A program made the translations under genes and the position numbers. Shown here one piece after another: positions 1 to 64,000 of a stretch of DNA of 64,000 nt (position 1 is the first letter of the stretch; the number at the start of each line of letters is the position of its first letter). The stretch lies in contig JAKSJG010000002.1 in the NCBI GenBank assembly GCA_024398365.1, forward strand, positions 1-64,000, written 5' to 3'. The notes below the pieces were generated by a model. That model worked only from the letters and a program-made list of their open reading frames with translations. It was not told the origin of the DNA and made no database searches. Source of the DNA: Bacteroidales bacterium. Lineage in GTDB: Bacteria > Bacteroidota > Bacteroidia > Bacteroidales > UBA932.

Positions 1-112
1 TCGACTCGAGGAACGGCACGAAGTAGCCGTTGATGCCCGTGGCGAAGCCCACGGTGAAGAACATCATTCCGATGAAGCAGAGCGGAATTATGAATTTGTT
101 ACTCTTTGGCAT
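1..112 (-). CDS. MFS sugar permease, FHS family (5' part only)
   Basis: Only the first 37 codons lie in the window; the gene runs off the left edge. The peptide starts MPKSNKFIIPLCFIGMMFF and continues into a first membrane helix with TVGFATGIN and YFVPFLES, the N-terminal signature of FHS-type (fucose/glucose/GlcNAc permease-like) sugar:proton symporters of Bacteroidetes. It lies downstream of a BadF-type kinase and, further up, murQ. The Tannerella MurNAc salvage set has the same three parts (MurT permease, MurK, MurQ), so an inner-membrane MurNAc or GlcNAc importer is the likely role. It is 158 bases from the kinase and separated from it by a large inverted repeat. Substrate is inferred from context only. 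Confidence 0.75.
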   Translation of the reverse strand, partial: MPKSNKFIIPLCFIGMMFFTVGFATGINGYFVPFLES

Positions 113-136
113 ATTGATATTGGTTTTCTTGTTCCA

Positions 137-256
137 TCAGCAGGAGGCGGTTCGACCGAAAAATGTCCTGCTCCGCAGGACCCCACCGCAAGCGGTCCCC
201 CCTCTTATGATGCCGAGGGCGGCACAATTTTTCCTGGTCGAACCGCCTCCTGCTGA
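137..256. repeat. Long inverted repeat with inner hairpins
   Basis: A perfect 21-base inverted repeat (137-157 and 236-256, beginning TCAGCAGGAGGCGG) encloses 78 bases. A further seven pairs form inside it after a 2-base bulge. The enclosed part contains two small hairpins, one around 166-180 (TCCTG/CAGGA) and one at 185-196 (ACCGC/GCGGT). It fills the gap between the kinase and permease genes, so it could act as an attenuator in the RNA or be a REP-like extragenic element. There is no run of T typical of a simple terminator. Confidence 0.7.
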
Positions 257-270
257 CGAATAATAAATCA

Positions 271-1119
271 TTAATTATTGAGGTGATACTTTATCAGGCC
301 TTCGAGAGGGGCCTTCAATATGACGCCCATCTCCATGCCGAATTCATTGACCACAGGCTCGAGGAGGTCCTTGAAATAGTAGGCCACGGAACCCACGGCG
401 TTGAACTTGTACTTAGTGTAGTCCGGATAATGCGTCACTATGAGCTTGAAAAACTGGCGGAACGCGTCAGTGACCAGCTCCGGGAAATACGGGTCGAAGT
501 CCAGATTGTCGTGGATGAACCTTGCATACTGCGCGCAGAAGCGGTTCGGGAACGGCTTAGTGTAGATGATGTCGAGCAGTTCGTCATTGTTGTGGCCCAG
601 TTCGGCGCCCACCTTGTCATAGACATTCTTCGGCATATTGCGGCGAATATAATCCGTGATCATGCGCTTGCCAAGATTGCCGCCGCTGCCCTCGTCGCCG
701 AGGATGAATCCGCAGGAATCTACGTTGAGACCTTCATTGCAGCCGTCGTAGAGACAGGTATTGGCTCCGGTGCCGAGGATTGCGGCGAAGCCTGGCTCGC
801 TCTGGAGCAGAGCACGGCAGGATGCCAGCGTATCCATTGCGATGAAAGCCTTGCGCGTGTTGACGAACACGCGGCGGAGGGTCTTCTCCATGAAAGGATA
901 CTGGAGTTCGGTCACGCCCGCGCCGTAGAAGTATATTTCATGGACTTCCTCCACCGGGAAGCCGGCGGGGAGATTGGCCTTGATGTCCTCGACGATCTGA
1001 TCGCCGGTGATGTAATTCGGATTGTAGCCCTGGCTCTGGAATGTGATTCTGATGTCAGTGCCTTTCTTGATGCACGCCCAGTCAGTCTTGGACGCGCCGC
1101 TGTCTGCAATAAGTATCAT
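271..1119 (-). CDS. BadF/BadG/BcrA/BcrD-type aminosugar kinase (MurK-like)
   Basis: A 282-residue cytosolic sugar kinase of the ASKHA fold. The N-terminal phosphate-1 motif is ADSGASKTDW (residues 5-14), a second glycine-rich motif GTGANT follows near 117, and GDEGSGGNLG near 142 is the usual family motif. The length matches GlcNAc/MurNAc kinases of the family. It sits 7 bases downstream of a TIM-barrel gene and upstream of an FHS permease in a locus that also holds murQ. By analogy with Tannerella MurK it would phosphorylate imported MurNAc to MurNAc-6-P, the substrate of MurQ. A GlcNAc kinase role cannot be excluded, because the family covers both. Confidence 0.85.
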   Translation of the reverse strand: MILIADSGASKTDWACIKKGTDIRITFQSQGYNPNYITGDQIVEDIKANLPAGFPVEEVHEIYFYGAGVTELQYPFMEKTLRRVFVNTRKAFIAMDTLASCRALLQSEPGFAAILGTGANTCLYDGCNEGLNVDSCGFILGDEGSGGNLGKRMITDYIRRNMPKNVYDKVGAELGHNNDELLDIIYTKPFPNRFCAQYARFIHDNLDFDPYFPELVTDAFRQFFKLIVTHYPDYTKYKFNAVGSVAYYFKDLLEPVVNEFGMEMGVILKAPLEGLIKYHLNN

Positions 1120-1126
1120 AGTGTCT

Positions 1127-2035
1127 TTATTTTCTGAGATTGTGAAGATCAGGGATTTCGCCGAGGCCGTAGCGGAAGAGCACTATGCCTGTGGCCTTGG
1201 TGTCATTGAAATCGCGGCATTCCTTCAGTATGTCGTCCGCCTTCATAGGGATGACATCCTCCTCCCCTCCATGCTCGGTGCAGGTGTAGGTTGTGGTGCC
1301 GGCCCATACCTTGGCCGGGGCGCCCTTCTCGGCGAACCAGTTGGCCACCCTCTGTGACCAGCCTTCGCCGTTGTGGCGGTAGCCCGGTGAGTGACGGTAA
1401 ATCATCGGCATGAAAATGTCGATGTACTTTCCCATCTGCTCAGGATTCTGACCGTAATAATGTTCGCTCTCCGGCTCCGGCATCACGGCTGCGGAGAGGA
1501 TGACCTTCGGGTTGGCAGCCTTGACTCCGTCATGAATCTGGCGGCAGAACTCGGTGATGCAGCCAGTGGCGGAAGCGCCGTTTTCAGGATAGTCATGCTT
1601 GTGGGCAGTGCCGCCGAAGCGTATATAGTCGAGGTGTATGCCCTGTACGCCCATCTTGACGTAATTCACCGCACGTGCCACGGTCTCATCATAGAAATCC
1701 TGCTTGTAGCACTTGAGGGAATCATCCATAGGATAAGCCCACTTGCCGTTGCGGTAGCAGCACTGCATCCATATATGGACCGTGATGCCGCGCTTCTTCG
1801 CAGCCTTGATGAAGGCCAGCGTGGAATCCTGGCCGTGCACCTCGAAGGACTTCTCGTGAAGCACGATGTGCCCGATGTCCTTGCGAACCATCTCGTCGAG
1901 ATTGATCTCGGTCATATATTTAGACCACACCCAGATGGCGTTGGTGTTGTTTTTCGAAACTTTCTTCTTTGCGGAAGAGCTTGGCACTGCAATGAGGCAC
2001 ATGGCCATTGCTATGAGCAGAAGGGTCTTTTTCAT
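1127..2035 (-). CDS. Secreted TIM-barrel glycoside hydrolase-like protein
   Basis: A 302-residue protein with a Sec signal peptide (MKKTLLLIAMAMCLIAVPSSSA, no lipobox) followed by one TIM-barrel-like domain. Landmarks are AIWVWSKYM, VHIWMQC, GIHLDYIRFGG, ILSAAVMPEPE, MPMIYR, KVWAGTTTY and GIVLFRYGLG. The (I/V)HxDYIR strand with its acidic residue is typical of putative glycoside hydrolases of the GHL10/DUF4015 type. It is a shorter paralogue of the C-terminal half of the next gene upstream, from which it is separated by 4 bases. A similar domain occurs, as I recall it, in methanogen cell-wall proteins. Catalytic activity is not proven. Confidence 0.75.
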   Translation of the reverse strand: MKKTLLLIAMAMCLIAVPSSSAKKKVSKNNTNAIWVWSKYMTEINLDEMVRKDIGHIVLHEKSFEVHGQDSTLAFIKAAKKRGITVHIWMQCCYRNGKWAYPMDDSLKCYKQDFYDETVARAVNYVKMGVQGIHLDYIRFGGTAHKHDYPENGASATGCITEFCRQIHDGVKAANPKVILSAAVMPEPESEHYYGQNPEQMGKYIDIFMPMIYRHSPGYRHNGEGWSQRVANWFAEKGAPAKVWAGTTTYTCTEHGGEEDVIPMKADDILKECRDFNDTKATGIVLFRYGLGEIPDLHNLRK

Positions 2036-2039
2036 ATTT

Positions 2040-4148
2040 CTACTTGTTTATTTTCTGAAGATCGAGTACGACAGGAAGGCTGCCGAGTCCGTGGCGGAAG
2101 AATGAAATGCCGTCGGCCTTTGAGCCTACGAATGCCTCGAAGTCCTTCCTGATGGTGGACTCAGGCAGACCGTTGCTGCTGGCGTCATAAGTCTGTATGC
2201 CCGCCCATACCTGAGTGTCCGGGCCGGCGTGATTTGCGAACCAGTTGAGCCTTGAAGCGGCTGTGGCTGCGTTGTATCCGCCGGAATGGAAGTACAGCAT
2301 AGGGATGAGTATGTTGATGTACTGGCTCATGGATTCCGGATGCTGGCCGTAATATTTCTCGCTGGCGGTCTCGCCCATCAGGGCAGCCGACAATATCAGG
2401 TCCGGATTGATGCTGCGCAGTCTGGCATCAGCCTGGCGGCAGAATTCATCGATCGCACCCTGACCGGTGACACCGGCATCAGGGAAATCGTGCTTGTATG
2501 CAGTGCCGCCGAAGCGAATATAGTCGAAATGTATGCCCTTGACGCCGGCCTTGACATACTTGGTGGCGCGGTTTTCGCCGAGGATGTCGTCAAACAGAGC
2601 CTGGTCATAGCACTTGTGCTCGTCATCGACAGGGCTGCGCCAGCCGTTGACGCCCTGGTTGTCATTCCACCAGAAGCACTGCAGCCAGATATGGATGGTG
2701 ATGCCGAGTTCGTCCGCTCTCTTGAGTATGGACGGAATCAGGTTTTCGTAGTATTTGAAGGCATATTCGTGGAGGAACACGTGACCGATGCCGCGCTTCG
2801 CGAAGAAGTCGAGATTGCTGAGCAGGCTCGGCGTATTGCTCTGATTGTACCATACACCCACGGTGTTGCCCTTGACGATACCGTAGTTGCTGCCGTCCTT
2901 GCTGGCGGTCCTGACGCAGTACCAGTCCCTGCCGTCAGGAATGCGAGACCAGCTGCCGCCCTGCACCGGCACTTCGCCGTCCTTGGAGTCAGCGGGCTTG
3001 AATGCATCCACTGCCGTACCGGCGGAATTGCTGAGTTCTATGAGCGAAGTTGAGCTGGCACCTGCTGCATAAGCCTTGGACTCGCCCGGCTTCAGCGAGC
3101 CGCTGAGTGTGGCTGCGACTTTACCGTCCACGCTGATGGTGGCCCCGCTCACCTGGAGCAGGCGCACCGTAGGATTGCAGACCTCAACCCAGCCCTCTGA
3201 AGGGCAGGCCTCGTTGATGACCAGCTGCTTGATGTCGTTTGTGGAGTCTTCATTGACCGCCTCCTTCGTTGCGGTGCCGGAGATGTACCAGTCACCGTTG
3301 ATATCCGGAAGACGGGAATATGAATTGCCCGGTGCAATGGAGCCGGCTTCCTTCAGGTCCTCGATGTTGAAACTGTCAACAGTCTTGCCCTCATTGGACA
3401 CAAGCTTGAGCTGCTTCAGGTCCATTATCTGGACAGGAACAGCGATGCGCTCGCCTTTTTTGATATTGACATTCTCGCCGAACTCATACAGTTCATGGTC
3501 AATGCCGGACCAGTCGGTCAGGACTATGGTTGTCTCGTCAAGTCTGAGGCTGCCTACGGCATTGTTGTAAATCTCCACCCAGCCTTCGGAAGGGCAGATC
3601 TCATTGATAAGCAGACCGTCCACCTTGTACGGCACGAACTTGTAGTTCTTCTCTCCCCTGGTGGCCTTCTCGGATACTACAAAATCACCGGTCAAGTCAG
3701 GTATTCGTGACCATGAGCCGTTCTGTGCAGGATTGCCAAGCTCCTTAGCCATATCCTTGACATTCATCTCCACGACCACGGTGTCGCGGCCGGAGGCGAA
3801 TACTATCTCTTCTATCTTTGACAGCTTGAGAGGCAATGTTTCAGACTCGATGACCAGCTTTTCTCCAGCCGACAGTGACATCGACTCGGGAGCCTCATAT
3901 ACCTGATACCTGTAATAATAATCATCCGATACGAGCATCTTCAGGCCGCAGATGTCCATAGCGGATGAAGAGCCGTTGGCAATCTCGACCCAGCCGTTCT
4001 CACCTTCGGAGATGGCCGGACAGATCTCATTGACGATAATTGATGACAGTGAGGAAGCCGGAGCGTATGCCGGATCCTCAACGCAGGAGGCAGTCATTAC
4101 AAGGAGTGCCGCCACTGCAGGGATATATTTGATTGTTTTCATATTCAT
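2040..4148 (-). CDS. Lipoprotein with three lamin-tail domains and a TIM barrel
   Basis: A 702-residue protein. I chose the ATG at 4148 because it overlaps the stop of the upstream gene as TGATG and gives a lipoprotein signal (AALLVMTASC). A second ATG two codons later is equally possible. Three lamin-tail-domain repeats follow, each opening with a form of INEICPSEGWVEI (near residues 37, 182 and 310). The C-terminal 250 residues are the same TIM barrel as in the 302-residue paralogue: GVWYNQ, IHIWLQCFWW, GIHFDYIRFGGTAYKHD, LILSAALMGE, IPMLYFHSGGY, VWAGIQTY, GISFFRHGLG. Likely surface-exposed and processive or binding in character; the substrate is inferred from the locus to be cell-wall aminosugar polymer. 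Confidence 0.8.
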   Translation of the reverse strand: MNMKTIKYIPAVAALLVMTASCVEDPAYAPASSLSSIIVNEICPAISEGENGWVEIANGSSSAMDICGLKMLVSDDYYYRYQVYEAPESMSLSAGEKLVIESETLPLKLSKIEEIVFASGRDTVVVEMNVKDMAKELGNPAQNGSWSRIPDLTGDFVVSEKATRGEKNYKFVPYKVDGLLINEICPSEGWVEIYNNAVGSLRLDETTIVLTDWSGIDHELYEFGENVNIKKGERIAVPVQIMDLKQLKLVSNEGKTVDSFNIEDLKEAGSIAPGNSYSRLPDINGDWYISGTATKEAVNEDSTNDIKQLVINEACPSEGWVEVCNPTVRLLQVSGATISVDGKVAATLSGSLKPGESKAYAAGASSTSLIELSNSAGTAVDAFKPADSKDGEVPVQGGSWSRIPDGRDWYCVRTASKDGSNYGIVKGNTVGVWYNQSNTPSLLSNLDFFAKRGIGHVFLHEYAFKYYENLIPSILKRADELGITIHIWLQCFWWNDNQGVNGWRSPVDDEHKCYDQALFDDILGENRATKYVKAGVKGIHFDYIRFGGTAYKHDFPDAGVTGQGAIDEFCRQADARLRSINPDLILSAALMGETASEKYYGQHPESMSQYINILIPMLYFHSGGYNAATAASRLNWFANHAGPDTQVWAGIQTYDASSNGLPESTIRKDFEAFVGSKADGISFFRHGLGSLPVVLDLQKINK

Positions 4149-5485
4149 CAGAACGGAAGGTCGCGGTATTTGCCGTTGATTGTGGATTTCTCGAGTATCC
4201 AGACAGGATGGTCGAGCGTGCAGTCGTTGTTCGATGCATCGCAGACGTACCATTTGCCGTCTGCGTAGAGTTCAGCCCATACGTGTCCCCAGATGCTGCC
4301 GCTCGGGTAGTAAGTCTCAGGACCGTGGACGTAACGTGCCGGTATCCCGGCGGAACGGGCCATGGCAATGATGCCGTGAGTCAGGTCACAGCAATTGCCG
4401 CCCTTCACATTTATAACAGTAAGCGCGCCTTTGCGGGTGTTGTAGTAATCTTCCCACTCCCACTTGTCGCGAGCATATTCAAAGATGGCCTTGACCTTGT
4501 CAAGGGTTGTAGTCTTGCCTGCGATGGCCGCATCCCTGGCCGCAATGACGGCCGGGTCATTGATATTGCAGGACTTGTCCGGAATTACATCCGAATTGTA
4601 CTCCATATTGCGGAGGAAATCAGACTGCCAGGAAGAAATCTTCTCCGGCAGTGTACCGTTGTTGGCGAAGTAGTGGATCAGCCTTGCGCTGACCACGAGG
4701 GAACGGTAGAAAGAGAATCTTGTCTCGTCTATGGTGCAGTAATTGGCGAAGGAGAGACTGTGCTGCTTCGCATAGCTGTACTGCTTGTCATTGATCCAGA
4801 GAACAGTTGCCGGATCCATCTCGTCCGGCGCGTATGTCTCGTATTTGGTGCCGCTGTAGTGATCCGGGCAGGAGAAATTCTGCAGCGAGTATGTCTTTGT
4901 CTTCCAGGCATCGCCGCCGGCAGCGAGGTCCGGAAGGAGGAGGCACATGGCCTCATAGTAGCAACCTCTCGTCAGCACGTCCTCCCCTATTGTAATGGTG
5001 TTGGGCATCATGTCGTCCTTGATGAACACTTCATAGGTATCAGTAAAGGACTTCACAAGCTGCGAACCCGTGAATGTATATGGGATGTGCGTGAGGGCCT
5101 GCTGGCTTAGAGTAATCTCGGTTGATTTTTCCCCATACTTGAGCAAAATGGTGGCACTGTGCTCAGTCAGGGTGTTGTTGGCATTGACGGTGATGGTTAA
5201 CTTGCCGTCTCCCGGCAGTCCGGAAAGCGGATAAATGCTCGCCCATGCTGTCTGAGCGCCGTCAAAGGCGATGCTGGCCGTCCACATATCAGTACAGTTG
5301 AAGTTCACGATATATGAAGCCGGCTGCGTGCCGAACGCGATTGAAGCATCCGCAGCATTGGCCAGAACCAGCTCGCATGGCTTTTCAGGTTCCGGTTGAG
5401 GTTCAGGCTGTGGATCAGGTTTATGGCAGCAGCAAAGAGCAAATATCTGGCCTGCCAGGGCCAGGGCCGTCAATGTCTTTTTCAT
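4148..5485 (-). CDS. Transglutaminase-like lipoprotein with BACON domain
   Basis: A 445-residue lipoprotein (Cys near 18) with a proline/glutamate linker and a BACON domain (about 38-128). Two segments near 137-190 and 255-290 resemble pseudomurein-binding repeats (MPNTITIGEDVLT; NNGTLPEKI). The C-terminal transglutaminase-like core has a complete triad: Cys365 in GGNCCDL, His401 in GHVWAEL and Asp416 in CDASNN. Such cores act mostly as cysteine peptidases or amidases in bacteria and in archaeal C71 pseudomurein endoisopeptidases. It is translationally coupled to the downstream lamin-tail gene. A wall-peptide hydrolase on the cell surface is the best guess. Confidence 0.8.
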   Translation of the reverse strand: MKKTLTALALAGQIFALCCCHKPDPQPEPQPEPEKPCELVLANAADASIAFGTQPASYIVNFNCTDMWTASIAFDGAQTAWASIYPLSGLPGDGKLTITVNANNTLTEHSATILLKYGEKSTEITLSQQALTHIPYTFTGSQLVKSFTDTYEVFIKDDMMPNTITIGEDVLTRGCYYEAMCLLLPDLAAGGDAWKTKTYSLQNFSCPDHYSGTKYETYAPDEMDPATVLWINDKQYSYAKQHSLSFANYCTIDETRFSFYRSLVVSARLIHYFANNGTLPEKISSWQSDFLRNMEYNSDVIPDKSCNINDPAVIAARDAAIAGKTTTLDKVKAIFEYARDKWEWEDYYNTRKGALTVINVKGGNCCDLTHGIIAMARSAGIPARYVHGPETYYPSGSIWGHVWAELYADGKWYVCDASNNDCTLDHPVWILEKSTINGKYRDLPF

Positions 5486-5502
5486 CAGTTTATCAATAAT
5501 GA

Positions 5503-5537
5503 AATGCTCCCGGAAGGCTTACCTTCCGGGGAGCATT
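5503..5537 (-). terminator. Hairpin, probable partial terminator
   Basis: AATGCTCCCGGAAGG (503-517) pairs with CCTTCCGGGGAGCATT (522-537) around a 4-base loop, with one bulged base. It lies between the SusCD-linked lipoprotein and the transglutaminase-like gene. The tail on the minus strand is only moderately T-rich, so it may lower rather than abolish read-through into the enzyme genes. Confidence 0.6.
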
Positions 5538-5555
5538 CAAATGTTTATCAGAGAA

Positions 5556-6695
5556 TTAGTCCCACTTTTCGTTTCCGTAGAGGGCGCAGTTGAATTCCTG
5601 TGTAGCAGGAATGCTGGAAGCATCCATGAGGTTGTTTTCCATCATGTACTCATAGAAGTTAACGAGTGCCATGTAGAAGCGCTTTGCGCAGAATGTTCCG
5701 TAGTAACCATCGTACTGGCCACCATTGTAACCGCACATATTTGCGATGGTGATGTTGTTATTGTAAACGTATGTGAAGTGACGGCGTGCATAGTTGATCA
5801 TGAGGCCGAGGTCGCATACGTTAGCCTGGCAAGCAGCAGTACCGGCTGACATCTGACCCTTGCGGAGAGGACCGCCGTTAGCTGTCTGAGCACCACCTAC
5901 TGCAGTGTTACCGCTCTCATTGTATGGGAGGCTGCCCCATGACCATGTCTTACCTTCGATTGGTTCAGGGATAGGGGTTGTGAGGGTTGCAGCTGGCTTG
6001 AGGGCAGGAAGAGTAGTAGCGGAAGCGCCGCCTGTATAAGCAGCTACATCGTAACCCATGAGCATGAGGAATGCGCGGGTAGCGATTTCGTATGCCTGCT
6101 CTACGCTGTAGGTCTTGCCGGCTACAGTATAAGTGGTCCACTTGCCTGACTGGTCAGGATCTGACCATGAATCAGGAATGTAGTGAACAGGGTCTTCGAT
6201 AAGTCCGCCTGCCTCTGTGTGCTGGTGGATCTTGCCTGATGCTACGTTGTCGTTCCATGCCTTGCGTGATACGGTAGCGAATTCCTTTGCGAAGTTGTAG
6301 AGGACAGCAGCGTCAGGATCAACAGCTGGTTCAGGGATGGAAACAGTGGCGTCAGCAGTGTTGCTGAGACCCTTCTCGTTTGTTGCAGTAACAGTTACGA
6401 CTGCTGCGTAAACCTTTGCAGGATACTCTACAGTGCCTTCGTATGTGAAAGCTGTAGGAGCTGAGAAAGTCTTCTGGTCAACCGGAGTTGTGGTCTGGTC
6501 ACCGGCCTTGACTGTGATAACGACGTTGGTGAGGTTCCAGTCGCCGGTCACGTCAACCTTGTAAGTACCATCGTTTTCACCTGGGGTGATTTCGATTACA
6601 GGCTTTGTTGCAGGCTTGTCATCTTCCTTGTTGCAGCCAGTAAGGACAGCTGCACCGAAAAGACATGCTGCGAGCACGAATTTGATGTGTTTCAT
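5556..6695 (-). CDS. SusCD-linked surface lipoprotein (candidate glycan-binding)
   Basis: A 379-residue lipoprotein (lipobox LTGC, Cys21) occupying the position downstream of susD where surface glycan-binding proteins usually lie. Residues 31-120 form an Ig/PKD-like beta domain ending TVTATNEKGLSNTADATV. The rest is not a family I can name with certainty. Residues 131-215 (IPDSWSD, TYTVAGKTYSVEQAYEIATRAFLML) resemble a pseudomurein-binding repeat, and the tail carries conserved-looking Tyr/Asn/Cys-rich helices (YARRHFTYVYNNN, FCAKRFYMALVNFYEYMM). The product probably helps to capture the polymer and hand it to SusD/SusC. Confidence 0.65.
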   Translation of the reverse strand: MKHIKFVLAACLFGAAVLTGCNKEDDKPATKPVIEITPGENDGTYKVDVTGDWNLTNVVITVKAGDQTTTPVDQKTFSAPTAFTYEGTVEYPAKVYAAVVTVTATNEKGLSNTADATVSIPEPAVDPDAAVLYNFAKEFATVSRKAWNDNVASGKIHQHTEAGGLIEDPVHYIPDSWSDPDQSGKWTTYTVAGKTYSVEQAYEIATRAFLMLMGYDVAAYTGGASATTLPALKPAATLTTPIPEPIEGKTWSWGSLPYNESGNTAVGGAQTANGGPLRKGQMSAGTAACQANVCDLGLMINYARRHFTYVYNNNITIANMCGYNGGQYDGYYGTFCAKRFYMALVNFYEYMMENNLMDASSIPATQEFNCALYGNEKWD

Positions 6696-6747
6696 AAAAA
6701 TGTTTGTTTAAAAAGTTAATGAATGATATTGAATTGGTTAAATAATT

Positions 6748-8775
6748 CTAGTAACCAGGATTCTGCACGAGCTGACCCTGAGTCTTGGCCATCTCATTTG
6801 CAGGGATAGGCTGGAGATACATCTTGTCATCCCATGCCTTCTCCGTTGGAGCAAGGTTGCACATGCACTCACCGTAGTCGATCTTGTACTTCTTGCCGAG
6901 CCAGGTGTATTCGAACACCATGCTTCTCTGGCTGTTGGTAGGATATGTGTAAGTGTATGTATCCTCGTGGAAGCATCTGTCGGTGGAAGGATTGTAAACC
7001 TTGGCAACGCGATACATGGTATCCCTTACAGCTGTGGACTCGTCAGTCTTGATGTTGCCGCTCTCATCCTTGTAGTACTTGCCGTTGACGAGAATCATGA
7101 CCTTGCATGAAAGCCAAGGAACGCTCTCGTAGAATGGAGCTGTCTTCCATCTCCTGAGGTCGAAATATCTCTGGTTCTCGAGTGCGAACTCGATACGGCG
7201 CTCGTTGACGAGACGGTCCCAGAGGTTGGAGCCGGACTCTGTAACGAGAGGCATCATGACGTCAGGACGCTGGCGGATCTTATTGATGTAGGTACGTGTG
7301 ATATCCTCACGGCCGATCATGTATGCAGCCTCGGCATAGTTGAGATAAAACTCTGCGAGACGGAACCAAGGGAACATGAGCGAGTAGTTGATGTCAACTA
7401 CTACCGGCTGATCAGGAAGGTGCCACTTCACTACGTTGTAGCTGGTGGTTGACTTGGCGTCAAGCATGCACTTTGACTTTCCGGTATGGTCAGGAGTGGT
7501 CTTGCCCTTGGCGAAATCCGCTCTTGTATAACCGTTAGGGAACGGACGGAGTTTGTTGCCATCCACTTCCGCACCAGGATACTTAGCCTTGTTGGCGTCG
7601 TTGTTGTCAACAGTGAATACGCCCGGCTGATAGTAGAGGCAGTATTCGAATGAAGCGTAGTCGCGGTAAGGCATGAAGTTGAGAAGCACGGTCTTGTAGA
7701 GACGAGGGTCGCGGTTTGCCCAAGGATGCTCAGGGTCATAGCCTGAACCTTCCTCGAAGAACTTCTTGCCATTGGTCATCTCGTAGTCGATGATGAGAGA
7801 CTCGGTCGGAGACATTGACTCATAACCGCCGACTTCTGACTCAGGAGTGTATTCGAGCTGTGCCTTCTTGCCTGAGTTAGGAGTGAAATACTTTGCCCAG
7901 ATAACCTCAGGGCAAGCAAGATCTTTCCAGTAACCATCATAAGTTGATGCGAGCTGGTATGCTCCATCCACGTCGGCACGGTCAACGATGGCCTTTGCGG
8001 CATCGAAAGCCTTCTGCCACTTGCTCTTGTCGTACTTGCCGCGGAAGATGCTGCCTTCAGGATTCTCCGGATCGTTGAAGAGAGGCGAGGCGGCAATGAG
8101 GGTGAGGCGGCTGCGGAGCGCGAGGACTATATCCTTGTTTGCGCGGCCGAGTACGGAATCATCCTTCTCCGGAAGGAGTTCATATGCCTTGTCAAGGTCT
8201 GAGTTGATGAAGTCAACGCATTCGTCGAATGTGGCGCGAGTAGCATTGTATTCATCTCCGAGAGAATATACTTCGGTAATGATAGGGACACCTGCGTATC
8301 TCTGGATGAGGTTGGTATAGACCCATGCGCGGAGGAAGTAAACTTCGCCGAGAAGGCTGTTCTTTGTCTCATCGTCGATTGAACTTGTCTCCATCTTGAT
8401 GATGAAGGTGTTCATCTGTCTGATGCGCTCGTAAGCCCTTGTCCAGATATTGAGGATAGTGGTTCGTGAATCGTGAGCAGGACCGCCCTGTGAGGCATAG
8501 ACCACGTTTTCAGCGCTGACGGTACCGTCTGCCATATATCGGGTGGATGTGCCTCCGAAACGGAAATACGCCTCATCGGTGATACAGCTGACATTGGCTT
8601 CCTGCATAGGGTCAGGGATGCTGGTGTAAAGAGCATTCACATATGCCTGTGCAAGACCGGCATTGTTGAATACAGCTTCATCGGAAACCTTGTCCAGAGG
8701 CTGTCTGTCAAGGAAACCGTCGTCGCAGGCTGTGAGTGCGAAAGCAATCGCTATAAGTGATAATATTTTTTTCAT
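6748..8775 (-). CDS. SusD/RagB-family outer-membrane nutrient-binding lipoprotein
   Basis: A 675-residue lipoprotein (LTACDDGFLDRQPLDKVSDEAVFNN) of the SusD/RagB family. TPR-like helices contain FLRAWVYTNLIQRYAGVPIITE, and the C-terminal family block has FRLAEFYLNYAEAAY, INKIRQRPDV and ERRIEFALENQRYFDLRRW. It acts on the cell surface as the hinged lid that binds oligosaccharide over the SusC channel. It starts 12 bases after the susC stop, the standard arrangement. Specificity cannot be read from sequence; neighbouring GH20, MurQ and kinase genes point to GlcNAc- or MurNAc-containing oligomers. Confidence 0.96.
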   Translation of the reverse strand: MKKILSLIAIAFALTACDDGFLDRQPLDKVSDEAVFNNAGLAQAYVNALYTSIPDPMQEANVSCITDEAYFRFGGTSTRYMADGTVSAENVVYASQGGPAHDSRTTILNIWTRAYERIRQMNTFIIKMETSSIDDETKNSLLGEVYFLRAWVYTNLIQRYAGVPIITEVYSLGDEYNATRATFDECVDFINSDLDKAYELLPEKDDSVLGRANKDIVLALRSRLTLIAASPLFNDPENPEGSIFRGKYDKSKWQKAFDAAKAIVDRADVDGAYQLASTYDGYWKDLACPEVIWAKYFTPNSGKKAQLEYTPESEVGGYESMSPTESLIIDYEMTNGKKFFEEGSGYDPEHPWANRDPRLYKTVLLNFMPYRDYASFEYCLYYQPGVFTVDNNDANKAKYPGAEVDGNKLRPFPNGYTRADFAKGKTTPDHTGKSKCMLDAKSTTSYNVVKWHLPDQPVVVDINYSLMFPWFRLAEFYLNYAEAAYMIGREDITRTYINKIRQRPDVMMPLVTESGSNLWDRLVNERRIEFALENQRYFDLRRWKTAPFYESVPWLSCKVMILVNGKYYKDESGNIKTDESTAVRDTMYRVAKVYNPSTDRCFHEDTYTYTYPTNSQRSMVFEYTWLGKKYKIDYGECMCNLAPTEKAWDDKMYLQPIPANEMAKTQGQLVQNPGY

Positions 8776-8787
8776 GGCATCAGTTCT

Positions 8788-11700
8788 TTAGAATGAAATT
8801 TTAACACCGGCATTGAACAGGCGCATCTGTGGATAGTATGAGTTACCTGAGCCATCGGATGATTCAGGGTCAATCTCCTTGATGCCTGAGAGAGTGAAGA
8901 GGTTGTAGCCGCCTACATAAGCTCTGATTCCCTTGACAGGAATAATGCCCTCGAAGACCTTCTGAGGGATGGTGTATCCCAATTCAACGTTCTTCAGACG
9001 GAGGAATGCAGCATTTCTGAGGTAGTAGTCAACCCTGTAAACGTTACCGTTGCTGACCGTAGTACCGATACGCGGATAGTCGGAAGTGGTGTTTTCGAGT
9101 GTCCATGCATTCTCGGCAGCGAACTTGTTGATGTTGGATGATACCGGGTCAACGTATGGAGCATAGTAGCAGCGTGCCATGGCCTGACCCTGGAGAAGCA
9201 GGGCTAAGTCGAAGTTTTTCCATGTGGCGGTAAAGTTGAGACCGAAGACGATCTGAGGAACGGTAGTGAGTTCCTCTCTTACCTGGTCGTAGTCATCAAT
9301 CTTGCCGTTGCCGTCAACATCCTCATAGATGAAGTCGCCGAGACCGGCGCCGGCCTTCTGAGTGTATTTCTGAAGGTCAGCCTTTTCCTTGTTGATACCT
9401 ACGATCTTGTAGATCAGTTTTGTTCCCATAGGATGACCTGTGATATTCATATACTCGTGGCCTTCGCCCCGAGGAGTCTCATCCATGTATTCGATCTTGT
9501 TCTTGCACCAGAGGAAGTTACCCTGGATATGGTACATGAGGTCGCCTACACGGTTGTCATGGTAGAGCTGGAGTTCAATACCGCGGTTGGAAACGATACC
9601 GATGTTCTCAGCAGGGAGAGTACCTGTCATACCTGTGTATTCAGGGATGGAGGCGTTCCTGGTGCAAAGGATGTTGCTGCGCTTGGTATAGAAACCTTCG
9701 AGTTCCCATCCGAGAAGACCGTTCTTGATGTTACCGTCGATACCGATATTGTAAGACTTGGAAACTTCCCAGGTCACCCTGTAGTTAGGGATGGTACCAG
9801 GAACGATGTAGCTGACTTCATTGCCTCCGAACTTGCCGATATATGTGGCTGATGAGGTGAAGTCGTAGGTTGTCATATACTGATACTGTTCTATCTGGTC
9901 ATTGCCCTGCCAGCCGTAGGAAGCGCGGAGCTTGAGGTTGGTGAGCCAAGGATAGTTGTCCTTGATGAATGGCTCCTCGCTGATACGCCAGCCGGCAGAA
10001 ACACCAGGGAAATTACCCCAACGGTACTCATGAGCGAAGTTCTCTGAGCCATCAAAACGCACGATAGCCTGAACCATATACTTGCTCTTGTAGTCATAAC
10101 CTGCACGGATGAAGTATGACCTTTTTGCCGACTCTCTGGCATTACCGTTAGTCTTCCAGGTATTGGTGTCGGCATCTCCGGCGAATATCTGGTCAAGAGC
10201 ATCTGTAGAGAACTGATTTCTTGACAGGGTCAGGTAGTCCGTGTGGAGGAAGAACTGTTCGAAACCGGCGAGGGCGGTGATATGATGACCGTCAAAATCA
10301 CGGTCATAGTTGATATTGGCGTTCACCGATGTCCTGGTTGTATTGGTCTGGTTCTCGTTCAACTGAGGTGTTGCATAGAGCTTGGAAGTGGTCTGATTGT
10401 ACACCTGAGCGATCTCATCGTACTTGTAGCAGGTCCACGGAGTCTTCCATACCTTGTTGAATGATCCTATAACGTCATATGCGAGGTTGCCGTTTACTGA
10501 AAGGCCCTTGGTTATGAAGCCGAGGTCCCAGTTAGCCTTGAATGCAGCCGATGTGGAGTTGATTGTAGTGTTGTTGTAACCGCAGATAGGGGAAACGAGT
10601 GCTGCAGGGTTGGAATCACCGCTGCGGAGCATTCCGTTAGGATAATACATCGCTCCACCCGGTTTGAGTTTCAGACCGACATAGAAGATATCAGAACCGG
10701 CACCATATGCTGAGTAATCCTTGTGCTGCTGTCTTGCATTGAGGTCAACTCCGATGGTGAAAGACTTGGTAAGCTTGACATCGACATTGGAACGTATGTT
10801 GAACTGGTTGTATTTGGTTGAACTGTTGGTGTAGATACCATCCTGGTTCTGACCGTTGAACTGTACGAAGTAAGCGACCTTCTCACTACCGCCGTTGATG
10901 TTGACACCGTACTTGTGCTGGGCTGAGAGAGGCTTGATGACTTCCTTCATCCAGTTGGTGTTCGGATAGAGGACGGGGTCTGTGCCGTTCTTCCATGCAT
11001 CGAGTTCGGCCTCGGTGTAGAGAGGCTTACCGCCGTTGATGGCGAGTTCGTCATTGTATGCCTTGGCGAAGAGGTAAGCGTCGGCCATTTCGACGATGCG
11101 GGTAGGCTGCTGGAGACCAAGGTCATAGTTGAAGGTGACATTGAGTCCTTCACCGTATTTGCCTCGCTTGGTGGTCACGAGGATTACACCGTTGGCTGAA
11201 CGTGCACCGTAGATGGATGCGGAAGCGTCCTTGAGGACATTGACACTCTCGATCTCATCACCGGTCAGGCGGGCGAAATCCTCGCTTCGACCCTGAATAC
11301 CGTCAATGATGATCAGAGGTGAGCTGTCACCGAGAGTACTGCGGCCACGGATGAGGATGGTAGCATCATCCTTGCCTGGCTCACCTGAACGGTTGTTGAC
11401 GATGACACCGGAGATACGTCCTGCAAGGCCCTGGGACAGATTGACTGTTGAGTTCTTTGCGAGATCGGTACCGGCCGTGGAAGTTACAGAACCGGTGAGG
11501 AGCAACTTCTTTTGTGTACCGTAACCGACAGCGACTGCCTCTTCAAGGAGGTTGATGTCGTCCTCGAGAACGATGTCAAGAGTGGATTTAGGGCCAGGAG
11601 TGTACTCTACCGTCTTGTATCCCACGCAGGAGATGACAAGAGTGGCTCCGTCAGGGACAGAAAGCTGATAAGCGCCGGTGACGTCAGTCACCGTACCGGT

Positions 11701-11850
11701 AGTGGTACCCTTGACCACCACGCCGACGCCGATCAGGCTCTCTCCCGTGGTCGATGAGACCACACCCGATACTTTGTGGGACTGGGCATTTGCGCTGAAG
11801 CACAAAAGCAGCATCACGAAAGCAGGGAGGATTTGCTTGAAAATTTTCAT
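8788..11850 (-). CDS. SusC/RagA-family TonB-dependent transporter
   Basis: A 1020-residue TonB-dependent outer-membrane channel. After the signal peptide (LLLCFSANAQ) comes the carboxypeptidase-regulatory-like domain (VSGVVSSTTGESLIGVGVVVKGTTTGTVTDVTG), a TonB-box region EEAVAVGYGTQKK, the plug with GRISGVIV and IRGRSTLGDSSPLIIIDG, then the barrel, which ends in an aromatic-rich strand terminating KISF. It imports oligosaccharide captured by the adjacent SusD using the proton-motive force via TonB. It is 28 bases downstream of murQ, so uptake and cytosolic MurNAc-6-P breakdown are likely co-transcribed. Confidence 0.97.
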   Translation of the reverse strand: MKIFKQILPAFVMLLLCFSANAQSHKVSGVVSSTTGESLIGVGVVVKGTTTGTVTDVTGAYQLSVPDGATLVISCVGYKTVEYTPGPKSTLDIVLEDDINLLEEAVAVGYGTQKKLLLTGSVTSTAGTDLAKNSTVNLSQGLAGRISGVIVNNRSGEPGKDDATILIRGRSTLGDSSPLIIIDGIQGRSEDFARLTGDEIESVNVLKDASASIYGARSANGVILVTTKRGKYGEGLNVTFNYDLGLQQPTRIVEMADAYLFAKAYNDELAINGGKPLYTEAELDAWKNGTDPVLYPNTNWMKEVIKPLSAQHKYGVNINGGSEKVAYFVQFNGQNQDGIYTNSSTKYNQFNIRSNVDVKLTKSFTIGVDLNARQQHKDYSAYGAGSDIFYVGLKLKPGGAMYYPNGMLRSGDSNPAALVSPICGYNNTTINSTSAAFKANWDLGFITKGLSVNGNLAYDVIGSFNKVWKTPWTCYKYDEIAQVYNQTTSKLYATPQLNENQTNTTRTSVNANINYDRDFDGHHITALAGFEQFFLHTDYLTLSRNQFSTDALDQIFAGDADTNTWKTNGNARESAKRSYFIRAGYDYKSKYMVQAIVRFDGSENFAHEYRWGNFPGVSAGWRISEEPFIKDNYPWLTNLKLRASYGWQGNDQIEQYQYMTTYDFTSSATYIGKFGGNEVSYIVPGTIPNYRVTWEVSKSYNIGIDGNIKNGLLGWELEGFYTKRSNILCTRNASIPEYTGMTGTLPAENIGIVSNRGIELQLYHDNRVGDLMYHIQGNFLWCKNKIEYMDETPRGEGHEYMNITGHPMGTKLIYKIVGINKEKADLQKYTQKAGAGLGDFIYEDVDGNGKIDDYDQVREELTTVPQIVFGLNFTATWKNFDLALLLQGQAMARCYYAPYVDPVSSNINKFAAENAWTLENTTSDYPRIGTTVSNGNVYRVDYYLRNAAFLRLKNVELGYTIPQKVFEGIIPVKGIRAYVGGYNLFTLSGIKEIDPESSDGSGNSYYPQMRLFNAGVKISF

Positions 11851-11878
11851 AGGCTTGATATAAAAAAATTAGTGAATA

Positions 11879-12727
11879 TTATTCGGTTGGAAGGCTCTTG
11901 AGGACACCTGTCTCGAAGAGGTACTGCTCGGCTTCCTTCAGGCCGCCGCACTTCTTGATGGCCTCCTCGCACTGGGCGTAGTCGGTCAGGGAAGGGTTGC
12001 GGTCCATGATGGTGCGGGTCAGACGGTCAATCACCTTGTTGTTGATCAGGTGGGCGCGTACCATGCGGTTGCCCTCCACGCGGCCGAGGCGGCACATCAG
12101 AGTGGTGCTGATCATATCGCACATCAGCTTCTGGGAAGTACCGGACTTCATGCGGGTGCTGCCGGTGATGAATTCAGGACCCATCACGATCTCTACAGGA
12201 TAATCGACGTATTCTGAAATCGGGGACTGAGGGTTGTTGCATATCGAACCGCAAGGGATGCCGTGCTCCTTGCAGGCCTTCATCGCTGAAAGCACGTAAG
12301 GAGTGTTGCCGCTGGCGGAAATGCCGATGACAATGTCCTTCGGAGTGATGTGGTGCTTCTGTTCGAGAGTGCGCCATCCTTCGTCGATGTCATCCTCAGC
12401 CTCTTCGAGGTCAAGGACCAGATTCTCAACGCCACCGGCGAGGACTGCCTGCCATATCTCAGGGTCAACGCCGTATGTATTAGGAACTTCGAGGATATCG
12501 AGCACCGCGAGCTTGCCTCCGGTGCCGCAACCGAGATAGAACATTCTTCCGCCTGCGCGTATCTGCTTCTCGATAGCTGTGATCATCTTTTCAATCTCAG
12601 GGAGTACCTGTTCCATGGCGAGGGCCACTTTCTTGTCCTCGTTGTTGATATCGCGTATGAGTTCGGCCACTGACTTTGTCTCGAGGTGGTCGTAAAGCGA
12701 TGGTTGTTCTGTAAGTCTTAATGCCAT
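11879..12727 (-). CDS. murQ: N-acetylmuramic acid 6-phosphate etherase
   Basis: A 282-residue cytosolic SIS-domain enzyme that cleaves the lactyl ether of MurNAc-6-P to give GlcNAc-6-P and D-lactate. The family signature is intact: ITGSTRMKSGTSQKL near 190 (sugar-phosphate binding), FYLGCGTGGKLAVLD near 62, GISASGNTPYVL in the SIS fold, and a C-terminal helical region with RNPSLTDYAQCEEAIKKCGG. Length is normal. It starts 4 bases after the preceding GH20 stop and precedes susC. Its presence ties this SusCD locus to peptidoglycan or muropeptide salvage. Further genes for GlcNAc-6-P (nagA, nagB) are not in the window. Confidence 0.95.
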   Translation of the reverse strand: MALRLTEQPSLYDHLETKSVAELIRDINNEDKKVALAMEQVLPEIEKMITAIEKQIRAGGRMFYLGCGTGGKLAVLDILEVPNTYGVDPEIWQAVLAGGVENLVLDLEEAEDDIDEGWRTLEQKHHITPKDIVIGISASGNTPYVLSAMKACKEHGIPCGSICNNPQSPISEYVDYPVEIVMGPEFITGSTRMKSGTSQKLMCDMISTTLMCRLGRVEGNRMVRAHLINNKVIDRLTRTIMDRNPSLTDYAQCEEAIKKCGGLKEAEQYLFETGVLKSLPTE

Positions 12728-12730
12728 TAT

Positions 12731-14554
12731 TTAAAATGTTTTATACTTTATATCTCCTATCTGTCTGCCGTTGCGTATGGCAATGGCGGTAACTTTCTGC
12801 TGTCGGTTGATGACGAACGGCTTCTCGTATTTCGGCGAAGCCGCGGTAGGGATGCTGCCGTCAAGTGTGTAGTGGATCTCTGCGTCCGGAGCATCCACGC
12901 TGATGGTCACGACCTTGTCCTGCGGAGTGTCCGGATGGAATTCGATGAACGGGCTGAAGAAGGCCCTGCAGCTGCCCACACCCATATAGTCGAGGCGGCC
13001 GAAATGCTTCTCCAGACGGCGGGTGAAGCCGTCCCAGTCCTTGCCGGCAGTGGTCCAGCCAGCTTCGGCTATGGCACACATGCGCGGCCATGCCATATAT
13101 TCGACGCGTGCCGGGGTCGGCATATATTCTGTCCAGACGCAGCCCTCGACGCCTATGATGTATTTCTGTTCTTCCGGAGTAAGGACCGCCGGCACAGGTT
13201 CGTAGTCATACATAGTGCGGAGAGTGGTAGGTCCGCCCATGGCCAGAGGCTCGCTGTCAGGGTCGCCCTGCCAGTAGTCGAGATAATACTTCGGGTACGG
13301 AGCCATCACAACTTCGTGATGCTGCTGGGCGGCCTTGATGCCTCCCTCCTCCCCGAGCCAGCTCATCACCTTCGCATTAGGTGCGAGACCGCCCTGGAGT
13401 ATCTCATCCCAGCCGATGATCTCATGTCCCTTGGAATTGATATACTTCTCCATCCTGCAGATGAACCAGCTCTGAAGCTCGAATTCATCCTTGAGGCCGA
13501 GTTCCTTGATCAGTGCCTGGCAGTGCTCGCACTGCTTCCAGCTGGCCTTCGGGCATTCGTCGCCACCGATGTGCACAAGCTTGGAAGGGAAGAGTTCGAA
13601 CACCTCGTCCATCACGTCCTCGAGGAACTTGAAGGTCTCGTCCTTCGGACAGAACACCTGCTTGAATACGCCCCACTTGGTGGCAGTCTCATAGTGGTCC
13701 TCCAGACCGCAGGAGAGCTCCGGATAGCAGGAGATGGCAGCCAGTGCGTGGCCCGGCATCTCTATCTCCGGAATGATGGTGACATAGCGTTCAGCAGCAT
13801 ATTTGACAAGGTCACGGACCTCCTCCTGGGAATAATAGCCGCCGTGTGGAGTGCCGTCGTAGATGCCGCTCTTGAGCGAGCCGATGACGGTCTCCTTGCG
13901 CCACTGTCCCTTCTCGGTCAGCAGCGGATATTTCTTGATCTCGAGACGCCATCCCTGGTCCTCGGTCAGATGCCAGTGGAAGCGGTTGACCTTGTGGAGA
14001 GCCATCTCGTCGATGTATTTCTTGAGGAATTCAATGGTGAAAAAGTGAAGGCAGCAGTCCAGATGCATGCCCCTGTACGCAAAACGAGGACCGTCCTCTA
14101 TCTCACAGCAAGGCACGGTCCACTTTACTCCCTTTTGTCGGGTCTGGGCGAAAATCTCCTCCGGGAGGAGCTGGAACAGGGTCTGAAGCGCATAGAAAGC
14201 GCCTGCCCCATCTCCGTAATCTATCTCTATCCGATGCTCATCCACCTTTACCCTGTAATGCTCGCTTGAGAGCGAATTCAGACGGGTGAAGACTATCACA
14301 TCCTGCTGAGCGCCGCTGTCCGTCTTCAGCTCCCATCCCGCCGCAGTGCGTAATTTCCCGTTGAGGAAGCCGGCGATGCGGAGCATCTCCTCATCAGCAG
14401 GCACGGAGATGGCGGTATGCTTTGTCAGCTTGAAGTTGCCGTCCTTCTGCACCAGCGAAGCCGGTTGCGGTATGATGCTGATGGCTGCGCCGCTGGCTGC
14501 TGTCGCCGTCAGGGACAGGCAGAGCGCGTATAGTATGATGAGCAGTTTCTTCAT
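12731..14554 (-). CDS. Secreted GH20 beta-N-acetylhexosaminidase
   Basis: A 607-residue protein with a signal peptide (MKKLLIILYALCLSLTATAASG), an N-terminal GH20b domain (about 25-155) and the GH20 catalytic barrel. The catalytic pair is Asp332-Glu333 in VHIGGDECPK, and FHWHLTEDQGWRLEI and IIPEIEMPGHALAAI are family blocks. A short C-terminal domain (TISVDAPDAEIHYTLDGS) is a chitobiase/beta-hexosaminidase C-terminal domain. It removes terminal beta-linked GlcNAc (or GalNAc) by substrate-assisted catalysis. It lacks a lipobox, so it is probably periplasmic or secreted. It is nearly contiguous with murQ (4 bases) and with the upstream fusion gene (2 bases). Confidence 0.93.
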   Translation of the reverse strand: MKKLLIILYALCLSLTATAASGAAISIIPQPASLVQKDGNFKLTKHTAISVPADEEMLRIAGFLNGKLRTAAGWELKTDSGAQQDVIVFTRLNSLSSEHYRVKVDEHRIEIDYGDGAGAFYALQTLFQLLPEEIFAQTRQKGVKWTVPCCEIEDGPRFAYRGMHLDCCLHFFTIEFLKKYIDEMALHKVNRFHWHLTEDQGWRLEIKKYPLLTEKGQWRKETVIGSLKSGIYDGTPHGGYYSQEEVRDLVKYAAERYVTIIPEIEMPGHALAAISCYPELSCGLEDHYETATKWGVFKQVFCPKDETFKFLEDVMDEVFELFPSKLVHIGGDECPKASWKQCEHCQALIKELGLKDEFELQSWFICRMEKYINSKGHEIIGWDEILQGGLAPNAKVMSWLGEEGGIKAAQQHHEVVMAPYPKYYLDYWQGDPDSEPLAMGGPTTLRTMYDYEPVPAVLTPEEQKYIIGVEGCVWTEYMPTPARVEYMAWPRMCAIAEAGWTTAGKDWDGFTRRLEKHFGRLDYMGVGSCRAFFSPFIEFHPDTPQDKVVTISVDAPDAEIHYTLDGSIPTAASPKYEKPFVINRQQKVTAIAIRNGRQIGDIKYKTF

Positions 14555-14555
14555 A

Positions 14556-17500
14556 TTATCTGTCAGTTGGTGATTTGGCGAATACTCTGGTCATTGTCTT
14601 CCCGACAGGGCTGCCGTCAGGTCTGAAGCCGCGGGCCTTGAGCCTGTCACCTTCCTTGACGGGGATGAAGGCCGGGGCCACAGGTGACAGAGCCGTAGGC
14701 TCGCTGCCGTCCATTGTATAATGTATGTCAGCGTAAGGATAATCCAGGCTGAGCTCGACTTCGCGGGGATAGTCGCTTTCGAGGTTCATATTGACTATCA
14801 CCTGATAGTAGGCCTCGGAGTATGCCACGCCCTTGGCGGCGAGACGCTCGAATTCCTTCTCGAGGCGCATCCTGAATGAGCCGAAACTCTTGGCCTCAGG
14901 CGCGGTCCAGCCGGTCTCGGCCACCATGGCCTCGCGCGGGAATGTCTGGGTCTCCAGCGTGTGAATGTCAGGGATGAACTCTCCCCACACATTGGCCTGA
15001 ACGCCCAGGAGGAGATCATCGCACTTATCTACAACCTCCGGGAACAGCAGAGGTTCGTGATTCCAGTTGTAGCCCTTCTTAAGTGTGATGAAAAGATGAT
15101 GGTTCTTGAAATGGTCCTTGATCTCCTCCTGCTGGTAGTCATAGTAGCACCAGCGGTTCGGACAGAGAATGGTCTTCATGCCGGCGGCCATGGCGCGGGA
15201 GGCAGGCTTGTGTCCCCTGTAAGACATCACCACGGTTGACGGTACGGCGCTGCCGTCGAGTATCTCGTCCCATCCGATGACCACCTTGCCGTGGTCTCTC
15301 AGGAAGCTGTCGAAATGCTTGACGAAATAGTACTGCAGGTCATCCACGCTGCTCAGGCCGAGGCTGTCGGCGAGATGGTGGCAGTATTCGCTGGCGCGCC
15401 AGGCATCCTTCGGACACTCGTCGCCACCTATATGATAATACTTGCAAGGGAAGAGATCCAGCACTTCTGTAAACACATCCTCAAGGAACTTGAATGTCTG
15501 AGGACTCGGCACGAAGACATCCTTCTTGACGCCCCAGGAGGTCACCACCGACTTCGCTTCGTCAGGAGTGCATGACAGCCACGGATATGCCGCTATGGCT
15601 GCGCCGGAATGGCCCGGAAGTTCGATCTCAGGTATGATGTCCACGCAGCGGCGACGCGCGTATTCGACAATCTCGCGTATGTCGTCCTGTGAATAGAAGC
15701 CGCCGTGAGGCTTGCCGTCACCGACCTCATTGTAGCCCTTCGTCTCCGGACGGAAAGCGCCGACTTCGGTGAGTCTCGGATACTTCTTTATCTCTATGCG
15801 CCAGCCCTGGTCCTCAGTGAGATGCCAGTGCAGGTAGTTCTGCTTGTGCATTGCCATCAGGTCTATGAACTTCTTGACCTCCTCCTTCGGGTAGAAATAC
15901 CTTCCACAGTCGAGAAGCATTCCGCGGTAGCTGAACCTCGGTGCATCCTTGATGCTGCAGCAAGGCACGCTCCATACGGTGCCGGCGGAGAGTCTGTCGC
16001 CATAAACCTGAGCCGGAAGCAGCTGGCAAAGACTCTGCAGTGCGTAGAAGGCGCCGCTGCGGTCAGACGCTTCGATATTCACGCACTTCGGAGTGACGTT
16101 CATCCTGTACCCTTCCGCCGCAATGCCGTCCACCTTGGAGATGATGATGCCGGATGAGGCCTTCTGCTTGAACTTCGGAGTGAAGCCTGCGGCAGTCCCG
16201 ATCTGCGCTGCGAAATCCTCAGCCACCTCGCTGAACTCCGGTGCGCAGCAGATGGCGGTCTTCGCATTGAGTACGAATTCGCCTTCGGCGGGAATGAGCT
16301 CCGCAGGAGCAGGGACTATGTTGTAGCGCGGTGCGCCGGCCACCTGTGACACCGTCTTGAGTATGGATTCCTGATACGTGTTAGGCATACTGTCTGACAA
16401 TGGGTATGGCGACTTGATATATACGTACATCTGCTCGAGCTCGTACTCGTAGCCCTTGCGCACCTCATAGCCGCGCTTCGAAGCCAGATATGCGTTCTGG
16501 CCGTTGGTATATGCGCAGAAGAAGAGCGTCTGGCCCGGGAAGGCCTTGCGCGCATCCATCTGGTATTCGCAGAAAGGCTCGCCCTGGGTGAAGAAGAAGA
16601 GCACTCCGTCTATGTTGAGGGCGGTCATATTGTAGTCAAGGGACTTGTAGTTCTTGCCCGGGTTGTCCCACTCGGAGATGATCTGCGCCTCCCAGCTGCG
16701 CACATCCTCCGCGAAACGCGGGAATTCGGTCTTGTAGGTCACGGATATCGAATCCGCGAGCTTGTGAACCGCCTCCTTGGTCACCTCGGGGATGGAATAT
16801 GGGAGATGCGAGACGTTGTTGTACTTCATCAGTGTGCCGCAGTCCTTGACGCGGGTGAACTCGACCTTCTCCAGGTCAGCCGCGAGCGCCTTGCCGCACT
16901 GCTCGGCATACTCCACGGTCTTAGGACCTTCCGCAGGGTCGATATTGCCGGCGGCGCCGGTGAACTGGAAGACCTCGCAGCCCCACTTGTCCCTGATAAG
17001 ATTGCGGGCCACGCCCGAATAGTCGGATGACTGCATCACGCTCTTCGGGCCCATGCATACAGGATGGCAGGCGAGATTGATGAACGCGCACACGGGTCTG
17101 CCCTTCCTGTCAACCAGACGGGCGACATAGACATCGTGATCTACGGGTCCCTCCTTCTCGCAGCGGTTACCCTGGAAATATGTGGTGGTGCGGCCTGTCT
17201 CAAGGAAAAAATCCTTGAAGGCCGTGTCATCGGAGATGGTCTTCACCGCATTTGCGACTATGGCGTCGCAGACGCGGAGTGAATACAGATAATTGGTGCC
17301 GCCGGGAAGTGTCCACTTGCCCATCATGCGCGGAGCGCTGTGGGTGTGGATATTGTGCATGAGTATGTTGTCCCTTCCGAGGCCTGTGGCAATGGAGATG
17401 CGGTCGCGTATCTGGTCGGTAAGTGCAGGGGAAGTCTCCATCAGGTCATTGGAGATGATGCATATCTTCTGCTGCCCGTCCGTTATGACGAGGCAGTGCG

Positions 17501-17675
17501 TCCTCAGCGGAAGATGCTCTCCGTCAGAGAGTTTGGTGCGTGCTGCGAAGCCTGCGAGGCTGACATGTTCGCTCTCCTTGAGTGAAATGTCCGCCGATGA
17601 ATAATTGCATTTGAGCGGCGATGCCTGCAGGGCAACCGTCGCCAGAAACGTCAAAACACTGATTACTAGCCTCAT
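14556..17675 (-). CDS. Neutral-ceramidase-like domain fused to GH20 hexosaminidase
   Basis: A 1039-residue exported protein with two enzyme-like halves. Residues about 20-440 match the neutral/alkaline ceramidase N-terminal domain: histidine motif HNIHTHSAPRMMG, NLACHPVCMG and QFTGAAGNIDP, the places where that zinc amidase family keeps metal ligands and glycine-rich loops. Residues about 455-1000 are GH20b plus a GH20 barrel with catalytic Asp752-Glu753 in YHIGGDECPK, HWHLTEDQGWRIEI and IIPEIELPGHSGAAI, then a C-terminal beta domain (ADIHYTMDGSEPT). The joining of an amidase-like and a hexosaminidase module suggests stepwise attack on an N-acylated or peptide-bearing aminosugar. Ceramide as the true substrate is doubtful given murQ and SusCD next door. 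Confidence 0.85.
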   Translation of the reverse strand: MRLVISVLTFLATVALQASPLKCNYSSADISLKESEHVSLAGFAARTKLSDGEHLPLRTHCLVITDGQQKICIISNDLMETSPALTDQIRDRISIATGLGRDNILMHNIHTHSAPRMMGKWTLPGGTNYLYSLRVCDAIVANAVKTISDDTAFKDFFLETGRTTTYFQGNRCEKEGPVDHDVYVARLVDRKGRPVCAFINLACHPVCMGPKSVMQSSDYSGVARNLIRDKWGCEVFQFTGAAGNIDPAEGPKTVEYAEQCGKALAADLEKVEFTRVKDCGTLMKYNNVSHLPYSIPEVTKEAVHKLADSISVTYKTEFPRFAEDVRSWEAQIISEWDNPGKNYKSLDYNMTALNIDGVLFFFTQGEPFCEYQMDARKAFPGQTLFFCAYTNGQNAYLASKRGYEVRKGYEYELEQMYVYIKSPYPLSDSMPNTYQESILKTVSQVAGAPRYNIVPAPAELIPAEGEFVLNAKTAICCAPEFSEVAEDFAAQIGTAAGFTPKFKQKASSGIIISKVDGIAAEGYRMNVTPKCVNIEASDRSGAFYALQSLCQLLPAQVYGDRLSAGTVWSVPCCSIKDAPRFSYRGMLLDCGRYFYPKEEVKKFIDLMAMHKQNYLHWHLTEDQGWRIEIKKYPRLTEVGAFRPETKGYNEVGDGKPHGGFYSQDDIREIVEYARRRCVDIIPEIELPGHSGAAIAAYPWLSCTPDEAKSVVTSWGVKKDVFVPSPQTFKFLEDVFTEVLDLFPCKYYHIGGDECPKDAWRASEYCHHLADSLGLSSVDDLQYYFVKHFDSFLRDHGKVVIGWDEILDGSAVPSTVVMSYRGHKPASRAMAAGMKTILCPNRWCYYDYQQEEIKDHFKNHHLFITLKKGYNWNHEPLLFPEVVDKCDDLLLGVQANVWGEFIPDIHTLETQTFPREAMVAETGWTAPEAKSFGSFRMRLEKEFERLAAKGVAYSEAYYQVIVNMNLESDYPREVELSLDYPYADIHYTMDGSEPTALSPVAPAFIPVKEGDRLKARGFRPDGSPVGKTMTRVFAKSPTDR

Positions 17676-17696
17676 ACTACAATTATCGCATATTAG

Positions 17697-17740
17697 TTAA
17701 ATTTCGAAATTTAAGAATTTATTGACAATATGCAAAAATA
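17697..17740 (-). promoter_or_regulatory. Putative -7 box and 18-bp palindrome upstream of the fusion gene
   Basis: On the minus strand TATTTTTG (740-733) fits the Bacteroidetes -7 consensus TAnnTTTG. A perfect 18-base palindrome TTAAATTTCGAAATTTAA lies at 697-714, between that box and the ATG at 17675, and so would be in the 5' leader. No clear -33 TTTG is seen. The palindrome is a candidate operator for an internal promoter of the locus. Confidence 0.45.
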
Positions 17741-17746
17741 TGGTTT

Positions 17747-19738
17747 TCAGCGCACTATCAGCTCATCTGTGAACAGCCAGCTTCCCCTGTTGCGGTCATC
17801 GATGGCCTTCACCTTTATATACCTGGTTTTGACGGCTTTACGCGACCTCCAATCATAAGCTACGAAGGCTGCAGGCAGAAGGGAATCGGCAGGATTGCGC
17901 TTCTGAACGAATATGCGCTCGAATTGATTGCCGTCATCGGAGATCTCGTAGCTGACCTCATCCGGAATGTAGATGCCGGAGGACGCCCACTGTCCGAAAG
18001 TCGTGCTTATGCTGTGTATCTTCCTGACGGAGCCCAGGTCCACCACATAGATACAGTCGACGTCACCCCAGCCCTGCCAGCGGTCGTGGAAGTCCCAGCC
18101 TCCGACCTGTCCGTCCGTGAGGGTGCTGTCGCCCGCGGCGCGGTACTTTCTGGGGCTGTATGTGCTGTAGTATGTCACCTTGCAACCCTTGGCGAGATGG
18201 TCCACCCCCTTCTCATATCCGTTCCTGAGGTCATCTCCGGCAGAGATGTCAAACACCTCATATCCCTTTTTCACGGCGGATCGGCTCATCAGCAGCGCCC
18301 GTGAACGGAAATCATCATAGTCGCGTTCCTCCTGCGGAGTCCATGCAATCTCGGCAAGGGCGAACACTCTCGGATAGTACATGTGTTCCAGATGTTCCGG
18401 GGTCCCCACTTTCTCCGTCCAGAGGCTGGCCTGCACGCCCATCACATATTCGCGACCCTCCATTGAGGCGGGAGCAGGATCGTAACTGTATAGACGGGAG
18501 ATGGGAATATGCCCGCCGAAGCCTTCCGGCTCCGTCAGAGGGTTGCCCTGCACCCTGTCGAGGTAGCAGTAGTCATTCGGGGTCATGATGACCCTGTGCT
18601 CCATGGCGGCTGCCTTCAGGCCCCCGTCAACTCCGCGCCAGGACATCACCACCGCATTCGGGGCGAGGCCACCCTCGAGTATCTCATCCCAGCCTATGAT
18701 ACTGCGTCCCCTGTCATTGAGGTAGCGCTCTATCCTGCTGATACCGTAGCTCTGAAGGCCGTCCACGCCGTCCAGATGCTCTTCGCGCATGCGGCGCCTG
18801 CAGTCAGGGCACTCAGCCCAGTTCTTCTTGCCGGCCTCGTCGCCGCCGATATGTATATACTTTGACGGGAATATGTCGAGGACCTCGTCGAGTACGTTTT
18901 CAAGGAATTCGAAGGTCGCCTCCTTGCCTATGCAATATTCGCCCTGCCCCCTCTCCCAGGTGCCGTCCTCGTGCACGATGCACTCCTTTGTGCCGCAGGC
19001 GAGCTCCGGATATACGGCGGTGACTTCCGGCGAATGTCCGAACATCTCTATCTCAGGTATGACGGTGATATGCAGGGAGTCGGCAAAAGCCACTATCTCC
19101 CGCAGGTCCTCCTTGGTGTAATATCCGCCGTACGCGCCCGGATGGTCCTCCTTGCAGTAATAACGGCCGTTGTCACACCACTGCTGGTAATCGGCTATGG
19201 GACGCCATGCGGCGACCTCATGCAGCAGAGGATAACGGTCAATCCGGATGCGCCATCCCTCGCCGTCGGTCAGATGCCAGTGGAGAGTGTTGATCTTGAG
19301 GCTCGCGAACATCTCGAGCTGTTTCTTGACGACCTCCTTGCCGAAGAAATGACGCGACACGTCCATATGCACGCCACGGTATTCGAAGCGCGGCCAGTCA
19401 GTGATGCGCTGCGCCCTGATGCGGCGGCCGGAGTGCTCCCTGAGCTGCTTGAGGGACTGCTGCGCATAGAACGCGCCGGTCTCAGTACCCGCCTGTATGC
19501 TTATGCCGTCGGATGTTATTTCAAGTATATAGGCTTCCGGACCGTAAGGGAAATCCTCCACTATGCTGACGGTCGGCTCGGACTTCGCCCGGCAACTGCC
19601 ATCGAGCATTTCGATCTTGGCAGGACGCGGCACTATCACGGTATCGACCGGAGCGGAAGAGGAGCATGAAGACGAAATCAGAAGTGGCGCCAAAAGCGCC
19701 GGAAGGCATTTTTTGAAGAATAATGCTCTCATTTTCAA
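17747..19738 (-). CDS. GH20 beta-N-acetylhexosaminidase lipoprotein with F5/8-type C domain
   Basis: A 663-residue lipoprotein (lipobox region LISSSC). A GH20b domain (about 30-120) precedes the GH20 barrel: LHWHLTDGEGWRIRIDRYP, VIPEIEMFGHSPEV and catalytic Asp300-Glu301 in IHIGGDEAGK. The C-terminal 140 residues (about 520-660) look like a discoidin/F5-8 type C carbohydrate-binding domain (CIYVVDLGSVRKIHSISTTF, YIKVKAIDDRNRGSWLFTDELIV). It probably acts on the cell surface to trim terminal GlcNAc or GalNAc. It is the first gene of the minus-strand locus and diverges from rpsU; no convincing minus-strand promoter is visible in the 70-base gap. Confidence 0.92.
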   Translation of the reverse strand: MKMRALFFKKCLPALLAPLLISSSCSSSAPVDTVIVPRPAKIEMLDGSCRAKSEPTVSIVEDFPYGPEAYILEITSDGISIQAGTETGAFYAQQSLKQLREHSGRRIRAQRITDWPRFEYRGVHMDVSRHFFGKEVVKKQLEMFASLKINTLHWHLTDGEGWRIRIDRYPLLHEVAAWRPIADYQQWCDNGRYYCKEDHPGAYGGYYTKEDLREIVAFADSLHITVIPEIEMFGHSPEVTAVYPELACGTKECIVHEDGTWERGQGEYCIGKEATFEFLENVLDEVLDIFPSKYIHIGGDEAGKKNWAECPDCRRRMREEHLDGVDGLQSYGISRIERYLNDRGRSIIGWDEILEGGLAPNAVVMSWRGVDGGLKAAAMEHRVIMTPNDYCYLDRVQGNPLTEPEGFGGHIPISRLYSYDPAPASMEGREYVMGVQASLWTEKVGTPEHLEHMYYPRVFALAEIAWTPQEERDYDDFRSRALLMSRSAVKKGYEVFDISAGDDLRNGYEKGVDHLAKGCKVTYYSTYSPRKYRAAGDSTLTDGQVGGWDFHDRWQGWGDVDCIYVVDLGSVRKIHSISTTFGQWASSGIYIPDEVSYEISDDGNQFERIFVQKRNPADSLLPAAFVAYDWRSRKAVKTRYIKVKAIDDRNRGSWLFTDELIVR

Positions 19739-19768
19739 AAATTTTATGCGAATGTACGAAATTTATCA

Positions 19769-19799
19769 TATCTTTGCAGCCCATTTGAAAAAGGAGGTG
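19769..19799 (+). promoter_or_regulatory. rpsU -7 promoter element and strong Shine-Dalgarno
   Basis: TATCTTTG (769-776) fits the -7 consensus. The region about 20 bases upstream is T-rich but has no exact TTTG. AAGGAGGTG (791-799) is fully complementary to the 16S 3' end and lies 11 bases ahead of the ATG at 19809. Most genes in this phylum lack such a site, so it is likely functional in bS21-dependent autoregulation, as described in Bacteroidia. Confidence 0.7.
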
Positions 19800-19808
19800 T
19801 CTGCATAA

Positions 19809-20000
19809 ATGATCATCGTACCAGTAAAGGAAGGCGAAAATATCGAGAGAGCTCTCAAGAAGTTCAAGAGAAAGTTCGAGAAGACCGGCATCGTCCGCGA
19901 ACTCCGTAGCCGCAAGACTTTTGAAAAGCCTTCAGTGAAGAAGCGTGCCCAGATGATGAAGGCTATCTACGTACAGCATATGCAGTTCAACGACGAATAG
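19809..20000 (+). CDS. rpsU: 30S ribosomal protein bS21
   Basis: A 63-residue basic protein, MIIVPVKEGENIERALKKFKR, followed by the characteristic FEKPSVKKRAQ segment; length and sequence fit bS21 of Bacteroidetes. It sits on the 30S platform near the anti-Shine-Dalgarno. The start is fixed by the strong SD at 791-797. The gene is monocistronic, with its own promoter and a terminator 23 bases after the stop. Autoregulation through the SD is established for Flavobacteriia/Bacteroidia and inferred here. Confidence 0.95.
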   Translation: MIIVPVKEGENIERALKKFKRKFEKTGIVRELRSRKTFEKPSVKKRAQMMKAIYVQHMQFNDE

Positions 20001-20022
20001 TTTTCTTACAAGCACAGATAAA

Positions 20023-20059
20023 AGGCCGACCATCTGATGATGGCCGGCCTAATTTTTTT
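20023..20059. terminator. Bidirectional intrinsic terminator
   Basis: AGGCCGACCATC (023-034) pairs with GATGGCCGGCCT (039-050) around a 4-base loop, with one mismatch. It is followed by a T run on the plus strand (053-059) and preceded by an A run, which reads as T on the minus strand. It lies between convergent rpsU and the RRM gene and can serve both. Confidence 0.85.
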
Positions 20060-20074
20060 CATAAGGTCTCTCAG

Positions 20075-20341
20075 CTACTCAGCTGCAGGCGCTTCCGCAC
20101 TCTGGCGGTCATGTGCAGGGGTGCAGTGCACCTCGCGTCCCATATATTCTGAGCCCTCGATGGCTGCAATAGCGGCATTGGCTTCCGCCTCATCCATCTC
20201 GACAAAACCGTAACCCTTCGAACGACGGGTCTCCTTGTCAACAATAATACGGGCCTCGCGCACTTCTCCATAAGGCTTGAAAAGCTCTATGAGATTCTCT
20301 CTGCGAACCTTGTAACTGAGACCATAAACAAAAATGTCCAT
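20075..20341 (-). CDS. RRM-domain RNA-binding protein
   Basis: An 88-residue protein consisting almost entirely of one RNA recognition motif. RNP2 is IFVYGL near the N-terminus and RNP1 is KGYGFVEM in the middle. The start MDIFVYGL at 20341 is preferred over an upstream ATG at 20380 because it matches family starts and leaves a leader of about 30 bases behind a good promoter. The short tail (DRQSAEAPAAE) is Ala/Glu rich. Small single-RRM proteins of this type are common in Bacteroidetes and have been proposed as global RNA chaperones; no target can be read here. Confidence 0.9.
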   Translation of the reverse strand: MDIFVYGLSYKVRRENLIELFKPYGEVREARIIVDKETRRSKGYGFVEMDEAEANAAIAAIEGSEYMGREVHCTPAHDRQSAEAPAAE

Positions 20342-20377
20342 AATGAATAAAGTAGATTTGTGTGTAAATTGTGATAA

Positions 20378-20408
20378 CAAAGTTAATGCTATTCAGGAGA
20401 AAAACAAA
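20378..20408 (-). promoter_or_regulatory. Promoter of the RRM gene
   Basis: Reading the minus strand, TTTG (408-405), a 19-base spacer, then TAACTTTG (385-378) match the Bacteroidetes primary-sigma consensus. The ATG is about 37 bases further on. Confidence 0.65.
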
Positions 20409-20417
20409 CAAATCGCA

Positions 20418-21458
20418 TTAAATATCAGAAATAAAATTAACGACATCGTTAAGAAGCCTTAAGAGGAGCTGCAGTACCGCCGTCAAGCGGGAGCCTGTCC
20501 CCACGAACGCCGTGACGGCAAGAGTCAGGGCGGAGCAATACATTATCACGGCCACGAGAGGTACGGTCAAGAGATTGGTTATCATAAAGTAGCGCGGGAA
20601 AGTATGGAAGTAATGCCATGACAGCGGGCCGGTGCCGATCTGGCAGGCTATGGCAAGGCATACGCACCGCCACACATAACTCAGCAGGCGGGAACGGGTG
20701 TTCATCATTGCGCTCAGGCGCGGGTATATGGTGAATATGGCCAGGCAGGCGCAGAATGAGAGCTGGAAGCCGACCTGGCGCGGGGCCTCGGGATCGCAGA
20801 GCGTAATCAGCAGCGCACTGATTGCCAGCGAGATGAGACCGTCCCGCCGCGTATGCAGGGCCGCGGAGAGCTCATATACGCTTATCATCAGCGAGGCGCG
20901 GGCTATGGACGGGCTCAGGCCGGTGATGAAGGCGAAGGTCCAGAGGGCCGCGACTATTATGAGGGACCTCAACCGGCGGAGACGCAGCGAGCCGCCTAGA
21001 AAGAACAGCAGCCACGACAGCAGTTTGTAGATGATACCTATGTGCAGGCCGGAGAGCGCCAGCAGATGCATGGCTCCGCTGCGGCTGTATCTGCCCTTCA
21101 GGCCGCGGTCCAGCGCGCTCTTGTCCCCTATCGTCAAGGCCTTCATCACCGCCAGTTCGTCCCCTTCCGGCAGCATTCCGTCCATGAAGGACGAAATGCC
21201 GTCACGCACCGCCTCGCAGCGCATCTTCAGGGCACCCGGGCCCTTCCGTGGCGGCATACGCCCAAGCTGAACCGAAGCCGCACCCAGAAGGACCAGAGCC
21301 AGGGCGCAGGCCACGGTCCGGCGACTGAAAAGCGCCAGTACAGCCATCATGAAAGCCGCTGCAAGAAAGACTGTCGGAGGCAGAGTCAGCCACCCTCCGA
21401 AAAAATCGCCCGCCAGAAAGACGAGCGTGCACCAGACCACCGTCCTACCTTTCTCCAT
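20418..21458 (-). CDS. ComEC/Rec2 competence-domain membrane protein (short form)
   Basis: A 346-residue polytopic membrane protein holding the Competence (ComEC/Rec2 channel) domain: ALTIGDKSALDRGLKGRYSRSG, the hallmark LLALSGLHIGI, and FITGLSPSIARASLM. Full ComEC proteins are about 650-800 residues with an N-terminal OB-like domain and a C-terminal metallo-beta-lactamase domain; both are missing here. The reading frame is intact, so this is a short variant rather than an obvious frameshift. It would form the inner-membrane channel for single-stranded DNA, if still functional. A ComEA-like HhH protein is encoded far away at 57069-58046. Confidence 0.85.
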   Translation of the reverse strand: MEKGRTVVWCTLVFLAGDFFGGWLTLPPTVFLAAAFMMAVLALFSRRTVACALALVLLGAASVQLGRMPPRKGPGALKMRCEAVRDGISSFMDGMLPEGDELAVMKALTIGDKSALDRGLKGRYSRSGAMHLLALSGLHIGIIYKLLSWLLFFLGGSLRLRRLRSLIIVAALWTFAFITGLSPSIARASLMISVYELSAALHTRRDGLISLAISALLITLCDPEAPRQVGFQLSFCACLAIFTIYPRLSAMMNTRSRLLSYVWRCVCLAIACQIGTGPLSWHYFHTFPRYFMITNLLTVPLVAVIMYCSALTLAVTAFVGTGSRLTAVLQLLLRLLNDVVNFISDI

Positions 21459-21472
21459 ATCTCCAAATCCGT

Positions 21473-21503
21473 TTTGCGAAGATACGCAAAATTTATAACT
21501 TTG
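21473..21503 (+). promoter_or_regulatory. Promoter of ackA
   Basis: TTTG (473-476), a 19-base spacer and TAACTTTG (496-503) match the Bacteroidetes consensus. The start codon follows at 21551, leaving a leader of about 40 bases. Confidence 0.7.
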
Positions 21504-21550
21504 CAGGATATAATAATCAAAGATTATTCTAATTTAACAACCAATAAGAT

Positions 21551-22765
21551 ATGATCGTATTAGTATTGAACTGCGGAAGCTCATCACTCAAGTATCAGGT
21601 ACTTGACATGAAGAGCGACAATGATTTCACACTCATGGCCAAAGGCCTCGTGGAGCGCATCGGCGAAAAGGTGGGTGCCCTCACCCATAAGGTAGGTGAC
21701 GGCAAGTACTCAGTCGAAATGCCTATCCCTGACCACACCGTCGGCATCAAGGCCGTTCTCGACCTCCTCGTATCCAAGGAGCACGGTGTTCTCAAGTCAC
21801 TCAGCGACATCGACGCTGTAGGTCACCGCGTAGCACACGGTGGAGAATATTTCAAGGGCAGCGCCCTCGTTGACGACACCACAGAGGCTGAGATCGAGAA
21901 GCTCTGCGTCCTCGCTCCTCTCCACAACCCTGCAAACCTCCTCGGCGTACGCGCTGTCAAGGAACTCATGCCGGGCACACCTCAGGTTACTGTATTCGAT
22001 ACAGCATTCCACCAGACAATGCCTGACTACGCTTACATTTATCCGCTTCCATACGAGTACTACGAGAAATATTCAGTACGCCGCTACGGCTTCCACGGCT
22101 CAAGCCACAAGTTCGTATCCAAGCGTGCGGCAGAGTTCGCAGGCCTCGAGCTCGAGAACTCCAAGATCATCACCTGCCACCTCGGCAACGGCAGCTCCAT
22201 CACTGCAGTGAAGGACGGCAAGTGCATTGACACATCAATGGGCTTCACACCTCAGGAAGGTGTCCCTATGGGCACACGTTCAGGCGCCATCGACCCTACC
22301 ATCATCCCGTTCATCGCAGGCAAGGAAGGCTTCGGCCCTGCTGATGTGGAGAAGATGCTCAACAAGAAGAGCGGTCTGCTCGGTATCTCAGGCGTATCTT
22401 CAGACTGCCGCGACATCGAAGAGGCTGCTGCCAACGGCAACGTCCGCGCTTCCCTCGCACAGAACATCCTCGCATACAGCATCAAGAAGATCGTAGGCTC
22501 ATACGCTGCCGCTCTCGGCGGAGTTGACTGCATCGTATTCACCGGCGGTATCGGCGAGAACTCAGCTCCTACCCGCCGCGACGTATGCGACGGTCTCGAA
22601 TTCCTCGGCGTGAAGATCAACCAGGAAGTCAACGACGCAACTCATGGCAAGGACACCATGATCTCAACTCCTGACTCCAAGGTTAAGGTATGCGTCATCG
22701 CTACCAACGAGGAGCTTGTCATCGCACGTGACACAATGAACATCGTAAATAATCTCAAAAAATAA
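21551..22765 (+). CDS. ackA: Acetate kinase
   Basis: A 404-residue acetate kinase converting acetyl phosphate and ADP to acetate and ATP. Family motifs are intact: NCGSSSLKYQV at 7-17, VFDTAFHQTMP, RRYGFHGSSHKFVS, CHLGNGSS, and IVFTGGIGENS near the C-terminus. The length is that of AckA, not of the shorter butyrate kinases. It is followed after 7 bases by a phosphotransacylase, forming the usual acyl-phosphate ATP-generating pair in the cytosol. A good promoter precedes it. Confidence 0.96.
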   Translation: MIVLVLNCGSSSLKYQVLDMKSDNDFTLMAKGLVERIGEKVGALTHKVGDGKYSVEMPIPDHTVGIKAVLDLLVSKEHGVLKSLSDIDAVGHRVAHGGEYFKGSALVDDTTEAEIEKLCVLAPLHNPANLLGVRAVKELMPGTPQVTVFDTAFHQTMPDYAYIYPLPYEYYEKYSVRRYGFHGSSHKFVSKRAAEFAGLELENSKIITCHLGNGSSITAVKDGKCIDTSMGFTPQEGVPMGTRSGAIDPTIIPFIAGKEGFGPADVEKMLNKKSGLLGISGVSSDCRDIEEAAANGNVRASLAQNILAYSIKKIVGSYAAALGGVDCIVFTGGIGENSAPTRRDVCDGLEFLGVKINQEVNDATHGKDTMISTPDSKVKVCVIATNEELVIARDTMNIVNNLKK

Positions 22766-22772
22766 CTATCCA

Positions 22773-23678
22773 ATGATTACAAATTTTGATCAGCTTTTCG
22801 AAGCTCTCCGCGCAAAGGCAAAGAAGCGCATCATCGGCGCATGGGCAGTTGATGACCACACCATCACAGCTATCAGCAAGGCAGTTGAACTCGGTATTGT
22901 AGAAGGTACCCTCGTAGGTGACAAGGACAAGATCGAAGAGGTTTGCAAGAACGAGAACATCGACCTCAGCAAGCTTACCGTCGTTGACAACAAGGTTGAG
23001 CTCGCAGCTATCGCTCAGGCAGTTGAAATGGTGAAGAACGGCGAAGGCGACATCCTCATGAAGGGCCTCTGCAGCACTGACAAGTACATGCGTGCAATCC
23101 TCAACAAGGAGAAGGGCCTTCTTCCTCCAAAGGCTGTCCTCAGCCACGTTTCTGTAGTTCAGAACCCTAACTATCCGAAGCTTCTCTTCTTCAGCGATAT
23201 CGCAGTTATTCCTCTTCCTGACTTCAAGCAGAAGCAGGCTGAGATCAAATACCTCGTCAACACTGCCAAGGCATTCGGTATCGAAAAGCCGAAGGTTGCC
23301 GCTATCGCAGCTACAGAGCAGATGCTCGACGGTATGCCAGCATGCGTTGAAGCAGCTCTCCTCGCAAAGATGGCTGACCGCGGACAGATCGCAGGCTGCT
23401 ATCTCGACGGCCCTCTCGCCCTCGACGTAGCCCTCTCAAAGGAAGCTGTTGCCATCAAGAAGCTCAAGAGCGAAGTTGCCGGCGACGCTGACTGCCTCCT
23501 CTTCCCTAACATCGAGTCTGCGAATGTCTTCTACAAGACCAACTCACAGCTCTGCCAGGGCGTTCGTCAGGCAGCAATGGTAGCAGGTGCCCAGGCTCCT
23601 TGCGTGCTCTCAAGCCGCGCAGACAGCATCGACACCAAGCTCAACTCCATCGCTCTCGCAGCAATGACAGCGAAGTAG
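22773..23678 (+). CDS. Phosphate acetyl/butyryltransferase family enzyme (Ptb type)
   Basis: A 301-residue PTA/PTB-family enzyme that transfers an acyl group from CoA to phosphate. The length and layout (DILMKGLCSTDKYMRAILNKEKGL, SHVSVVQNP, CYLDGPLALDVALS, ADCLLFPNIESANVFYK) are those of phosphate butyryltransferase-type enzymes rather than the longer Pta. Paired with AckA (7-base gap) it probably serves acetyl-CoA, but propionyl-CoA or butyryl-CoA is possible. Its stop lies one base from the convergent ettA stop, with no terminator visible between them. Confidence 0.9.
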   Translation: MITNFDQLFEALRAKAKKRIIGAWAVDDHTITAISKAVELGIVEGTLVGDKDKIEEVCKNENIDLSKLTVVDNKVELAAIAQAVEMVKNGEGDILMKGLCSTDKYMRAILNKEKGLLPPKAVLSHVSVVQNPNYPKLLFFSDIAVIPLPDFKQKQAEIKYLVNTAKAFGIEKPKVAAIAATEQMLDGMPACVEAALLAKMADRGQIAGCYLDGPLALDVALSKEAVAIKKLKSEVAGDADCLLFPNIESANVFYKTNSQLCQGVRQAAMVAGAQAPCVLSSRADSIDTKLNSIALAAMTAK

Positions 23679-23679
23679 T

Positions 23680-25356
23680 CTATTCCATAAGTTTTTTATA
23701 CTTGAAGCGCTTCGGCTCGGTTGAGCCGAGGCGTTTTTTCTTGTTCTCCTCGTACTCGGAATAGGAGCCCTCGAAGAAATACACCTGTCCGTCGCCCTCG
23801 AAGGCGAGGATATGGGTGGCGATGCGGTCCAGGAACCAGCGGTCGTGCGATACGACAACGGCGCAGCCGGCGAAGTTCTCGAGACCTTCCTCCAGCGCAC
23901 GGATAGTATTCACGTCCACGTCATTGGTCGGCTCGTCGAGAAGGAGCACATTGGCATTCTCCTTCAGGGTCAGGGCGAGGTGCAGGCGGTTGCGTTCACC
24001 GCCGGAGAGCACGCCGCACTTCTTCTCCTGGTCCGCGCCTGAGAAATTGAAACGGGAGATATAGGCGCGTGCATTCATCTCCTTGTTGCCCAACTTGACG
24101 AACTCCGAATTCTCGGCGATGGTCTCGAATACGGTGAGGTCCGGATCGATCTTCTTGTGCTGCTGGTCCACGTATGCTATCTTGACAGTCTCTCCGACCT
24201 CGAAAGTACCGGTATCCGGAGTGTCGTAACCCATGATCAGGCGGAACAGCGTGGTCTTGCCGGCGCCATTAGGACCGATGACACCCACGATGCCTGCAGG
24301 CGGCAGGGAGAAATTGAGATTCTCGTAGAGCACGCGGTCGCCGAACGCCTTGCTGACGCCCTTGCACTCGATGACCTTCTGGCCGAGACGAGGGCCGTTG
24401 GGAATGAATATCTCGAGGCGCTCCTCCTTCTGCTTCGTGTCTTCGGAGAGCATCTTCTCGTATGCATTGAGTCGGGCCTTGCCCTTCGCCTGACGGGCCT
24501 TCGGAGCCATCCTGACCCATTCCAGCTCGCGCTCGAGAGTCTTGCGGCGCTTGCTCTCCTGCTTCTCCTCCATCGCCAGACGGTTGCTCTTCTGCTCCAG
24601 CCAGGAGCTGTAATTGCCCTTCCACGGAATGCCCTCACCGCGGTCAAGTTCAAGTATCCAGCCGGCCACGTTGTCCAGGAAATAACGGTCGTGGGTCACG
24701 GCGATGACAGTGCCCTTGTACTGCTGAAGGTGCGCCTCCAGCCACTGGATACTCTCCGTGTCGAGATGGTTGGTAGGCTCGTCGAGCAGAAGCACGTCCG
24801 GCTCCTGCAGCAGCAGGCGGCAGAGTGCCACGCGGCGGCGTTCGCCTCCGCTGAGGGTGGCCACGGATGCATCAGGTTCAGGGCACTGCAGAGCATCCAT
24901 AGCGCGTTCGAGCTTGGAGTCTATGTCCCAGCCTCCCACCTGCTCTATGGCGTCTGTCAGCTCGCCCTGACGCTCGATGAGCTTCGCCATCTCGTCATCG
25001 GACATAGGCTCGCAGAACTTGAGGCCTATCTCCTCATACTCCTTGAGCAGGTCCATCACGCCCTGTACGCCTTCGCGCACCACGTCGATGACCGTCTTGC
25101 TGTCGTCCAGTTTAGGCTCCTGCTCCAGATAGCCCACACTGTAGCCCGGCGCGAAGACCACTTCACCCTGAGTAGGTGTCTCGATTCCGGCAATGATCTT
25201 CATCAGGGTTGATTTGCCGGCTCCGTTCAGACCTATGATGCCGATCTTGGCGCCATAGAAGAAGGAAAGGTAGATGTCCTTGAGAATTACTTTGTTGTTG
25301 TGCGGCAGAATCTTGTTCACGCCGTTCATCGAGAATATGATCTTTTCGTCAGCCAT
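23680..25356 (-). CDS. ettA: Energy-dependent translational throttle protein EttA (ABC-F)
   Basis: A 558-residue soluble ABC-F ATPase with two nucleotide-binding domains: Walker A GLNGAGKST and GPNGAGKTT, signatures LSGGERRRVAL and LSGGERNRLHL, and Walker B LLLDEPTNHLD and LLLDEPTNDVD. Length (E. coli EttA is 555) and the lack of membrane helices fit. It binds the ribosomal E site and gates elongation with ATP/ADP ratio. It is the last gene of an apparent operon with the MATE and kinase genes, 11 bases after the kinase-like gene. Confidence 0.95.
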   Translation of the reverse strand: MADEKIIFSMNGVNKILPHNNKVILKDIYLSFFYGAKIGIIGLNGAGKSTLMKIIAGIETPTQGEVVFAPGYSVGYLEQEPKLDDSKTVIDVVREGVQGVMDLLKEYEEIGLKFCEPMSDDEMAKLIERQGELTDAIEQVGGWDIDSKLERAMDALQCPEPDASVATLSGGERRRVALCRLLLQEPDVLLLDEPTNHLDTESIQWLEAHLQQYKGTVIAVTHDRYFLDNVAGWILELDRGEGIPWKGNYSSWLEQKSNRLAMEEKQESKRRKTLERELEWVRMAPKARQAKGKARLNAYEKMLSEDTKQKEERLEIFIPNGPRLGQKVIECKGVSKAFGDRVLYENLNFSLPPAGIVGVIGPNGAGKTTLFRLIMGYDTPDTGTFEVGETVKIAYVDQQHKKIDPDLTVFETIAENSEFVKLGNKEMNARAYISRFNFSGADQEKKCGVLSGGERNRLHLALTLKENANVLLLDEPTNDVDVNTIRALEEGLENFAGCAVVVSHDRWFLDRIATHILAFEGDGQVYFFEGSYSEYEENKKKRLGSTEPKRFKYKKLME

Positions 25357-25367
25357 AGGGTTGGGAT

Positions 25368-26003
25368 TTAGATGATGTTTCTTTGCTGGAGGTAATATTT
25401 GATTGTAGCGACTACCTTGTTCAGGTCATTGCCGAGCTTGGATGAGTCTATGCAGAGGTCATAGCTGGATGAATCGCCCCACTTCTTGAAGGTATAATAA
25501 TTATAATAGGTGGAGCGTCTCTTGTCTCCCTGCTCGATGTGACGCAGGGCCACATCCTCGGTCAGACCGTGCTTGTCCATCAGACGCTTCGTGCGGGCCT
25601 CGAGCGTGGCCGTGATGAAGATGCTGACGCAGCGCGGATTGTCCCTGAGGATGTAATCGGCGCAGCGGCCGACTATGATGCAGGATTCGGTTTCGGCAAT
25701 CTGCCTTATGGTCTTGCTGCCTATCTCAAAGAGGGCCTCCTCGTTCATGATGGAATCGGTGGTGATGGAACCGTTGCCATGGGCGAGCGAACGCAGGCCG
25801 AAGAGCGATGTCAGACGATGCTTCGGGATACGCTCATCCTTTTTCTTGAATATCTCAGGATTGAGTCCGCTCTGCTTTGCAGTCTCGAAGATGATGTCAC
25901 TGTCATAGACCTTGATGCCAAGGTTCTCACCCAGCAGCTTCGCTGTAGTGAGTCCGCCGGCGCCGATGCTGCGTCCGATGGTGATGATGTAATTGTCCTG
26001 CAT
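25368..26003 (-). CDS. Cytidylate-kinase-like family protein
   Basis: A 211-residue P-loop protein of the cytidylate-kinase-like (Cytidylate_kin2) family. A degenerate P loop GRSIGAGGLTTAKLLG sits at 9-24, then VYDSDIIFETAK, IIVGRCADYILRDNP and a C-terminal SSKLGNDLNKVVATI. It differs from the true Cmk encoded at 45435-46136. The lysine of a classical GKS/T is replaced by Gly-Leu, so its nucleotide use may differ. It lies between MATE (5 bases) and ettA (11 bases). The cellular substrate is unknown. Confidence 0.85.
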   Translation of the reverse strand: MQDNYIITIGRSIGAGGLTTAKLLGENLGIKVYDSDIIFETAKQSGLNPEIFKKKDERIPKHRLTSLFGLRSLAHGNGSITTDSIMNEEALFEIGSKTIRQIAETESCIIVGRCADYILRDNPRCVSIFITATLEARTKRLMDKHGLTEDVALRHIEQGDKRRSTYYNYYTFKKWGDSSSYDLCIDSSKLGNDLNKVVATIKYYLQQRNII

Positions 26004-26008
26004 ATCCT

Positions 26009-27388
26009 TTAGTTGTTGGAAGATTCGACAATGGTTTCGGAATTCATTTCTTTCCTGAACTTTTTCTTGAGGTTGGCCAGGAGCACCTCGGCCAGTATGA
26101 TGGCCAGGAAGTCAGATGCCGGCATGCTCATCCACACGCCGTCAGTATCGAAGAAGCGCGGCAGTATGGCGAGGAACGGTATAAGGAAGAGCAGCTGGCG
26201 CGAAAGTGAAAGCAGTATCGCGCGGCGTGCCAGTCCGAGGCTCTGGAAGAAGTTGGAGATGACCATCTGCCTTCCCACGACAGGGAAGAATAACACCGCT
26301 ATGGTGAATCCCCTGGCGGCAATGTCGGTCAGCTCTGCATCGTGGGTAAAGAGCGATATGGCCGTGCGCGGGAAGAACACGCCCACGATGAAGCAGAGAG
26401 TGGTGACGCAGCAGGCGCAGAGCATTGTCAGTCTCAGGACGGCAAGCGTCCTGTCATACTGCTTCGCACCGTAGTTGTAGCCCGCGATAGGCTGCATGCC
26501 CTGGTTGAAGCCCATAACCATCATCACGAAGATGAAGATCAGTCGGTTGATGATGCCGTAGGCGCCTATGGCAAGGTCTCCGCCGTGGGCCTTGAGCTGG
26601 TTGTTGATGAATATCACCACGAAGCAGGACGCCACGTTCATCAGGAAAGGCGCCATGCCGATGGAGATGGATTTGCGGGCTATGCCCCAGTTGATGCGGA
26701 GCCTCTTCCAGTCGAGGTGCAGGAATTCGCGCTTGTCGCAGATGATGCGCAGCACCCAGACGAGAGCCACCGCCTGCGAGAGTATGGTGGCGATGGCCGC
26801 GCCCTGTATGCCCATCTTGAACACGAAGATGAACAGAGGGTCGAGTATGGTATTGAGCGTCACGGTCAGTATGGTGGCGTACATCGCCTTCTGAGGATGT
26901 CCGGAGACGCGTATGATAGAGTTGAGTCCGAAGTACAGATGCGTGATGATATTGCCCAGCAAAATAGGGATCATGTACGCCTTCGCGTACGGAATGGTGG
27001 CGTCGCTGGCTCCGAAGAAGCGCAGTATGGGATCGAGGAAGATGAGGGACAGACCGGAGAATACCACGCCTATGATGACGTTGAGCAGGAATACGTTGCT
27101 CAGCACCTTCTTGGCCATGTCGTAGTTCTTCTGTCCCAGCAGCACGGATATCAGCGTGGCTCCGCCCACACCCACCAGGGTGCCGAATGCGGAGGAAAGG
27201 TTCATCAGCGGGAAGGTCAGCGCCAGGCCGGAAATGGCCATAGGGCCGCATCCCTGCCCGATGAAGATGCTGTCCACCATATTGTAAAGGGAGGTGGCGG
27301 TCATCGCGATGATCGCCGGGAGCGCGTATTTCTTCAGGAGCTTGCCAACGCGCTCAGTGCCGAGCTCCAAAGGAATCTGTTCTGCCAT
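26009..27388 (-). CDS. MATE-family efflux transporter
   Basis: A 459-residue polytopic protein with the two-lobe MATE layout: LPAIIAMTATSLYNMVDSIFIGQGCGPMAISGLALTFP at the start, VGVGGATLISVLLGQ, and the second half with MGFNQGMQPIAGYNYGAKQYDR. About 12 membrane helices are expected. It probably exports drugs or metabolites by cation antiport. It is the first gene of the MATE-kinase-ettA operon, with a -7 box 20 bases upstream of the ATG. Confidence 0.93.
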   Translation of the reverse strand: MAEQIPLELGTERVGKLLKKYALPAIIAMTATSLYNMVDSIFIGQGCGPMAISGLALTFPLMNLSSAFGTLVGVGGATLISVLLGQKNYDMAKKVLSNVFLLNVIIGVVFSGLSLIFLDPILRFFGASDATIPYAKAYMIPILLGNIITHLYFGLNSIIRVSGHPQKAMYATILTVTLNTILDPLFIFVFKMGIQGAAIATILSQAVALVWVLRIICDKREFLHLDWKRLRINWGIARKSISIGMAPFLMNVASCFVVIFINNQLKAHGGDLAIGAYGIINRLIFIFVMMVMGFNQGMQPIAGYNYGAKQYDRTLAVLRLTMLCACCVTTLCFIVGVFFPRTAISLFTHDAELTDIAARGFTIAVLFFPVVGRQMVISNFFQSLGLARRAILLSLSRQLLFLIPFLAILPRFFDTDGVWMSMPASDFLAIILAEVLLANLKKKFRKEMNSETIVESSNN

Positions 27389-27407
27389 TCAAATCTTTTG
27401 TTTGATG

Positions 27408-27415
27408 CAAAGTTA
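27408..27415 (-). promoter_or_regulatory. -7 element upstream of the MATE operon
   Basis: TAACTTTG on the minus strand (415-408) matches the -7 consensus. At the -33 distance only GTTG is seen, so the upstream element is weak. Confidence 0.5.
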
Positions 27416-27418
27416 CAT

Positions 27419-27448
27419 CAAAAAACCCGGAAGCCAACGCCCCCGGGT
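27419..27448 (-). terminator. Intrinsic terminator of mutAB
   Basis: ACCCGG (425-430) and CCGGGT (443-448) form a GC stem whose minus-strand 3' side runs straight into a T tract (complement of 419-425). It lies just after the mutB stop and upstream of the MATE promoter. Confidence 0.8.
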
Positions 27449-27471
27449 CTTTAGTGTATCAGAATTGTCGA

Positions 27472-29607
27472 TTATTCGAACTTCTGGTTGAGGATCTCCA
27501 TGATCTTGATAGCTGCGGTAGCAACCGGGGTACCAGGACCGAAGATTGCCATAGCACCGTCGCGATAGAGTTCGTCGTAGTCCTGTGCAGGGATGACACC
27601 ACCGACAACGACTGCGATGTCCTCGCGGCCGAGCTTTGCGAGCTCAGCGATGATCTGAGGAACGAGAGTCTTGTGACCTGCAGCAAGTGAGGAAACGCCA
27701 ACTACATGTACGTCGTTCTCCACAGCCTGCTTTGCAGCCTCTTCCGGAGTCTGGAAGAGAGGACCCATATCAACGTCGAAACCGCAGTCAGCGTAGCCTG
27801 TTGCTACAACCTTTGCACCACGGTCGTGACCGTCCTGACCGAGCTTTGCGATCATGATACGAGGCTGGCGGCCTTCCTTCTTTGCGAATTCGGCAACCAT
27901 CTTCTTAGCCTCTTCGAACTGAGTATTGCTCTTGACTTCTGAAGCGTAAACACCTGTGTTCATACGGATAACTGCTTTATAACGTCCAACGATCTTTTCG
28001 CAAGCATCGGAGATTTCACCGAGGGTTGCGCGAACCTTAGCTGCCTCAACTGCGAGTTCGAGGAGGTTGCCGGTCTTTGTCTCAACTGCCTTTGTGATGG
28101 CTTCGAGAGCTGCCTGAACCTTAGCCTCGTCGCGGTTTGCGCGGAGTTCCTTAAGACGTGCGATCTGGCTCTCACGAACCTTTGTGTTATCTACGTCAAG
28201 GATCTCGATAGGATCTTCATGCTCGAGACGATATTCGTTGATACCGATGATCTTGTCATTGCCTGAGTCGATGCGGGCCTGCTTGCGTGCAGCTGCCTCC
28301 TCGATGCGGAGCTTAGGGATACCGGTTTCGATAGCCTTTGCCATACCGCCCAGCTTCTCGACTTCCTCGATGTGCTCCCAAGCCTTGTGTACGAGTTCGT
28401 TTGTCAGGCTCTCAACATAGTATGAACCTGCCCAAGGGTCGATTGACTTGCAGACCTTGGTCTCTTCCTGGATGTAGATCTGAGTATTGCGGGCAATACG
28501 TGCAGAGAAGTCTGTAGGAAGTGCGATGGCCTCGTCGAGTGCGTTGGTGTGGAGTGACTGGGTGTGACCGAGAGCTGCGCCCATGGCCTCGATGCAGGTA
28601 CGTGCAACGTTGTTGAACGGATCCTGCTCTGTGAGTGACCAACCTGATGTCTGGCTGTGTGTACGGAGGCACTGGCTCTTAGGGTTCTTAGGGTTGAACT
28701 GACCTACGAGCTTGGCCCAGATCATACGTGCGGCACGCATCTTGGCGATCTCCATGAAGTGGTTCATACCGATTGCCCAGAAGAATGAGAGGCGAGGTGC
28801 GAATGCATCCACGTCGATACCGGCCTTGACACCTGTACGGATGTACTCGAGACCGTCTGCCAGTGTGTATGCCATCTCGATGTCGTTGGTAGCACCTGCT
28901 TCCTGCATGTGGTAACCGGAGATGGAGATGGAGTTGAACTTAGGCATGAACTTGGATGTATAGGCGAAGATATCGCCGATGATGCGCATTGAGAACTCAG
29001 GTGGGTAGATATAGGTGTTGCGGACCATGAATTCCTTGAGGATATCGTTCTGGATGGTACCAGCCATTTCCTCGAGCTTTGCGCCCTGCTCCAGACCTGC
29101 AACGATGTAGAATGCCATGATAGGGAGAACGGCACCGTTCATTGTCATGGACACTGACATCTTGTTGAGAGGGATCTGGTCGAAGAGGACCTTCATATCC
29201 TCTACTGAGCAGATTGACACGCCGGCCTTTCCGACATCACCTACTACGCGTGGATGATCTGCGTCATATCCGCGGTGTGTGGCGAGGTCGAACGCAACTG
29301 ACAGACCCTTCTGGCCTGCAGCAAGGTTGCGGCGATAGAATGCGTTGGACTCCTCAGCTGTAGAGAAACCTGCATACTGACGGATTGTCCAAGGCTTGTT
29401 TACATACATTGTGGAGTAAGGTCCACGGAGGAACGGAGCCACGCCGGCAGCGTAGTTGAGGTGTTCCATGCCTTCAAGATCCTTTTCGGTATAAAGAGGC
29501 TTTACTGTGATCTTCTCCGGAGCGAGCCATGGTTCGCCATTGGCTGCGCAATCGCACTTAGGTGCTGCTGCACCGGTGTATTCGATGTCTTTAAAATTAG
29601 GTCTCAT
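27472..29607 (-). CDS. mutB: Methylmalonyl-CoA mutase large (catalytic) subunit
   Basis: A 711-residue adenosylcobalamin enzyme interconverting succinyl-CoA and (R)-methylmalonyl-CoA in the propionate pathway. The N-terminal TIM barrel has [31 protein letters not shown]. The C-terminal B12-binding domain keeps DGHDRG (DxHxxG), [10 protein letters not shown] and VVVGGVIP. It forms a heterodimer with MutA, encoded immediately upstream. A full Shine-Dalgarno (AAGGAGG) sits between the mutA stop and this start. A terminator follows the gene. Confidence 0.97.
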
Positions 29608-29614
29608 TGTATTT

Positions 29615-29621
29615 CCTCCTT
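29615..29621 (-). promoter_or_regulatory. Strong Shine-Dalgarno of mutB
   Basis: AAGGAGG on the minus strand begins one base after the mutA TAA and lies 7 bases before the mutB ATG. Such a site is unusual for this phylum and suggests re-initiation by ribosomes finishing mutA. Confidence 0.7.
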
Positions 29622-29622
29622 A

Positions 29623-31500
29623 TTAAAGTTCCTTGATGCCCATTTCCTTCTGGTAACCCTTGAGAGTATCGAGGATGTTGCACTTAACGTGGATGAAGTT
29701 CTTGATGCCCTTCTCTTCGAGAGCCGGACGGCATTCAGGATCGCCGGCAACGACTACGATAGCCTTGTTGCCGATCTTTTCTGCGATCTGAGGAACTGCC
29801 TCTGCATACTCTTCGTCGGATGAGCAGGCAACTACGATGTCAGCCTTTGCAGCGAGAGCTGCCTCAACGCCTTCCTCGATGGTAGCGAAGCGGTTGTTGT
29901 CAACCACCTTGAAACCTGCAACAGCGAAGAAGTTGCTGCTGAACTGTGCGCGTGCGCGGCACATTGCGAGGTTGCCGAAGGTGAGCATGAATACCTGAGG
30001 CTGCTTGTCAGCGCGGTCTGTAGCGAGGCGGAGTGCCTCGAATGCCTGAGCTGCACGGTACTTCTCGAGAGGTTCAGCGATCTGCGGAGTGTCGCAGTTG
30101 CATGTTGCCTTCTGAGCGCCACGGGTAACGATTTCCTTGGTGATCTCAGCAGGAGCCTTCTCGAGGAAGTTAGGGAACTGGTTGGAACCGAGGATGGTCT
30201 CGCGGCGCTGAGCGAAGTTCTTGTCCTTCTTGTCAGATACTGCCTTGACCTCAGCCTGTACGAAACCGGCCTTGAATGCCTCTGTGTAACCACCCTTCTC
30301 CTCTACTGTCTTGAAGAGGTTCCAAGCTGCGTCGATGATGGATGCGGTGAGGTTCTCGATGTAGTATGAACCTGCTGCAGGGTCAACGATCTTGTTGAAA
30401 CGAGCCTCTTCCTTGAGGATTGACTGTACGTTGCGTGCGATGCGGTTTGAGAACTCACCCGGCTTGCGGAATGCATAGTCGAACGGGAGAACTTCGAGGG
30501 AGTGAACACCTGCGATGGCAGCGCTCATTGCCTCTGATGTACCACGGAGCATGTTAACGTATGCGTCATATACTGTCTGGTTCCAGCCGCTGGTGACTGC
30601 GTGAGAGCAGATCTTCTGAGCGCATTCGCAATCAGCACCGTAGGTCTTCATAACGTTTGCCCAGAGAACGCGTGCGGCGCGGAACTTGGCGATTTCCATG
30701 AAATAATTTGAGCTTACGCCGAAGGTGAACTTCATGCGGCGGCCGATCTCGTTTGCGGAGATGCCCTTCTCGGTGAGGGCTGCTACGTAGTCGCTGCCGA
30801 TAGCGAGAGCGAATGCGAGCTCCTGAACGATGCTGGCGCCTGCGTCGTTGAAGTCGTATGCCTCAACGTTGATGACGCGTACCTTAGGGTAATCAGCGAC
30901 AGCCTTGATGCAGTTGGCGAGGACGTCCCATGCCTTTTCTGCGTTGAGCTTGCCGACTGTTGTAAGCATGTGGAGAGGGCTTACATCGAATGATGCGCGC
31001 ACTTCTTCAGGCTTTACGCCCTGCTTTGCAACATACTTGATGAAGTTTGCGACGGTCTCCTCAGCGATAACAGGACGAACCTCGCAGAAGTTGATTTCAA
31101 CTGCAGGAATTACGATGCCCTTGAGGAGCTTCTCGTAATCAGCCTCGGTGAGAGCCTTGCCTGTGAGGCAGAAGCCTACGGCCTGAACGCCCTTTGCAAG
31201 GCCGTCGATTGCCTGTGCATTAGCCTTCTCTACACCTTCGCAGAGGCAGTAGTCCTGGCGTGTGAGCCAGTCGTTGGAGTTTACAGTACCTCTGACATAA
31301 GGGAACTGACCAGGCATGGTGCCTGTGAACTTGAGATCTTTGAGGTTCTCAGCACGGTAGTAAGGACGCACTGCAAAGCCTTCCTGGGTCTTCCACACGA
31401 GTTTCTTCTCGTAGTCGGCGCCCTTCAAGTCTTTGATAATTACCTCATCCCACTGTTCTGTGGTAACAGGAGGGAACTCAGTAAAAAGTTTGTTAGCCAT
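29623..31500 (-). CDS. mutA: Methylmalonyl-CoA mutase small subunit
   Basis: A 625-residue subunit homologous to MutB but without the cobalamin DxHxxG: the corresponding region reads VVACSSDEEYAEAVPQIAEKI. That loss is standard for the non-catalytic subunit. The start MANKLFTEFPPVTTEQW at 31500 is preferred over an ATG at 31554, which would place 18 atypical residues over the promoter leader. It is the first gene of mutA-mutB, 15 bases ahead of mutB, with a textbook promoter. Confidence 0.95.
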   Translation of the reverse strand: MANKLFTEFPPVTTEQWDEVIIKDLKGADYEKKLVWKTQEGFAVRPYYRAENLKDLKFTGTMPGQFPYVRGTVNSNDWLTRQDYCLCEGVEKANAQAIDGLAKGVQAVGFCLTGKALTEADYEKLLKGIVIPAVEINFCEVRPVIAEETVANFIKYVAKQGVKPEEVRASFDVSPLHMLTTVGKLNAEKAWDVLANCIKAVADYPKVRVINVEAYDFNDAGASIVQELAFALAIGSDYVAALTEKGISANEIGRRMKFTFGVSSNYFMEIAKFRAARVLWANVMKTYGADCECAQKICSHAVTSGWNQTVYDAYVNMLRGTSEAMSAAIAGVHSLEVLPFDYAFRKPGEFSNRIARNVQSILKEEARFNKIVDPAAGSYYIENLTASIIDAAWNLFKTVEEKGGYTEAFKAGFVQAEVKAVSDKKDKNFAQRRETILGSNQFPNFLEKAPAEITKEIVTRGAQKATCNCDTPQIAEPLEKYRAAQAFEALRLATDRADKQPQVFMLTFGNLAMCRARAQFSSNFFAVAGFKVVDNNRFATIEEGVEAALAAKADIVVACSSDEEYAEAVPQIAEKIGNKAIVVVAGDPECRPALEEKGIKNFIHVKCNILDTLKGYQKEMGIKEL

Positions 31501-31551
31501 TTCTTTTAAAATTAGATTGTATTGTATAAAATTGGTTTCTATAATATCCTG

Positions 31552-31583
31552 CAAATTTAGGATTTATTTCTACATTTGACAAA
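31552..31583 (-). promoter_or_regulatory. Promoter of mutAB
   Basis: On the minus strand TTTG (583-580), a 20-base spacer and TAAATTTG (559-552) match the consensus exactly. The ATG is about 50 bases downstream. Confidence 0.75.
31571..31578 (+). promoter_or_regulatory. -7 element for the esterase gene, overlapping the mutAB promoter
   Basis: TACATTTG on the plus strand fits the -7 consensus and lies 25 bases before the ATG at 31604, inside the spacer of the divergent mutAB promoter. No -33 TTTG is seen. Confidence 0.4.
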
Positions 31584-31603
31584 CGAAAAGCATCATTAGG
31601 ACT

Positions 31604-32572
31604 ATGAAACGGCTGATATCAATCTTATTATTTTTCTTCACACTGACAATCAGCGCATTTGCGCAGGACAACACACTCAGGGAAGAGCACGGCGCGGCGG
31701 CGCTGTACGACCGCTCGGTAATATTCTCCAACCAGGACGGCGTCATGTTGGGAATGGACGTCTATATGCCGGAGGACCTCAGCTGTCTGCACAAGTGCGT
31801 GGTCTTCGCATACGGCGGAGGTTTCATGGACAACAACCAGCGCGCGAAGGGCACGCAGGCATTCTGCCGCCGCCTCGCCGATGACGGCTTCGTGGCCATC
31901 GCCATAGATTACCGTCTGGGGCTGAAGGACTTCAAGGCCAAGGGCGGCCCGCTTACGATGATCAGGCCGGTGGACAATTCGGTGCGCATGGCGGCCGAGG
32001 ACATGTTCAAGGCGGTGAAATGCATCATAGACAATGCCGACGCACTGCGCGTGTATCCTGACAGCCTGATTCTCTGCGGCAGCAGCGCAGGTGCGGTGAC
32101 CGCTCTCCAGGCGGACTACGAGCTCTGCAACCGCACTCCGATGACGGCGCAGATGCCGGAGGATTTCCGCTTCGCGGGGGTCATCTCCTTCGCGGGCGCC
32201 ATTTTCTCCCACGAGGGGAAATGCGACTACAGAGTGCATGCCCCGGCCCCTACGTTCTTCCTGCACGGCACCGCCGACAAGCTGGTCAATTACAAGAAGA
32301 TACAGCTTTTCAAACTGGGCTTCTTCGGCAGCAGCGAGCTGGTGAAGCGCTTTGAGAAGTTCGGATTCCCGTACAAGATCATGCGCTTCAAGGAGGAGGG
32401 CCACAGCGTGGCGATGAGGATGATGGACAATTACGAGGATGTGATGTGGTTCATTGACAATATGGTCTGCCGCAAGCGCGACCTGAGCGTGGACGAGACT
32501 TTCCAGGACCGCGACCGCAAGCTGACCAAGTGGGACAAGATGAACTCCAAGGGACTGTATATGAAAAAATAA
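31604..32572 (+). CDS. Secreted alpha/beta-hydrolase (esterase-like)
   Basis: A 322-residue protein with a signal peptide (LLFFFTLTISAFAQ). The alpha/beta-hydrolase features are YGGGF (oxyanion region, near 78), the nucleophile elbow GSSAGAVTA (Ser near 165), HGTADKLV (acid loop) and EEGHSVAM (catalytic His). Closest in layout to periplasmic acetyl-esterase/feruloyl-esterase-like hydrolases of Bacteroidetes; the natural ester is unknown. It stands alone, diverging from mutAB and followed by an inverted-repeat element. Confidence 0.88.
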   Translation: MKRLISILLFFFTLTISAFAQDNTLREEHGAAALYDRSVIFSNQDGVMLGMDVYMPEDLSCLHKCVVFAYGGGFMDNNQRAKGTQAFCRRLADDGFVAIAIDYRLGLKDFKAKGGPLTMIRPVDNSVRMAAEDMFKAVKCIIDNADALRVYPDSLILCGSSAGAVTALQADYELCNRTPMTAQMPEDFRFAGVISFAGAIFSHEGKCDYRVHAPAPTFFLHGTADKLVNYKKIQLFKLGFFGSSELVKRFEKFGFPYKIMRFKEEGHSVAMRMMDNYEDVMWFIDNMVCRKRDLSVDETFQDRDRKLTKWDKMNSKGLYMKK

Positions 32573-32581
32573 AAGTAGTTC

Positions 32582-32651
32582 CCGGCTGTGGCTCCTGCTG
32601 CGCAGGCATGCATTGCCGAAACTTCGCTTCGCTCAACGGAGCCACAGCCGG
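32582..32651. repeat. Inverted repeat with inner hairpin
   Basis: CCGGCTGTGGCTCC (582-595) is perfectly repeated in inverse at 638-651, enclosing 42 bases. Just inside the left arm is CCTGCTGCGCAGG (594-606), a small hairpin like the one in the element at 137-256. It lies 10 bases after the esterase stop and before the efp promoter. It could double as the esterase terminator, though no T run follows. Confidence 0.65.
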
Positions 32652-32660
32652 TTAAAGGCA

Positions 32661-32692
32661 TTTGAGATATTTCAATATTTTTATTATTTTTG
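32661..32692 (+). promoter_or_regulatory. Promoter of efp
   Basis: TTTG (661-664), a 20-base spacer and TATTTTTG (685-692) match the Bacteroidetes consensus exactly, 37 bases before the ATG. Confidence 0.75.
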
Positions 32693-32728
32693 CGAGTTAT
32701 TTGAAACTAATATCAAAATTATATTTTT

Positions 32729-33298
32729 ATGGCAACAACAGCTGATTTCAAGAACGGCCTCTACATCGACTTCGAAGGCAAGCCATGCTCAATCGTATGG
32801 TTCCAGCACGTAAAGCCGGGCAAGGGCCCTGCATTCGTAAAGACCAAACTCCGCAACCTCGAAAACGGTCGCATCCTCGAGAAGACTTTCTCAGCAGGTG
32901 AAAAGATCGAGACCATCACCGTGGAACACCGCGAGTACCAGTTCCTCTACGCTGAAGAGGATGCTTTCAACTTCATGAACAACGAGACATTCGACCAGAT
33001 CCCTGTAGCCAAGGACCTCATCGAGAACTCTGACCTCATGAAGGAAGGCCAGATCGTCGAGATGGTATTCCAGGTAGAAGGCGAAGACGAAAGGGTTCTC
33101 ACATGCGAGCTCCCTACTTACGTTGAACTCGAAGTCACCTACACAGAACCTGCTGTCAAGGGCGATACCTCAACCAACGCTCTCAAGGAAGTTGTCCTCG
33201 AGACCGGTGCGAAGATCATGGCTCCTCTGTTCATCAACACAGGTGAAGTCATCAGAGTCAACACCACTGACCGTTCATACGGCGAGCGCGTTAAATAA
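32729..33298 (+). CDS. efp: Elongation factor P
   Basis: A 189-residue three-domain protein that relieves ribosome stalling at polyproline. The KOW-like domain I contains the tip loop HVKPGKGPAFV with Lys32 at the modified position. Domains II and III follow, and the end is NTTDRSYGERVK (family signature region). Length is standard. It has its own promoter and a terminator 22 bases after the stop. No lysine-modifying enzyme (epmA/epmB) is encoded nearby. Confidence 0.97.
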   Translation: MATTADFKNGLYIDFEGKPCSIVWFQHVKPGKGPAFVKTKLRNLENGRILEKTFSAGEKIETITVEHREYQFLYAEEDAFNFMNNETFDQIPVAKDLIENSDLMKEGQIVEMVFQVEGEDERVLTCELPTYVELEVTYTEPAVKGDTSTNALKEVVLETGAKIMAPLFINTGEVIRVNTTDRSYGERVK

Positions 33299-33320
33299 TC
33301 ACTCAGATATAACGACATAC

Positions 33321-33356
33321 GGGACCGGCCGCAAGGTCGGTCCTGTTATTTTTTTG
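33321..33356 (+). terminator. Intrinsic terminator of efp
   Basis: GGACCGGCC (322-330) pairs with GGTCGGTCC (335-343) around GCAA and is followed by a T run (347-355). Confidence 0.9.
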
Positions 33357-33375
33357 TAACTACAGTAAAAAAAGA

Positions 33376-35058
33376 ATGGACTGGCTGGTTGAACTCTTCA
33401 CTCAGGGCAGCGTCACGCAGACAATACTCCTGCTGACGCTCATCTCGATTTGCGGACTCGCCCTGGGCAGAATCAGGATATTCGGAATGCAGTTTGGCAG
33501 CAGCTTCGTCTTTTTCGCGGCCATAGCCGCCGGCCATTTCGCGAAGCGCTGGGGCATTGAGCTCAATGCCCCGATGATGGATCTCGCCAAGAATTTCGGA
33601 CTCATCATATTCGTTTATACACTGGGACTGCAGTGCGGTCCCGGCTTCTTCGCCTCCCTGCGCAAGGGCGGCCTGAAGCTCGTACTCGGCGCACTCATCG
33701 CCGCCCTGCTCAGCACCGCGATATGCGTTTTATTCATATACACCACGGGCATCTCCGTTCCGGAGGCGGTGGGACTGCTTTCCGGCTCGGTGACCAGCAC
33801 CCCGTCCCTGATCGCCGCGCAGCAGACCGTCCTGGACATTGATCCGGCAGCCGTGGATGCGGCCAACACCATAGGCGCCGCATACGCCGTGGGCTATCCA
33901 TTCAGCGTGCTGTGCGTCATCCTGGCCGTGTTCTTCCTCACCAAGGTATTCCCAAAGCGTGTGGCAGAAAGTTCAGGTAGAGGCAATGACGTCTATACAT
34001 CCGCCCTCGAAGTGCGGGTGCAGAACCCTGCCGTAGCCGGCAAATGCGTACGCGACGTAGTCAGCGACAGCGGCATGCATTTCGTCATCTCCCGCCTCTG
34101 GCGCAACGGCAATGTGGAGATCCCGATGTCCGACACCGTCATCAACGAGGGCGACCACATGCTGCTCATCTGCGACAAGGATGATTTCAGCAGCATAAGC
34201 CGCTTCTTCGGCCACGAGGAGAATACGGACTGGAACCGCCCGGACATTGACTGGAACATCATTGACAGCAATCTCATCAGCCGCCACCTGCGCGTCACCA
34301 AGGACGAAGTCAGCGGCATCAGCCTCGGCAAACTCAAGCTGCGCGCCAAATTCGGCGTCAACATCACCCGCATCAACCGCGCCGGCATCACTCTGGTGCC
34401 TGACGCGAACACCACCCTTCAGTTCGGCGACCGCCTGACCGTGGTCGGCGGCGAGGAAAAGATCAAGGCCATGGCCAAATTCGTGGGCAACGAGGAGTCC
34501 AGGCTCAACGAACCGCGCCTCATCCCAATCCTGGCGGGCCTCTTCCTCGGTGTGCTGCTGGGAAGTGTGCCTATCGCCGTACCCGGCATCAGCGCACCGC
34601 TGAAACTGGGCATAGCCGGCGGTCCGATCATCATGGGCATCCTTATGGGCGCATTCGGGCCCCGCCTGCACATTACGACATATACCACGCGCGCTGCCAA
34701 TCTCATGCTGAGGCAGCTCGGCATCACGTTCTTCCTGGCCGCCCTGGGCCTAGGCGTGGGCGGGGATTTCGTGGAAACGGTCTTCTCAAGCCAGGGCTTG
34801 AAATGGGCAGGCATGTCAGTGGTCATTGCCATCGTGCCACTGCTGATCATCGGCCTGGTCAATGAGAAATGGCTGCACCTGAGCTTCCCGCAGAATCTCG
34901 GCGTCGTGTGCGGCAGCACCACCAGCACCAATGCCCTGGCCTACGCCAACACAGTCCTGGGCAATGACAACGCCGCCGCGGCCTACGCCACGGTCTACCC
35001 TCTCGTCACCTTCCTGCGCGTCTTCATCGCTCAGACTCTGATAATGCTGCTGGCCTGA
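33376..35058 (+). CDS. AspT/YidE-YbjL family transporter with two RCK_C domains
   Basis: A 560-residue inner-membrane protein with the aspartate:alanine-exchanger fold. An N-terminal membrane half (FGLIIFVYTLGLQCGPGFFASLRKGGLK, GLLSGSVTSTPSLIAAQQ) is followed by two cytosolic TrkA-C-like domains (about 210-285 and 295-375; GDHMLLICDKDDF, GDRLTVVGGEEKI). A second membrane half ends in LGVVCGSTTSTNALAYAN. The repeated GSxTSTPS/GSTTSTNA motifs are typical. It probably exchanges a carboxylate or amino acid; substrate unknown. It begins 78 bases after efp, past that gene's terminator. No clear promoter is seen in the 20-base gap. Confidence 0.9.
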   Translation: MDWLVELFTQGSVTQTILLLTLISICGLALGRIRIFGMQFGSSFVFFAAIAAGHFAKRWGIELNAPMMDLAKNFGLIIFVYTLGLQCGPGFFASLRKGGLKLVLGALIAALLSTAICVLFIYTTGISVPEAVGLLSGSVTSTPSLIAAQQTVLDIDPAAVDAANTIGAAYAVGYPFSVLCVILAVFFLTKVFPKRVAESSGRGNDVYTSALEVRVQNPAVAGKCVRDVVSDSGMHFVISRLWRNGNVEIPMSDTVINEGDHMLLICDKDDFSSISRFFGHEENTDWNRPDIDWNIIDSNLISRHLRVTKDEVSGISLGKLKLRAKFGVNITRINRAGITLVPDANTTLQFGDRLTVVGGEEKIKAMAKFVGNEESRLNEPRLIPILAGLFLGVLLGSVPIAVPGISAPLKLGIAGGPIIMGILMGAFGPRLHITTYTTRAANLMLRQLGITFFLAALGLGVGGDFVETVFSSQGLKWAGMSVVIAIVPLLIIGLVNEKWLHLSFPQNLGVVCGSTTSTNALAYANTVLGNDNAAAAYATVYPLVTFLRVFIAQTLIMLLA

Positions 35059-35078
35059 TTCAACTTTACTCCCCGAAT

Positions 35079-35115
35079 GTTTGCACAGACGTGAGTCACT
35101 CGCGTCTGTACAAAC
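35079..35115. repeat. Near-perfect 37-base palindrome
   Basis: The element starts GTTTGCACAGACG (079-091) and ends with its near-perfect inverse (103-115). The inner GAGT/ACTC (093-101) extends the symmetry to a single central C at 097. There are one mismatch and one G-T pair in 18 positions. It sits between the convergent transporter and outer-membrane genes. It lacks a T run, so it may be an extragenic palindrome or a non-classical terminator. Confidence 0.7.
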
Positions 35116-35120
35116 ACGGT

Positions 35121-35726
35121 TCATATTCCCAGGCCAAGATGAGCCCCCAAAAAAGTATTTGAAATAGTTGGGCCAAGAAAGATATGGAAATTCCTATATA
35201 TCCTCACGCGGATTCCTGGCTCCCATCCAACCATAAAATGAACGTCACCCGGTTTCTGGGGAATCAGTGCCCGTTTTTCTTCAACCCCTGTTTCGGGATT
35301 GGTCCAGGCGATGCCCCCGGTAACTTTATACACCCAGGCTGCACCCATAAACACATCGCTGTACAGAGCAAAGATATCACGTTTCCCAAGATGCACATAT
35401 CTTCGCATATAGGCCGCAGTCTCCAGATGGTGCACACTGCCGGGAACAGCATCGATGAAATTTGTACCATGGCCGAGCATCAGGCCTAAAGTGCGCTTGG
35501 AATCCACTCTGACACCGCCTGTCAGTGTCTCGACTCCGGAATAAATACCAAGCTTCACCCTCGCTGTAACCTCGGGTTTCCATTGCTGACGCCCTTCGGC
35601 AGAAAATGCCTGCGTCCATTCGTCGACGAGATAATCCGCCAGATAGTAGTCTTCATCCGATGCAGTCTGCCCCATTGCAGACAGCGTCATCAAGCAGGAT
35701 AATAACAGAAGAACGGTCTTTTTCAT
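35121..35726 (-). CDS. Outer-membrane beta-barrel-like protein of unknown function
   Basis: A 201-residue protein with a signal peptide (LLLSCLMTLSAMGQ). The rest alternates polar and hydrophobic residues in beta-strand fashion (VTARVKLGIYSGVETLTGGVRV, FALYSDVFMGAAWVYKVTGGIAW) and ends in GAHLGLGI, consistent with a small outer-membrane barrel. I do not recognise a named family. It lies downstream of five amidotransferase-like paralogues but is cut off from them by a strong terminator, so it is probably a separate unit. Confidence 0.7.
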   Translation of the reverse strand: MKKTVLLLLSCLMTLSAMGQTASDEDYYLADYLVDEWTQAFSAEGRQQWKPEVTARVKLGIYSGVETLTGGVRVDSKRTLGLMLGHGTNFIDAVPGSVHHLETAAYMRRYVHLGKRDIFALYSDVFMGAAWVYKVTGGIAWTNPETGVEEKRALIPQKPGDVHFMVGWEPGIRVRIYRNFHIFLGPTISNTFLGAHLGLGI

Positions 35727-35861
35727 AATAGATGATATTTATTTCTATTGTAAAAAAACGCAAGAACAGTCAAAATACTGCACGGCATTGATCATATTTT
35801 CGTTGTGAAGTTAGCAATTATTTCTACAGAAATGGAGAGTCGGCTTGAAAACTGGAAAACA

Positions 35862-35894
35862 GAACAGCCCTGCGCCGATGGCGCAGGGCTGTTC
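35862..35894 (-). terminator. Strong hairpin ending the amidotransferase-like array
   Basis: GAACAGCCCTGCGCC (862-876) pairs perfectly with its inverse (880-894) around a 3-base loop. It follows the last paralogue by about 40 bases. The minus-strand tail contains CTGTTTT. The remaining bases of the gap 35727-35935 show no other feature. Confidence 0.75.
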
Positions 35895-35935
35895 GTATTA
35901 AATAATGACAATAAGTCGATTGGCCGGCAGAAAAC

Positions 35936-37276
35936 CTAGAAGGTCACTGCGATTGAGTAAGGGACGCCGTTGAGGACGTCGGTACGGCCGATATACTGCT
36001 GGCCGCGCTCGTTTTCGAGAGCGGTGACTGTGGTGTTGCAATATACAGAGATGTAGAGCTGGCCGGCCTTAGGATTGTCGATGACGAGATACTTGTCAAA
36101 GCCGTGGGACATGTTGCCGTATTCTGCCACGTCGTTGAAGGCGAATTTGCCGTCAGCGGCGAAGAGGAACATATCGTAATCCTTGTTGCCCTTCACTGAC
36201 TTGAGGTCGATGCGGAGGCTCTTCACACCTTCCGGTACATTGACTACAAAGTGATGGTACTGCTTGTCGCCGATCTTGGTGAATGCTGGATCATTATCCT
36301 TGGTGCCCTTTGTCATCTGACGCGCCTTGCCGTTGACGAGTTCGCCCTTGAGCACAGGATCACCGTTGCCGTCGAGGGCATAACGCATCATGGCGGCAAA
36401 CATCTGGAGACGCTCGCCTGACATCATGCGCTCAGGGTGCGAACCTGTCACCACGAGACGACCTGTATTGCCTGATGCCTTGTATGCCCATGCATTGACC
36501 TTCTTGTCTATATTCGGCTTTACAGGATACTTGGTCTCATACTGCTTGTAACCGTCGTAGCGGAGCAGGATTTCAGTACCTTCAGGATACTCCTCCTCAT
36601 GCATGTAGCAGCCGCCGTTGTGGCGAACGCTGTCGATATACATATCGCCGCCGAAGTCATAATACTTGAGCAGAGGGCAATTATCCTCTACATAAAGACC
36701 AGTTGCAGATACATTGAGGCCTGTGCCTGTGATGTAGCCCGGCCATGCGCCGAAATACTCAGGATAGTCCTTTGGGCCAGTCTTGAACCAGCGGCCCTTG
36801 CTTGGCATGATAGAACCTGCGCAGGTACCTACGAAGGATCCGCCCGCATCATAGAATTTCTTGTAATTTGCCACGCCATCAGGGCCGAGGGAACGGCCGT
36901 GATTGGTGGACTGTCCGCCGTTGAGATATACAAGCCTGAAACGAGGTGCGCCGTCAGGATAGAGGAGCACACCGTTCTCATCGATTGCACTGCCCACGAA
37001 GGTATCGTGCTGGAGCTGCTTGTCATAAGCGCTGCCGCCCGATGTCCAGGAATAAGGATTGTCCACATCATCGTATGTCTTCTTGTCAAGAGAGGTGAAC
37101 CTCTCCATGGTCAGACCGAGGAAATCCACAGCCGGGATCGATGAATATGTGTTGAGTTCGATACCGCTGTCCATGAATATGTCCTTGTAGTAACCTGAAT
37201 AGCGGTTCTGTGCATTGAGGCTTCCGGATGCGAGCATTGCAGCGAGGCAGAGGCCGAGTGTGATGTTCTTTTTCAT
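35936..37276 (-). CDS. Secreted class I GATase-fold protein with PPC domain, copy 5 in transcription order
   Basis: A 446-residue exported protein (signal peptide ending SGSLNAQ, no lipobox). The central domain has the class I glutamine-amidotransferase fold of the BPL_N type: LLYPDGAPRFRLVYLNGG, nucleophile elbow GGSFVGTCAGS with Cys152, and His280-Pro281-Glu282 in VVTGSHPE, giving a full Cys-His-Glu triad. A conserved block DFGGDMYIDSVRHNGGCY lies between them. Residues about 338-445 are a pre-peptidase C-terminal (PPC) beta domain (YHHFVVNVPEGVKSLRIDL). Biochemical role unknown; an extracytoplasmic amidase or peptidase is plausible. Confidence 0.8.
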   Translation of the reverse strand: MKKNITLGLCLAAMLASGSLNAQNRYSGYYKDIFMDSGIELNTYSSIPAVDFLGLTMERFTSLDKKTYDDVDNPYSWTSGGSAYDKQLQHDTFVGSAIDENGVLLYPDGAPRFRLVYLNGGQSTNHGRSLGPDGVANYKKFYDAGGSFVGTCAGSIMPSKGRWFKTGPKDYPEYFGAWPGYITGTGLNVSATGLYVEDNCPLLKYYDFGGDMYIDSVRHNGGCYMHEEEYPEGTEILLRYDGYKQYETKYPVKPNIDKKVNAWAYKASGNTGRLVVTGSHPERMMSGERLQMFAAMMRYALDGNGDPVLKGELVNGKARQMTKGTKDNDPAFTKIGDKQYHHFVVNVPEGVKSLRIDLKSVKGNKDYDMFLFAADGKFAFNDVAEYGNMSHGFDKYLVIDNPKAGQLYISVYCNTTVTALENERGQQYIGRTDVLNGVPYSIAVTF

Positions 37277-37282
37277 ATGCGT

Positions 37283-38575
37283 TTAATAATTTACTTCGAT
37301 TGTGTAAGGAATTCCGTTGAGCACCTCGAGCTTGCCGCTGTACTGGGTGCCGTAGAAGGTATCGGCAGTCTCCACTGTCGTGTCGCAGAATACGGACACA
37401 TAGAGTTTGCCCGGCTTAGGATCGAGGATGCGGAGGGTCTTCTTGACATTGCGTCTCACATTGGAATATCTTGAATTGCTGCAGAATGCAAAGTCATTGT
37501 AGTCCGCATAGAGGTACAGGTCATAGCCCTTCTCGTATCCGGCCACCGGAGTGAGGATGATGTCGAGAGTGTCGATGCCTTCCGGAACCTCAACTGTGAA
37601 ATGATGGTACTGCTTGTCACCGATGCGTGTGTATTCAGGCTTGTTGTCCTGTGTCACGCAGTTCATCGTGCGCTTCTGACCCTTGACGAGTTCGCCCTTG
37701 ACGCGCGGCTTGCCGTTGCCGTCGAGGCAGTAGCGTACCATTGCGCACATCATGTCCAGCTGGTCGCCGCTGTACTCGCCTTCAGGGTGAGGACCGCAGG
37801 CCATGGCACGGCCGGTGTATTCATTCTCCTTGTGGCACCATACGGCACCGTTGCCGTTCATCGACTTCGGAGGCCAGTTGTAATTGAAGAGTATCTCGCC
37901 GCCCGGGATGAGGTCCTTGTACTCCATATAGCAGCCGCCGTTGTGATAGACGCTGTCGATATGGTTGTTCTTGAAATCATAATACTTGAGGGCCGGAGAG
38001 CCTTCAGGCACATCGACGCTGACATATGTATCGGCCAGGTGCGCGTTGGTGCAGACACCCGGATACACGCCGATGTATTCGTCGTAGATTTTGTCAGTGA
38101 CATTGCCGAGGGAATCCACCTTGCGTACGCCCTGGCAGCACAGGTATGCTCCGGCGCAGCTGCCGAGGTAGCTGCCGCCCGCCTTCACGAAGTCGCGGAT
38201 ATGCTGGCGGCCCGGTGCGGTGATTGTGCGTCCGTGGGTGGCGCCGCTGCCACCGTTGACATAGAGCAGCCTGAAACGCGGCGCGCCGTCAGGGTAGAGC
38301 AATACGCCGTTGATATCGAGTTCGGTGCCGACGAATGCTGCATCCTGGGCCAGAGTGTCACCGTAGAACTGATCCTTGTTCTTGCTGGCTCCGCGCACAT
38401 TCTCGAGAGTGAGGCCGAGAGCGCGTGTGGCAGGAAGGTCCTTCCTGGAGGAAAGATACACTCCGCCATCCATGAATACGTCCTTGTAATAACCTTCGGA
38501 ACCGGTCTGGGCGAATGAACTTGCTGCGGAGAGGCTCATGGCCGCCATGCAGCAGAAAAGAAATATCTTTTTCAT
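37283..38575 (-). CDS. Secreted class I GATase-fold protein with PPC domain, copy 4
   Basis: A 430-residue paralogue (signal peptide ending SSFAQ). Cys140 in GGSYLGSCAGAY and His263-Pro264-Glu265 in CGPHPEGE preserve the triad. It is the most divergent copy: the shared DFGGD..DSVRHNGG block reads DFKNNHIDSVYHNGG, the HPE motif is preceded by CGP instead of TGS, and RAMAC replaces RLVVT. The PPC domain occupies about the last 105 residues (YHHFTVEVPEGIDTLDIIL). It is separated from copy 3 by 2 bases and from copy 5 by 6 bases, so it is certainly in the same operon. Confidence 0.8.
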   Translation of the reverse strand: MKKIFLFCCMAAMSLSAASSFAQTGSEGYYKDVFMDGGVYLSSRKDLPATRALGLTLENVRGASKNKDQFYGDTLAQDAAFVGTELDINGVLLYPDGAPRFRLLYVNGGSGATHGRTITAPGRQHIRDFVKAGGSYLGSCAGAYLCCQGVRKVDSLGNVTDKIYDEYIGVYPGVCTNAHLADTYVSVDVPEGSPALKYYDFKNNHIDSVYHNGGCYMEYKDLIPGGEILFNYNWPPKSMNGNGAVWCHKENEYTGRAMACGPHPEGEYSGDQLDMMCAMVRYCLDGNGKPRVKGELVKGQKRTMNCVTQDNKPEYTRIGDKQYHHFTVEVPEGIDTLDIILTPVAGYEKGYDLYLYADYNDFAFCSNSRYSNVRRNVKKTLRILDPKPGKLYVSVFCDTTVETADTFYGTQYSGKLEVLNGIPYTIEVNY

Positions 38576-38577
38576 GA

Positions 38578-39891
38578 TTATTTGTTCAAAGTGGCTTTGA
38601 TGATGTATGGCACACCGTTGAGCACGTCAACGCGGCCTATGTACTGTTCGCCGTTGCGTGTGTCAAGCACGTCAACTGTGGTGTCGCAGAATACTGAGAT
38701 ATAGAGCTTGCCTGCCTTAGGGTTGTCAATGACGAGGGTCTTGTCAATACCGTCCCTGACGTCGAACCAGTTGGCTACGTCATTGAAAGCGAATTCGCCG
38801 TTGGCGGCATAGAGGAAGAGGTCGTAGTTGCTGTAACCCGGAACGGACTTGAGATCAACTGACACGCTCTTGGTGCCCTTAGGCACGTCGATGGTGAAAT
38901 GATGGTACTGCTTGTCACCGATCTTGGTGTATGCAGGGTCATTGTCCTGTGAGGACTTGAGCATCTCGCGGGCCTCGCCGTCAACCAGAGCGGCCTTCAC
39001 CTGAGGGACTCCCTGACCTTCGAGAGCGTACTTGAACATGGCTGCGAACATCTGGAGACGCTCGTCATTTACGCCACGCTCAGGATGCGAACCTGTCACC
39101 ACGAGACGTCCGCTCTTTTCATTTGCCTTGTATGCCCAGCAGTTGACCTGCTTGTGGACGCCGTGTCCGAGGGTGTCACGGCCCGGCCATGCGGTCACGA
39201 AACGCATGAGAATCTCGGTACCCTTCGGCATCTCATAAGTGTTCATATAGCAGCCGCCGTTGTGGCGCACGCTGTCGATGTATCTGTCACCGCCGAAATC
39301 GTAATATTTGAGCAGAGGGCATTTCTTCTCCACGGTATTGTCAGGATACTTGCCGTTGATGCCGGTACCTGTGACATAACCCGGCCAGATGCCGAGATAT
39401 TTGTCATTTTCATTGGTTTTTCCTGACTTGGTGGAATATGTACCCTTGGAGCACAGGTATGCTCCGGCACAGGTACCTATGTAAGAACCGCCGTTCGCAT
39501 AGAAAGTGCGGATGTTCTCGAGGCCCTTCGGGGTGAGGAATGTGCCGTGAGCGGTGGCCTTGCCGCCATTAACGTAGATGACCTTGAAGCGCGGTGCGCC
39601 GTCAGGATAGATCAGGATACCGTTCTCATCGATCTCGCTGCCGGCGAATACATTCACCATCAGCTGTTTCTCATACTCTGTGGCACGGTCTGCCTTGCCG
39701 CCTTCCCAGGTGCAGATGCGCTCCATGCTGAGATTGAGCAGCTTTGCTGCCGGAAGGTCGTCAAAAGTGTTGAGCGGAATACCGCAATCCATGAAGAAAT
39801 CCTTGTAAAAGCCTTCTGCGCGGGTCTGGGCCATTGCGCAGGTGCCTGACATCAATGCGCAGGCGGCGAGAAGCATAATCTTTCTTTTCAT
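38578..39891 (-). CDS. Secreted class I GATase-fold protein with PPC domain, copy 3
   Basis: A 437-residue paralogue (signal peptide ending GTCAMAQ). Cys141 in GGSYIGTCAGAYLCSKG and His269-Pro270-Glu271 in VVTGSHPERG are kept, as is DFGGDRYIDSVRHNGGCY. The C-terminal PPC domain (YHHFTIDVPKGTKSVSVDLKSVPG) ends with YIGRVDVLNGVPYIIKATL. With copies 1 and 5 it shares the long central stretch LGIWPGYVTGTG/LLKYYDFGG. The ORF is intact and lies 2 bases from its downstream neighbour. Confidence 0.8.
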   Translation of the reverse strand: MKRKIMLLAACALMSGTCAMAQTRAEGFYKDFFMDCGIPLNTFDDLPAAKLLNLSMERICTWEGGKADRATEYEKQLMVNVFAGSEIDENGILIYPDGAPRFKVIYVNGGKATAHGTFLTPKGLENIRTFYANGGSYIGTCAGAYLCSKGTYSTKSGKTNENDKYLGIWPGYVTGTGINGKYPDNTVEKKCPLLKYYDFGGDRYIDSVRHNGGCYMNTYEMPKGTEILMRFVTAWPGRDTLGHGVHKQVNCWAYKANEKSGRLVVTGSHPERGVNDERLQMFAAMFKYALEGQGVPQVKAALVDGEAREMLKSSQDNDPAYTKIGDKQYHHFTIDVPKGTKSVSVDLKSVPGYSNYDLFLYAANGEFAFNDVANWFDVRDGIDKTLVIDNPKAGKLYISVFCDTTVDVLDTRNGEQYIGRVDVLNGVPYIIKATLNK

Positions 39892-39912
39892 ATTATTGTA
39901 TTTTGATTGTTT

Positions 39913-41220
39913 CTATTTGGTGACAGTAGCTTTGATGATGTAAGGCACGCCGTTGAGCACATCCGTGCGGCCGCTGTACTGCGTACCGTAACGGCCTGAG
40001 ACAGCGTCCACCGTGGTGTCGCAGAACACAGAGATGTAGAGCTTGCCCGGCTTGGGGTTGCGGATGACCATCACCTTGTCAATGCCGTCGCTGACGTCGA
40101 ACCAGCGGGCAACGTCATTGAATGCGAACTGACCCGGAGCGGCATAGAGGAAGAGGTCGTAGTTGCTGCGGCCCTTGACGGACTTGAGCTCCACTGCAAC
40201 TTCTTTTGCGCCCTTCGGCACGTCAATGGTGAAATGATGGTACTGCTTGTCGCCGAGCATAGTGTATTCCGGCTTGCCGTCCCTTGTGGAGGCTGTCATC
40301 TCGCGGGCCTCGCCGCTGGTCAGCGCAGCCTTGACCTGAGGCGCACCGTTGCCGTCGAGGGCATAATGCAGCATGGCGGTGAAGAGCTGGAGCACTTCGC
40401 CGGTCTGCGCGATCTCAGGATGGGATCCGGTGGAGACCATGCGTCCGCTCTTCGCATCCGGCTTGTAGCCGAGCACGGTTGTCTGGCCGTCGATGGAGCC
40501 GTACAGCAGACCCTGTATGGTGTCAGCCTTGAAACGCAGCAGGGATTCGGTGCCTTCCGGCGCCATATAGTCGTTGAAATATGAACCGTTGTTGTGGCGC
40601 ACGCTGTCCACGCGCATATCTCCGCCGAAGTCGTAATAGTCCAGCAGAGGGCTCTTCTTGTCAACTGTCAGGGTTGTCCAGGAATCAAAAAGTCTGGTAC
40701 CGGTGGTGTAACCCGGCCATACGCCGATGTACATCTCCCTGTCAACAGGCTTGCCGTCCCTGTCCTTGTAATAATAACCCTTGGAGCAGAGGATGGTACC
40801 CGCACAGGAGCTTGAATAGCTTCCGCCGTTGCGGAAGAATTCGCGTATGTGCGCGCGGCCTTCCTCGGTGATGCATTCTCCGTGCCTGTTGGCTGTACCG
40901 CCAGGTACGTAGAGCAGTCTGAAGCGCGGTGCGCCGTCAGGATAGAGCAGCAGGCCGTTCTCGTCCTGGTCGGTGCCGACGAAACATTCCTGCATCCTTG
41001 CCAGCTCGAAAGGAGTTGCATTCTGCGCACTGTTGTATGAGAGGTTGACCTCCGTCGAGAGGTTGAGCACCCTTGCCGCAGCAAGGTATTCGTGATTGGA
41101 CATACTCGGACCTGAATCTATGAAGAGGTCCTTGTAGAAGCCGTTCGCACGGGTCTGCGCGGACATTGACGCCATGGCGAGAATGAAGCAGGCCGGAATG
41201 AGCAGACAGGTCTTTCTCAT
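39913..41220 (-). CDS. Secreted class I GATase-fold protein with PPC domain, copy 2
   Basis: A 435-residue paralogue (signal peptide ending ASMSAQ). The elbow is altered to GGSYSSSCAGTILCSKG but keeps Cys139, and His267-Pro268-Glu269 in STGSHPEIA is kept. The usual YVNGG loop before the elbow is YVPGG, and HNGGCY is HNNGSYF. The PPC domain (YHHFTIDVPKGAKEVAVELKSVKG) is well preserved. The spread of changes around, but not in, the triad hints at different substrates among copies. Confidence 0.8.
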   Translation of the reverse strand: MRKTCLLIPACFILAMASMSAQTRANGFYKDLFIDSGPSMSNHEYLAAARVLNLSTEVNLSYNSAQNATPFELARMQECFVGTDQDENGLLLYPDGAPRFRLLYVPGGTANRHGECITEEGRAHIREFFRNGGSYSSSCAGTILCSKGYYYKDRDGKPVDREMYIGVWPGYTTGTRLFDSWTTLTVDKKSPLLDYYDFGGDMRVDSVRHNNGSYFNDYMAPEGTESLLRFKADTIQGLLYGSIDGQTTVLGYKPDAKSGRMVSTGSHPEIAQTGEVLQLFTAMLHYALDGNGAPQVKAALTSGEAREMTASTRDGKPEYTMLGDKQYHHFTIDVPKGAKEVAVELKSVKGRSNYDLFLYAAPGQFAFNDVARWFDVSDGIDKVMVIRNPKPGKLYISVFCDTTVDAVSGRYGTQYSGRTDVLNGVPYIIKATVTK

Positions 41221-41231
41221 AGCTTAATCAT

Positions 41232-42539
41232 TTATTTGTTGATAACAGTCGCCTTGATGACATATGGCACGCCGTTGAGCACCTCCGTACGGCCTACGTA
41301 CTGAGGACCGCACTGTGTGGACCTGGTCTCGACGGTAGTCTCGCAGAATACTGAGATGTAAAGCTTGCCGGCCTTCGGATTGTCGATGACGAGGTTCTTC
41401 TGTGCACCGTAGTCAATGTTCTGCCACTGTGCATTGTCGCTGAGCGCCGGAGCGCCGCTGGCAGCGAAGAGGGAAAGATCGAAGATCGATGCGCCCTTGC
41501 CAGGAGTGAGCTCCACCACCACCTGCTTCGCACCCTTAGGCACGTCGATGGTGAAATGGTGATACTGACGGTCGCCTATCCTTGCGAACTCAGGCTTCTT
41601 GTCGGAAGTCTTGCAGCTCATCACGCGCTCCTCGCCGCTGACGAGATTGGCCTTGACCTGAGGCGCGCCGTTGCCGTCCATCGCGTAACGGAGCATTGAG
41701 GCGAACATCTCCAGACGCTCGCCGCCCATCATACGCTCAGGATGTGAACCGGTCACCACGAGACGGCCGCTCTTTTGATTTGCCTTGTATGCCCAGGCAT
41801 TGCCCATATTGTGGATGGAATGCTTGAGATTGATGGTGTCCGCGATGAAGCGGGCCAGTATTTCAGTTCCTGCAGGGACAGCATCCGGACGGATGCAGCA
41901 GCCGCCGTTGTGGCGCACGCTGTCTATCCTGCGGTCGCCGCCGAAGTCGGAATATTTGAGCAGTGCGCTCTTCTTCTCCACTGCAAGGGCGGTGTAGCTC
42001 TGATCCAGGCCGGTGGAGACGGTGTAGCCCGGCCAGATGCCGAGATATGCCTCCTTGTCATTCTCCTTGCCGCTCGAATAGGAGTATGTACCCTTGCTGC
42101 AGATGAATGCGCCGGCGCAGGTGCCGATGTAGCTGCCGCCGTTGGCGTAGAATGTGCGTATGGTCTCGCGGCCCTCGGCGCCGAGCTGCTTGCCGTGAGT
42201 GGTGGCACTGCCGCCTATGATGTAGATCACCCTGAAGCGAGGTGCTCCGTCAGGATAAAGCAGAGGACCGTTCTCATCCAGCTGGCTTCCAACAAAGATA
42301 TTCTTCATCATGGATTTCTCATATACAGTGGCCGAATCCACATCGCCGTCAACATCGTGACTGGTGAAGTTCTCCACGGTGAGACCGAGCAGCTTGGCTG
42401 CCGGGAGGTCGTAGAAGCAATCGACACCCACTCCGGAGTCTATGAACAAATCCTTATAAAAGCCGTTCCTGGAATTCTGGGCCGGAAGAACCTGCAGTCC
42501 TGCAAGCAGCAACACACCCGCTAACAATGATTTTTTCAT
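41232..42539 (-). CDS. Secreted class I GATase-fold protein with PPC domain, copy 1
   Basis: A 435-residue paralogue (signal peptide ending GLQVLPAQ) and the first gene of the five-gene array. Cys141 in GGSYIGTCAGAFICSKG and His266-Pro267-Glu268 in VVTGSHPERM are present; the shared block reads DFGGDRRIDSVRHNGGCC. All five copies open the mature protein with a form of GFYKD(L/I/V)F(I/M)D. The PPC domain is at about 330-435. The array is divergent from parE, and a plausible minus-strand promoter lies 24 bases upstream of the ATG. Confidence 0.8.
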   Translation of the reverse strand: MKKSLLAGVLLLAGLQVLPAQNSRNGFYKDLFIDSGVGVDCFYDLPAAKLLGLTVENFTSHDVDGDVDSATVYEKSMMKNIFVGSQLDENGPLLYPDGAPRFRVIYIIGGSATTHGKQLGAEGRETIRTFYANGGSYIGTCAGAFICSKGTYSYSSGKENDKEAYLGIWPGYTVSTGLDQSYTALAVEKKSALLKYSDFGGDRRIDSVRHNGGCCIRPDAVPAGTEILARFIADTINLKHSIHNMGNAWAYKANQKSGRLVVTGSHPERMMGGERLEMFASMLRYAMDGNGAPQVKANLVSGEERVMSCKTSDKKPEFARIGDRQYHHFTIDVPKGAKQVVVELTPGKGASIFDLSLFAASGAPALSDNAQWQNIDYGAQKNLVIDNPKAGKLYISVFCETTVETRSTQCGPQYVGRTEVLNGVPYVIKATVINK

Positions 42540-42562
42540 GGTTAAGATTTTTAAACAATCAA

Positions 42563-42594
42563 CAAATATAACCAGAATAACGCTCTTTTACAAT
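42563..42594 (-). promoter_or_regulatory. Putative promoter of the five-gene array
   Basis: On the minus strand TATATTTG (570-563) matches the -7 consensus. ATTG (594-591) sits exactly 20 bases upstream in place of TTTG. Confidence 0.5.
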
Positions 42595-42614
42595 AGATAT
42601 GACGGCATTTTCCA

Positions 42615-42646
42615 TTTGAAAAAATGAAATCTGCTGCGTAACTTTG
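42615..42646 (+). promoter_or_regulatory. Promoter of parE
   Basis: TTTG (615-618), a 20-base spacer and TAACTTTG (639-646) match the Bacteroidetes consensus, 31 bases before the ATG. Confidence 0.75.
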
Positions 42647-42677
42647 TACGTTTTTAACGAATAAAAGACTGAAAGAG

Positions 42678-44597
42678 ATGGAAGAAGAAGAGTTGCAGCT
42701 GCAGCAGAAAGAGTACGGAGATGACAGCATAACCCACCTCGAGGACATAGAGCACATCAGACTCCGTCCGGGCATGTACATCGGCCGCCTCGGCGACGGT
42801 ACAGCACCGAACGACGGTATGTATGTGCTTATGAAAGAGATCATTGACAACTCCATCGACGAATTCTCGATGGGCTTCGGCAAGAACATTGTCATACGCA
42901 TTGAGGACAAGTGCATCACCATACGCGACTACGGCCGCGGCATACCTTTCGGCACCAACCGCAAGACAGGACTCAACAACCTCGACTCCGCAGTGAGCAA
43001 GCTTCACACCGGCGCCAAGTATGACAGCGAGGTGTTCCAGAAGTCCGTCGGCATGAACGGCGTCGGCCTGAAAGCCGCCAACGCCCTCTCCTCCTCCTTC
43101 ATCGTACAGTCATTCCGAGACGGCGAGACTCTCCGTCTCGAATACGAGAAAGGCAAGCTGACCACACCGGACTTCGAACCGAAACCGACATCCGAGCGCA
43201 ACGGCACCCTGATCTCCTTCATCCCGGATGACACCCTCTTCGAGCCGTACGAGTACAATCTCGACTACATCGAGACCATGCTCCGCAACTACGCATACCT
43301 CAACGTCGGACTCAAACTGACCTTCAACGGCCAGGAGTTCAAGTCCGCGAACGGTCTGCTCGACCTGCTCAACGAGAGCATCGAGGAGGAACCGCTCTAC
43401 GAGCCCATACACCTCAAGAGCGGGGACATAGAGGTGGCGTTCACCCACGGCAGCGGCTACGGAGAGAACATCTACTCATTCGTCAACGGCCAGAACACGA
43501 CCCTCGGCGGCACCCATCTGGCAGCCTTCAAGGAGGCCGTGGCCAAGGTGCTCAAGGACTTCTACAAGAAGGACTTCAACCCGGTTGACGTGCGCCAGTC
43601 CATCATAGGCGCCGTCAGCGTGCGCATCCAGGAGCCTGAATTCGAAGGCCAGACCAAGGTGCAGCTGGGTTCAAAATACATGTGGCAGAACAAGCTCGAA
43701 GGCACCCACGGACCTACCATCATCAAGGAGATGACGGATTTCCTGATGGCCGACCTGGACAACTACCTGCACAAGAACCTCGAGGTGGCCGACGTCATCC
43801 TCAAGAAGATCCAGGACTCCGAGCGCGAGCGCAATGCCATCTCAAGCATAAGCAAGAAGACCAAGGCCCGCCTGAAGAAGGCCTCCATACATAACAAGAA
43901 GCTGCGCGACTGCCGCGTGCATTACGGCGACAAGAACCCGCTCGCCGAGCAGACAACCATCTTCATCACCGAGGGTGACTCCGCATCCGGCAGCATCACC
44001 AAGAGCCGCGACGCCAACGTGCAGGCCGTATTCAGTCTCATGGGCAAGCCTTTCAACTGCGCAAAGGCATCCAAGAAGGACCTCTATTGCGACAAGAATG
44101 TCGAGCTCTGCCTCCTGCAGTCGGCACTCAACATCGAGGACGGTGTGGAAGGACTCCGCTACAACAATATCGTGATCGCAACCGATGCCGATGTGGACGG
44201 CATGCACATCCGCCTGCTGATGCTGACCTTCTTCCTCAAATTCTATCCTGACGTAGTCCGCGCAGGCCATCTGTACATACTCCAGACGCCTCTTTTCCGC
44301 GTACGCGACAAGAAGAGCAACATCTATTGCTACAGCTCCGCCGAGAAGGAGGACGCCATCAAAAAGCTCGGCGCCAAATCCGAGATCACACGATTCAAAG
44401 GTCTCGGCGAGATCTCACCTGAAGAGTTTCAGGGCTTCATCGGCGAAGACATGAGACTCGAGTCAGTCCGCCTGACCAACGAAGACAAGATCAGCGACAT
44501 CATCGACTTCTACATGGGCAACAACACACCTGTACGTCAGAAGTTCATCCGCACCAACCTCCGCAGCGACATCAACAACGTCGAAGAGGAGCAGTAA
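42678..44597 (+). CDS. parE: Type IIA topoisomerase B subunit (topoisomerase IV ParE)
   Basis: A 639-residue ATPase subunit. The GHKL ATP site has EIIDNSIDEF, DYGRGIPFG and GMNGVGLKAANAL; the transducer and TOPRIM domains follow (TEGDSASGS, ATDADVDGMHIR) with a C-terminal RFKGLGEISPEEF. The size and lack of the gyrase-B insert favour ParE over GyrB. It needs ParC, not encoded in the window, to decatenate chromosomes. Its last 26 bases overlap the end of convergent ispH. Confidence 0.88.
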   Translation: MEEEELQLQQKEYGDDSITHLEDIEHIRLRPGMYIGRLGDGTAPNDGMYVLMKEIIDNSIDEFSMGFGKNIVIRIEDKCITIRDYGRGIPFGTNRKTGLNNLDSAVSKLHTGAKYDSEVFQKSVGMNGVGLKAANALSSSFIVQSFRDGETLRLEYEKGKLTTPDFEPKPTSERNGTLISFIPDDTLFEPYEYNLDYIETMLRNYAYLNVGLKLTFNGQEFKSANGLLDLLNESIEEEPLYEPIHLKSGDIEVAFTHGSGYGENIYSFVNGQNTTLGGTHLAAFKEAVAKVLKDFYKKDFNPVDVRQSIIGAVSVRIQEPEFEGQTKVQLGSKYMWQNKLEGTHGPTIIKEMTDFLMADLDNYLHKNLEVADVILKKIQDSERERNAISSISKKTKARLKKASIHNKKLRDCRVHYGDKNPLAEQTTIFITEGDSASGSITKSRDANVQAVFSLMGKPFNCAKASKKDLYCDKNVELCLLQSALNIEDGVEGLRYNNIVIATDADVDGMHIRLLMLTFFLKFYPDVVRAGHLYILQTPLFRVRDKKSNIYCYSSAEKEDAIKKLGAKSEITRFKGLGEISPEEFQGFIGEDMRLESVRLTNEDKISDIIDFYMGNNTPVRQKFIRTNLRSDINNVEEEQ

Positions 44598-45438
44598 TGG
44601 CGTCCTTGACTTCCTCCAGCTGCCAGGCCGGAGTCGAGGTGGCGCCGCAGACACCGACGGAGTCGCCGTCGTGGAACCACGACATGTCCATGTCGGAGGC
44701 ATTCTCCAGCCAGAAAGTGCGCGGATTGGCGCTCTTGCAGAGATCGAAGAGCACCTTGCCGTTGGAGCTTTCGCGTCCGCTGACGAAAAGTATCACTGAA
44801 TGCGAGCGGGCGAATTCGACGAGGGATTTGTGGCGGGAAGCCACCTGACGGCAGATGGTATCGAATACCTGCACGTCCTTCGACCGGGAGCGTATGGCCT
44901 CGGCAAGGGCCGCATACTCCTGAGGGTCTTTGGTGGTCTGGGAGAACAGCGCTATCGGCCGTGTGAAATCTATCCTGTCCAGTTCGTCAGTGCCGCTGAC
45001 CACCACTGCGTTGCCGTCCGTCTGACCTACGAGGCCGTTGACCTCCGCATGGCCGCGCTTGCCGAAGATGATTATCTCGCCGCGCACATCCTTCATCCGC
45101 TCATACACCTCACGCACCTTGCGCTGCAAGGCGAGCACCACAGGGCAGGTGCAGTCTATCAGATGGAGATTGTTGGCCTCAGCCAGAGCATAGGTGGCAG
45201 GCGGCTCCCCGTGGGCGCGGATGAGCACCGTATCATCATGAAGGGCGGATACGGCGTCTATATCGAGGATTTCCAGGCCCTTGGCCTTGAGCCTGCTGAG
45301 CTCCAGGGAATTGTGTACTATATCCCCGAGGGAGTACAGTCTGTCGTGCGCGCAGAGGTAGTCCTCGGCCTGCCGGATGGCGCGCACCACACCGTTGCAG
45401 AAGCCGGAATTGCCGTCTATCTCAACATTGAGCCTCAT
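44572..45438 (-). CDS. ispH: 4-hydroxy-3-methylbut-2-enyl diphosphate reductase
   Basis: A 288-residue [4Fe-4S] enzyme making IPP and DMAPP in the last step of the MEP isoprenoid pathway. The three cluster cysteines are Cys14 (GFCNGV), Cys98 (DCTCPVV) and Cys196 (DTICRQVASR). IRAHGEPP and FGKRGHAEVNGLVGQT are family blocks. Its ATG overlaps the cmk stop by 4 bases, giving a cmk-ispH operon. Its 3' end overlaps parE. Confidence 0.95.
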   Translation of the reverse strand: MRLNVEIDGNSGFCNGVVRAIRQAEDYLCAHDRLYSLGDIVHNSLELSRLKAKGLEILDIDAVSALHDDTVLIRAHGEPPATYALAEANNLHLIDCTCPVVLALQRKVREVYERMKDVRGEIIIFGKRGHAEVNGLVGQTDGNAVVVSGTDELDRIDFTRPIALFSQTTKDPQEYAALAEAIRSRSKDVQVFDTICRQVASRHKSLVEFARSHSVILFVSGRESSNGKVLFDLCKSANPRTFWLENASDMDMSWFHDGDSVGVCGATSTPAWQLEEVKDAITAPLRRC

Positions 45439-46136
45439 TGCATCTCAATGCCGAAACGTTCCTTGAGTATGCCGGAGAGCCACACCATCTGCTCCTCGAT
45501 GGTCATATGGCTGTTGTCAAGGTCAATGGCATCATCGGCGCGGCGCAGAGGGTTCATCTCGCGATGCGAATCGATATAGTCGCGCTCGAGCACGTTCTTG
45601 AGCACGTCCTCGAAATCAGCCTCCTCCCCTTTCGCCTTCATCTCATCCAGACGGCGCTGAGCGCGGATTTCCGCGTCAGCGGTCATGAAGAGCTTGAGAT
45701 CCGCGTTCGGGAATACGGCGGTACCTATGTCGCGGCCGTCCATCACGCAGCCTTCTGAGCCGTAGAGGTGCAGCTGGCCGTCAACGAAGTTGCGGACCGC
45801 CGGCACGGTGGCTATCGGGCTGACACTGGATGAGACGTCCAGCATCCTGATGCGCTTCTCCACATTGACGCCATTGAGGCAGATATCGAAGAGGCCGGTC
45901 TCATCATTCTGCTCGTAAGAGATGACAATATCGGACTCCAGTGCCTTCTGCAGGCCTTCCAGGTCAATATTGTTGTCCTTGTCAATCAGTCCCTTCTCCA
46001 GAGAATAGAGGGTCACTGCGCGATAGAGCGCGCCCGAGTCAAGATATACCATTCCGAGCTTTGCGGAGATGGCCTTGGCAAACGTACTTTTGCCCGTTGA
46101 AGAATAGCCGTCGATGGCGATTATGATTCCACTCAT
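45435..46136 (-). CDS. cmk: Cytidylate kinase
   Basis: A 233-residue (d)CMP kinase. The P loop is GYSSTGKST (residues 9-17); VYLDSGALYRAVTLYSLEKG, the VMDGRDIGTAVFPNADLKLFMTA segment, and RRLDEM...RDYIDSHREMNPLRRADDAIDLD are family signatures. Placement directly upstream of ispH is common in Bacteroidetes. It is transcribed divergently from the response-regulator gene over a 77-base gap in which both promoters overlap. Confidence 0.95.
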   Translation of the reverse strand: MSGIIIAIDGYSSTGKSTFAKAISAKLGMVYLDSGALYRAVTLYSLEKGLIDKDNNIDLEGLQKALESDIVISYEQNDETGLFDICLNGVNVEKRIRMLDVSSSVSPIATVPAVRNFVDGQLHLYGSEGCVMDGRDIGTAVFPNADLKLFMTADAEIRAQRRLDEMKAKGEEADFEDVLKNVLERDYIDSHREMNPLRRADDAIDLDNSHMTIEEQMVWLSGILKERFGIEMQ

Positions 46137-46158
46137 AGTTTAGCGATTTGAACTCCTG

Positions 46159-46191
46159 CAAAAGTAGACAAAAATTGTCTATCTTTGCAAA
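46159..46191 (-). promoter_or_regulatory. Promoter of cmk-ispH
   Basis: On the minus strand TTTG (191-188), a 21-base spacer and TACTTTTG (166-159) fit the consensus, 22 bases before the cmk ATG. Confidence 0.65.
46180..46187 (+). promoter_or_regulatory. -7 element of the response-regulator gene
   Basis: TATCTTTG fits the -7 consensus and lies 26 bases before the ATG at 46214. It lies inside the divergent cmk promoter, so the two may compete for polymerase. The only upstream TTTG is too far (spacer 29). Confidence 0.5.
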
Positions 46192-46213
46192 TTATGTATA
46201 AACATGCACTGTT

Positions 46214-47374
46214 ATGAAGGTTCTTATAATCGACGACGAGCGCAGCATACGCAACACGATGAAGGAGATCCTCGAATTCGAGGGTCACGAGATATCCGTC
46301 GCCGCTGACGGCAAGGAAGGCGTGGAGGCGGCTCTGCACAACAGTTTCGACGTCATATTCTGCGACATCAAGATGCCGAACATGGACGGCATCGAGGTGC
46401 TCCAGACCCTCAAGGCGGAAGGATGCGAGGCGGAGGTCATAATGATTTCCGGACACGGAGACATCGAGACTGCCGTCAAATGCATACGCCTCGGAGCCTA
46501 CGACTTCATACAGAAGCCTCTGGACCTCAACCGCATACTCATCACCCTGAAGAACGCCACCGACAAGACGGCGCTGGTCAAGGAGACGAAGACCCTCAAG
46601 AAGAAGGTGGGCGGCAAATACCAGATCATCGGATCCTCCCCTGCCATCACCCACATTCTCGACGTGGTGGACCGCGTTGCGCCGACCGACGCCCGCGTGC
46701 TCATCACCGGCAGCAACGGCACGGGCAAGGAGCTGATAGCCCGCCGCCTCCACGACAAGAGCCCGAGGGCCGCGATGCCGTTCATCGAGGTCAACTGCGC
46801 CGCCATCCCGAGCGAACTCATAGAGAGCGAGCTTTTCGGACATGAGAAGGGCGCCTTCACATCCGCCATCAAGCAGCACAAGGGCAAGTTCGAGCAGGCC
46901 GAGGGCGGCACGCTCTTCCTGGACGAAATCGGCGACATGAGCCTTGCAGCCCAGGCGAAGGTGCTCCGCGTGCTCCAGGAGAACAAGCTCAACCGCGTAG
47001 GCAGCGACAAGGACATCAACGTCAACGTACGCGTGGTGGCAGCAACCAACAAGAACCTCACCAAGGAGATAGAGGCCGGCAATTTCCGCGAGGACCTCTA
47101 CCACCGCCTGAGCGTCATCCTCGTGCACGTGCCGAAGCTGAGCGAACGCACAGAGGACATACCCGAACTGGTAAATCATTTCATAGCGCAGATCAGCGAG
47201 GAAAGCGGAATGGCTCCGAAGAAGATCGCAGCCGACGCCATGGCCGAACTCCAGAAGCTCCCGTGGCCGGGCAATATCAGAGAACTGCGCAATGTCACAG
47301 AGCGCCTGATGATACTCTGTGGCGAGACAATAACCAAAGAAGACATCATTGCCTTCGCAACCCCATCAATCTAA
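46214..47374 (+). CDS. NtrC-family response regulator without DNA-binding domain
   Basis: A 386-residue protein: receiver domain (1-120; acidic pocket IIDDE, phosphoacceptor Asp51 in FCDIKMPNMDG, Lys in FIQKPL) and a sigma-54-type AAA+ domain (about 140-380; Walker A GSNGTGKE, FLDEIGDM Walker B, NFREDLYHRL). The sigma-54 contact loop GAFTGA reads GAFTSA. The protein ends at GETITKEDIIAFATPSI with no Fis-type helix-turn-helix. Its partner is probably the NtrY-like kinase encoded beyond der. Confidence 0.9.
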   Translation: MKVLIIDDERSIRNTMKEILEFEGHEISVAADGKEGVEAALHNSFDVIFCDIKMPNMDGIEVLQTLKAEGCEAEVIMISGHGDIETAVKCIRLGAYDFIQKPLDLNRILITLKNATDKTALVKETKTLKKKVGGKYQIIGSSPAITHILDVVDRVAPTDARVLITGSNGTGKELIARRLHDKSPRAAMPFIEVNCAAIPSELIESELFGHEKGAFTSAIKQHKGKFEQAEGGTLFLDEIGDMSLAAQAKVLRVLQENKLNRVGSDKDINVNVRVVAATNKNLTKEIEAGNFREDLYHRLSVILVHVPKLSERTEDIPELVNHFIAQISEESGMAPKKIAADAMAELQKLPWPGNIRELRNVTERLMILCGETITKEDIIAFATPSI

Positions 47375-47377
47375 ATC

Positions 47378-48688
47378 ATGAATCTTGTAGCGATAGTTGG
47401 CCGCCCGAACGTGGGCAAATCCACCCTTTTCAACAGGCTTGTCGGCATGCGCCAGGCCATTGTAGATGAAACAGCAGGCGTCACCCGCGACCGCCATTAC
47501 GGCAAGTGCGAATGGTGCGGCAAGGAATTCTCCGTAGTGGATACCGGAGGCTTCACCATCAATTCGGACGATATCTTCGAGGAGGAGATACGCAAACAGG
47601 TGATGATAGCCATAGAAGAGAGCGACCTCGTGCTCTTCATGACCGAGGTTGACACCGGCATCACCGATTTCGACTACGAGATAGCGAAGATACTCCGCAG
47701 GTGCAAGAAGCCCGTGGTCCTGGCCTGCAACAAAGTTGACTCCGGCGACAAGATGTACGGCACATACGAGTTCAACGCCCTCGGACTGGGCGAACCGTGC
47801 TGCATCTCCTCAGCCACCGGAAGCGGCACCGGCGACCTTCTCGACAAGATAGTGAGCCTCCTGCCGGAAAACTCCGTCGCAGAGGACGACAATCCTGACC
47901 TTCCTCATTTCGCCATCGTGGGCAAGCCTAATGTCGGCAAGTCATCCCTTACCAACGCCCTGCTCGGCGAGGAGCGCAACATCGTGACCCCTATCGCCGG
48001 CACCACCCGCGATTCGATCTCCTCACATTACAACAAATTCGGCCACGAATTCATACTTGTCGACACGGCCGGAGTGCGCAAGAAAGCCAAGGTCACAGAA
48101 GATTTGGAATTCTATTCCGTGATGCGTTCTGTACGCGCCATAGAGAATGCGGACGTCTGCATACTGATGATCGACGCCACCTGCGGTCTCGAAGCCCAGG
48201 ACATGTCCATATTCAACCTCATCGCCCGCAACCGCAAGGGCTGCGTCATCGTGGTGAACAAATGGGACCTCGTACAGGACAAGACGGCCAACACGCTGAA
48301 GGAATACACAGAGGCCATCAAGGCCCGCATAGCACCTTTCAACGACATACCTATCATCTTCACCTCAGTGCTTAACAAGCAGAGGATCCTGGATGTGCTC
48401 AACGCCGCAACGGGCGTATATGAGAACTACTCCCGCCGCATCCCTACATCCCAGCTCAACGAGATCATACTTCCTGAGATCGAGAATTACCCGCCACCTG
48501 CATGGAAGGGCAAGTACGTGAAGATCAAGTATGTGACACAGCTGCCTACGAAGTTCCCTTCATTCGCGTTCTTCTGCAACCTGCCGCAGTACATACGCGA
48601 CCCTTACAAGAGATTCCTCGAAAACAAATTAAGAAGCAACTTCGACTTCTCGGGCTGCACCGTTGACGTTTACCTTAGGAAGAAGTAA
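47378..48688 (+). CDS. der: Ribosome-assembly GTPase Der (EngA)
   Basis: A 436-residue protein with two tandem G domains ([14 protein letters not shown] at 8-21 and [16 protein letters not shown] near 182; DTGGF and DTAGVRKK switch II; NKVD and NKWD) and a C-terminal KH-like domain ending in VDVYLRKK. It acts in 50S subunit maturation. It begins 3 bases after the response-regulator stop and is probably co-transcribed. Its last 60 bases overlap the end of the convergent histidine-kinase gene. Confidence 0.97.
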
Positions 48689-51600
48689 GGTAAAGCAAGC
48701 TCCGCCCAGCTTTTCGGACCGGCTGTACTTGATGCTGCCGCCGGCCTGCTCGACCACGCTCTTGCATATGGCAAGGCCAAGGCCCGAGCCGCTGCTCTTT
48801 GTCGTGAAATTAGGCGTGAAGAGCTTGTCCAGATTCTCTTCTGACACACCGGGACCGCTGTCCTCGAACTGTATCTTCCATGCCGGTCTGCCGGATATGG
48901 ACGATTCGATGACAAAGACACTCACCTTTCCGGTCCCGGATGCATTCTCGATGGACTGGATGGCATTTGTCAGGAGATTGACGAAGACGCGTGCCAGCTG
49001 AGGGCGGCGCGCCATGACCATAGGGGCTGACGGTATGCATTCGTATTCGAAGCTTATGTCCTCCCTGTTGTCAAATATGGTCACCTGCTCGCCTATCAGC
49101 TCATCTACATTGAGCATCACTGCATCCTCCGAGAAGGATTTGGCTATGGCGGAGAATTCGGAGGCCGTGTCGGTAAGCACGTCAATCTGCTCCAGCAGTG
49201 ATGTGGATATGGCCTCAACCTTGTCCTCCCAGCCCGGGACGCCCTGGTTCTTCAGGCGGATAAGATACTGTATGCTCAGGCGCATAGGCGTCAGAGGGTT
49301 CTTGATGTCGTGAGCCACCTTGCGGGCCATCTCCTTCCATGCCTGCTCACGCTCGCTCTGGGCCAGACGCCGCGTACTCTCGTCAAGGTCATCAACCATG
49401 CGGTTGTAGGATTGGATAAGCACGCCGAGCTCGTCATTGGTGTTCGGATAATTGACGTGGCGGTCCTCTCCGTCGGAGGCTGTCAGCCTGTTCATCCTGT
49501 CGCGGATGGCGAGGATCGGACTGATGAGGGAGTTGGACAACAGCACGCCCACTATGGTCGCGGCTATCAGCAGCACGAGGCAGAGGTTGATGATCATGGC
49601 CACCGTAGGCGAGGTGGCGGCATTGACATCAGCCACGCTGGAAATGTACGGCACATTGACTATCGCCACCATATCGCCGGACTCATTGAAGAGCGGGGCA
49701 TAAACCGAATCGAATGAGAGGTGACCCAGTTTCTCGACTCCGGAATAGCGCTGCGCATTGAGACGTACGATATTGTTGTATGCCTGGTAATTCATTCTCT
49801 TGCCGATGAAATACTGGGAGAAGATCTCAGGCTTGGTGGAGCATATGAGCATGCCCTCGGTATCGTATATGTTGATGTCGGTACGGGTGATGGCCGCCAC
49901 ATCCTCCATTGCGGCGAGGAACTGCGGCGTACGAAGGGCATTGTAGCGCATTGCATACTTGCAGTAAGGTGCAAGCGACTCCTGCACTGAAGCGATCTTG
50001 GCATCCATCTGCCCCCGGTTGCCCTCGACTCTTATCTTCATGGTATATGACACCACCGCGGCCGTGAGCGCGGCTATGGCCACAATCATGGAGCCTGTGG
50101 TGAGCAGGGTGATCCTGCGCTTGAGCGAATGCCTCGGCAGATTGAGGGCACGTGTCGGACGGGCCCATCTCGTGGCAAGCAGGAGGAATATCCCGAAGAA
50201 TATCATGAAATACGAGAAGGACACGATATACGGGAAAGGTGGCCTGAGCCTGCGCGATATCACCGCTATCTCATCCTCCGAAACGCGGTTGACAAAGTGC
50301 ACGTAACCATTCTTGTTAGTCTTGGTGTAGCCTATCTCATAGCTGGAGGAAGGCACCACCGGATAATTGTATCTGCCGCTGCTGCTGATGAGGCGTCCGC
50401 TGGAATACCTCGCCGTTGACATCATGCGGCTGCTGCCCCTCACCGGTCCGCCGTTCTGGATATTGGCAATGTCGAAAGGATCCTCACGGAAACGGGAGAC
50501 TATCTCCACAAAGAGGCGCACGGGGTCGGTGGCGCCTTCCGCCAGATACTGGAAGACTCCTATATAGGACACCCTGTCGTCGAAATTGTTGATATAGTAG
50601 AAATCCGAGTCGTCATCTATCTCCACGCCGTATTCAGTCAGCTGGCTGACGAAGAAATCCATGCATGGCACAGGTACGCTTCCTGTACCCAGGTTCAGCA
50701 GGTTGTCGGAACTGCAGACCGCCAGATTGAGATTGTATTTCTGACTGAAATCCTTGTCGAAGTATCTGTCCATGAGGCGGCTCTTTATGAGGTCGGTGCC
50801 ATTGGCGATGGCGAGCATGGATATGAACGGGTCCGATGCTATCTCCCTCTCCACCGAATGGAGCTGGTACTCCAGCGGCAGGTCGCGCTCCGAAGCCATC
50901 TTGCCCGTATTGACCTTGTTGATGTCATACTCCTTCTCGAGGCCGTGCACGCCTTCGTCGATGATGCAGAACAGTGACACGAGGGCTATGTAGATGATGA
51001 TGTTGCGCCATGAGAAGAGGGATATTCCCGATTTCGGGAATAAATACGATACGGTCATCTGCAGCATGTCAAGCAGAGCCAGGAAGAGCATGGCGAAGGA
51101 GAAGTAGCACAGCGTGGAATAAAGGCTTATCTCGCTGATGCGGAAAGGCTCGAGGACAAGATTGGAATTGAGGACGAGGGACTTGAGTGTGTAGTGCGTG
51201 TACCATGCCACACCCGCTGCCGCCAGCGCAGACAGCAGTCCGGCCATACGGACTCCGGCAGGTCTCCGTGGCCTGTAGTCGCGCATGATGAAGAGGCAGT
51301 ACGCAATCAGGGATATAAGGGTGTTGTTGAGCAGGAACTCTCCGAGCGAAGGGAAGATGTCATTCTCAGCGTAGAGCACAGGTGAGAACAGTTCTGCGGA
51401 GGACGATGCTCCGTGAGAGAGCATCAGGGATGCCATGCGTATCAGCACCAGACCTGCGGAAGCTATCAGGAAGCTGCGCCACGAACGGCTCTCATAATGC
51501 AGGAGCAGCAATGACAAGGCCGAGAAAAGCAGGGCAATCCACTGAAGGTGGGACCCCCAGAAGTCCAGGGACTGCTCATTGGAGGCGACTATCGAGAACA

Positions 51601-52240
51601 GCGGATTGCCGCCGATGCCACGCACCACGGCACCATTGTCCTCACTTACGCTGACAGCGGTGAAGCGTTTGCGCAGACGAAGCTTGTCATTGACCACGCC
51701 AGACACGTCACCGTATGGGTACTCGGTCTTGATGCGTATGCCGGTCAATATCTCGGTCAGGCCGGAAGCGGACGTCACCCTGTCTATGACATACCAGTCC
51801 GAGCCGAGGTTGACATACTGCTCGGTGGAATCGATATAGGCCAGAGGCGAGTTGAAGATATTGCTGTTGCTCAGATACTGCAGCTTGTACGTAAACGGAT
51901 ATACACCTATCTCGTCATTTCCGATAGGGAACTCGTGCACCCATGACTGGAGAGTGTCGAGATTGTACTTGTAGATGACCATGTCCTCCGGAAAATCCGG
52001 AAAATCCATCCACTCATCAGGCGGAGCCTGCAGTGCCTTCATGGCATAATGCTGCACAATATTCTGGCGCTGGTGCATGGCGCGCTCCACCCGCCTCACC
52101 TCGCGGCCCACCTGAAAGCTGTAGCTGGGGGTCAGGAATGAAATGCAGAAGAAGATCACGGCCATTGAGCCGAGCATCTCAACTCCGAATCTGCGCACGA
52201 AAGACGCAAGACGGCTCCTGTATGTCTGGAAAACATTCAT
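48629..52240 (-). CDS. NtrY-like sensor histidine kinase
   Basis: A 1203-residue membrane kinase. The first ~480 residues contain several membrane helices between extracytoplasmic segments, then another periplasmic stretch and helix pair, a HAMP domain ([28 protein letters not shown]), a dimerisation domain with phospho-His in [13 protein letters not shown], and the ATPase domain (N box [31 protein letters not shown]). The KNPLTP H-box and large size are typical of NtrY/CvgSY-type kinases. It is coupled to rlmH (4-base overlap). The cognate regulator is probably the NtrC-type protein on the other side of der. Confidence 0.9.
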
Positions 52241-52710
52241 TCGTGATGATAGGGCTCACCCTTGATGATGGTGAACGCCCGGTAAAGCTGTTCGACGAAC
52301 AACAATCGCACCAGCTGATGCGAAAAAGTCATATCCGACAGGGACAGCATCGAATCCGACCTGTCATACACCGCCTGGGAAAAACCGTAGCTGCCGCCTA
52401 TGACAAAGACAATGTCCCTCGAGCTGTGGGACATCTTCTGCTCCAGGTGCTTCGCCCATGCCACTGAAGTGAAGCGGGCTCCGTGCTCGTCGAGCAGTAT
52501 CACATCGTCACTGTCCCGCAACTGTTTGAGTATGAGCTCCCCTTCCCTGAGCTTGATCTGATTCCTGGTCAGAGCGGAAGCCTGCTTGAGCTCCGGAATC
52601 TCCACAAGTTCAAAGGATACATAGTGCTTCAGGCGTTCCTGATAATCAGAAATGCCTTTCTTGAGGTACGATTCGACGGTCTTTCCGACCAGAAGCAGCT
52701 TTAACTTCAT
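52237..52710 (-). CDS. rlmH: 23S rRNA (pseudouridine1915-N3)-methyltransferase
   Basis: A 157-residue SPOUT methyltransferase that methylates pseudouridine 1915 in helix 69. The start MKLKLLLVGKT at 52710 matches family N-termini; an ATG 9 bases upstream is less likely. DIVFVIGGSYGFSQAVY is the cofactor knot and the end [22 protein letters not shown] is the invariant C-terminus. Its stop overlaps the kinase start (ATGA). The promoter places transcription start almost on the ATG, so the message may be leaderless. Confidence 0.95.
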   Translation of the reverse strand: MKLKLLLVGKTVESYLKKGISDYQERLKHYVSFELVEIPELKQASALTRNQIKLREGELILKQLRDSDDVILLDEHGARFTSVAWAKHLEQKMSHSSRDIVFVIGGSYGFSQAVYDRSDSMLSLSDMTFSHQLVRLLFVEQLYRAFTIIKGEPYHHE

Positions 52711-52716
52711 AGTACG

Positions 52717-52748
52717 CAAATTTATACAGATGGCTTGATTTTTGCAAA
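52717..52748 (-). promoter_or_regulatory. Promoter of rlmH, close to the start codon
   Basis: On the minus strand TTTG (748-745), a 20-base spacer and TAAATTTG (724-717) match the consensus exactly. The -7 box ends only 6 bases before the ATG. Confidence 0.7.
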
Positions 52749-52775
52749 TTTACCGCCGTCAGCAAGATTACTATT

Positions 52776-53171
52776 ATGAAGAAATATCTCATTCTGGCTT
52801 TGGCCTGCCTCTTCTGCAGCAATGCAGTTTCCGCCCAGGACAGCGGAGCGGACATTTTCGCACCGATCTGCAAATATATGGAACAGGGAGAATGCGAAAA
52901 GCTGTCCGTATGGTTCGCGAACAACCTCGAACTTGACATCCTCGGAGCCGTGAACAACTGCTCACGCAATCAGGCAAAGCTGATAATGCGCAATTTCTTC
53001 GCCAATTTCACCCCGAAGCACATAGATATCATACACCGGAGCGGCAGCGCCCCTATGAAATACGCCGTCGGCACACTCGATGCCGGCGGCGAGAAATTCA
53101 GGATTATCCTCTATGTCAAGGCTGACGGTGGCAAGAGCTACGTCGAGCAGCTCAAGATCAGCCGGGAATAA
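52776..53171 (+). CDS. DUF4783-family exported protein
   Basis: A 131-residue protein with a signal peptide (LALACLFCSNAVSAQ) and an NTF2-like fold typical of DUF4783: ICKYMEQGECEKLSVWFANNLEL, SRNQAKLIMRNFFANFTPK, MKYAVGTLDAGGEKFRIILYVK. This small family is nearly confined to Bacteroidetes and its function is unknown. It diverges from rlmH and converges on the 5'-nucleotidase genes, 3 bases from their end; no terminator is visible between. Confidence 0.88.
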   Translation: MKKYLILALACLFCSNAVSAQDSGADIFAPICKYMEQGECEKLSVWFANNLELDILGAVNNCSRNQAKLIMRNFFANFTPKHIDIIHRSGSAPMKYAVGTLDAGGEKFRIILYVKADGGKSYVEQLKISRE

Positions 53172-53174
53172 TCA

Positions 53175-54008
53175 TCAATAGATATCCATCCTGCCCACTA
53201 CCAGTCCCTGGCCTCCTGCCTGGACGATAGGCACCACTTTGCCGTCAAGATCCTTCTCCTCGCGGGCCTCATTGAGGAAAGTGTGGGTATGACCGCCTAT
53301 GACGATGTCGATGTTGCGCGAGTTGCGCACCATCAGCACATCTGACGGCTTGTTGTATGAACCCCCGTCAAATCCGAAATGCGACAGCAGTATCACCAGG
53401 TCGCAGTGCTTCCTGTTCTTGAGATAATCTGCGTAATAGTTCACCCTTTCGATACCATCGAGGCGCACGAGACCGTCGGTATGGACTTTCATCACAACAC
53501 CTTCAAGGTATGAGGTGACACCGATGATACCTATCTTCATACCTCCGCGATGCACTATGGTGTAAGGCTTGATGATCTTCTTGAGACAGGTGTTGGAGAA
53601 ATCGTAGTTACAGGTGATGGTAGTGTGCTTAGCTTTCTTCAGACGGCGCAGAAGCTCTTCCTTGCCGTTGTCGAATTCGTGGTTGCCGAGAGTGGCAACG
53701 TCATACTTGAGGGCCTTCACCAGTTCGATCTCGAGATCTCCGCGTGAGACAGTGAAATATGGCGTACCCTGGTTGTAGTCTCCTCCGTCGAGCAGAAGCA
53801 CGTTCTTCTTGCCGTACTGTTCACGGATTTCGTTGATATACTGGAGACGGCGCTCAACTCCTCCGAGACCCTTGCCGCGGCCGACTCTGCAAGGGTCGAT
53901 CTGGCTGTGGGTGTCATTGGTGTGAAGTATTACGAGCCTCTGGGCATCAGCCTGCCCGAGAGGCATCAGCAGCAGGGCTGCCGCAATGATGTATTTGTAT
54001 GTCTTCAT
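53175..54008 (-). CDS. 5'-nucleotidase-type metallophosphatase, catalytic half
   Basis: A 277-residue exported protein (signal peptide ending GQADAQ) equal to the N-terminal catalytic domain of UshA-type 5'-nucleotidases: HTNDTHSQIDPC, LLLDGGDYNQGTP, TLGNHEFDNG, LLSHFGFDGG and IGGHTHTFL supply the dinuclear-metal ligands. The C-terminal substrate-specificity domain is encoded by the separate gene just upstream (3-base gap). It likely dephosphorylates nucleotides in the periplasm. Confidence 0.93.
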   Translation of the reverse strand: MKTYKYIIAAALLLMPLGQADAQRLVILHTNDTHSQIDPCRVGRGKGLGGVERRLQYINEIREQYGKKNVLLLDGGDYNQGTPYFTVSRGDLEIELVKALKYDVATLGNHEFDNGKEELLRRLKKAKHTTITCNYDFSNTCLKKIIKPYTIVHRGGMKIGIIGVTSYLEGVVMKVHTDGLVRLDGIERVNYYADYLKNRKHCDLVILLSHFGFDGGSYNKPSDVLMVRNSRNIDIVIGGHTHTFLNEAREEKDLDGKVVPIVQAGGQGLVVGRMDIY

Positions 54009-54011
54009 GGC

Positions 54012-54776
54012 TTATTCAGGTCTGATTGCCGGATTGCCCAGCGTTTCTACGATTGTTCTGCCGTCGCAGACAGGCTCTATGGTGCGGCCTTCTGCGGTCA
54101 TTTTTCGGATATAGTCGATGATGGCATCGCGGAGAAAGATCTTGCTTTCCTGCAGATTGGTCGCATAGTTCTTGAGCTGCACGCCGTCTCCGCCCTCCAT
54201 GAGGAAGTTGATGGTGGCGAACTTGTAGGTCTTCTCAGGGTCCAGCGGCTCGCCGCCGATCTCAACGCTCTTGACCTTCCTGTCCATGACCACGATCTTC
54301 ACATTGCTCAAGGCCTCCATCCTGCGGGCCAGCTGCTTGAACAGCAGCATGAGGTCGGATCCCTTGATGTCAAACACCACGATGGTATTGTCGAAAGGGA
54401 AGATGGAATAGATGTCATAGACCCTCACGGCGCCCTTCGGCAGACTGGTACGTATGCCGCCGAAATTGGTCATCGCCAGATCCACCTTGGTGTTGAACAA
54501 CGCCTCCGCCTCCTCACGTATGACATCGGCTGCGAAGTTAGACAGCGGACTCTCCGGACGCCGGCTGGAATATTCCTCCTTTGAATAACCTATTATCTCC
54601 TGGAGAGGAGCAAGCAGCGGACTGTACTTGGCGATGATCTTCGTCGCCTTGTCATCCTTGATCTGATCGTAGTCCCCGTTCATCTGTACGGTGGTCCACT
54701 TGTAGTTGACCTGCGCATTGGCCGCAAAGGCCGAGAGCATCAGCGCAGCAGCTAGCAGAATTCTTTTCATTTTCAT
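54012..54776 (-). CDS. 5'-nucleotidase C-terminal (substrate-binding) domain protein
   Basis: A 254-residue exported protein (signal peptide ending FAANAQ) made of the 5'-nucleotidase C-terminal domain: RRPESPLSNFAADVIREE, MTNFGGIRTSLPKG, VYDIYSIFPFDNTIVVFDIKGSDL and FLMEGGDGVQL. In most bacteria this is fused behind the metallophosphatase domain, here encoded by the next gene. Both have their own signal peptides, so the halves probably assemble in the periplasm. Confidence 0.93.
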   Translation of the reverse strand: MKMKRILLAAALMLSAFAANAQVNYKWTTVQMNGDYDQIKDDKATKIIAKYSPLLAPLQEIIGYSKEEYSSRRPESPLSNFAADVIREEAEALFNTKVDLAMTNFGGIRTSLPKGAVRVYDIYSIFPFDNTIVVFDIKGSDLMLLFKQLARRMEALSNVKIVVMDRKVKSVEIGGEPLDPEKTYKFATINFLMEGGDGVQLKNYATNLQESKIFLRDAIIDYIRKMTAEGRTIEPVCDGRTIVETLGNPAIRPE

Positions 54777-54782
54777 ATAATA

Positions 54783-56174
54783 TCAATTCTTTTGTTTCAT
54801 CCAGCGCCAGAGATCCTTGAATGTGGACTTCTTGCCGTACATCAGGATACCGGCCTTGTAAATTTTTGCCGAAAGATACGCAATTCCGAGGAAAGTAACG
54901 AATAGCAGCGCTATGGAAAGTGCGAGCTCCCACCCCGGGACAACTCCGAACGGTATGCGGGCGAGCATCACCATAGGCGAGGTGAACGGAATGATGGACG
55001 CCCAGAATGACAGCTGGCTGCTCGGGTGCTCGAATGTATGAAGCATTATGAATATGCCGATGATCAGCGGGATTGTGACAGGAAGCTGGAGCTGGTTGGT
55101 GTCGGCCTCATTGTCCACGGCCGCACCGATTGCGGCGAACATCGAAGCATAGAGCAGATATCCGAGAAGGAAGTAAATGATGAAGCAGACGATGAGATAT
55201 GTCCAGTTGAGGCTGCGGATCTGCCCGATGATGTTCACTACTGCACTTGCGGCACCGTCTTCGCCGGCCTGCTCTCCAGAAGCCTGGATCGCAGCAGCGA
55301 CATCTTCCGGGTGAAGTCCGTCAGCATCGGACATCTGAACGATCTGCTCCGCACCGCCAATCTTTTCGAGCAGTTCCGGAGCGGCGAACGCATTGACTGC
55401 GGATACAATCGCCAGGGTCAGCACAATCCAGATGACGAACTGTGTCAATGCCACGAGCGCCACTCCGATGATCTTGCCCACCATCAGGTCAACGGCCCTG
55501 ACAGAGGACACGACAACCTCCACGACGCGGCTGCTCTTCTCGTCTATCACACTGCGCATCACCATAGTGCCGAACATAAAGACGAACAGGTAGATGAGGA
55601 AGCTCATCAGATATGACAATATCATATAGAGCTCCACCGAATCCTCCTTCGCCTCCCCGTCATCGGTCAAGGTAAGCGCATTGATTTTGATATCGGTCTT
55701 GCATTCAGCAAGGATCTCGTCAAGGTTTCCGAGGTTGTATGCGGCGAGCTTCTTCTCCTCCACCGCCTTGTTGACGGATTCGGAGATATCGGATTTCAGC
55801 TCGATGTTCAACGGCTCCTTCGAAATGGTCGTGACGCTGACATTGCCGGACGCATCCGCTTCGGAGACCTCCACGGCGGCATATATGCCCATATCGTCAA
55901 ACAGATCGCGGATCACTTCCATCGTCTCCCCTTCGGCGGCCGGTACATATTCGACATTGCCGTCGTTCTCCAAGTACGGTGCGACGAATCCGGAATGGTC
56001 TATGACTTTGACCGTCTCCTTCTCGTTGCCGTCCCAGAGCGCGATGAGGACAGGCACGCAGATGAGCAGGCCCATCAGCAGCGGGGTGAGAAGCGTGGTG
56101 AGGATGAATGACTTCTTGCGGACACGGACTGAATATTCGTGCGCGATGACAATTCCTATCTTGTTCAAATTCAT
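54783..56174 (-). CDS. ABC-2 type transporter permease (NatB-like)
   Basis: A 463-residue permease: one N-terminal membrane helix after IAHEYSVRVRKKSFILTTLLTPLLMG, a large extracytoplasmic domain, then about five helices (YLFVFMFGTMVMRSVIDEKSSRVVEVVVSSV, LIVCFIIYFLLGYLLYASMF). This is the NatB/YhaP layout of sodium or drug exporters. The ATG lies 11 bases after the ATPase stop, and an AGGAGG SD overlaps that stop codon. Confidence 0.92.
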   Translation of the reverse strand: MNLNKIGIVIAHEYSVRVRKKSFILTTLLTPLLMGLLICVPVLIALWDGNEKETVKVIDHSGFVAPYLENDGNVEYVPAAEGETMEVIRDLFDDMGIYAAVEVSEADASGNVSVTTISKEPLNIELKSDISESVNKAVEEKKLAAYNLGNLDEILAECKTDIKINALTLTDDGEAKEDSVELYMILSYLMSFLIYLFVFMFGTMVMRSVIDEKSSRVVEVVVSSVRAVDLMVGKIIGVALVALTQFVIWIVLTLAIVSAVNAFAAPELLEKIGGAEQIVQMSDADGLHPEDVAAAIQASGEQAGEDGAASAVVNIIGQIRSLNWTYLIVCFIIYFLLGYLLYASMFAAIGAAVDNEADTNQLQLPVTIPLIIGIFIMLHTFEHPSSQLSFWASIIPFTSPMVMLARIPFGVVPGWELALSIALLFVTFLGIAYLSAKIYKAGILMYGKKSTFKDLWRWMKQKN

Positions 56175-56185
56175 GGCCGGCCCTC

Positions 56186-57031
56186 CTATTTGTCAGTTAC
56201 AAGTTTGATGAATATATCGTTCATCGCAGGAATTATCTCCCTGTATGAGTTGATGACAGCGCCGCGGGCGATGAGGGCGCTGAGCACCTCGTTGCCGCCG
56301 TTGGTGGCATCGACGATTTCGGTGTGCTGCCCTTCGCTGTCAGTGTAGATGATCTCGGCATTGTTGTCGCCGTATCTGTGGCGGATCTCATCCACCGGCC
56401 CGTTGACCACGACGTGGGACTTGTTGATGAGAGCGATCTCATCGCAGAGCTCCTCCACTGATTCCATATTGTGGGTGGAGAGAATGATGGTGGTGCCTTC
56501 GTCGCGCAGACGGAGAATCTCATTGCGTATGAGCTGGGCATTGACAGGGTCGAAGCCGGAGAACGGCTCGTCGAGGATGAGCAGCTGCGGCTTGTGGAGC
56601 ACCGTGGTGATGAACTGCACCTTCTGCGCCATACCCTTGGAGAGTTCCTCCACCTTCTTGTCCCACCAGCTCTGTATCCCGAAGCGGGTGAACCATTTCT
56701 TGAGCTCGGCCAGGGCCTCGGCGCTGGACATGCCCTTGAGGCGCGCCAGATACAGGGCCTGCTCGCCCACCTTCATCTTCTTGTAGAGTCCGCGTTCCTC
56801 CGGGAGGTAGCCTATCCTGCGGACGATGTCGTCATCCACCGGCCGGCCATCATACCATACCGAACCGGAAGTAGGGATGGTGATGCGGTTGATTATTCGT
56901 ATGAGAGTAGTCTTACCCGCCCCGTTCGGACCAAGCAGACCGAATATCTTCCCTTGTGGTATTTCCAGGGAAATATTGTCAAGAGCGGTGTATTCACCGA
57001 ACTTCTTGCTTATCGACTTGCATTCGAGCAT
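56186..57031 (-). CDS. ABC transporter ATP-binding protein (NatA-like)
   Basis: A 281-residue ATPase. The start MLECKSISKKFGEYTALD at 57031 matches family N-termini; an ATG at 57061 would place the coding region over the promoter. Walker A GPNGAGKTT, signature VEELSKGMAQKVQF, Walker B LLILDEPFSGFD and switch STHNME are intact. It drives the permease encoded by the next gene. A -7 box TACATTTG lies at 57057-57050 on the minus strand. Confidence 0.93.
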   Translation of the reverse strand: MLECKSISKKFGEYTALDNISLEIPQGKIFGLLGPNGAGKTTLIRIINRITIPTSGSVWYDGRPVDDDIVRRIGYLPEERGLYKKMKVGEQALYLARLKGMSSAEALAELKKWFTRFGIQSWWDKKVEELSKGMAQKVQFITTVLHKPQLLILDEPFSGFDPVNAQLIRNEILRLRDEGTTIILSTHNMESVEELCDEIALINKSHVVVNGPVDEIRHRYGDNNAEIIYTDSEGQHTEIVDATNGGNEVLSALIARGAVINSYREIIPAMNDIFIKLVTDK

Positions 57032-57049
57032 ACTGCATATATTATTATA

Positions 57050-57057
57050 CAAATGTA
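57050..57057 (-). promoter_or_regulatory. -7 element of the ABC transporter operon
   Basis: TACATTTG on the minus strand, 18 bases before the ATG at 57031. No -33 TTTG at the right distance. Confidence 0.45.
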
Positions 57058-57068
57058 ACATTTTTTGC

Positions 57069-58046
57069 TCATTCCTTAATATAGTGCCTCAATCTTATCA
57101 TCGAGACGCTGTCCAGCACGTTCTCGCGCAGCAGACCTTCGGCATTCCAGAGGGAGTCAGGGCAGATGCGGCGGAAGCGCACTATGCTGCGGGCGCCGCT
57201 GCGGCCAAGGTACGGATGACGCGCCAGGCTGTCCTCCGGCAGTGTCCAGATGTCCAGCGGCCTGATCAGGGAAGCATCCGCCTTCACACATTCGCGCAGC
57301 GGAGCGAATCTCTCCTCGTCCATGCCATAGACCTCAAGCAGCTGGTCCACAGCATAGAAGCCGCCCAGAGACTCGCGGTATTCGATGATCTTGCGGGCAT
57401 AATAAGGTCCTATGCCGCGCAGCGAGACGAGAGCCGTGCTGTCCGCCGAATTGAGTTCCACCTTAGGGATGTCGATGAAGGGCTCCAGCCGCTCGTAGAG
57501 CGAATCGGTTACTACATACATCTTCTTGAAATCCTCCTTCACGCGGAACTTTCCGCCCTTGGAGCGGTAATTCTCTATGCTCTCCGCCTGGCGTTCCGAC
57601 AGACCGAGGCGCACCAGGTCCTCGAGAGATACGGTATTGGGATCAAACGGGAACGACTCCACGCTGCGCTTCGGCCTGCCGCCGGACTGATAGGACGAAG
57701 GCGGCGCCTCATATCCTCCCCAGCGGCTCTTCTGCGGCTGCGACGCCGCACTCCTGCCCTCAGAGCGCCGTCCGCCGGCGCCACTCCTGCCACCGCCACG
57801 GCCGTACTGCCTCCGCTGATATGGCCGATAATCCGATGGAGCGTCGGAGCCGTCCGTGGCAGTCCCTCCGGGCTGAACCGGCTCCACCTCCTCCGCCACG
57901 GCCTCAACAGGCGCAGGCTTCTGCACCACCTTCACCACGAAGATGGCCAGCTGAAATCCCAATACCAGAAAAATAAGGGCTACAACGCCCGAAGTTGCGT
58001 TACTGGAGAGTTTCTCCCTCCTCTTGTCCGGCTCCCGCCTCATCAT
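57069..58046 (-). CDS. Helix-hairpin-helix membrane-anchored protein (ComEA-like)
   Basis: A 325-residue protein: short basic N-terminus, one membrane helix (ATSGVVALIFLVLGFQLAIFVV), a long low-complexity Gly/Arg/Ser linker (about 45-120), then repeated helix-hairpin-helix units (FDPNTVSLEDLVRLGLSERQAESI; VELNSADSTALVSLRGIGPYYARKIIEYRESLGGF). The HhH pair is that of ComEA-type DNA-binding proteins. Its start lies inside the 3' end of rsmI (47-base overlap) and is preceded by AAGGAGG at 58061-58055, 8 bases away. Confidence 0.85.
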   Translation of the reverse strand: MMRREPDKRREKLSSNATSGVVALIFLVLGFQLAIFVVKVVQKPAPVEAVAEEVEPVQPGGTATDGSDAPSDYRPYQRRQYGRGGGRSGAGGRRSEGRSAASQPQKSRWGGYEAPPSSYQSGGRPKRSVESFPFDPNTVSLEDLVRLGLSERQAESIENYRSKGGKFRVKEDFKKMYVVTDSLYERLEPFIDIPKVELNSADSTALVSLRGIGPYYARKIIEYRESLGGFYAVDQLLEVYGMDEERFAPLRECVKADASLIRPLDIWTLPEDSLARHPYLGRSGARSIVRFRRICPDSLWNAEGLLRENVLDSVSMIRLRHYIKE

Positions 58047-58719
58047 CTACCTTTCCTCCTTTGACAATAATTACTATTTCGCCCTTCGGCTCATTTTTGC
58101 TGAAATACTCATACAGCTCCTGCAGCGTCCCGCGGTGGGTGGTGTCGTGCAGCTTGGATATCTCGCGCGACACGGATGCCGGGCGCTCCGCTCCGAAATA
58201 CTCCACGAACTGCCCCAGGGTCTTCGCCAGACGGAACGGGGACTCATAGAACACCATCGTGCGCTCCTCACCCGCCAAAGTCTTGAGCTTGGTCTGACGG
58301 CCCTTCTTGACAGGCAGAAAGCCCTCGAAGCAGAAGCGGTCACACGGGAAACCGGAATTCACCAGGGCCGGCACGAACGCCGTCGGGCCCGGAAGGGTCT
58401 CCACCTCGATGCCCGCCTCGACGCAGGTGCGCACCAGCAGGAAGCCCGGATCTGAGATGCCCGGTGTGCCGGCATCGCTGACCAGCGCCACTGTCATCCC
58501 GGCGAGAATCCTGTCCCTGACGGACTCCACGGTCTTGTGCTCGTTGAACTTGTGATGAGCCTCCATGTGCGTGCTTATCTCATATTTCTTGAGCAGCACC
58601 GAACTCGTGCGCGTATCCTCAGCCAGGACCAGATCCGCCTCCTTCAGCACGCGTATGGCGCGGAAGGTCATATCCTCGAGGTTGCCTATAGGTGTCGGAA
58701 CTATATAGAGTTTGGACAT
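58000..58719 (-). CDS. rsmI: 16S rRNA (cytidine1402-2'-O)-methyltransferase
   Basis: A 239-residue tetrapyrrole-methylase-fold enzyme. The start MSKLYIVPTPIGNLEDMTFRAI at 58719 is the conserved family N-terminus; an upstream in-frame ATG at 58899 runs back across the divergent tdk gene and is rejected. LAEDTRTSSVLLKKYEI, VSDAGTPGISDPGF and RFCFEGFLPVKKGRQ are signatures. It methylates the ribosomal P-site nucleotide C1402. Its 3' end overlaps the HhH gene by 47 bases. Confidence 0.95.
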   Translation of the reverse strand: MSKLYIVPTPIGNLEDMTFRAIRVLKEADLVLAEDTRTSSVLLKKYEISTHMEAHHKFNEHKTVESVRDRILAGMTVALVSDAGTPGISDPGFLLVRTCVEAGIEVETLPGPTAFVPALVNSGFPCDRFCFEGFLPVKKGRQTKLKTLAGEERTMVFYESPFRLAKTLGQFVEYFGAERPASVSREISKLHDTTHRGTLQELYEYFSKNEPKGEIVIIVKGGKVDDEAGAGQEEGETLQ

Positions 58720-58725
58720 TTTTAT

Positions 58726-58758
58726 TAACTTTGTATTCAAACCAACTCTGCAAAAATA
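58726..58758. promoter_or_regulatory. Divergent -7 elements of tdk and rsmI
   Basis: Plus strand TAACTTTG (726-733) precedes tdk by 32 bases. Minus strand TATTTTTG (758-751) precedes rsmI by 31 bases. Neither has a TTTG at the ideal -33 distance. Confidence 0.45.
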
Positions 58759-58765
58759 GTCAAAA

Positions 58766-59341
58766 ATGTTCATCGAATGCACAAAAAATACAGGCCGCAT
58801 CGAAGTCATCTGCGGCTCGATGTTCTCCGGAAAGACCGAGGAACTCATCCGCAGGATGCGCCGCGCTGTCTTCGCAAACCTTGAAGTCAAGATATTCAAG
58901 CCTCAGATTGACGTGCGCTACTCCGCGACCAACGTTGTATCGCACGACGCGCACGCCATCGAATCCACTCCGGTGGCATCATCTGCCGAGATTCTCTCGC
59001 TCGTTGGCACCGCACGCGTGGTTGGCATCGACGAGGCTCAGTTCTTCGATGAAGGCATAGTGGAAGTGGCCCAGGAACTCGCCGCACGCGGGGTCCGCGT
59101 CATCGCCGCCGGCCTTGACATGGACTACCTCGGCAAGCCTTTCGGCCCAATGCCGGCCTTGATGGCCGTGGCCGAGGACGTGGCCAAGGTGCACGCCATC
59201 TGCGTTCGCTGCGGCGACCTCGCCTATGTCTCCCACCGCCTCTCCAAGAGCGACAAGCTCGTCGAACTCGGCGAAAAGGACATCTACGAGCCGATCTGCC
59301 GCGCCTGCTTCAACGCACTCAAGAAAGCCGGAAAATTGTAA
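58766..59341 (+). CDS. tdk: Thymidine kinase (type II)
   Basis: A 191-residue thymidine kinase of the TK1-like class. P loop GSMFSGKTE (17-25), Walker B-like [10 protein letters not shown], lasso region and a zinc site from CVRCG and CRAC near the C-terminus. It phosphorylates thymidine in the salvage pathway. Single gene, divergent from rsmI. Confidence 0.96.
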
Positions 59342-59425
59342 CGGCCCAACCCGCTGTACCTCAGTTCACAGAGCATCCTCTTCCATCTCCGGGAACCTGA
59401 GAAAGGCGGATTTTGGCGGAAATAA

Positions 59426-59456
59426 TTTGGTATTTCAAAAAAAGGCCGTATCTTTG
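59426..59456 (+). promoter_or_regulatory. Promoter of the initiator tRNA gene
   Basis: TTTG (426-429), a 19-base spacer and TATCTTTG (449-456) match the consensus. The mature tRNA starts 12 bases downstream. The stretch 59342-59425 shows nothing else. Confidence 0.75.
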
Positions 59457-59467
59457 CAGTCCAATAC

Positions 59468-59540
59468 CGCGGGGTAGAGCAGTTGGTAGCTTGTCGGGCT
59501 CATAACCCGGAGGTCGTAGGTTCGAGTCCTGCCCCCGCTA
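59468..59540 (+). tRNA. Initiator tRNA-fMet (CAT anticodon)
   Basis: The 73-base cloverleaf begins CGCGGGG and its 3' acceptor strand is CCCCGCT plus discriminator A, leaving an unpaired C1-T72, the initiator hallmark. The anticodon loop CTCATAA is flanked by three G-C pairs (GGG/CCC), the second hallmark. The T arm is GTAGG-TTCGAGT-CCTGC. CCA is not encoded. It closely matches bacterial fMet tRNAs. Confidence 0.95.
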
Positions 59541-59546
59541 CACAGT

Positions 59547-59576
59547 GAGACAAATCGCAAGGTTTGTCTCTTTTTT
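59547..59576 (+). terminator. Intrinsic terminator of tRNA-fMet
   Basis: GAGACAAATC (547-556) pairs with GGTTTGTCTC (561-570) around GCAA, followed by six T. Confidence 0.9.
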
Positions 59577-59772
59577 GTTATGTAACCTCGCAAGTATCTA
59601 ATGGCAAAGGAATCAAAATATAGGAGCAAAATGTTCGGTTATTGTTTCCTGTATTAAACGCACTTAGGGTAAGAGTTGGCTTATATATTGGATATTTTAT
59701 TGATATACAGTATTATAAGCGAGAATGCTTTATATTGCAAAAGTCTTCGCAAGGTAAAATAACGCTACTCGC

Positions 59773-59825
59773 TATTTTACTTTTACCACCGAAAGTAAAA
59801 TAATCAAAAATTTATTGTAATTTTG
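59773..59825 (+). promoter_or_regulatory. fic operator palindrome and -7 element
   Basis: TATTTTACTTT (773-783) is perfectly repeated in inverse as AAAGTAAAATA (792-802), with 8 bases between. A third GTAAAATA lies at 754-761. TAATTTTG (818-825) fits the -7 consensus, so the palindrome covers the -33 region. The rest of 59577-59772 is AT-rich with no other visible feature. Confidence 0.65.
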
Positions 59826-59846
59826 CATCATAAAAGTATCATTGTT

Positions 59847-60983
59847 ATGATTAGGCTTGAAGAATATAATGCTGGACATTATGAAACCGGGTATGGATAT
59901 AAGTATTTCGTACCATCAATGATTAATGATGAATGGGCATGGAATAACCCTGAAATTAATAGATTGCTGGAAAAAGCTGCCATAAAATTAGGAGAACTGA
60001 ATTCGTTCTCTAAACTTGTACCAAATTTAGAGTTGTTTATTCAGCTTCATGTAACGAAAGAAGCCGTGGTTTCCAGTAGGATAGAAGGAACTCAAACTAA
60101 GATGGATGAAGCTTTGCTCCCTTTAGAGGAAGTTCAGCCAGAAAGACGTGATGATTGGAAGGAAGTCAATAACTACATCAAAGCAATAAATAATGCAATT
60201 GAAGATCTGGAGTCACTTCCAATATCTAGTAGATTAATCAAGATGACGCACAAAATATTGCTTGACAGTGTGCGTGGAGAATATAAAATGCCAGGTGAAT
60301 ATCGAACAAGTCAAAATTGGATTGGCGGCAATTCTTTAGCAGATGCCAGATATATTCCACCGCATCATAATTGCGTAGGCGATTTGATGGGAGACCTTGA
60401 GGAATTCCTTAACAATGACCAAATTAACGTTCCTTCTCTCATTAAAATTGCCATTGCCCATTACCAGTTCGAAAGCATCCACCCCTTCCTTGACGGGAAT
60501 GGGCGTATAGGAAGACTGATGATAACATTATTTCTAGTTAATGAGCACATTCTGGACAAGCCTCTTTTATATCTATCAACATATTTTGAAAAGAACAAGG
60601 GCTTATATTACGACAACTTAACAAGCGTTAGGGACAAGAACGATATGGCTCATTGGTTGAAATATTTTCTTGTCGGAGTCGAGCAAACAGCCTCACACGC
60701 CGTCGAAACTCTGTCACAAATCATTACTTTTAAGGAAAAAATGGAGTCTGAAATCCACAACACATACGGAAGAAGGACTGCCCAAGCCATAGTTCTACTT
60801 CATTCTCTATTGATTAATCCATTCGTCACAGTCGAACAGGCCGCGAAGGAGTGTAAGTTATCATATAAAGCAGCCAACGATCTCGTTGCCCGTTTTTGTG
60901 AAGATGGATATTTGTCGGAAACATCCGGACGAAGTCGAAATAGGTATTTTGTTTTCTCTTCGTATCTTGACTTGTTTGAATAA
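59847..60983 (+). CDS. Fic-family AMPylase-like protein with C-terminal winged helix
   Basis: A 378-residue protein. The start MIRLEEYNAGHYETGYGY at 59847 follows the -7 box by 21 bases; an ATG at 59823 overlaps that box and is rejected. An N-terminal inhibitory helix has SSRIEGT, the (S/T)xxxE(G/N) motif of class II Fic proteins. The catalytic motif HPFLDGNGRIGR is complete. The C-terminal ~75 residues form a winged-helix domain (TVEQAAKECKLSYKAANDLVARF). Codon use is markedly AT-rich compared with neighbours. Target unknown. Confidence 0.92.
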   Translation: MIRLEEYNAGHYETGYGYKYFVPSMINDEWAWNNPEINRLLEKAAIKLGELNSFSKLVPNLELFIQLHVTKEAVVSSRIEGTQTKMDEALLPLEEVQPERRDDWKEVNNYIKAINNAIEDLESLPISSRLIKMTHKILLDSVRGEYKMPGEYRTSQNWIGGNSLADARYIPPHHNCVGDLMGDLEEFLNNDQINVPSLIKIAIAHYQFESIHPFLDGNGRIGRLMITLFLVNEHILDKPLLYLSTYFEKNKGLYYDNLTSVRDKNDMAHWLKYFLVGVEQTASHAVETLSQIITFKEKMESEIHNTYGRRTAQAIVLLHSLLINPFVTVEQAAKECKLSYKAANDLVARFCEDGYLSETSGRSRNRYFVFSSYLDLFE

Positions 60984-61055
60984 TTATATTTACTAGTGTA
61001 TTTTGACCTGTTATATCAATTCTATCAATTCCTGAATTTGATTGATATCCTCCCA

Positions 61056-61065
61056 GAACCGGTTC
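61056..61065. repeat. 10-bp palindrome within a small stem structure
   Basis: GAACCGGTTC is a perfect palindrome between CCTCC (61049-61053) and GGAGG (61073-61077), downstream of fic at the edge of the AT-rich segment. No function is assigned. Confidence 0.4.
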
Positions 61066-61091
61066 GAGATTCGGAGGTGGTAGCCTACTAA

Positions 61092-61127
61092 GACGGACAA
61101 TGAGCAATCATTGCCCGTCATTTTTTT
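61092..61127 (+). terminator. Terminator between fic and tenA
   Basis: GACGGACAATGA (092-103) pairs with TCATTGCCCGTC (108-119) around GCAA with one mismatch, followed by seven T. It serves fic and perhaps convergent tenA. Confidence 0.85.
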
Positions 61128-61139
61128 GTTAAAGCTGCA

Positions 61140-61793
61140 TCAGCTGCGGGAAAATCCAGCGTATGCGTAGTCCCAGAACTCATACTCAAACCTGACGCCT
61201 TCGCGGAACTGTCTGGTCATTTCCGCCCTGGTCACTTCATCCGCACTGTCGGCATATCCGTCAATCAGCGACAGGATTTCCTCAACGGATGCCGAAAATT
61301 CCTCATCACCGTATTCGTCTATCCACTCGCAGTAGGGGTTACCTTCAGTGACGGCGATAGTTTTAAGGTACTTGCCAACCTCATTGTATATCCAGATGCA
61401 AGGAAGCAACGAAGCGAACGCCACTTCCTTGCAGCCTGTACGGATTGCCGCTTCGGTGTGGGCATTGTATGCTGCGGTAACCTTGGATGGCAAGGCGGAT
61501 GCTTCAATGCCAAAACGCGCAATCATAAGATCATGCATCGCCTTTTCCCCTTCCAATCCGGCTCTGGCGAACTCCGCGAACATTTCCTTCTGTGAAGCAT
61601 CGTCAATCATATCGGCGAAAGCATACATCTGACGGCCGTAATTGCCGAGATACAGTTCGTCCTGCGCAATATAGCGCTTGAACCTTTCAATGGAAAGGCT
61701 TCCGTCTGCAAGTTCAAGGATAAAGGGATGTCCGATAATGTCGGCATAGATACCGGAAGCCTCGGACCAGGCTTCTTCTGTCCATTTTTTCAT
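61140..61793 (-). CDS. tenA: TenA-family thiaminase II / aminopyrimidine aminohydrolase
   Basis: A 217-residue all-helical enzyme. FKRYIAQDELYLGNYGR (Asp45 region), the active-site Cys132 in LLPCIWIYNEVG, and the C-terminal YEFWDYAYAG with catalytic-type Glu are present. It hydrolyses 4-amino-5-aminomethyl-2-methylpyrimidine (or thiamin) to salvage the HMP moiety. It is a single gene under a TPP riboswitch, which supports a salvage role in thiamin supply. Confidence 0.94.
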   Translation of the reverse strand: MKKWTEEAWSEASGIYADIIGHPFILELADGSLSIERFKRYIAQDELYLGNYGRQMYAFADMIDDASQKEMFAEFARAGLEGEKAMHDLMIARFGIEASALPSKVTAAYNAHTEAAIRTGCKEVAFASLLPCIWIYNEVGKYLKTIAVTEGNPYCEWIDEYGDEEFSASVEEILSLIDGYADSADEVTRAEMTRQFREGVRFEYEFWDYAYAGFSRS

Positions 61794-61796
61794 AAT

Positions 61797-61870
61797 AATT
61801 CCTTACGGCGGTATAAACCGCATCAAGTTCAACGGGTTTGTCTCAACAGGTATTTCCTGTACCCCGATTC
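61797..61870 (-). ncRNA. TPP riboswitch (THI element)
   Basis: On the minus strand the order is GGGGTAC, a variable hairpin (AGGAAATACCT), TTGAGA, AACCCGTTGAACTTGATGC, a P4-5 hairpin (GGTTTATACC) and CGTAAGGAA. This is the conserved TPP aptamer. It ends within about 5 bases of the tenA ATG, so binding probably blocks translation initiation directly. Confidence 0.93.
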
Positions 61871-61875
61871 GGATG

Positions 61876-61883
61876 CAAATATA
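61876..61883 (-). promoter_or_regulatory. -7 element of tenA
   Basis: TATATTTG on the minus strand, just upstream of the riboswitch 5' end. No good -33 element. Confidence 0.55.
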
Positions 61884-61895
61884 GCGGATTTGCAT

Positions 61896-61903
61896 TAACT
61901 TTG
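61896..61903 (+). promoter_or_regulatory. -7 element of the alkyltransferase/UDG gene
   Basis: TAACTTTG on the plus strand, 35 bases before the ATG at 61939; it lies back to back with the tenA promoter. Confidence 0.5.
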
Positions 61904-61938
61904 TCCGTGAAACAGCTTGTTTCATAAAAAAGATCCGG

Positions 61939-62817
61939 ATGAAAGACGATTTCTCAGCTGATGTATTCCGCGCGGTGGCGCTGATTCCAGAGGGCAGGGT
62001 CGGAAGCTATGCCCAGGTGGCTGAACTGTCCGGACACGCCGGGGCGGCCAGGGCCGTAGGAAATGCACTTCACCGCAACACGGACCCTCTTCGGGTGCCA
62101 TGTCACAGGGTGGTGTGCTCGGATGGCAGTCCCGCAGCCGGATATGCCTTCGGCGGCCCTGAGAAGCAGAAAGAGCGGCTCAAGGCAGAAGGAGTCATCT
62201 TCAAGGATGACAGCGGGAAAGTGGACATGGCGCGATGCGGCATCGTCATCGAGGACCACCCGCTGGAACCATTCCTGCCATCGGACGGAAGGGTGCTTTT
62301 CCTTGGCAGTTTCCCGCCACCCAGGGCACGCTGGTCAATGGATTTCTTCTACCCCAACCCGCAGAACGACTTCTGGCGCATCCAGGGGCTCAACCACTTC
62401 TCAGATGCCGGGCATTTCATTGCGGAAGGCGGAAAGGGCTTCGACTGCGGAAAGATCCAGGCTTTCTGCCGGGAAAAGGGACTCGCTTTCTTTGACACCG
62501 CATCACGTGTCTGCCGCCTGAAAGGCAATGCCAGCGACGAGTTCCTTGTCATCCTGCGCCCAGCGGACATCTCAGGTATGCTTGAGGCAATGCCCCTGTG
62601 CAATACCATAGTCACAACCGGAGGCAAATCCTCGGAGGAGTTCACAGCCATTCTGGACAGGAAAGGCATAGCAGGCATAGCGCAGCCGCCAATAGGCGGA
62701 TATGCAGATATCCGGATAGACGGCAGGGACATACGATGGTGGCGCATGCCCTCATCATCGCGGGCCTATCCGATGAAGCTGCAAGACAAGGCAGCGCTTT
62801 ATCGCAAAGTATTCTGA
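61939..62817 (+). CDS. Alkylguanine-DNA alkyltransferase domain fused to uracil-DNA-glycosylase-like domain
   Basis: A 292-residue two-domain protein. Residues 1-100 are the DNA-binding/active-site domain of O6-alkylguanine alkyltransferases (IPEGRVGSYAQVAELSGHAGAARAVGNAL, RVPCHRVV with acceptor Cys55), without the N-terminal ribonuclease-like domain. Residues about 108-292 are a uracil-DNA-glycosylase-fold domain (VLFLGSFPPPRARWSMDFFYPNPQNDFWRI, GLAFFDTASRVCR, PLCNTIVTTGGKSSEEF). It combines direct reversal and base-excision capacities. The glycosylase substrate is uncertain. Confidence 0.88.
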   Translation: MKDDFSADVFRAVALIPEGRVGSYAQVAELSGHAGAARAVGNALHRNTDPLRVPCHRVVCSDGSPAAGYAFGGPEKQKERLKAEGVIFKDDSGKVDMARCGIVIEDHPLEPFLPSDGRVLFLGSFPPPRARWSMDFFYPNPQNDFWRIQGLNHFSDAGHFIAEGGKGFDCGKIQAFCREKGLAFFDTASRVCRLKGNASDEFLVILRPADISGMLEAMPLCNTIVTTGGKSSEEFTAILDRKGIAGIAQPPIGGYADIRIDGRDIRWWRMPSSSRAYPMKLQDKAALYRKVF

Positions 62818-62819
62818 TA

Positions 62820-62858
62820 AAAAAAGGGCTGACCATTATTTTGGTCAACCCCTTTTTC
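62820..62858. terminator. Bidirectional terminator
   Basis: AAAAAGGGCTGACC pairs with GGTCAACCCCTTTTT with one bulge; A and T runs on both sides suit both convergent genes. Confidence 0.8.
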
Positions 62859-62874
62859 ATTTATCAGTAATCTG

Positions 62875-64000
62875 TTAGTTATCCCACCAAGTAACACTGA
62901 TCGGGCTCTTGCTCTGGTAATCCAGGAAGGTAACCGGAATAGGATCTGTAGGGATGCCATCTGAGTTATAGCCGGTGGCAATCCAGCGGAGACCTGTGGA
63001 AGCGAACCAGTCAGCGACGTCCTGAGTACAGTAGATGGTGAGACCGCCATTAGAGCCAGGTCTTTTCTCATAAGCTGCATTGTTACCACACATGAAGTAG
63101 CTTGAACGGTTCGGGAACATGAATGTATCGCCGCAGTAGATCTCCCTCAATGAATGGTCGAGGTAGAAGAAGTAACCGGTATAGGTGGTACTTGTTGAGA
63201 GCAGTGAATTCATAGGATCGAGCATTGAAACGTCAACAACCTCAAGTGCATCGCAACGGTTGTAGAGCGAACGTACGTCAGAAGCTGAAGCGAAGCTGAA
63301 GTTCGGAGTGTTGAGTTTGGTCAGGCTGTGGCAGTGCCAGAATGTGTTGCATACATAGGTTGCACTGGATGTATCCCATCCTTCAAGATCAAGTTCAGTA
63401 AGTGCGTAGCAGTAACCGAAGGTGCCCTTGAATGTAGAACCGTTCTCTACATTCCAGTTCTTGAGACCTGTGATGGACTCAAGCTCGTAGCAATAACCGA
63501 ATACATAAGTGAAGTCAGTACAGTTTTCTGTATTGAAGTTGGAAACGTCCAGAGTCTTCAGTTTCTCGCAATACTGGAACATATACATCATAGTCTCAAC
63601 ATTCTCTGTATTGAATGAGCTGACATTGAGTTCTGTGAGCTGGTTGCAGCCGTTGAACATAGAACGCATGGTGGAGCAGACTGAAGTGTTGAAATTGCTG
63701 AGATCAAGGGACTTCAGGCTCTTGTATGAGCAGCCTGTCAGACAGAACATATAGGACATATCCTCAACATTTTCCGTATTGAGGGCCTTGAGGTTGACAA
63801 TCTCCTCGAGTTCGCCGAAGTATGCGAACATATATGAAGCGTCTGAAGGAAGGATAATCTGGGAAGCAGGGGTGCTTACCATCGCAATACCGGAGCTTGG
63901 ATCGACTGACAGGTAAACAGGGTTGTCTGAAGAAAGATCGGCGATATCCACACCGTTTGTATTTGCACTGTTGGTGTCAAAGACAATCCTTGTCACAACA
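62875..64000 (-). CDS. BspA-like leucine-rich-repeat surface protein (5' end outside window)
   Basis: At least 373 residues; the frame is open to the right edge with no stop, so the true start lies beyond the window (a GTG at 63996 is not a convincing start). It contains BspA-type (DUF285/LRR_5) repeats of about 24 residues with core LKTLDVSNFNTENVTDM and variants such as LTELNVSSFNTENVETMMYMFQYCEKL, followed by a non-repeat C-terminal region ending SPISVTWWDN. Such proteins are surface adhesins in Tannerella and other Bacteroidales. No T9SS-type C-terminal domain is evident. Confidence 0.88.
   Translation of the reverse strand, partial: VVTRIVFDTNSANTNGVDIADLSSDNPVYLSVDPSSGIAMVSTPASQIILPSDASYMFAYFGELEEIVNLKALNTENVEDMSYMFCLTGCSYKSLKSLDLSNFNTSVCSTMRSMFNGCNQLTELNVSSFNTENVETMMYMFQYCEKLKTLDVSNFNTENCTDFTYVFGYCYELESITGLKNWNVENGSTFKGTFGYCYALTELDLEGWDTSSATYVCNTFWHCHSLTKLNTPNFSFASASDVRSLYNRCDALEVVDVSMLDPMNSLLSTSTTYTGYFFYLDHSLREIYCGDTFMFPNRSSYFMCGNNAAYEKRPGSNGGLTIYCTQDVADWFASTGLRWIATGYNSDGIPTDPIPVTFLDYQSKSPISVTWWDN

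What the first reader, a model, noticed from the sequence alone, without database searches (positions are those of the whole stretch)
35936..42539. Five tandem secreted class I amidotransferase-fold proteins with PPC domains
Five co-directional paralogues (430-446 residues), spaced 2-21 bases, each have a signal peptide, a GATase-fold domain with a full Cys...HPE triad and a C-terminal PPC domain. Class I GATases normally feed ammonia to a cytosolic synthetase; here there is no partner and the proteins are exported. PPC domains usually occur on secreted peptidases. This looks like an expanded, undescribed family of extracytoplasmic amidases or peptidases.
Basis: partly seen in the sequence, partly recalled or inferred. 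Interest (0 to 1): 0.82.

Follow-up and report, generated by a model that had tools for sequence, protein, structure and literature searches.

The report
Expanded exported amidotransferase-fold cysteine hydrolase family
A bacterium whose relatives live in ruminant guts carries 35 complete copies of a protein that keeps the Cys, His and Glu of an amidotransferase-type active site, five of them side by side in this window; they are predicted to be exported and likely cut amide bonds in peptides outside the cytoplasm, and about half carry an extra front domain predicted to fold like pilus proteins.

The parts
41232..42539 (-). GATase-PPC gene A1 (435 aa; first of the run as transcribed)
   Evidence: BPL_N 43.4 bits, PPC 26.4; model pLDDT 93.2
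39913..41220 (-). GATase-PPC gene A2 (435 aa)
   Evidence: (BPL_N 27.9; PPC 21.8, below cut-off)
38578..39891 (-). GATase-PPC gene A3 (437 aa); 64% identical to the A gene of sister genome G013
   Evidence: (BPL_N 41.3, PPC 31.0)
37283..38575 (-). GATase-PPC gene B (430 aa), groups with the second gene of the A-B pair of four sister genomes
   Evidence: (BPL_N 48.0, no PPC hit)
35936..37276 (-). GATase-PPC gene A4 (446 aa; last of the run)
   Evidence: (BPL_N 33.6, PPC 28.7)
42117..42119 (-). codon of Cys141 in A1, predicted nucleophile (GTCAG elbow, strand 136-140 then helix 142-146)
41736..41744 (-). codons of His266-Pro267-Glu268 in A1 (HPE), predicted base and acid of the triad
41664..42473 (-). 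GATase-fold domain of A1 (residues 23-292, predicted)
41235..41657 (-). PPC beta-sandwich of A1 (about residues 295-435, predicted)
   Evidence: collagenase PPC 5sv5

Best explanation
The five genes encode proteins that keep the Cys and the His-Pro-Glu of a class I amidotransferase site; they are predicted to share that fold and to be exported, and most likely work as stand-alone cysteine amide hydrolases that would cleave glutaminyl or gamma-glutamyl amide bonds of peptides outside the cytoplasm. Inferred mechanism: Cys141, in the nucleophile elbow and activated by His266/Glu268, attacks the side-chain or gamma-glutamyl amide; the G109-G110 strand end forms the oxyanion hole; an acyl-thioester forms and water releases the acid, as in Pdx2, GGH and PuuD (their chemistry is recalled), with no ammonia channel and no synthetase. 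The PPC domain (and in long paralogues a fimbrillin-like lipoprotein domain, and a fused or neighbouring LRR protein) would anchor the enzyme and bring it to its polymer. Shown: Pfam domains, conserved residues, copy number, low dN/dS in the pairs tested, gene linkage, phylogeny. Inferred: fold, export, activity, bond type, a role in feeding amino acids into fermentation.
Confidence: 0.5

Rival explanations
1. They are true endo- or exopeptidases: the same Cys-His-Glu site cuts alpha-peptide bonds of dietary or host protein, as the PPC domain of many secreted peptidases suggests.
For: PPC part matches collagenase PPC/collagen-binding domains; S51/PepE resemblance below cut-off (at most 17.0 bits against 23.9 for S51); LRR partners could capture protein; neighbours of peptidase family C69 and of C45/AAT type in some loci.
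Confidence: 0.22
2. They are non-catalytic binders: a GATase-fold surface lectin or peptide receptor like the levan-binding protein of the Sus utilisome.
Against: Binders do not need the triad, yet it is kept in 93 of 93. In DUF4960 loci of other genomes none of 31 long plus-strand ORF rows (11 of 15 loci; some rows are the same ORF twice, and not all are DUF4960) has both G-x-C-x-G and HPE (a rough control).
Confidence: 0.12
3. They are surface transamidases or ligases that use the thioester to cross-link fimbrillin-like proteins or to attach amines.
For: Thioester chemistry (inferred), fusion to a pilin-like domain and adjacency to a second pilin-like LRR protein.
Against: The five window genes lack the pilin-like domain, and so do the low-copy relatives that I looked at by length (about 420-450 aa); no sortase-like motif was sought; no known GATase-fold ligase of this type is recalled.
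Confidence: 0.07
4. They are ordinary amidotransferase subunits passing ammonia to a synthetase.
For: Fold and triad.
Against: Predicted export, a fused PPC, no synthetase domain or neighbour in the clusters listed, 36 places.
Confidence: 0.02

Closest known systems
PdxT/Pdx2 (YaaE) glutaminase
   Different: PdxT is a cytosolic subunit of PLP synthase (recalled); these are predicted exported, twice as long, with PPC; TIGR03800 at most 12.5 bits against 105.55 and no PdxT match in this genome (79% complete).
Peptidase C26: gamma-glutamyl hydrolase, PuuD, SpuA
   Different: No Pfam C26 hit; hhalign probability 1.6%; no PPC in the four C26 proteins scanned; substrate unknown here.
BPL_N (PF09825), N-terminal domain of biotin-protein ligase
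   Same: HMM above cut-off in 5 of 5.
   Different: No biotin-ligase domain; function of BPL_N is not known (recalled).
SGBP-lev (BT1761) and DUF4960, ThuA-like proteins
   Same: GATase fold in Bacteroidetes surface proteins.
   Different: DUF4960 below cut-off; both triad motifs together not seen in DUF4960 loci (rough).
FimA/Mfa-like fimbrillins (PF13149; 3t2l, 3ufi, 4k4k, 3sy6)
   Same: Predicted fold of the N-terminal 270 residues of long paralogues (3t2l E 2.5e-9); six of the 120 listed sequence kin are annotated PF13149.
   Different: Followed by GATase-PPC; absent from the five window genes.

Membership tests
Pfam BPL_N (PF09825) | HMM score above gathering (24.2 bits) | tested here: met
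   5 of 5
Pfam BPL_N (PF09825) | fused to a biotin-protein ligase catalytic domain (type architecture, recalled) | tested here: not met
   no ligase domain in 5 window and 10 long paralogues scanned
PPC (PF04151) | HMM score above gathering (25.9 bits) | tested here: inconclusive
   met in 3 of 5, below in 1, absent in 1; fold match to 5sv5
Class I glutamine amidotransferase fold | fold with nucleophile-elbow Cys, His-x-Glu and GG strand end | tested here: met
   (predicted model); Cys-His distance not measured
Class I glutamine amidotransferase (functional) | ammonia delivered to a synthetase domain or partner | tested here: inconclusive
   no synthetase domain; none among recurrent neighbours printed (clusters of 3 or more); a distant partner is not excluded
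Peptidase C26 (PF07722) | Pfam HMM above gathering (20.5 bits) | tested here: not met
   not listed at E up to 1 for any of the five
Peptidase C26 (PF07722) | hydrolysis of gamma-glutamyl amide bonds | not testable with these tools
   no assay
Peptidase S51 (PF03575) | HMM above gathering (23.9 bits); Ser nucleophile (recalled) | tested here: not met
   at most 11.8 bits in the five (17.0 in long paralogues); Cys in 93 of 93
DUF4960 / SGBP-lev glycan binders | HMM above cut-off (29.2 bits) | tested here: not met
   at most 16 bits
Fimbrillin-like (Mfa/FimA) proteins, long paralogues only | pilin fold in the N-terminal domain | tested here: met
   on one model; sequence kin annotated PF13149; Pfam itself gave no hit in the ten scanned
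Fimbrillin-like (Mfa/FimA) proteins, long paralogues only | polymerisation into a pilus | not testable with these tools
   no experiment

The most novel reading that the evidence does not exclude
A protein/peptide counterpart of the Sus glycan systems: a surface repertoire of dozens of GATase-fold cysteine amide hydrolases, diversified by duplication, each displayed by a fimbrillin-like lipoprotein or exported with PPC and many paired or fused with their own LRR recognition protein, each set serving a different amide-bearing polymer.
Probability: 0.3. Interest if true: 0.85.

Novelty: new variant of a known kind. Interest (0 to 1): 0.66.

Why it matters
Class I amidotransferase domains are textbook cytosolic ammonia donors. 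Here roughly 2% of a small genome's genes (gene number assumed, about 1,700) encode them as predicted exported or surface proteins with no synthetase seen, every aligned copy keeping its catalytic residues. If they hydrolyse amide bonds outside the cell, they would be a large unassigned activity in herbivore guts, where nitrogen release matters, and the genus, with 0 to 36 copies, gives a ready comparative test. They also show fimbrillin-like domains apparently used as enzyme carriers.

Tried and rejected
Rejected: (1) ordinary amidotransferase subunit: no synthetase seen and predicted export. (2) S51, PfpI, C26 by sequence: no hit above cut-off in the five. (3) 'Only five paralogues': 36 places. 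(4) A run of duplicates peculiar to this genome alone: the A-B pair is older; the extra A copies were found only here among the genomes in that tree. Not tested: T9SS tails, PADLOC.

Led nowhere: phmmer against PDB with one sequence gave mostly chance hits. Paper searches: BPL_N + Bacteroidetes (0), PF09825 (1, listing only, unrelated title), biotin-protein ligase + amidotransferase terms (43: 0), 'BPL-N domain' (67: 0), PPC + amidotransferase + Bacteroidales (68: 0), amidotransferase-like/gamma-glutamyl terms (79: 8 listed; passages of two read; the Francisella glutathione paper gave nothing used here), GGH residues (80: 0), utilisome (78: 6 held, 5 listed; passages of one read), fimbrillin terms (81: 27 held, 8 listed, none opened). 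That I found no description rests on these searches of open-access PMC only. PdxT could not be aligned from relatives because none of 61 genomes gave a match. One homologous-protein search and one Foldseek search were left unused.

Limits of counts: one search scored at most 28 candidates per genome and at most 7, so copy numbers are taken. One search left out ORFs under 200 aa (the fragment at a contig end, C62), two own copies fetched later (L210, L211; Cys and HPE motifs seen, G-G not looked at), one place of G013 and one of G029 that I did not fetch, and all of G019. One search parsed 80 GATase genes against 88 non-window ones (the rest were lost, probably to its ORF-overlap filter), and did not flag the two L024 fusions (reason not examined). 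Its LRR profile was built from the five own-genome fused tails, so these match by construction; one search compares them with six own-genome partners directly. In the sister genomes 'LRR' means a match to that profile, not a Pfam hit. A2 and A4 used 44 and 75 of the 120 listed hits (of 1001). The 12 pairs were picked by me from sister rows of the tree.
Full report
What is there. Five ORFs on the - strand, 35936-42539, 430-446 aa, 2-21 nt apart, 44-59% identical to the first, with one invariant Cys (C141 of 41232-42539) and one invariant H266-P267-E268. BPL_N is above cut-off in all five; PPC is above cut-off in three. NCBIfam gives nothing above cut-off. N-termini look like Sec signals by eye.

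Copy number. In the window's genome (1.94 Mb, 79% complete) the profile finds 36 places at E below 1e-20, 35 of them complete domains and one a fragment at a contig end, plus one chance-level row. In 40 genomes of the genus (own included) 32 have at least one; seven have six or more (36, 17, 16, 12, 9, 8, 6), the rest 0-3. In an even sample of the order (247 genomes, the others chosen at 90% completeness or better) none of the 246 others has one at 1e-20. Yet one search found 278 relatives in named records and kept 80: nearly all labelled Bacteroidales, Bacteroidia, Bacteroidaceae, Bacteroidota, Prevotella or Alistipes and the like, one Oscillospiraceae; many titles name ruminant or deer guts, others have another source or none stated. 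So the family is patchy across the order.

No dead copies seen. 93 of 93 domains from six genomes keep G109, G110, C141, H266, P267, E268 and also P96, D97, R101, G213, D323, Q325, H327; two more own copies show the Cys and HPE motifs. The 12 ortholog pairs that I picked have dN/dS 0.08-0.16. That speaks for catalysis and against a pure binding role.

Architectures. Fifteen of the 28 other own copies parsed, and two fetched later (L210, L211), have the front domain: 17 of 35. A simple lipobox pattern flags 12 of the first 15. Of the 120 listed sequence kin of this front domain six are annotated PF13149 (fimbrillin-like), and others carry LRR, PF02368 or PF09603 domains instead of GATase. The long model (pLDDT 91) matches Bacteroides fimbrillins (3t2l E 2.5e-9, 3ufi, 4k4k, 3sy6). 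Pfam itself has no hit there in the ten scanned. The own genome has 68 places with this front domain, so the GATase module is one of several cargoes. At least six copies carry a C-terminal LRR module: L024:2295 and L026:2184 with Pfam DUF285 above cut-off, L018 twice and L024:4406 by BLAST to DUF285 partners, and L114 by my profile.

LRR partners. In six genomes 18 of 80 GATase genes are followed on the same strand by a gene for a fimbrillin-like protein with this LRR module; 17 lie between -7 and +18 nt and one predicted ORF overlaps by 200 nt. The six own-genome partners reach Pfam's DUF285 cut-off (two shown as whole proteins). The LRR tails of the five own-genome fusions match those of the six partners in 30 of 30 pairs (E 7e-17 or better). 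So enzyme and LRR occur both fused and as neighbours, the classical sign of a working pair. By my count one search lists 18 non-fused DUF285 ORFs, and seven adjoin a GATase gene (six downstream, one upstream at L025), where below one would be expected if genes were placed at random (rough estimate, about 1,700 genes assumed).

Operon of the low-copy kin. In 11 distinct genomes or records the gene starts 2-9 nt behind butyrate kinase: G001, G003, G004, G007, G011, G022, G026, G036 and record L041 with ackA, ptb and buk all in view, L081 with ptb-buk and G028 with buk only, both cut by contig ends. The nine G genomes have 1-3 copies. Of the 100 loci examined, many being the same genome twice, 33 hold one of these genes or the MFS pair, not all adjacent. 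NCBIfam for one example: buk 515.6 and ackA 487.9 bits, above cut-off; ptb best hit below its equivalog cut-off but PTA_PTB above Pfam's. In five other genomes (G012, G014, G020, G061, G062) two MFS transporters precede it. Three Prevotella loci have a tandem pair next to a C69-family gene (Pfam above, NCBIfam below cut-off); one locus was tested and has a C45/AAT-type neighbour (Pfam above, NCBIfam below). These contexts fit peptide or amino-acid use, but ackA-ptb-buk also serves sugar fermentation.

History. A quick ML tree of 117 rows (SH-aLRT only): four window genes (A) group with the A gene of five sister genomes (99), the fifth (37283-38575, B) with the B gene of four (100); A is next to the butyrate-kinase and MFS copies (97). 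In four sisters A and B lie side by side (coordinates). So the window most likely holds an ancestral A-B pair in which A has become four. Most other own copies fall in a separate radiation of 57 rows (99) that holds the fimbrillin-fused copies and some without the front domain, partly shared among genomes, partly private to this one.

A parallel that bears on function. One search finds four Peptidase C26 places in the window's genome. All have an exported-looking start by eye: two lipoproteins, one with a signal-like start, and one lipoprotein of 490 aa whose front is the same fimbrillin-like domain (L207:854-2326, C26 91.1 bits). So this organism appears to display two GATase-fold families, filed apart by Pfam, the same way. 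C26 and this family align with Cys, HPE and a further His in register, but hhalign gives only 1.6% probability.

Conclusion. Best reading: exported stand-alone cysteine amide hydrolases acting on glutaminyl or gamma-glutamyl bonds, by a thioester on Cys141. That they are active enzymes I hold at about 0.8, the bond type at about 0.5. Peptidase, binder and transamidase remain. It is a known fold and Pfam family used in a new way, number and architecture.

Noticed in passing
L207:854-2326 (+), L208:1072-1836 (-), L208:1849-2619 (-), L209:1345-2136 (+): Four exported-looking Peptidase C26 proteins in the window's genome; L207 has the fimbrillin-like front domain.
   Followed up: partly
L010:1869-3173 (+) and L010:5922-7229 (-): Two copies share an apparently identical C-terminal third (from the HPE region through PPC) while their front parts differ, which looks like gene conversion (by eye).
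   Followed up: no
window:14556-17675 (-): A ceramidase-type N-terminal domain (PF04734, 36.5 bits) fused to a GH20 hexosaminidase, beside a second GH20 gene at 12731-14554.
   Followed up: no
window:62875-63996 (-), running past the window edge: ORF lies in the 737-aa frame of a fimbrillin-like DUF285-LRR protein (C12:63355-64875).
   Followed up: no
window:33376-35058 (+): Aspartate-alanine-exchanger-type permease (PF06826) converging on the gene run; opposite strand, so not in the same operon.
   Followed up: no
window:35121-35726 (-): 201-aa ORF with signal-like start, no Pfam hit, 209 nt downstream of the run.
   Followed up: partly
G000, 68 places: Large repertoire of fimbrillin-like proteins; by eye other cargoes include LRR, FSMPD-like, beta-helix, lipase-like, SGNH-like and CotH-like parts (Pfam not run on these apart from DUF285).
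   Followed up: partly
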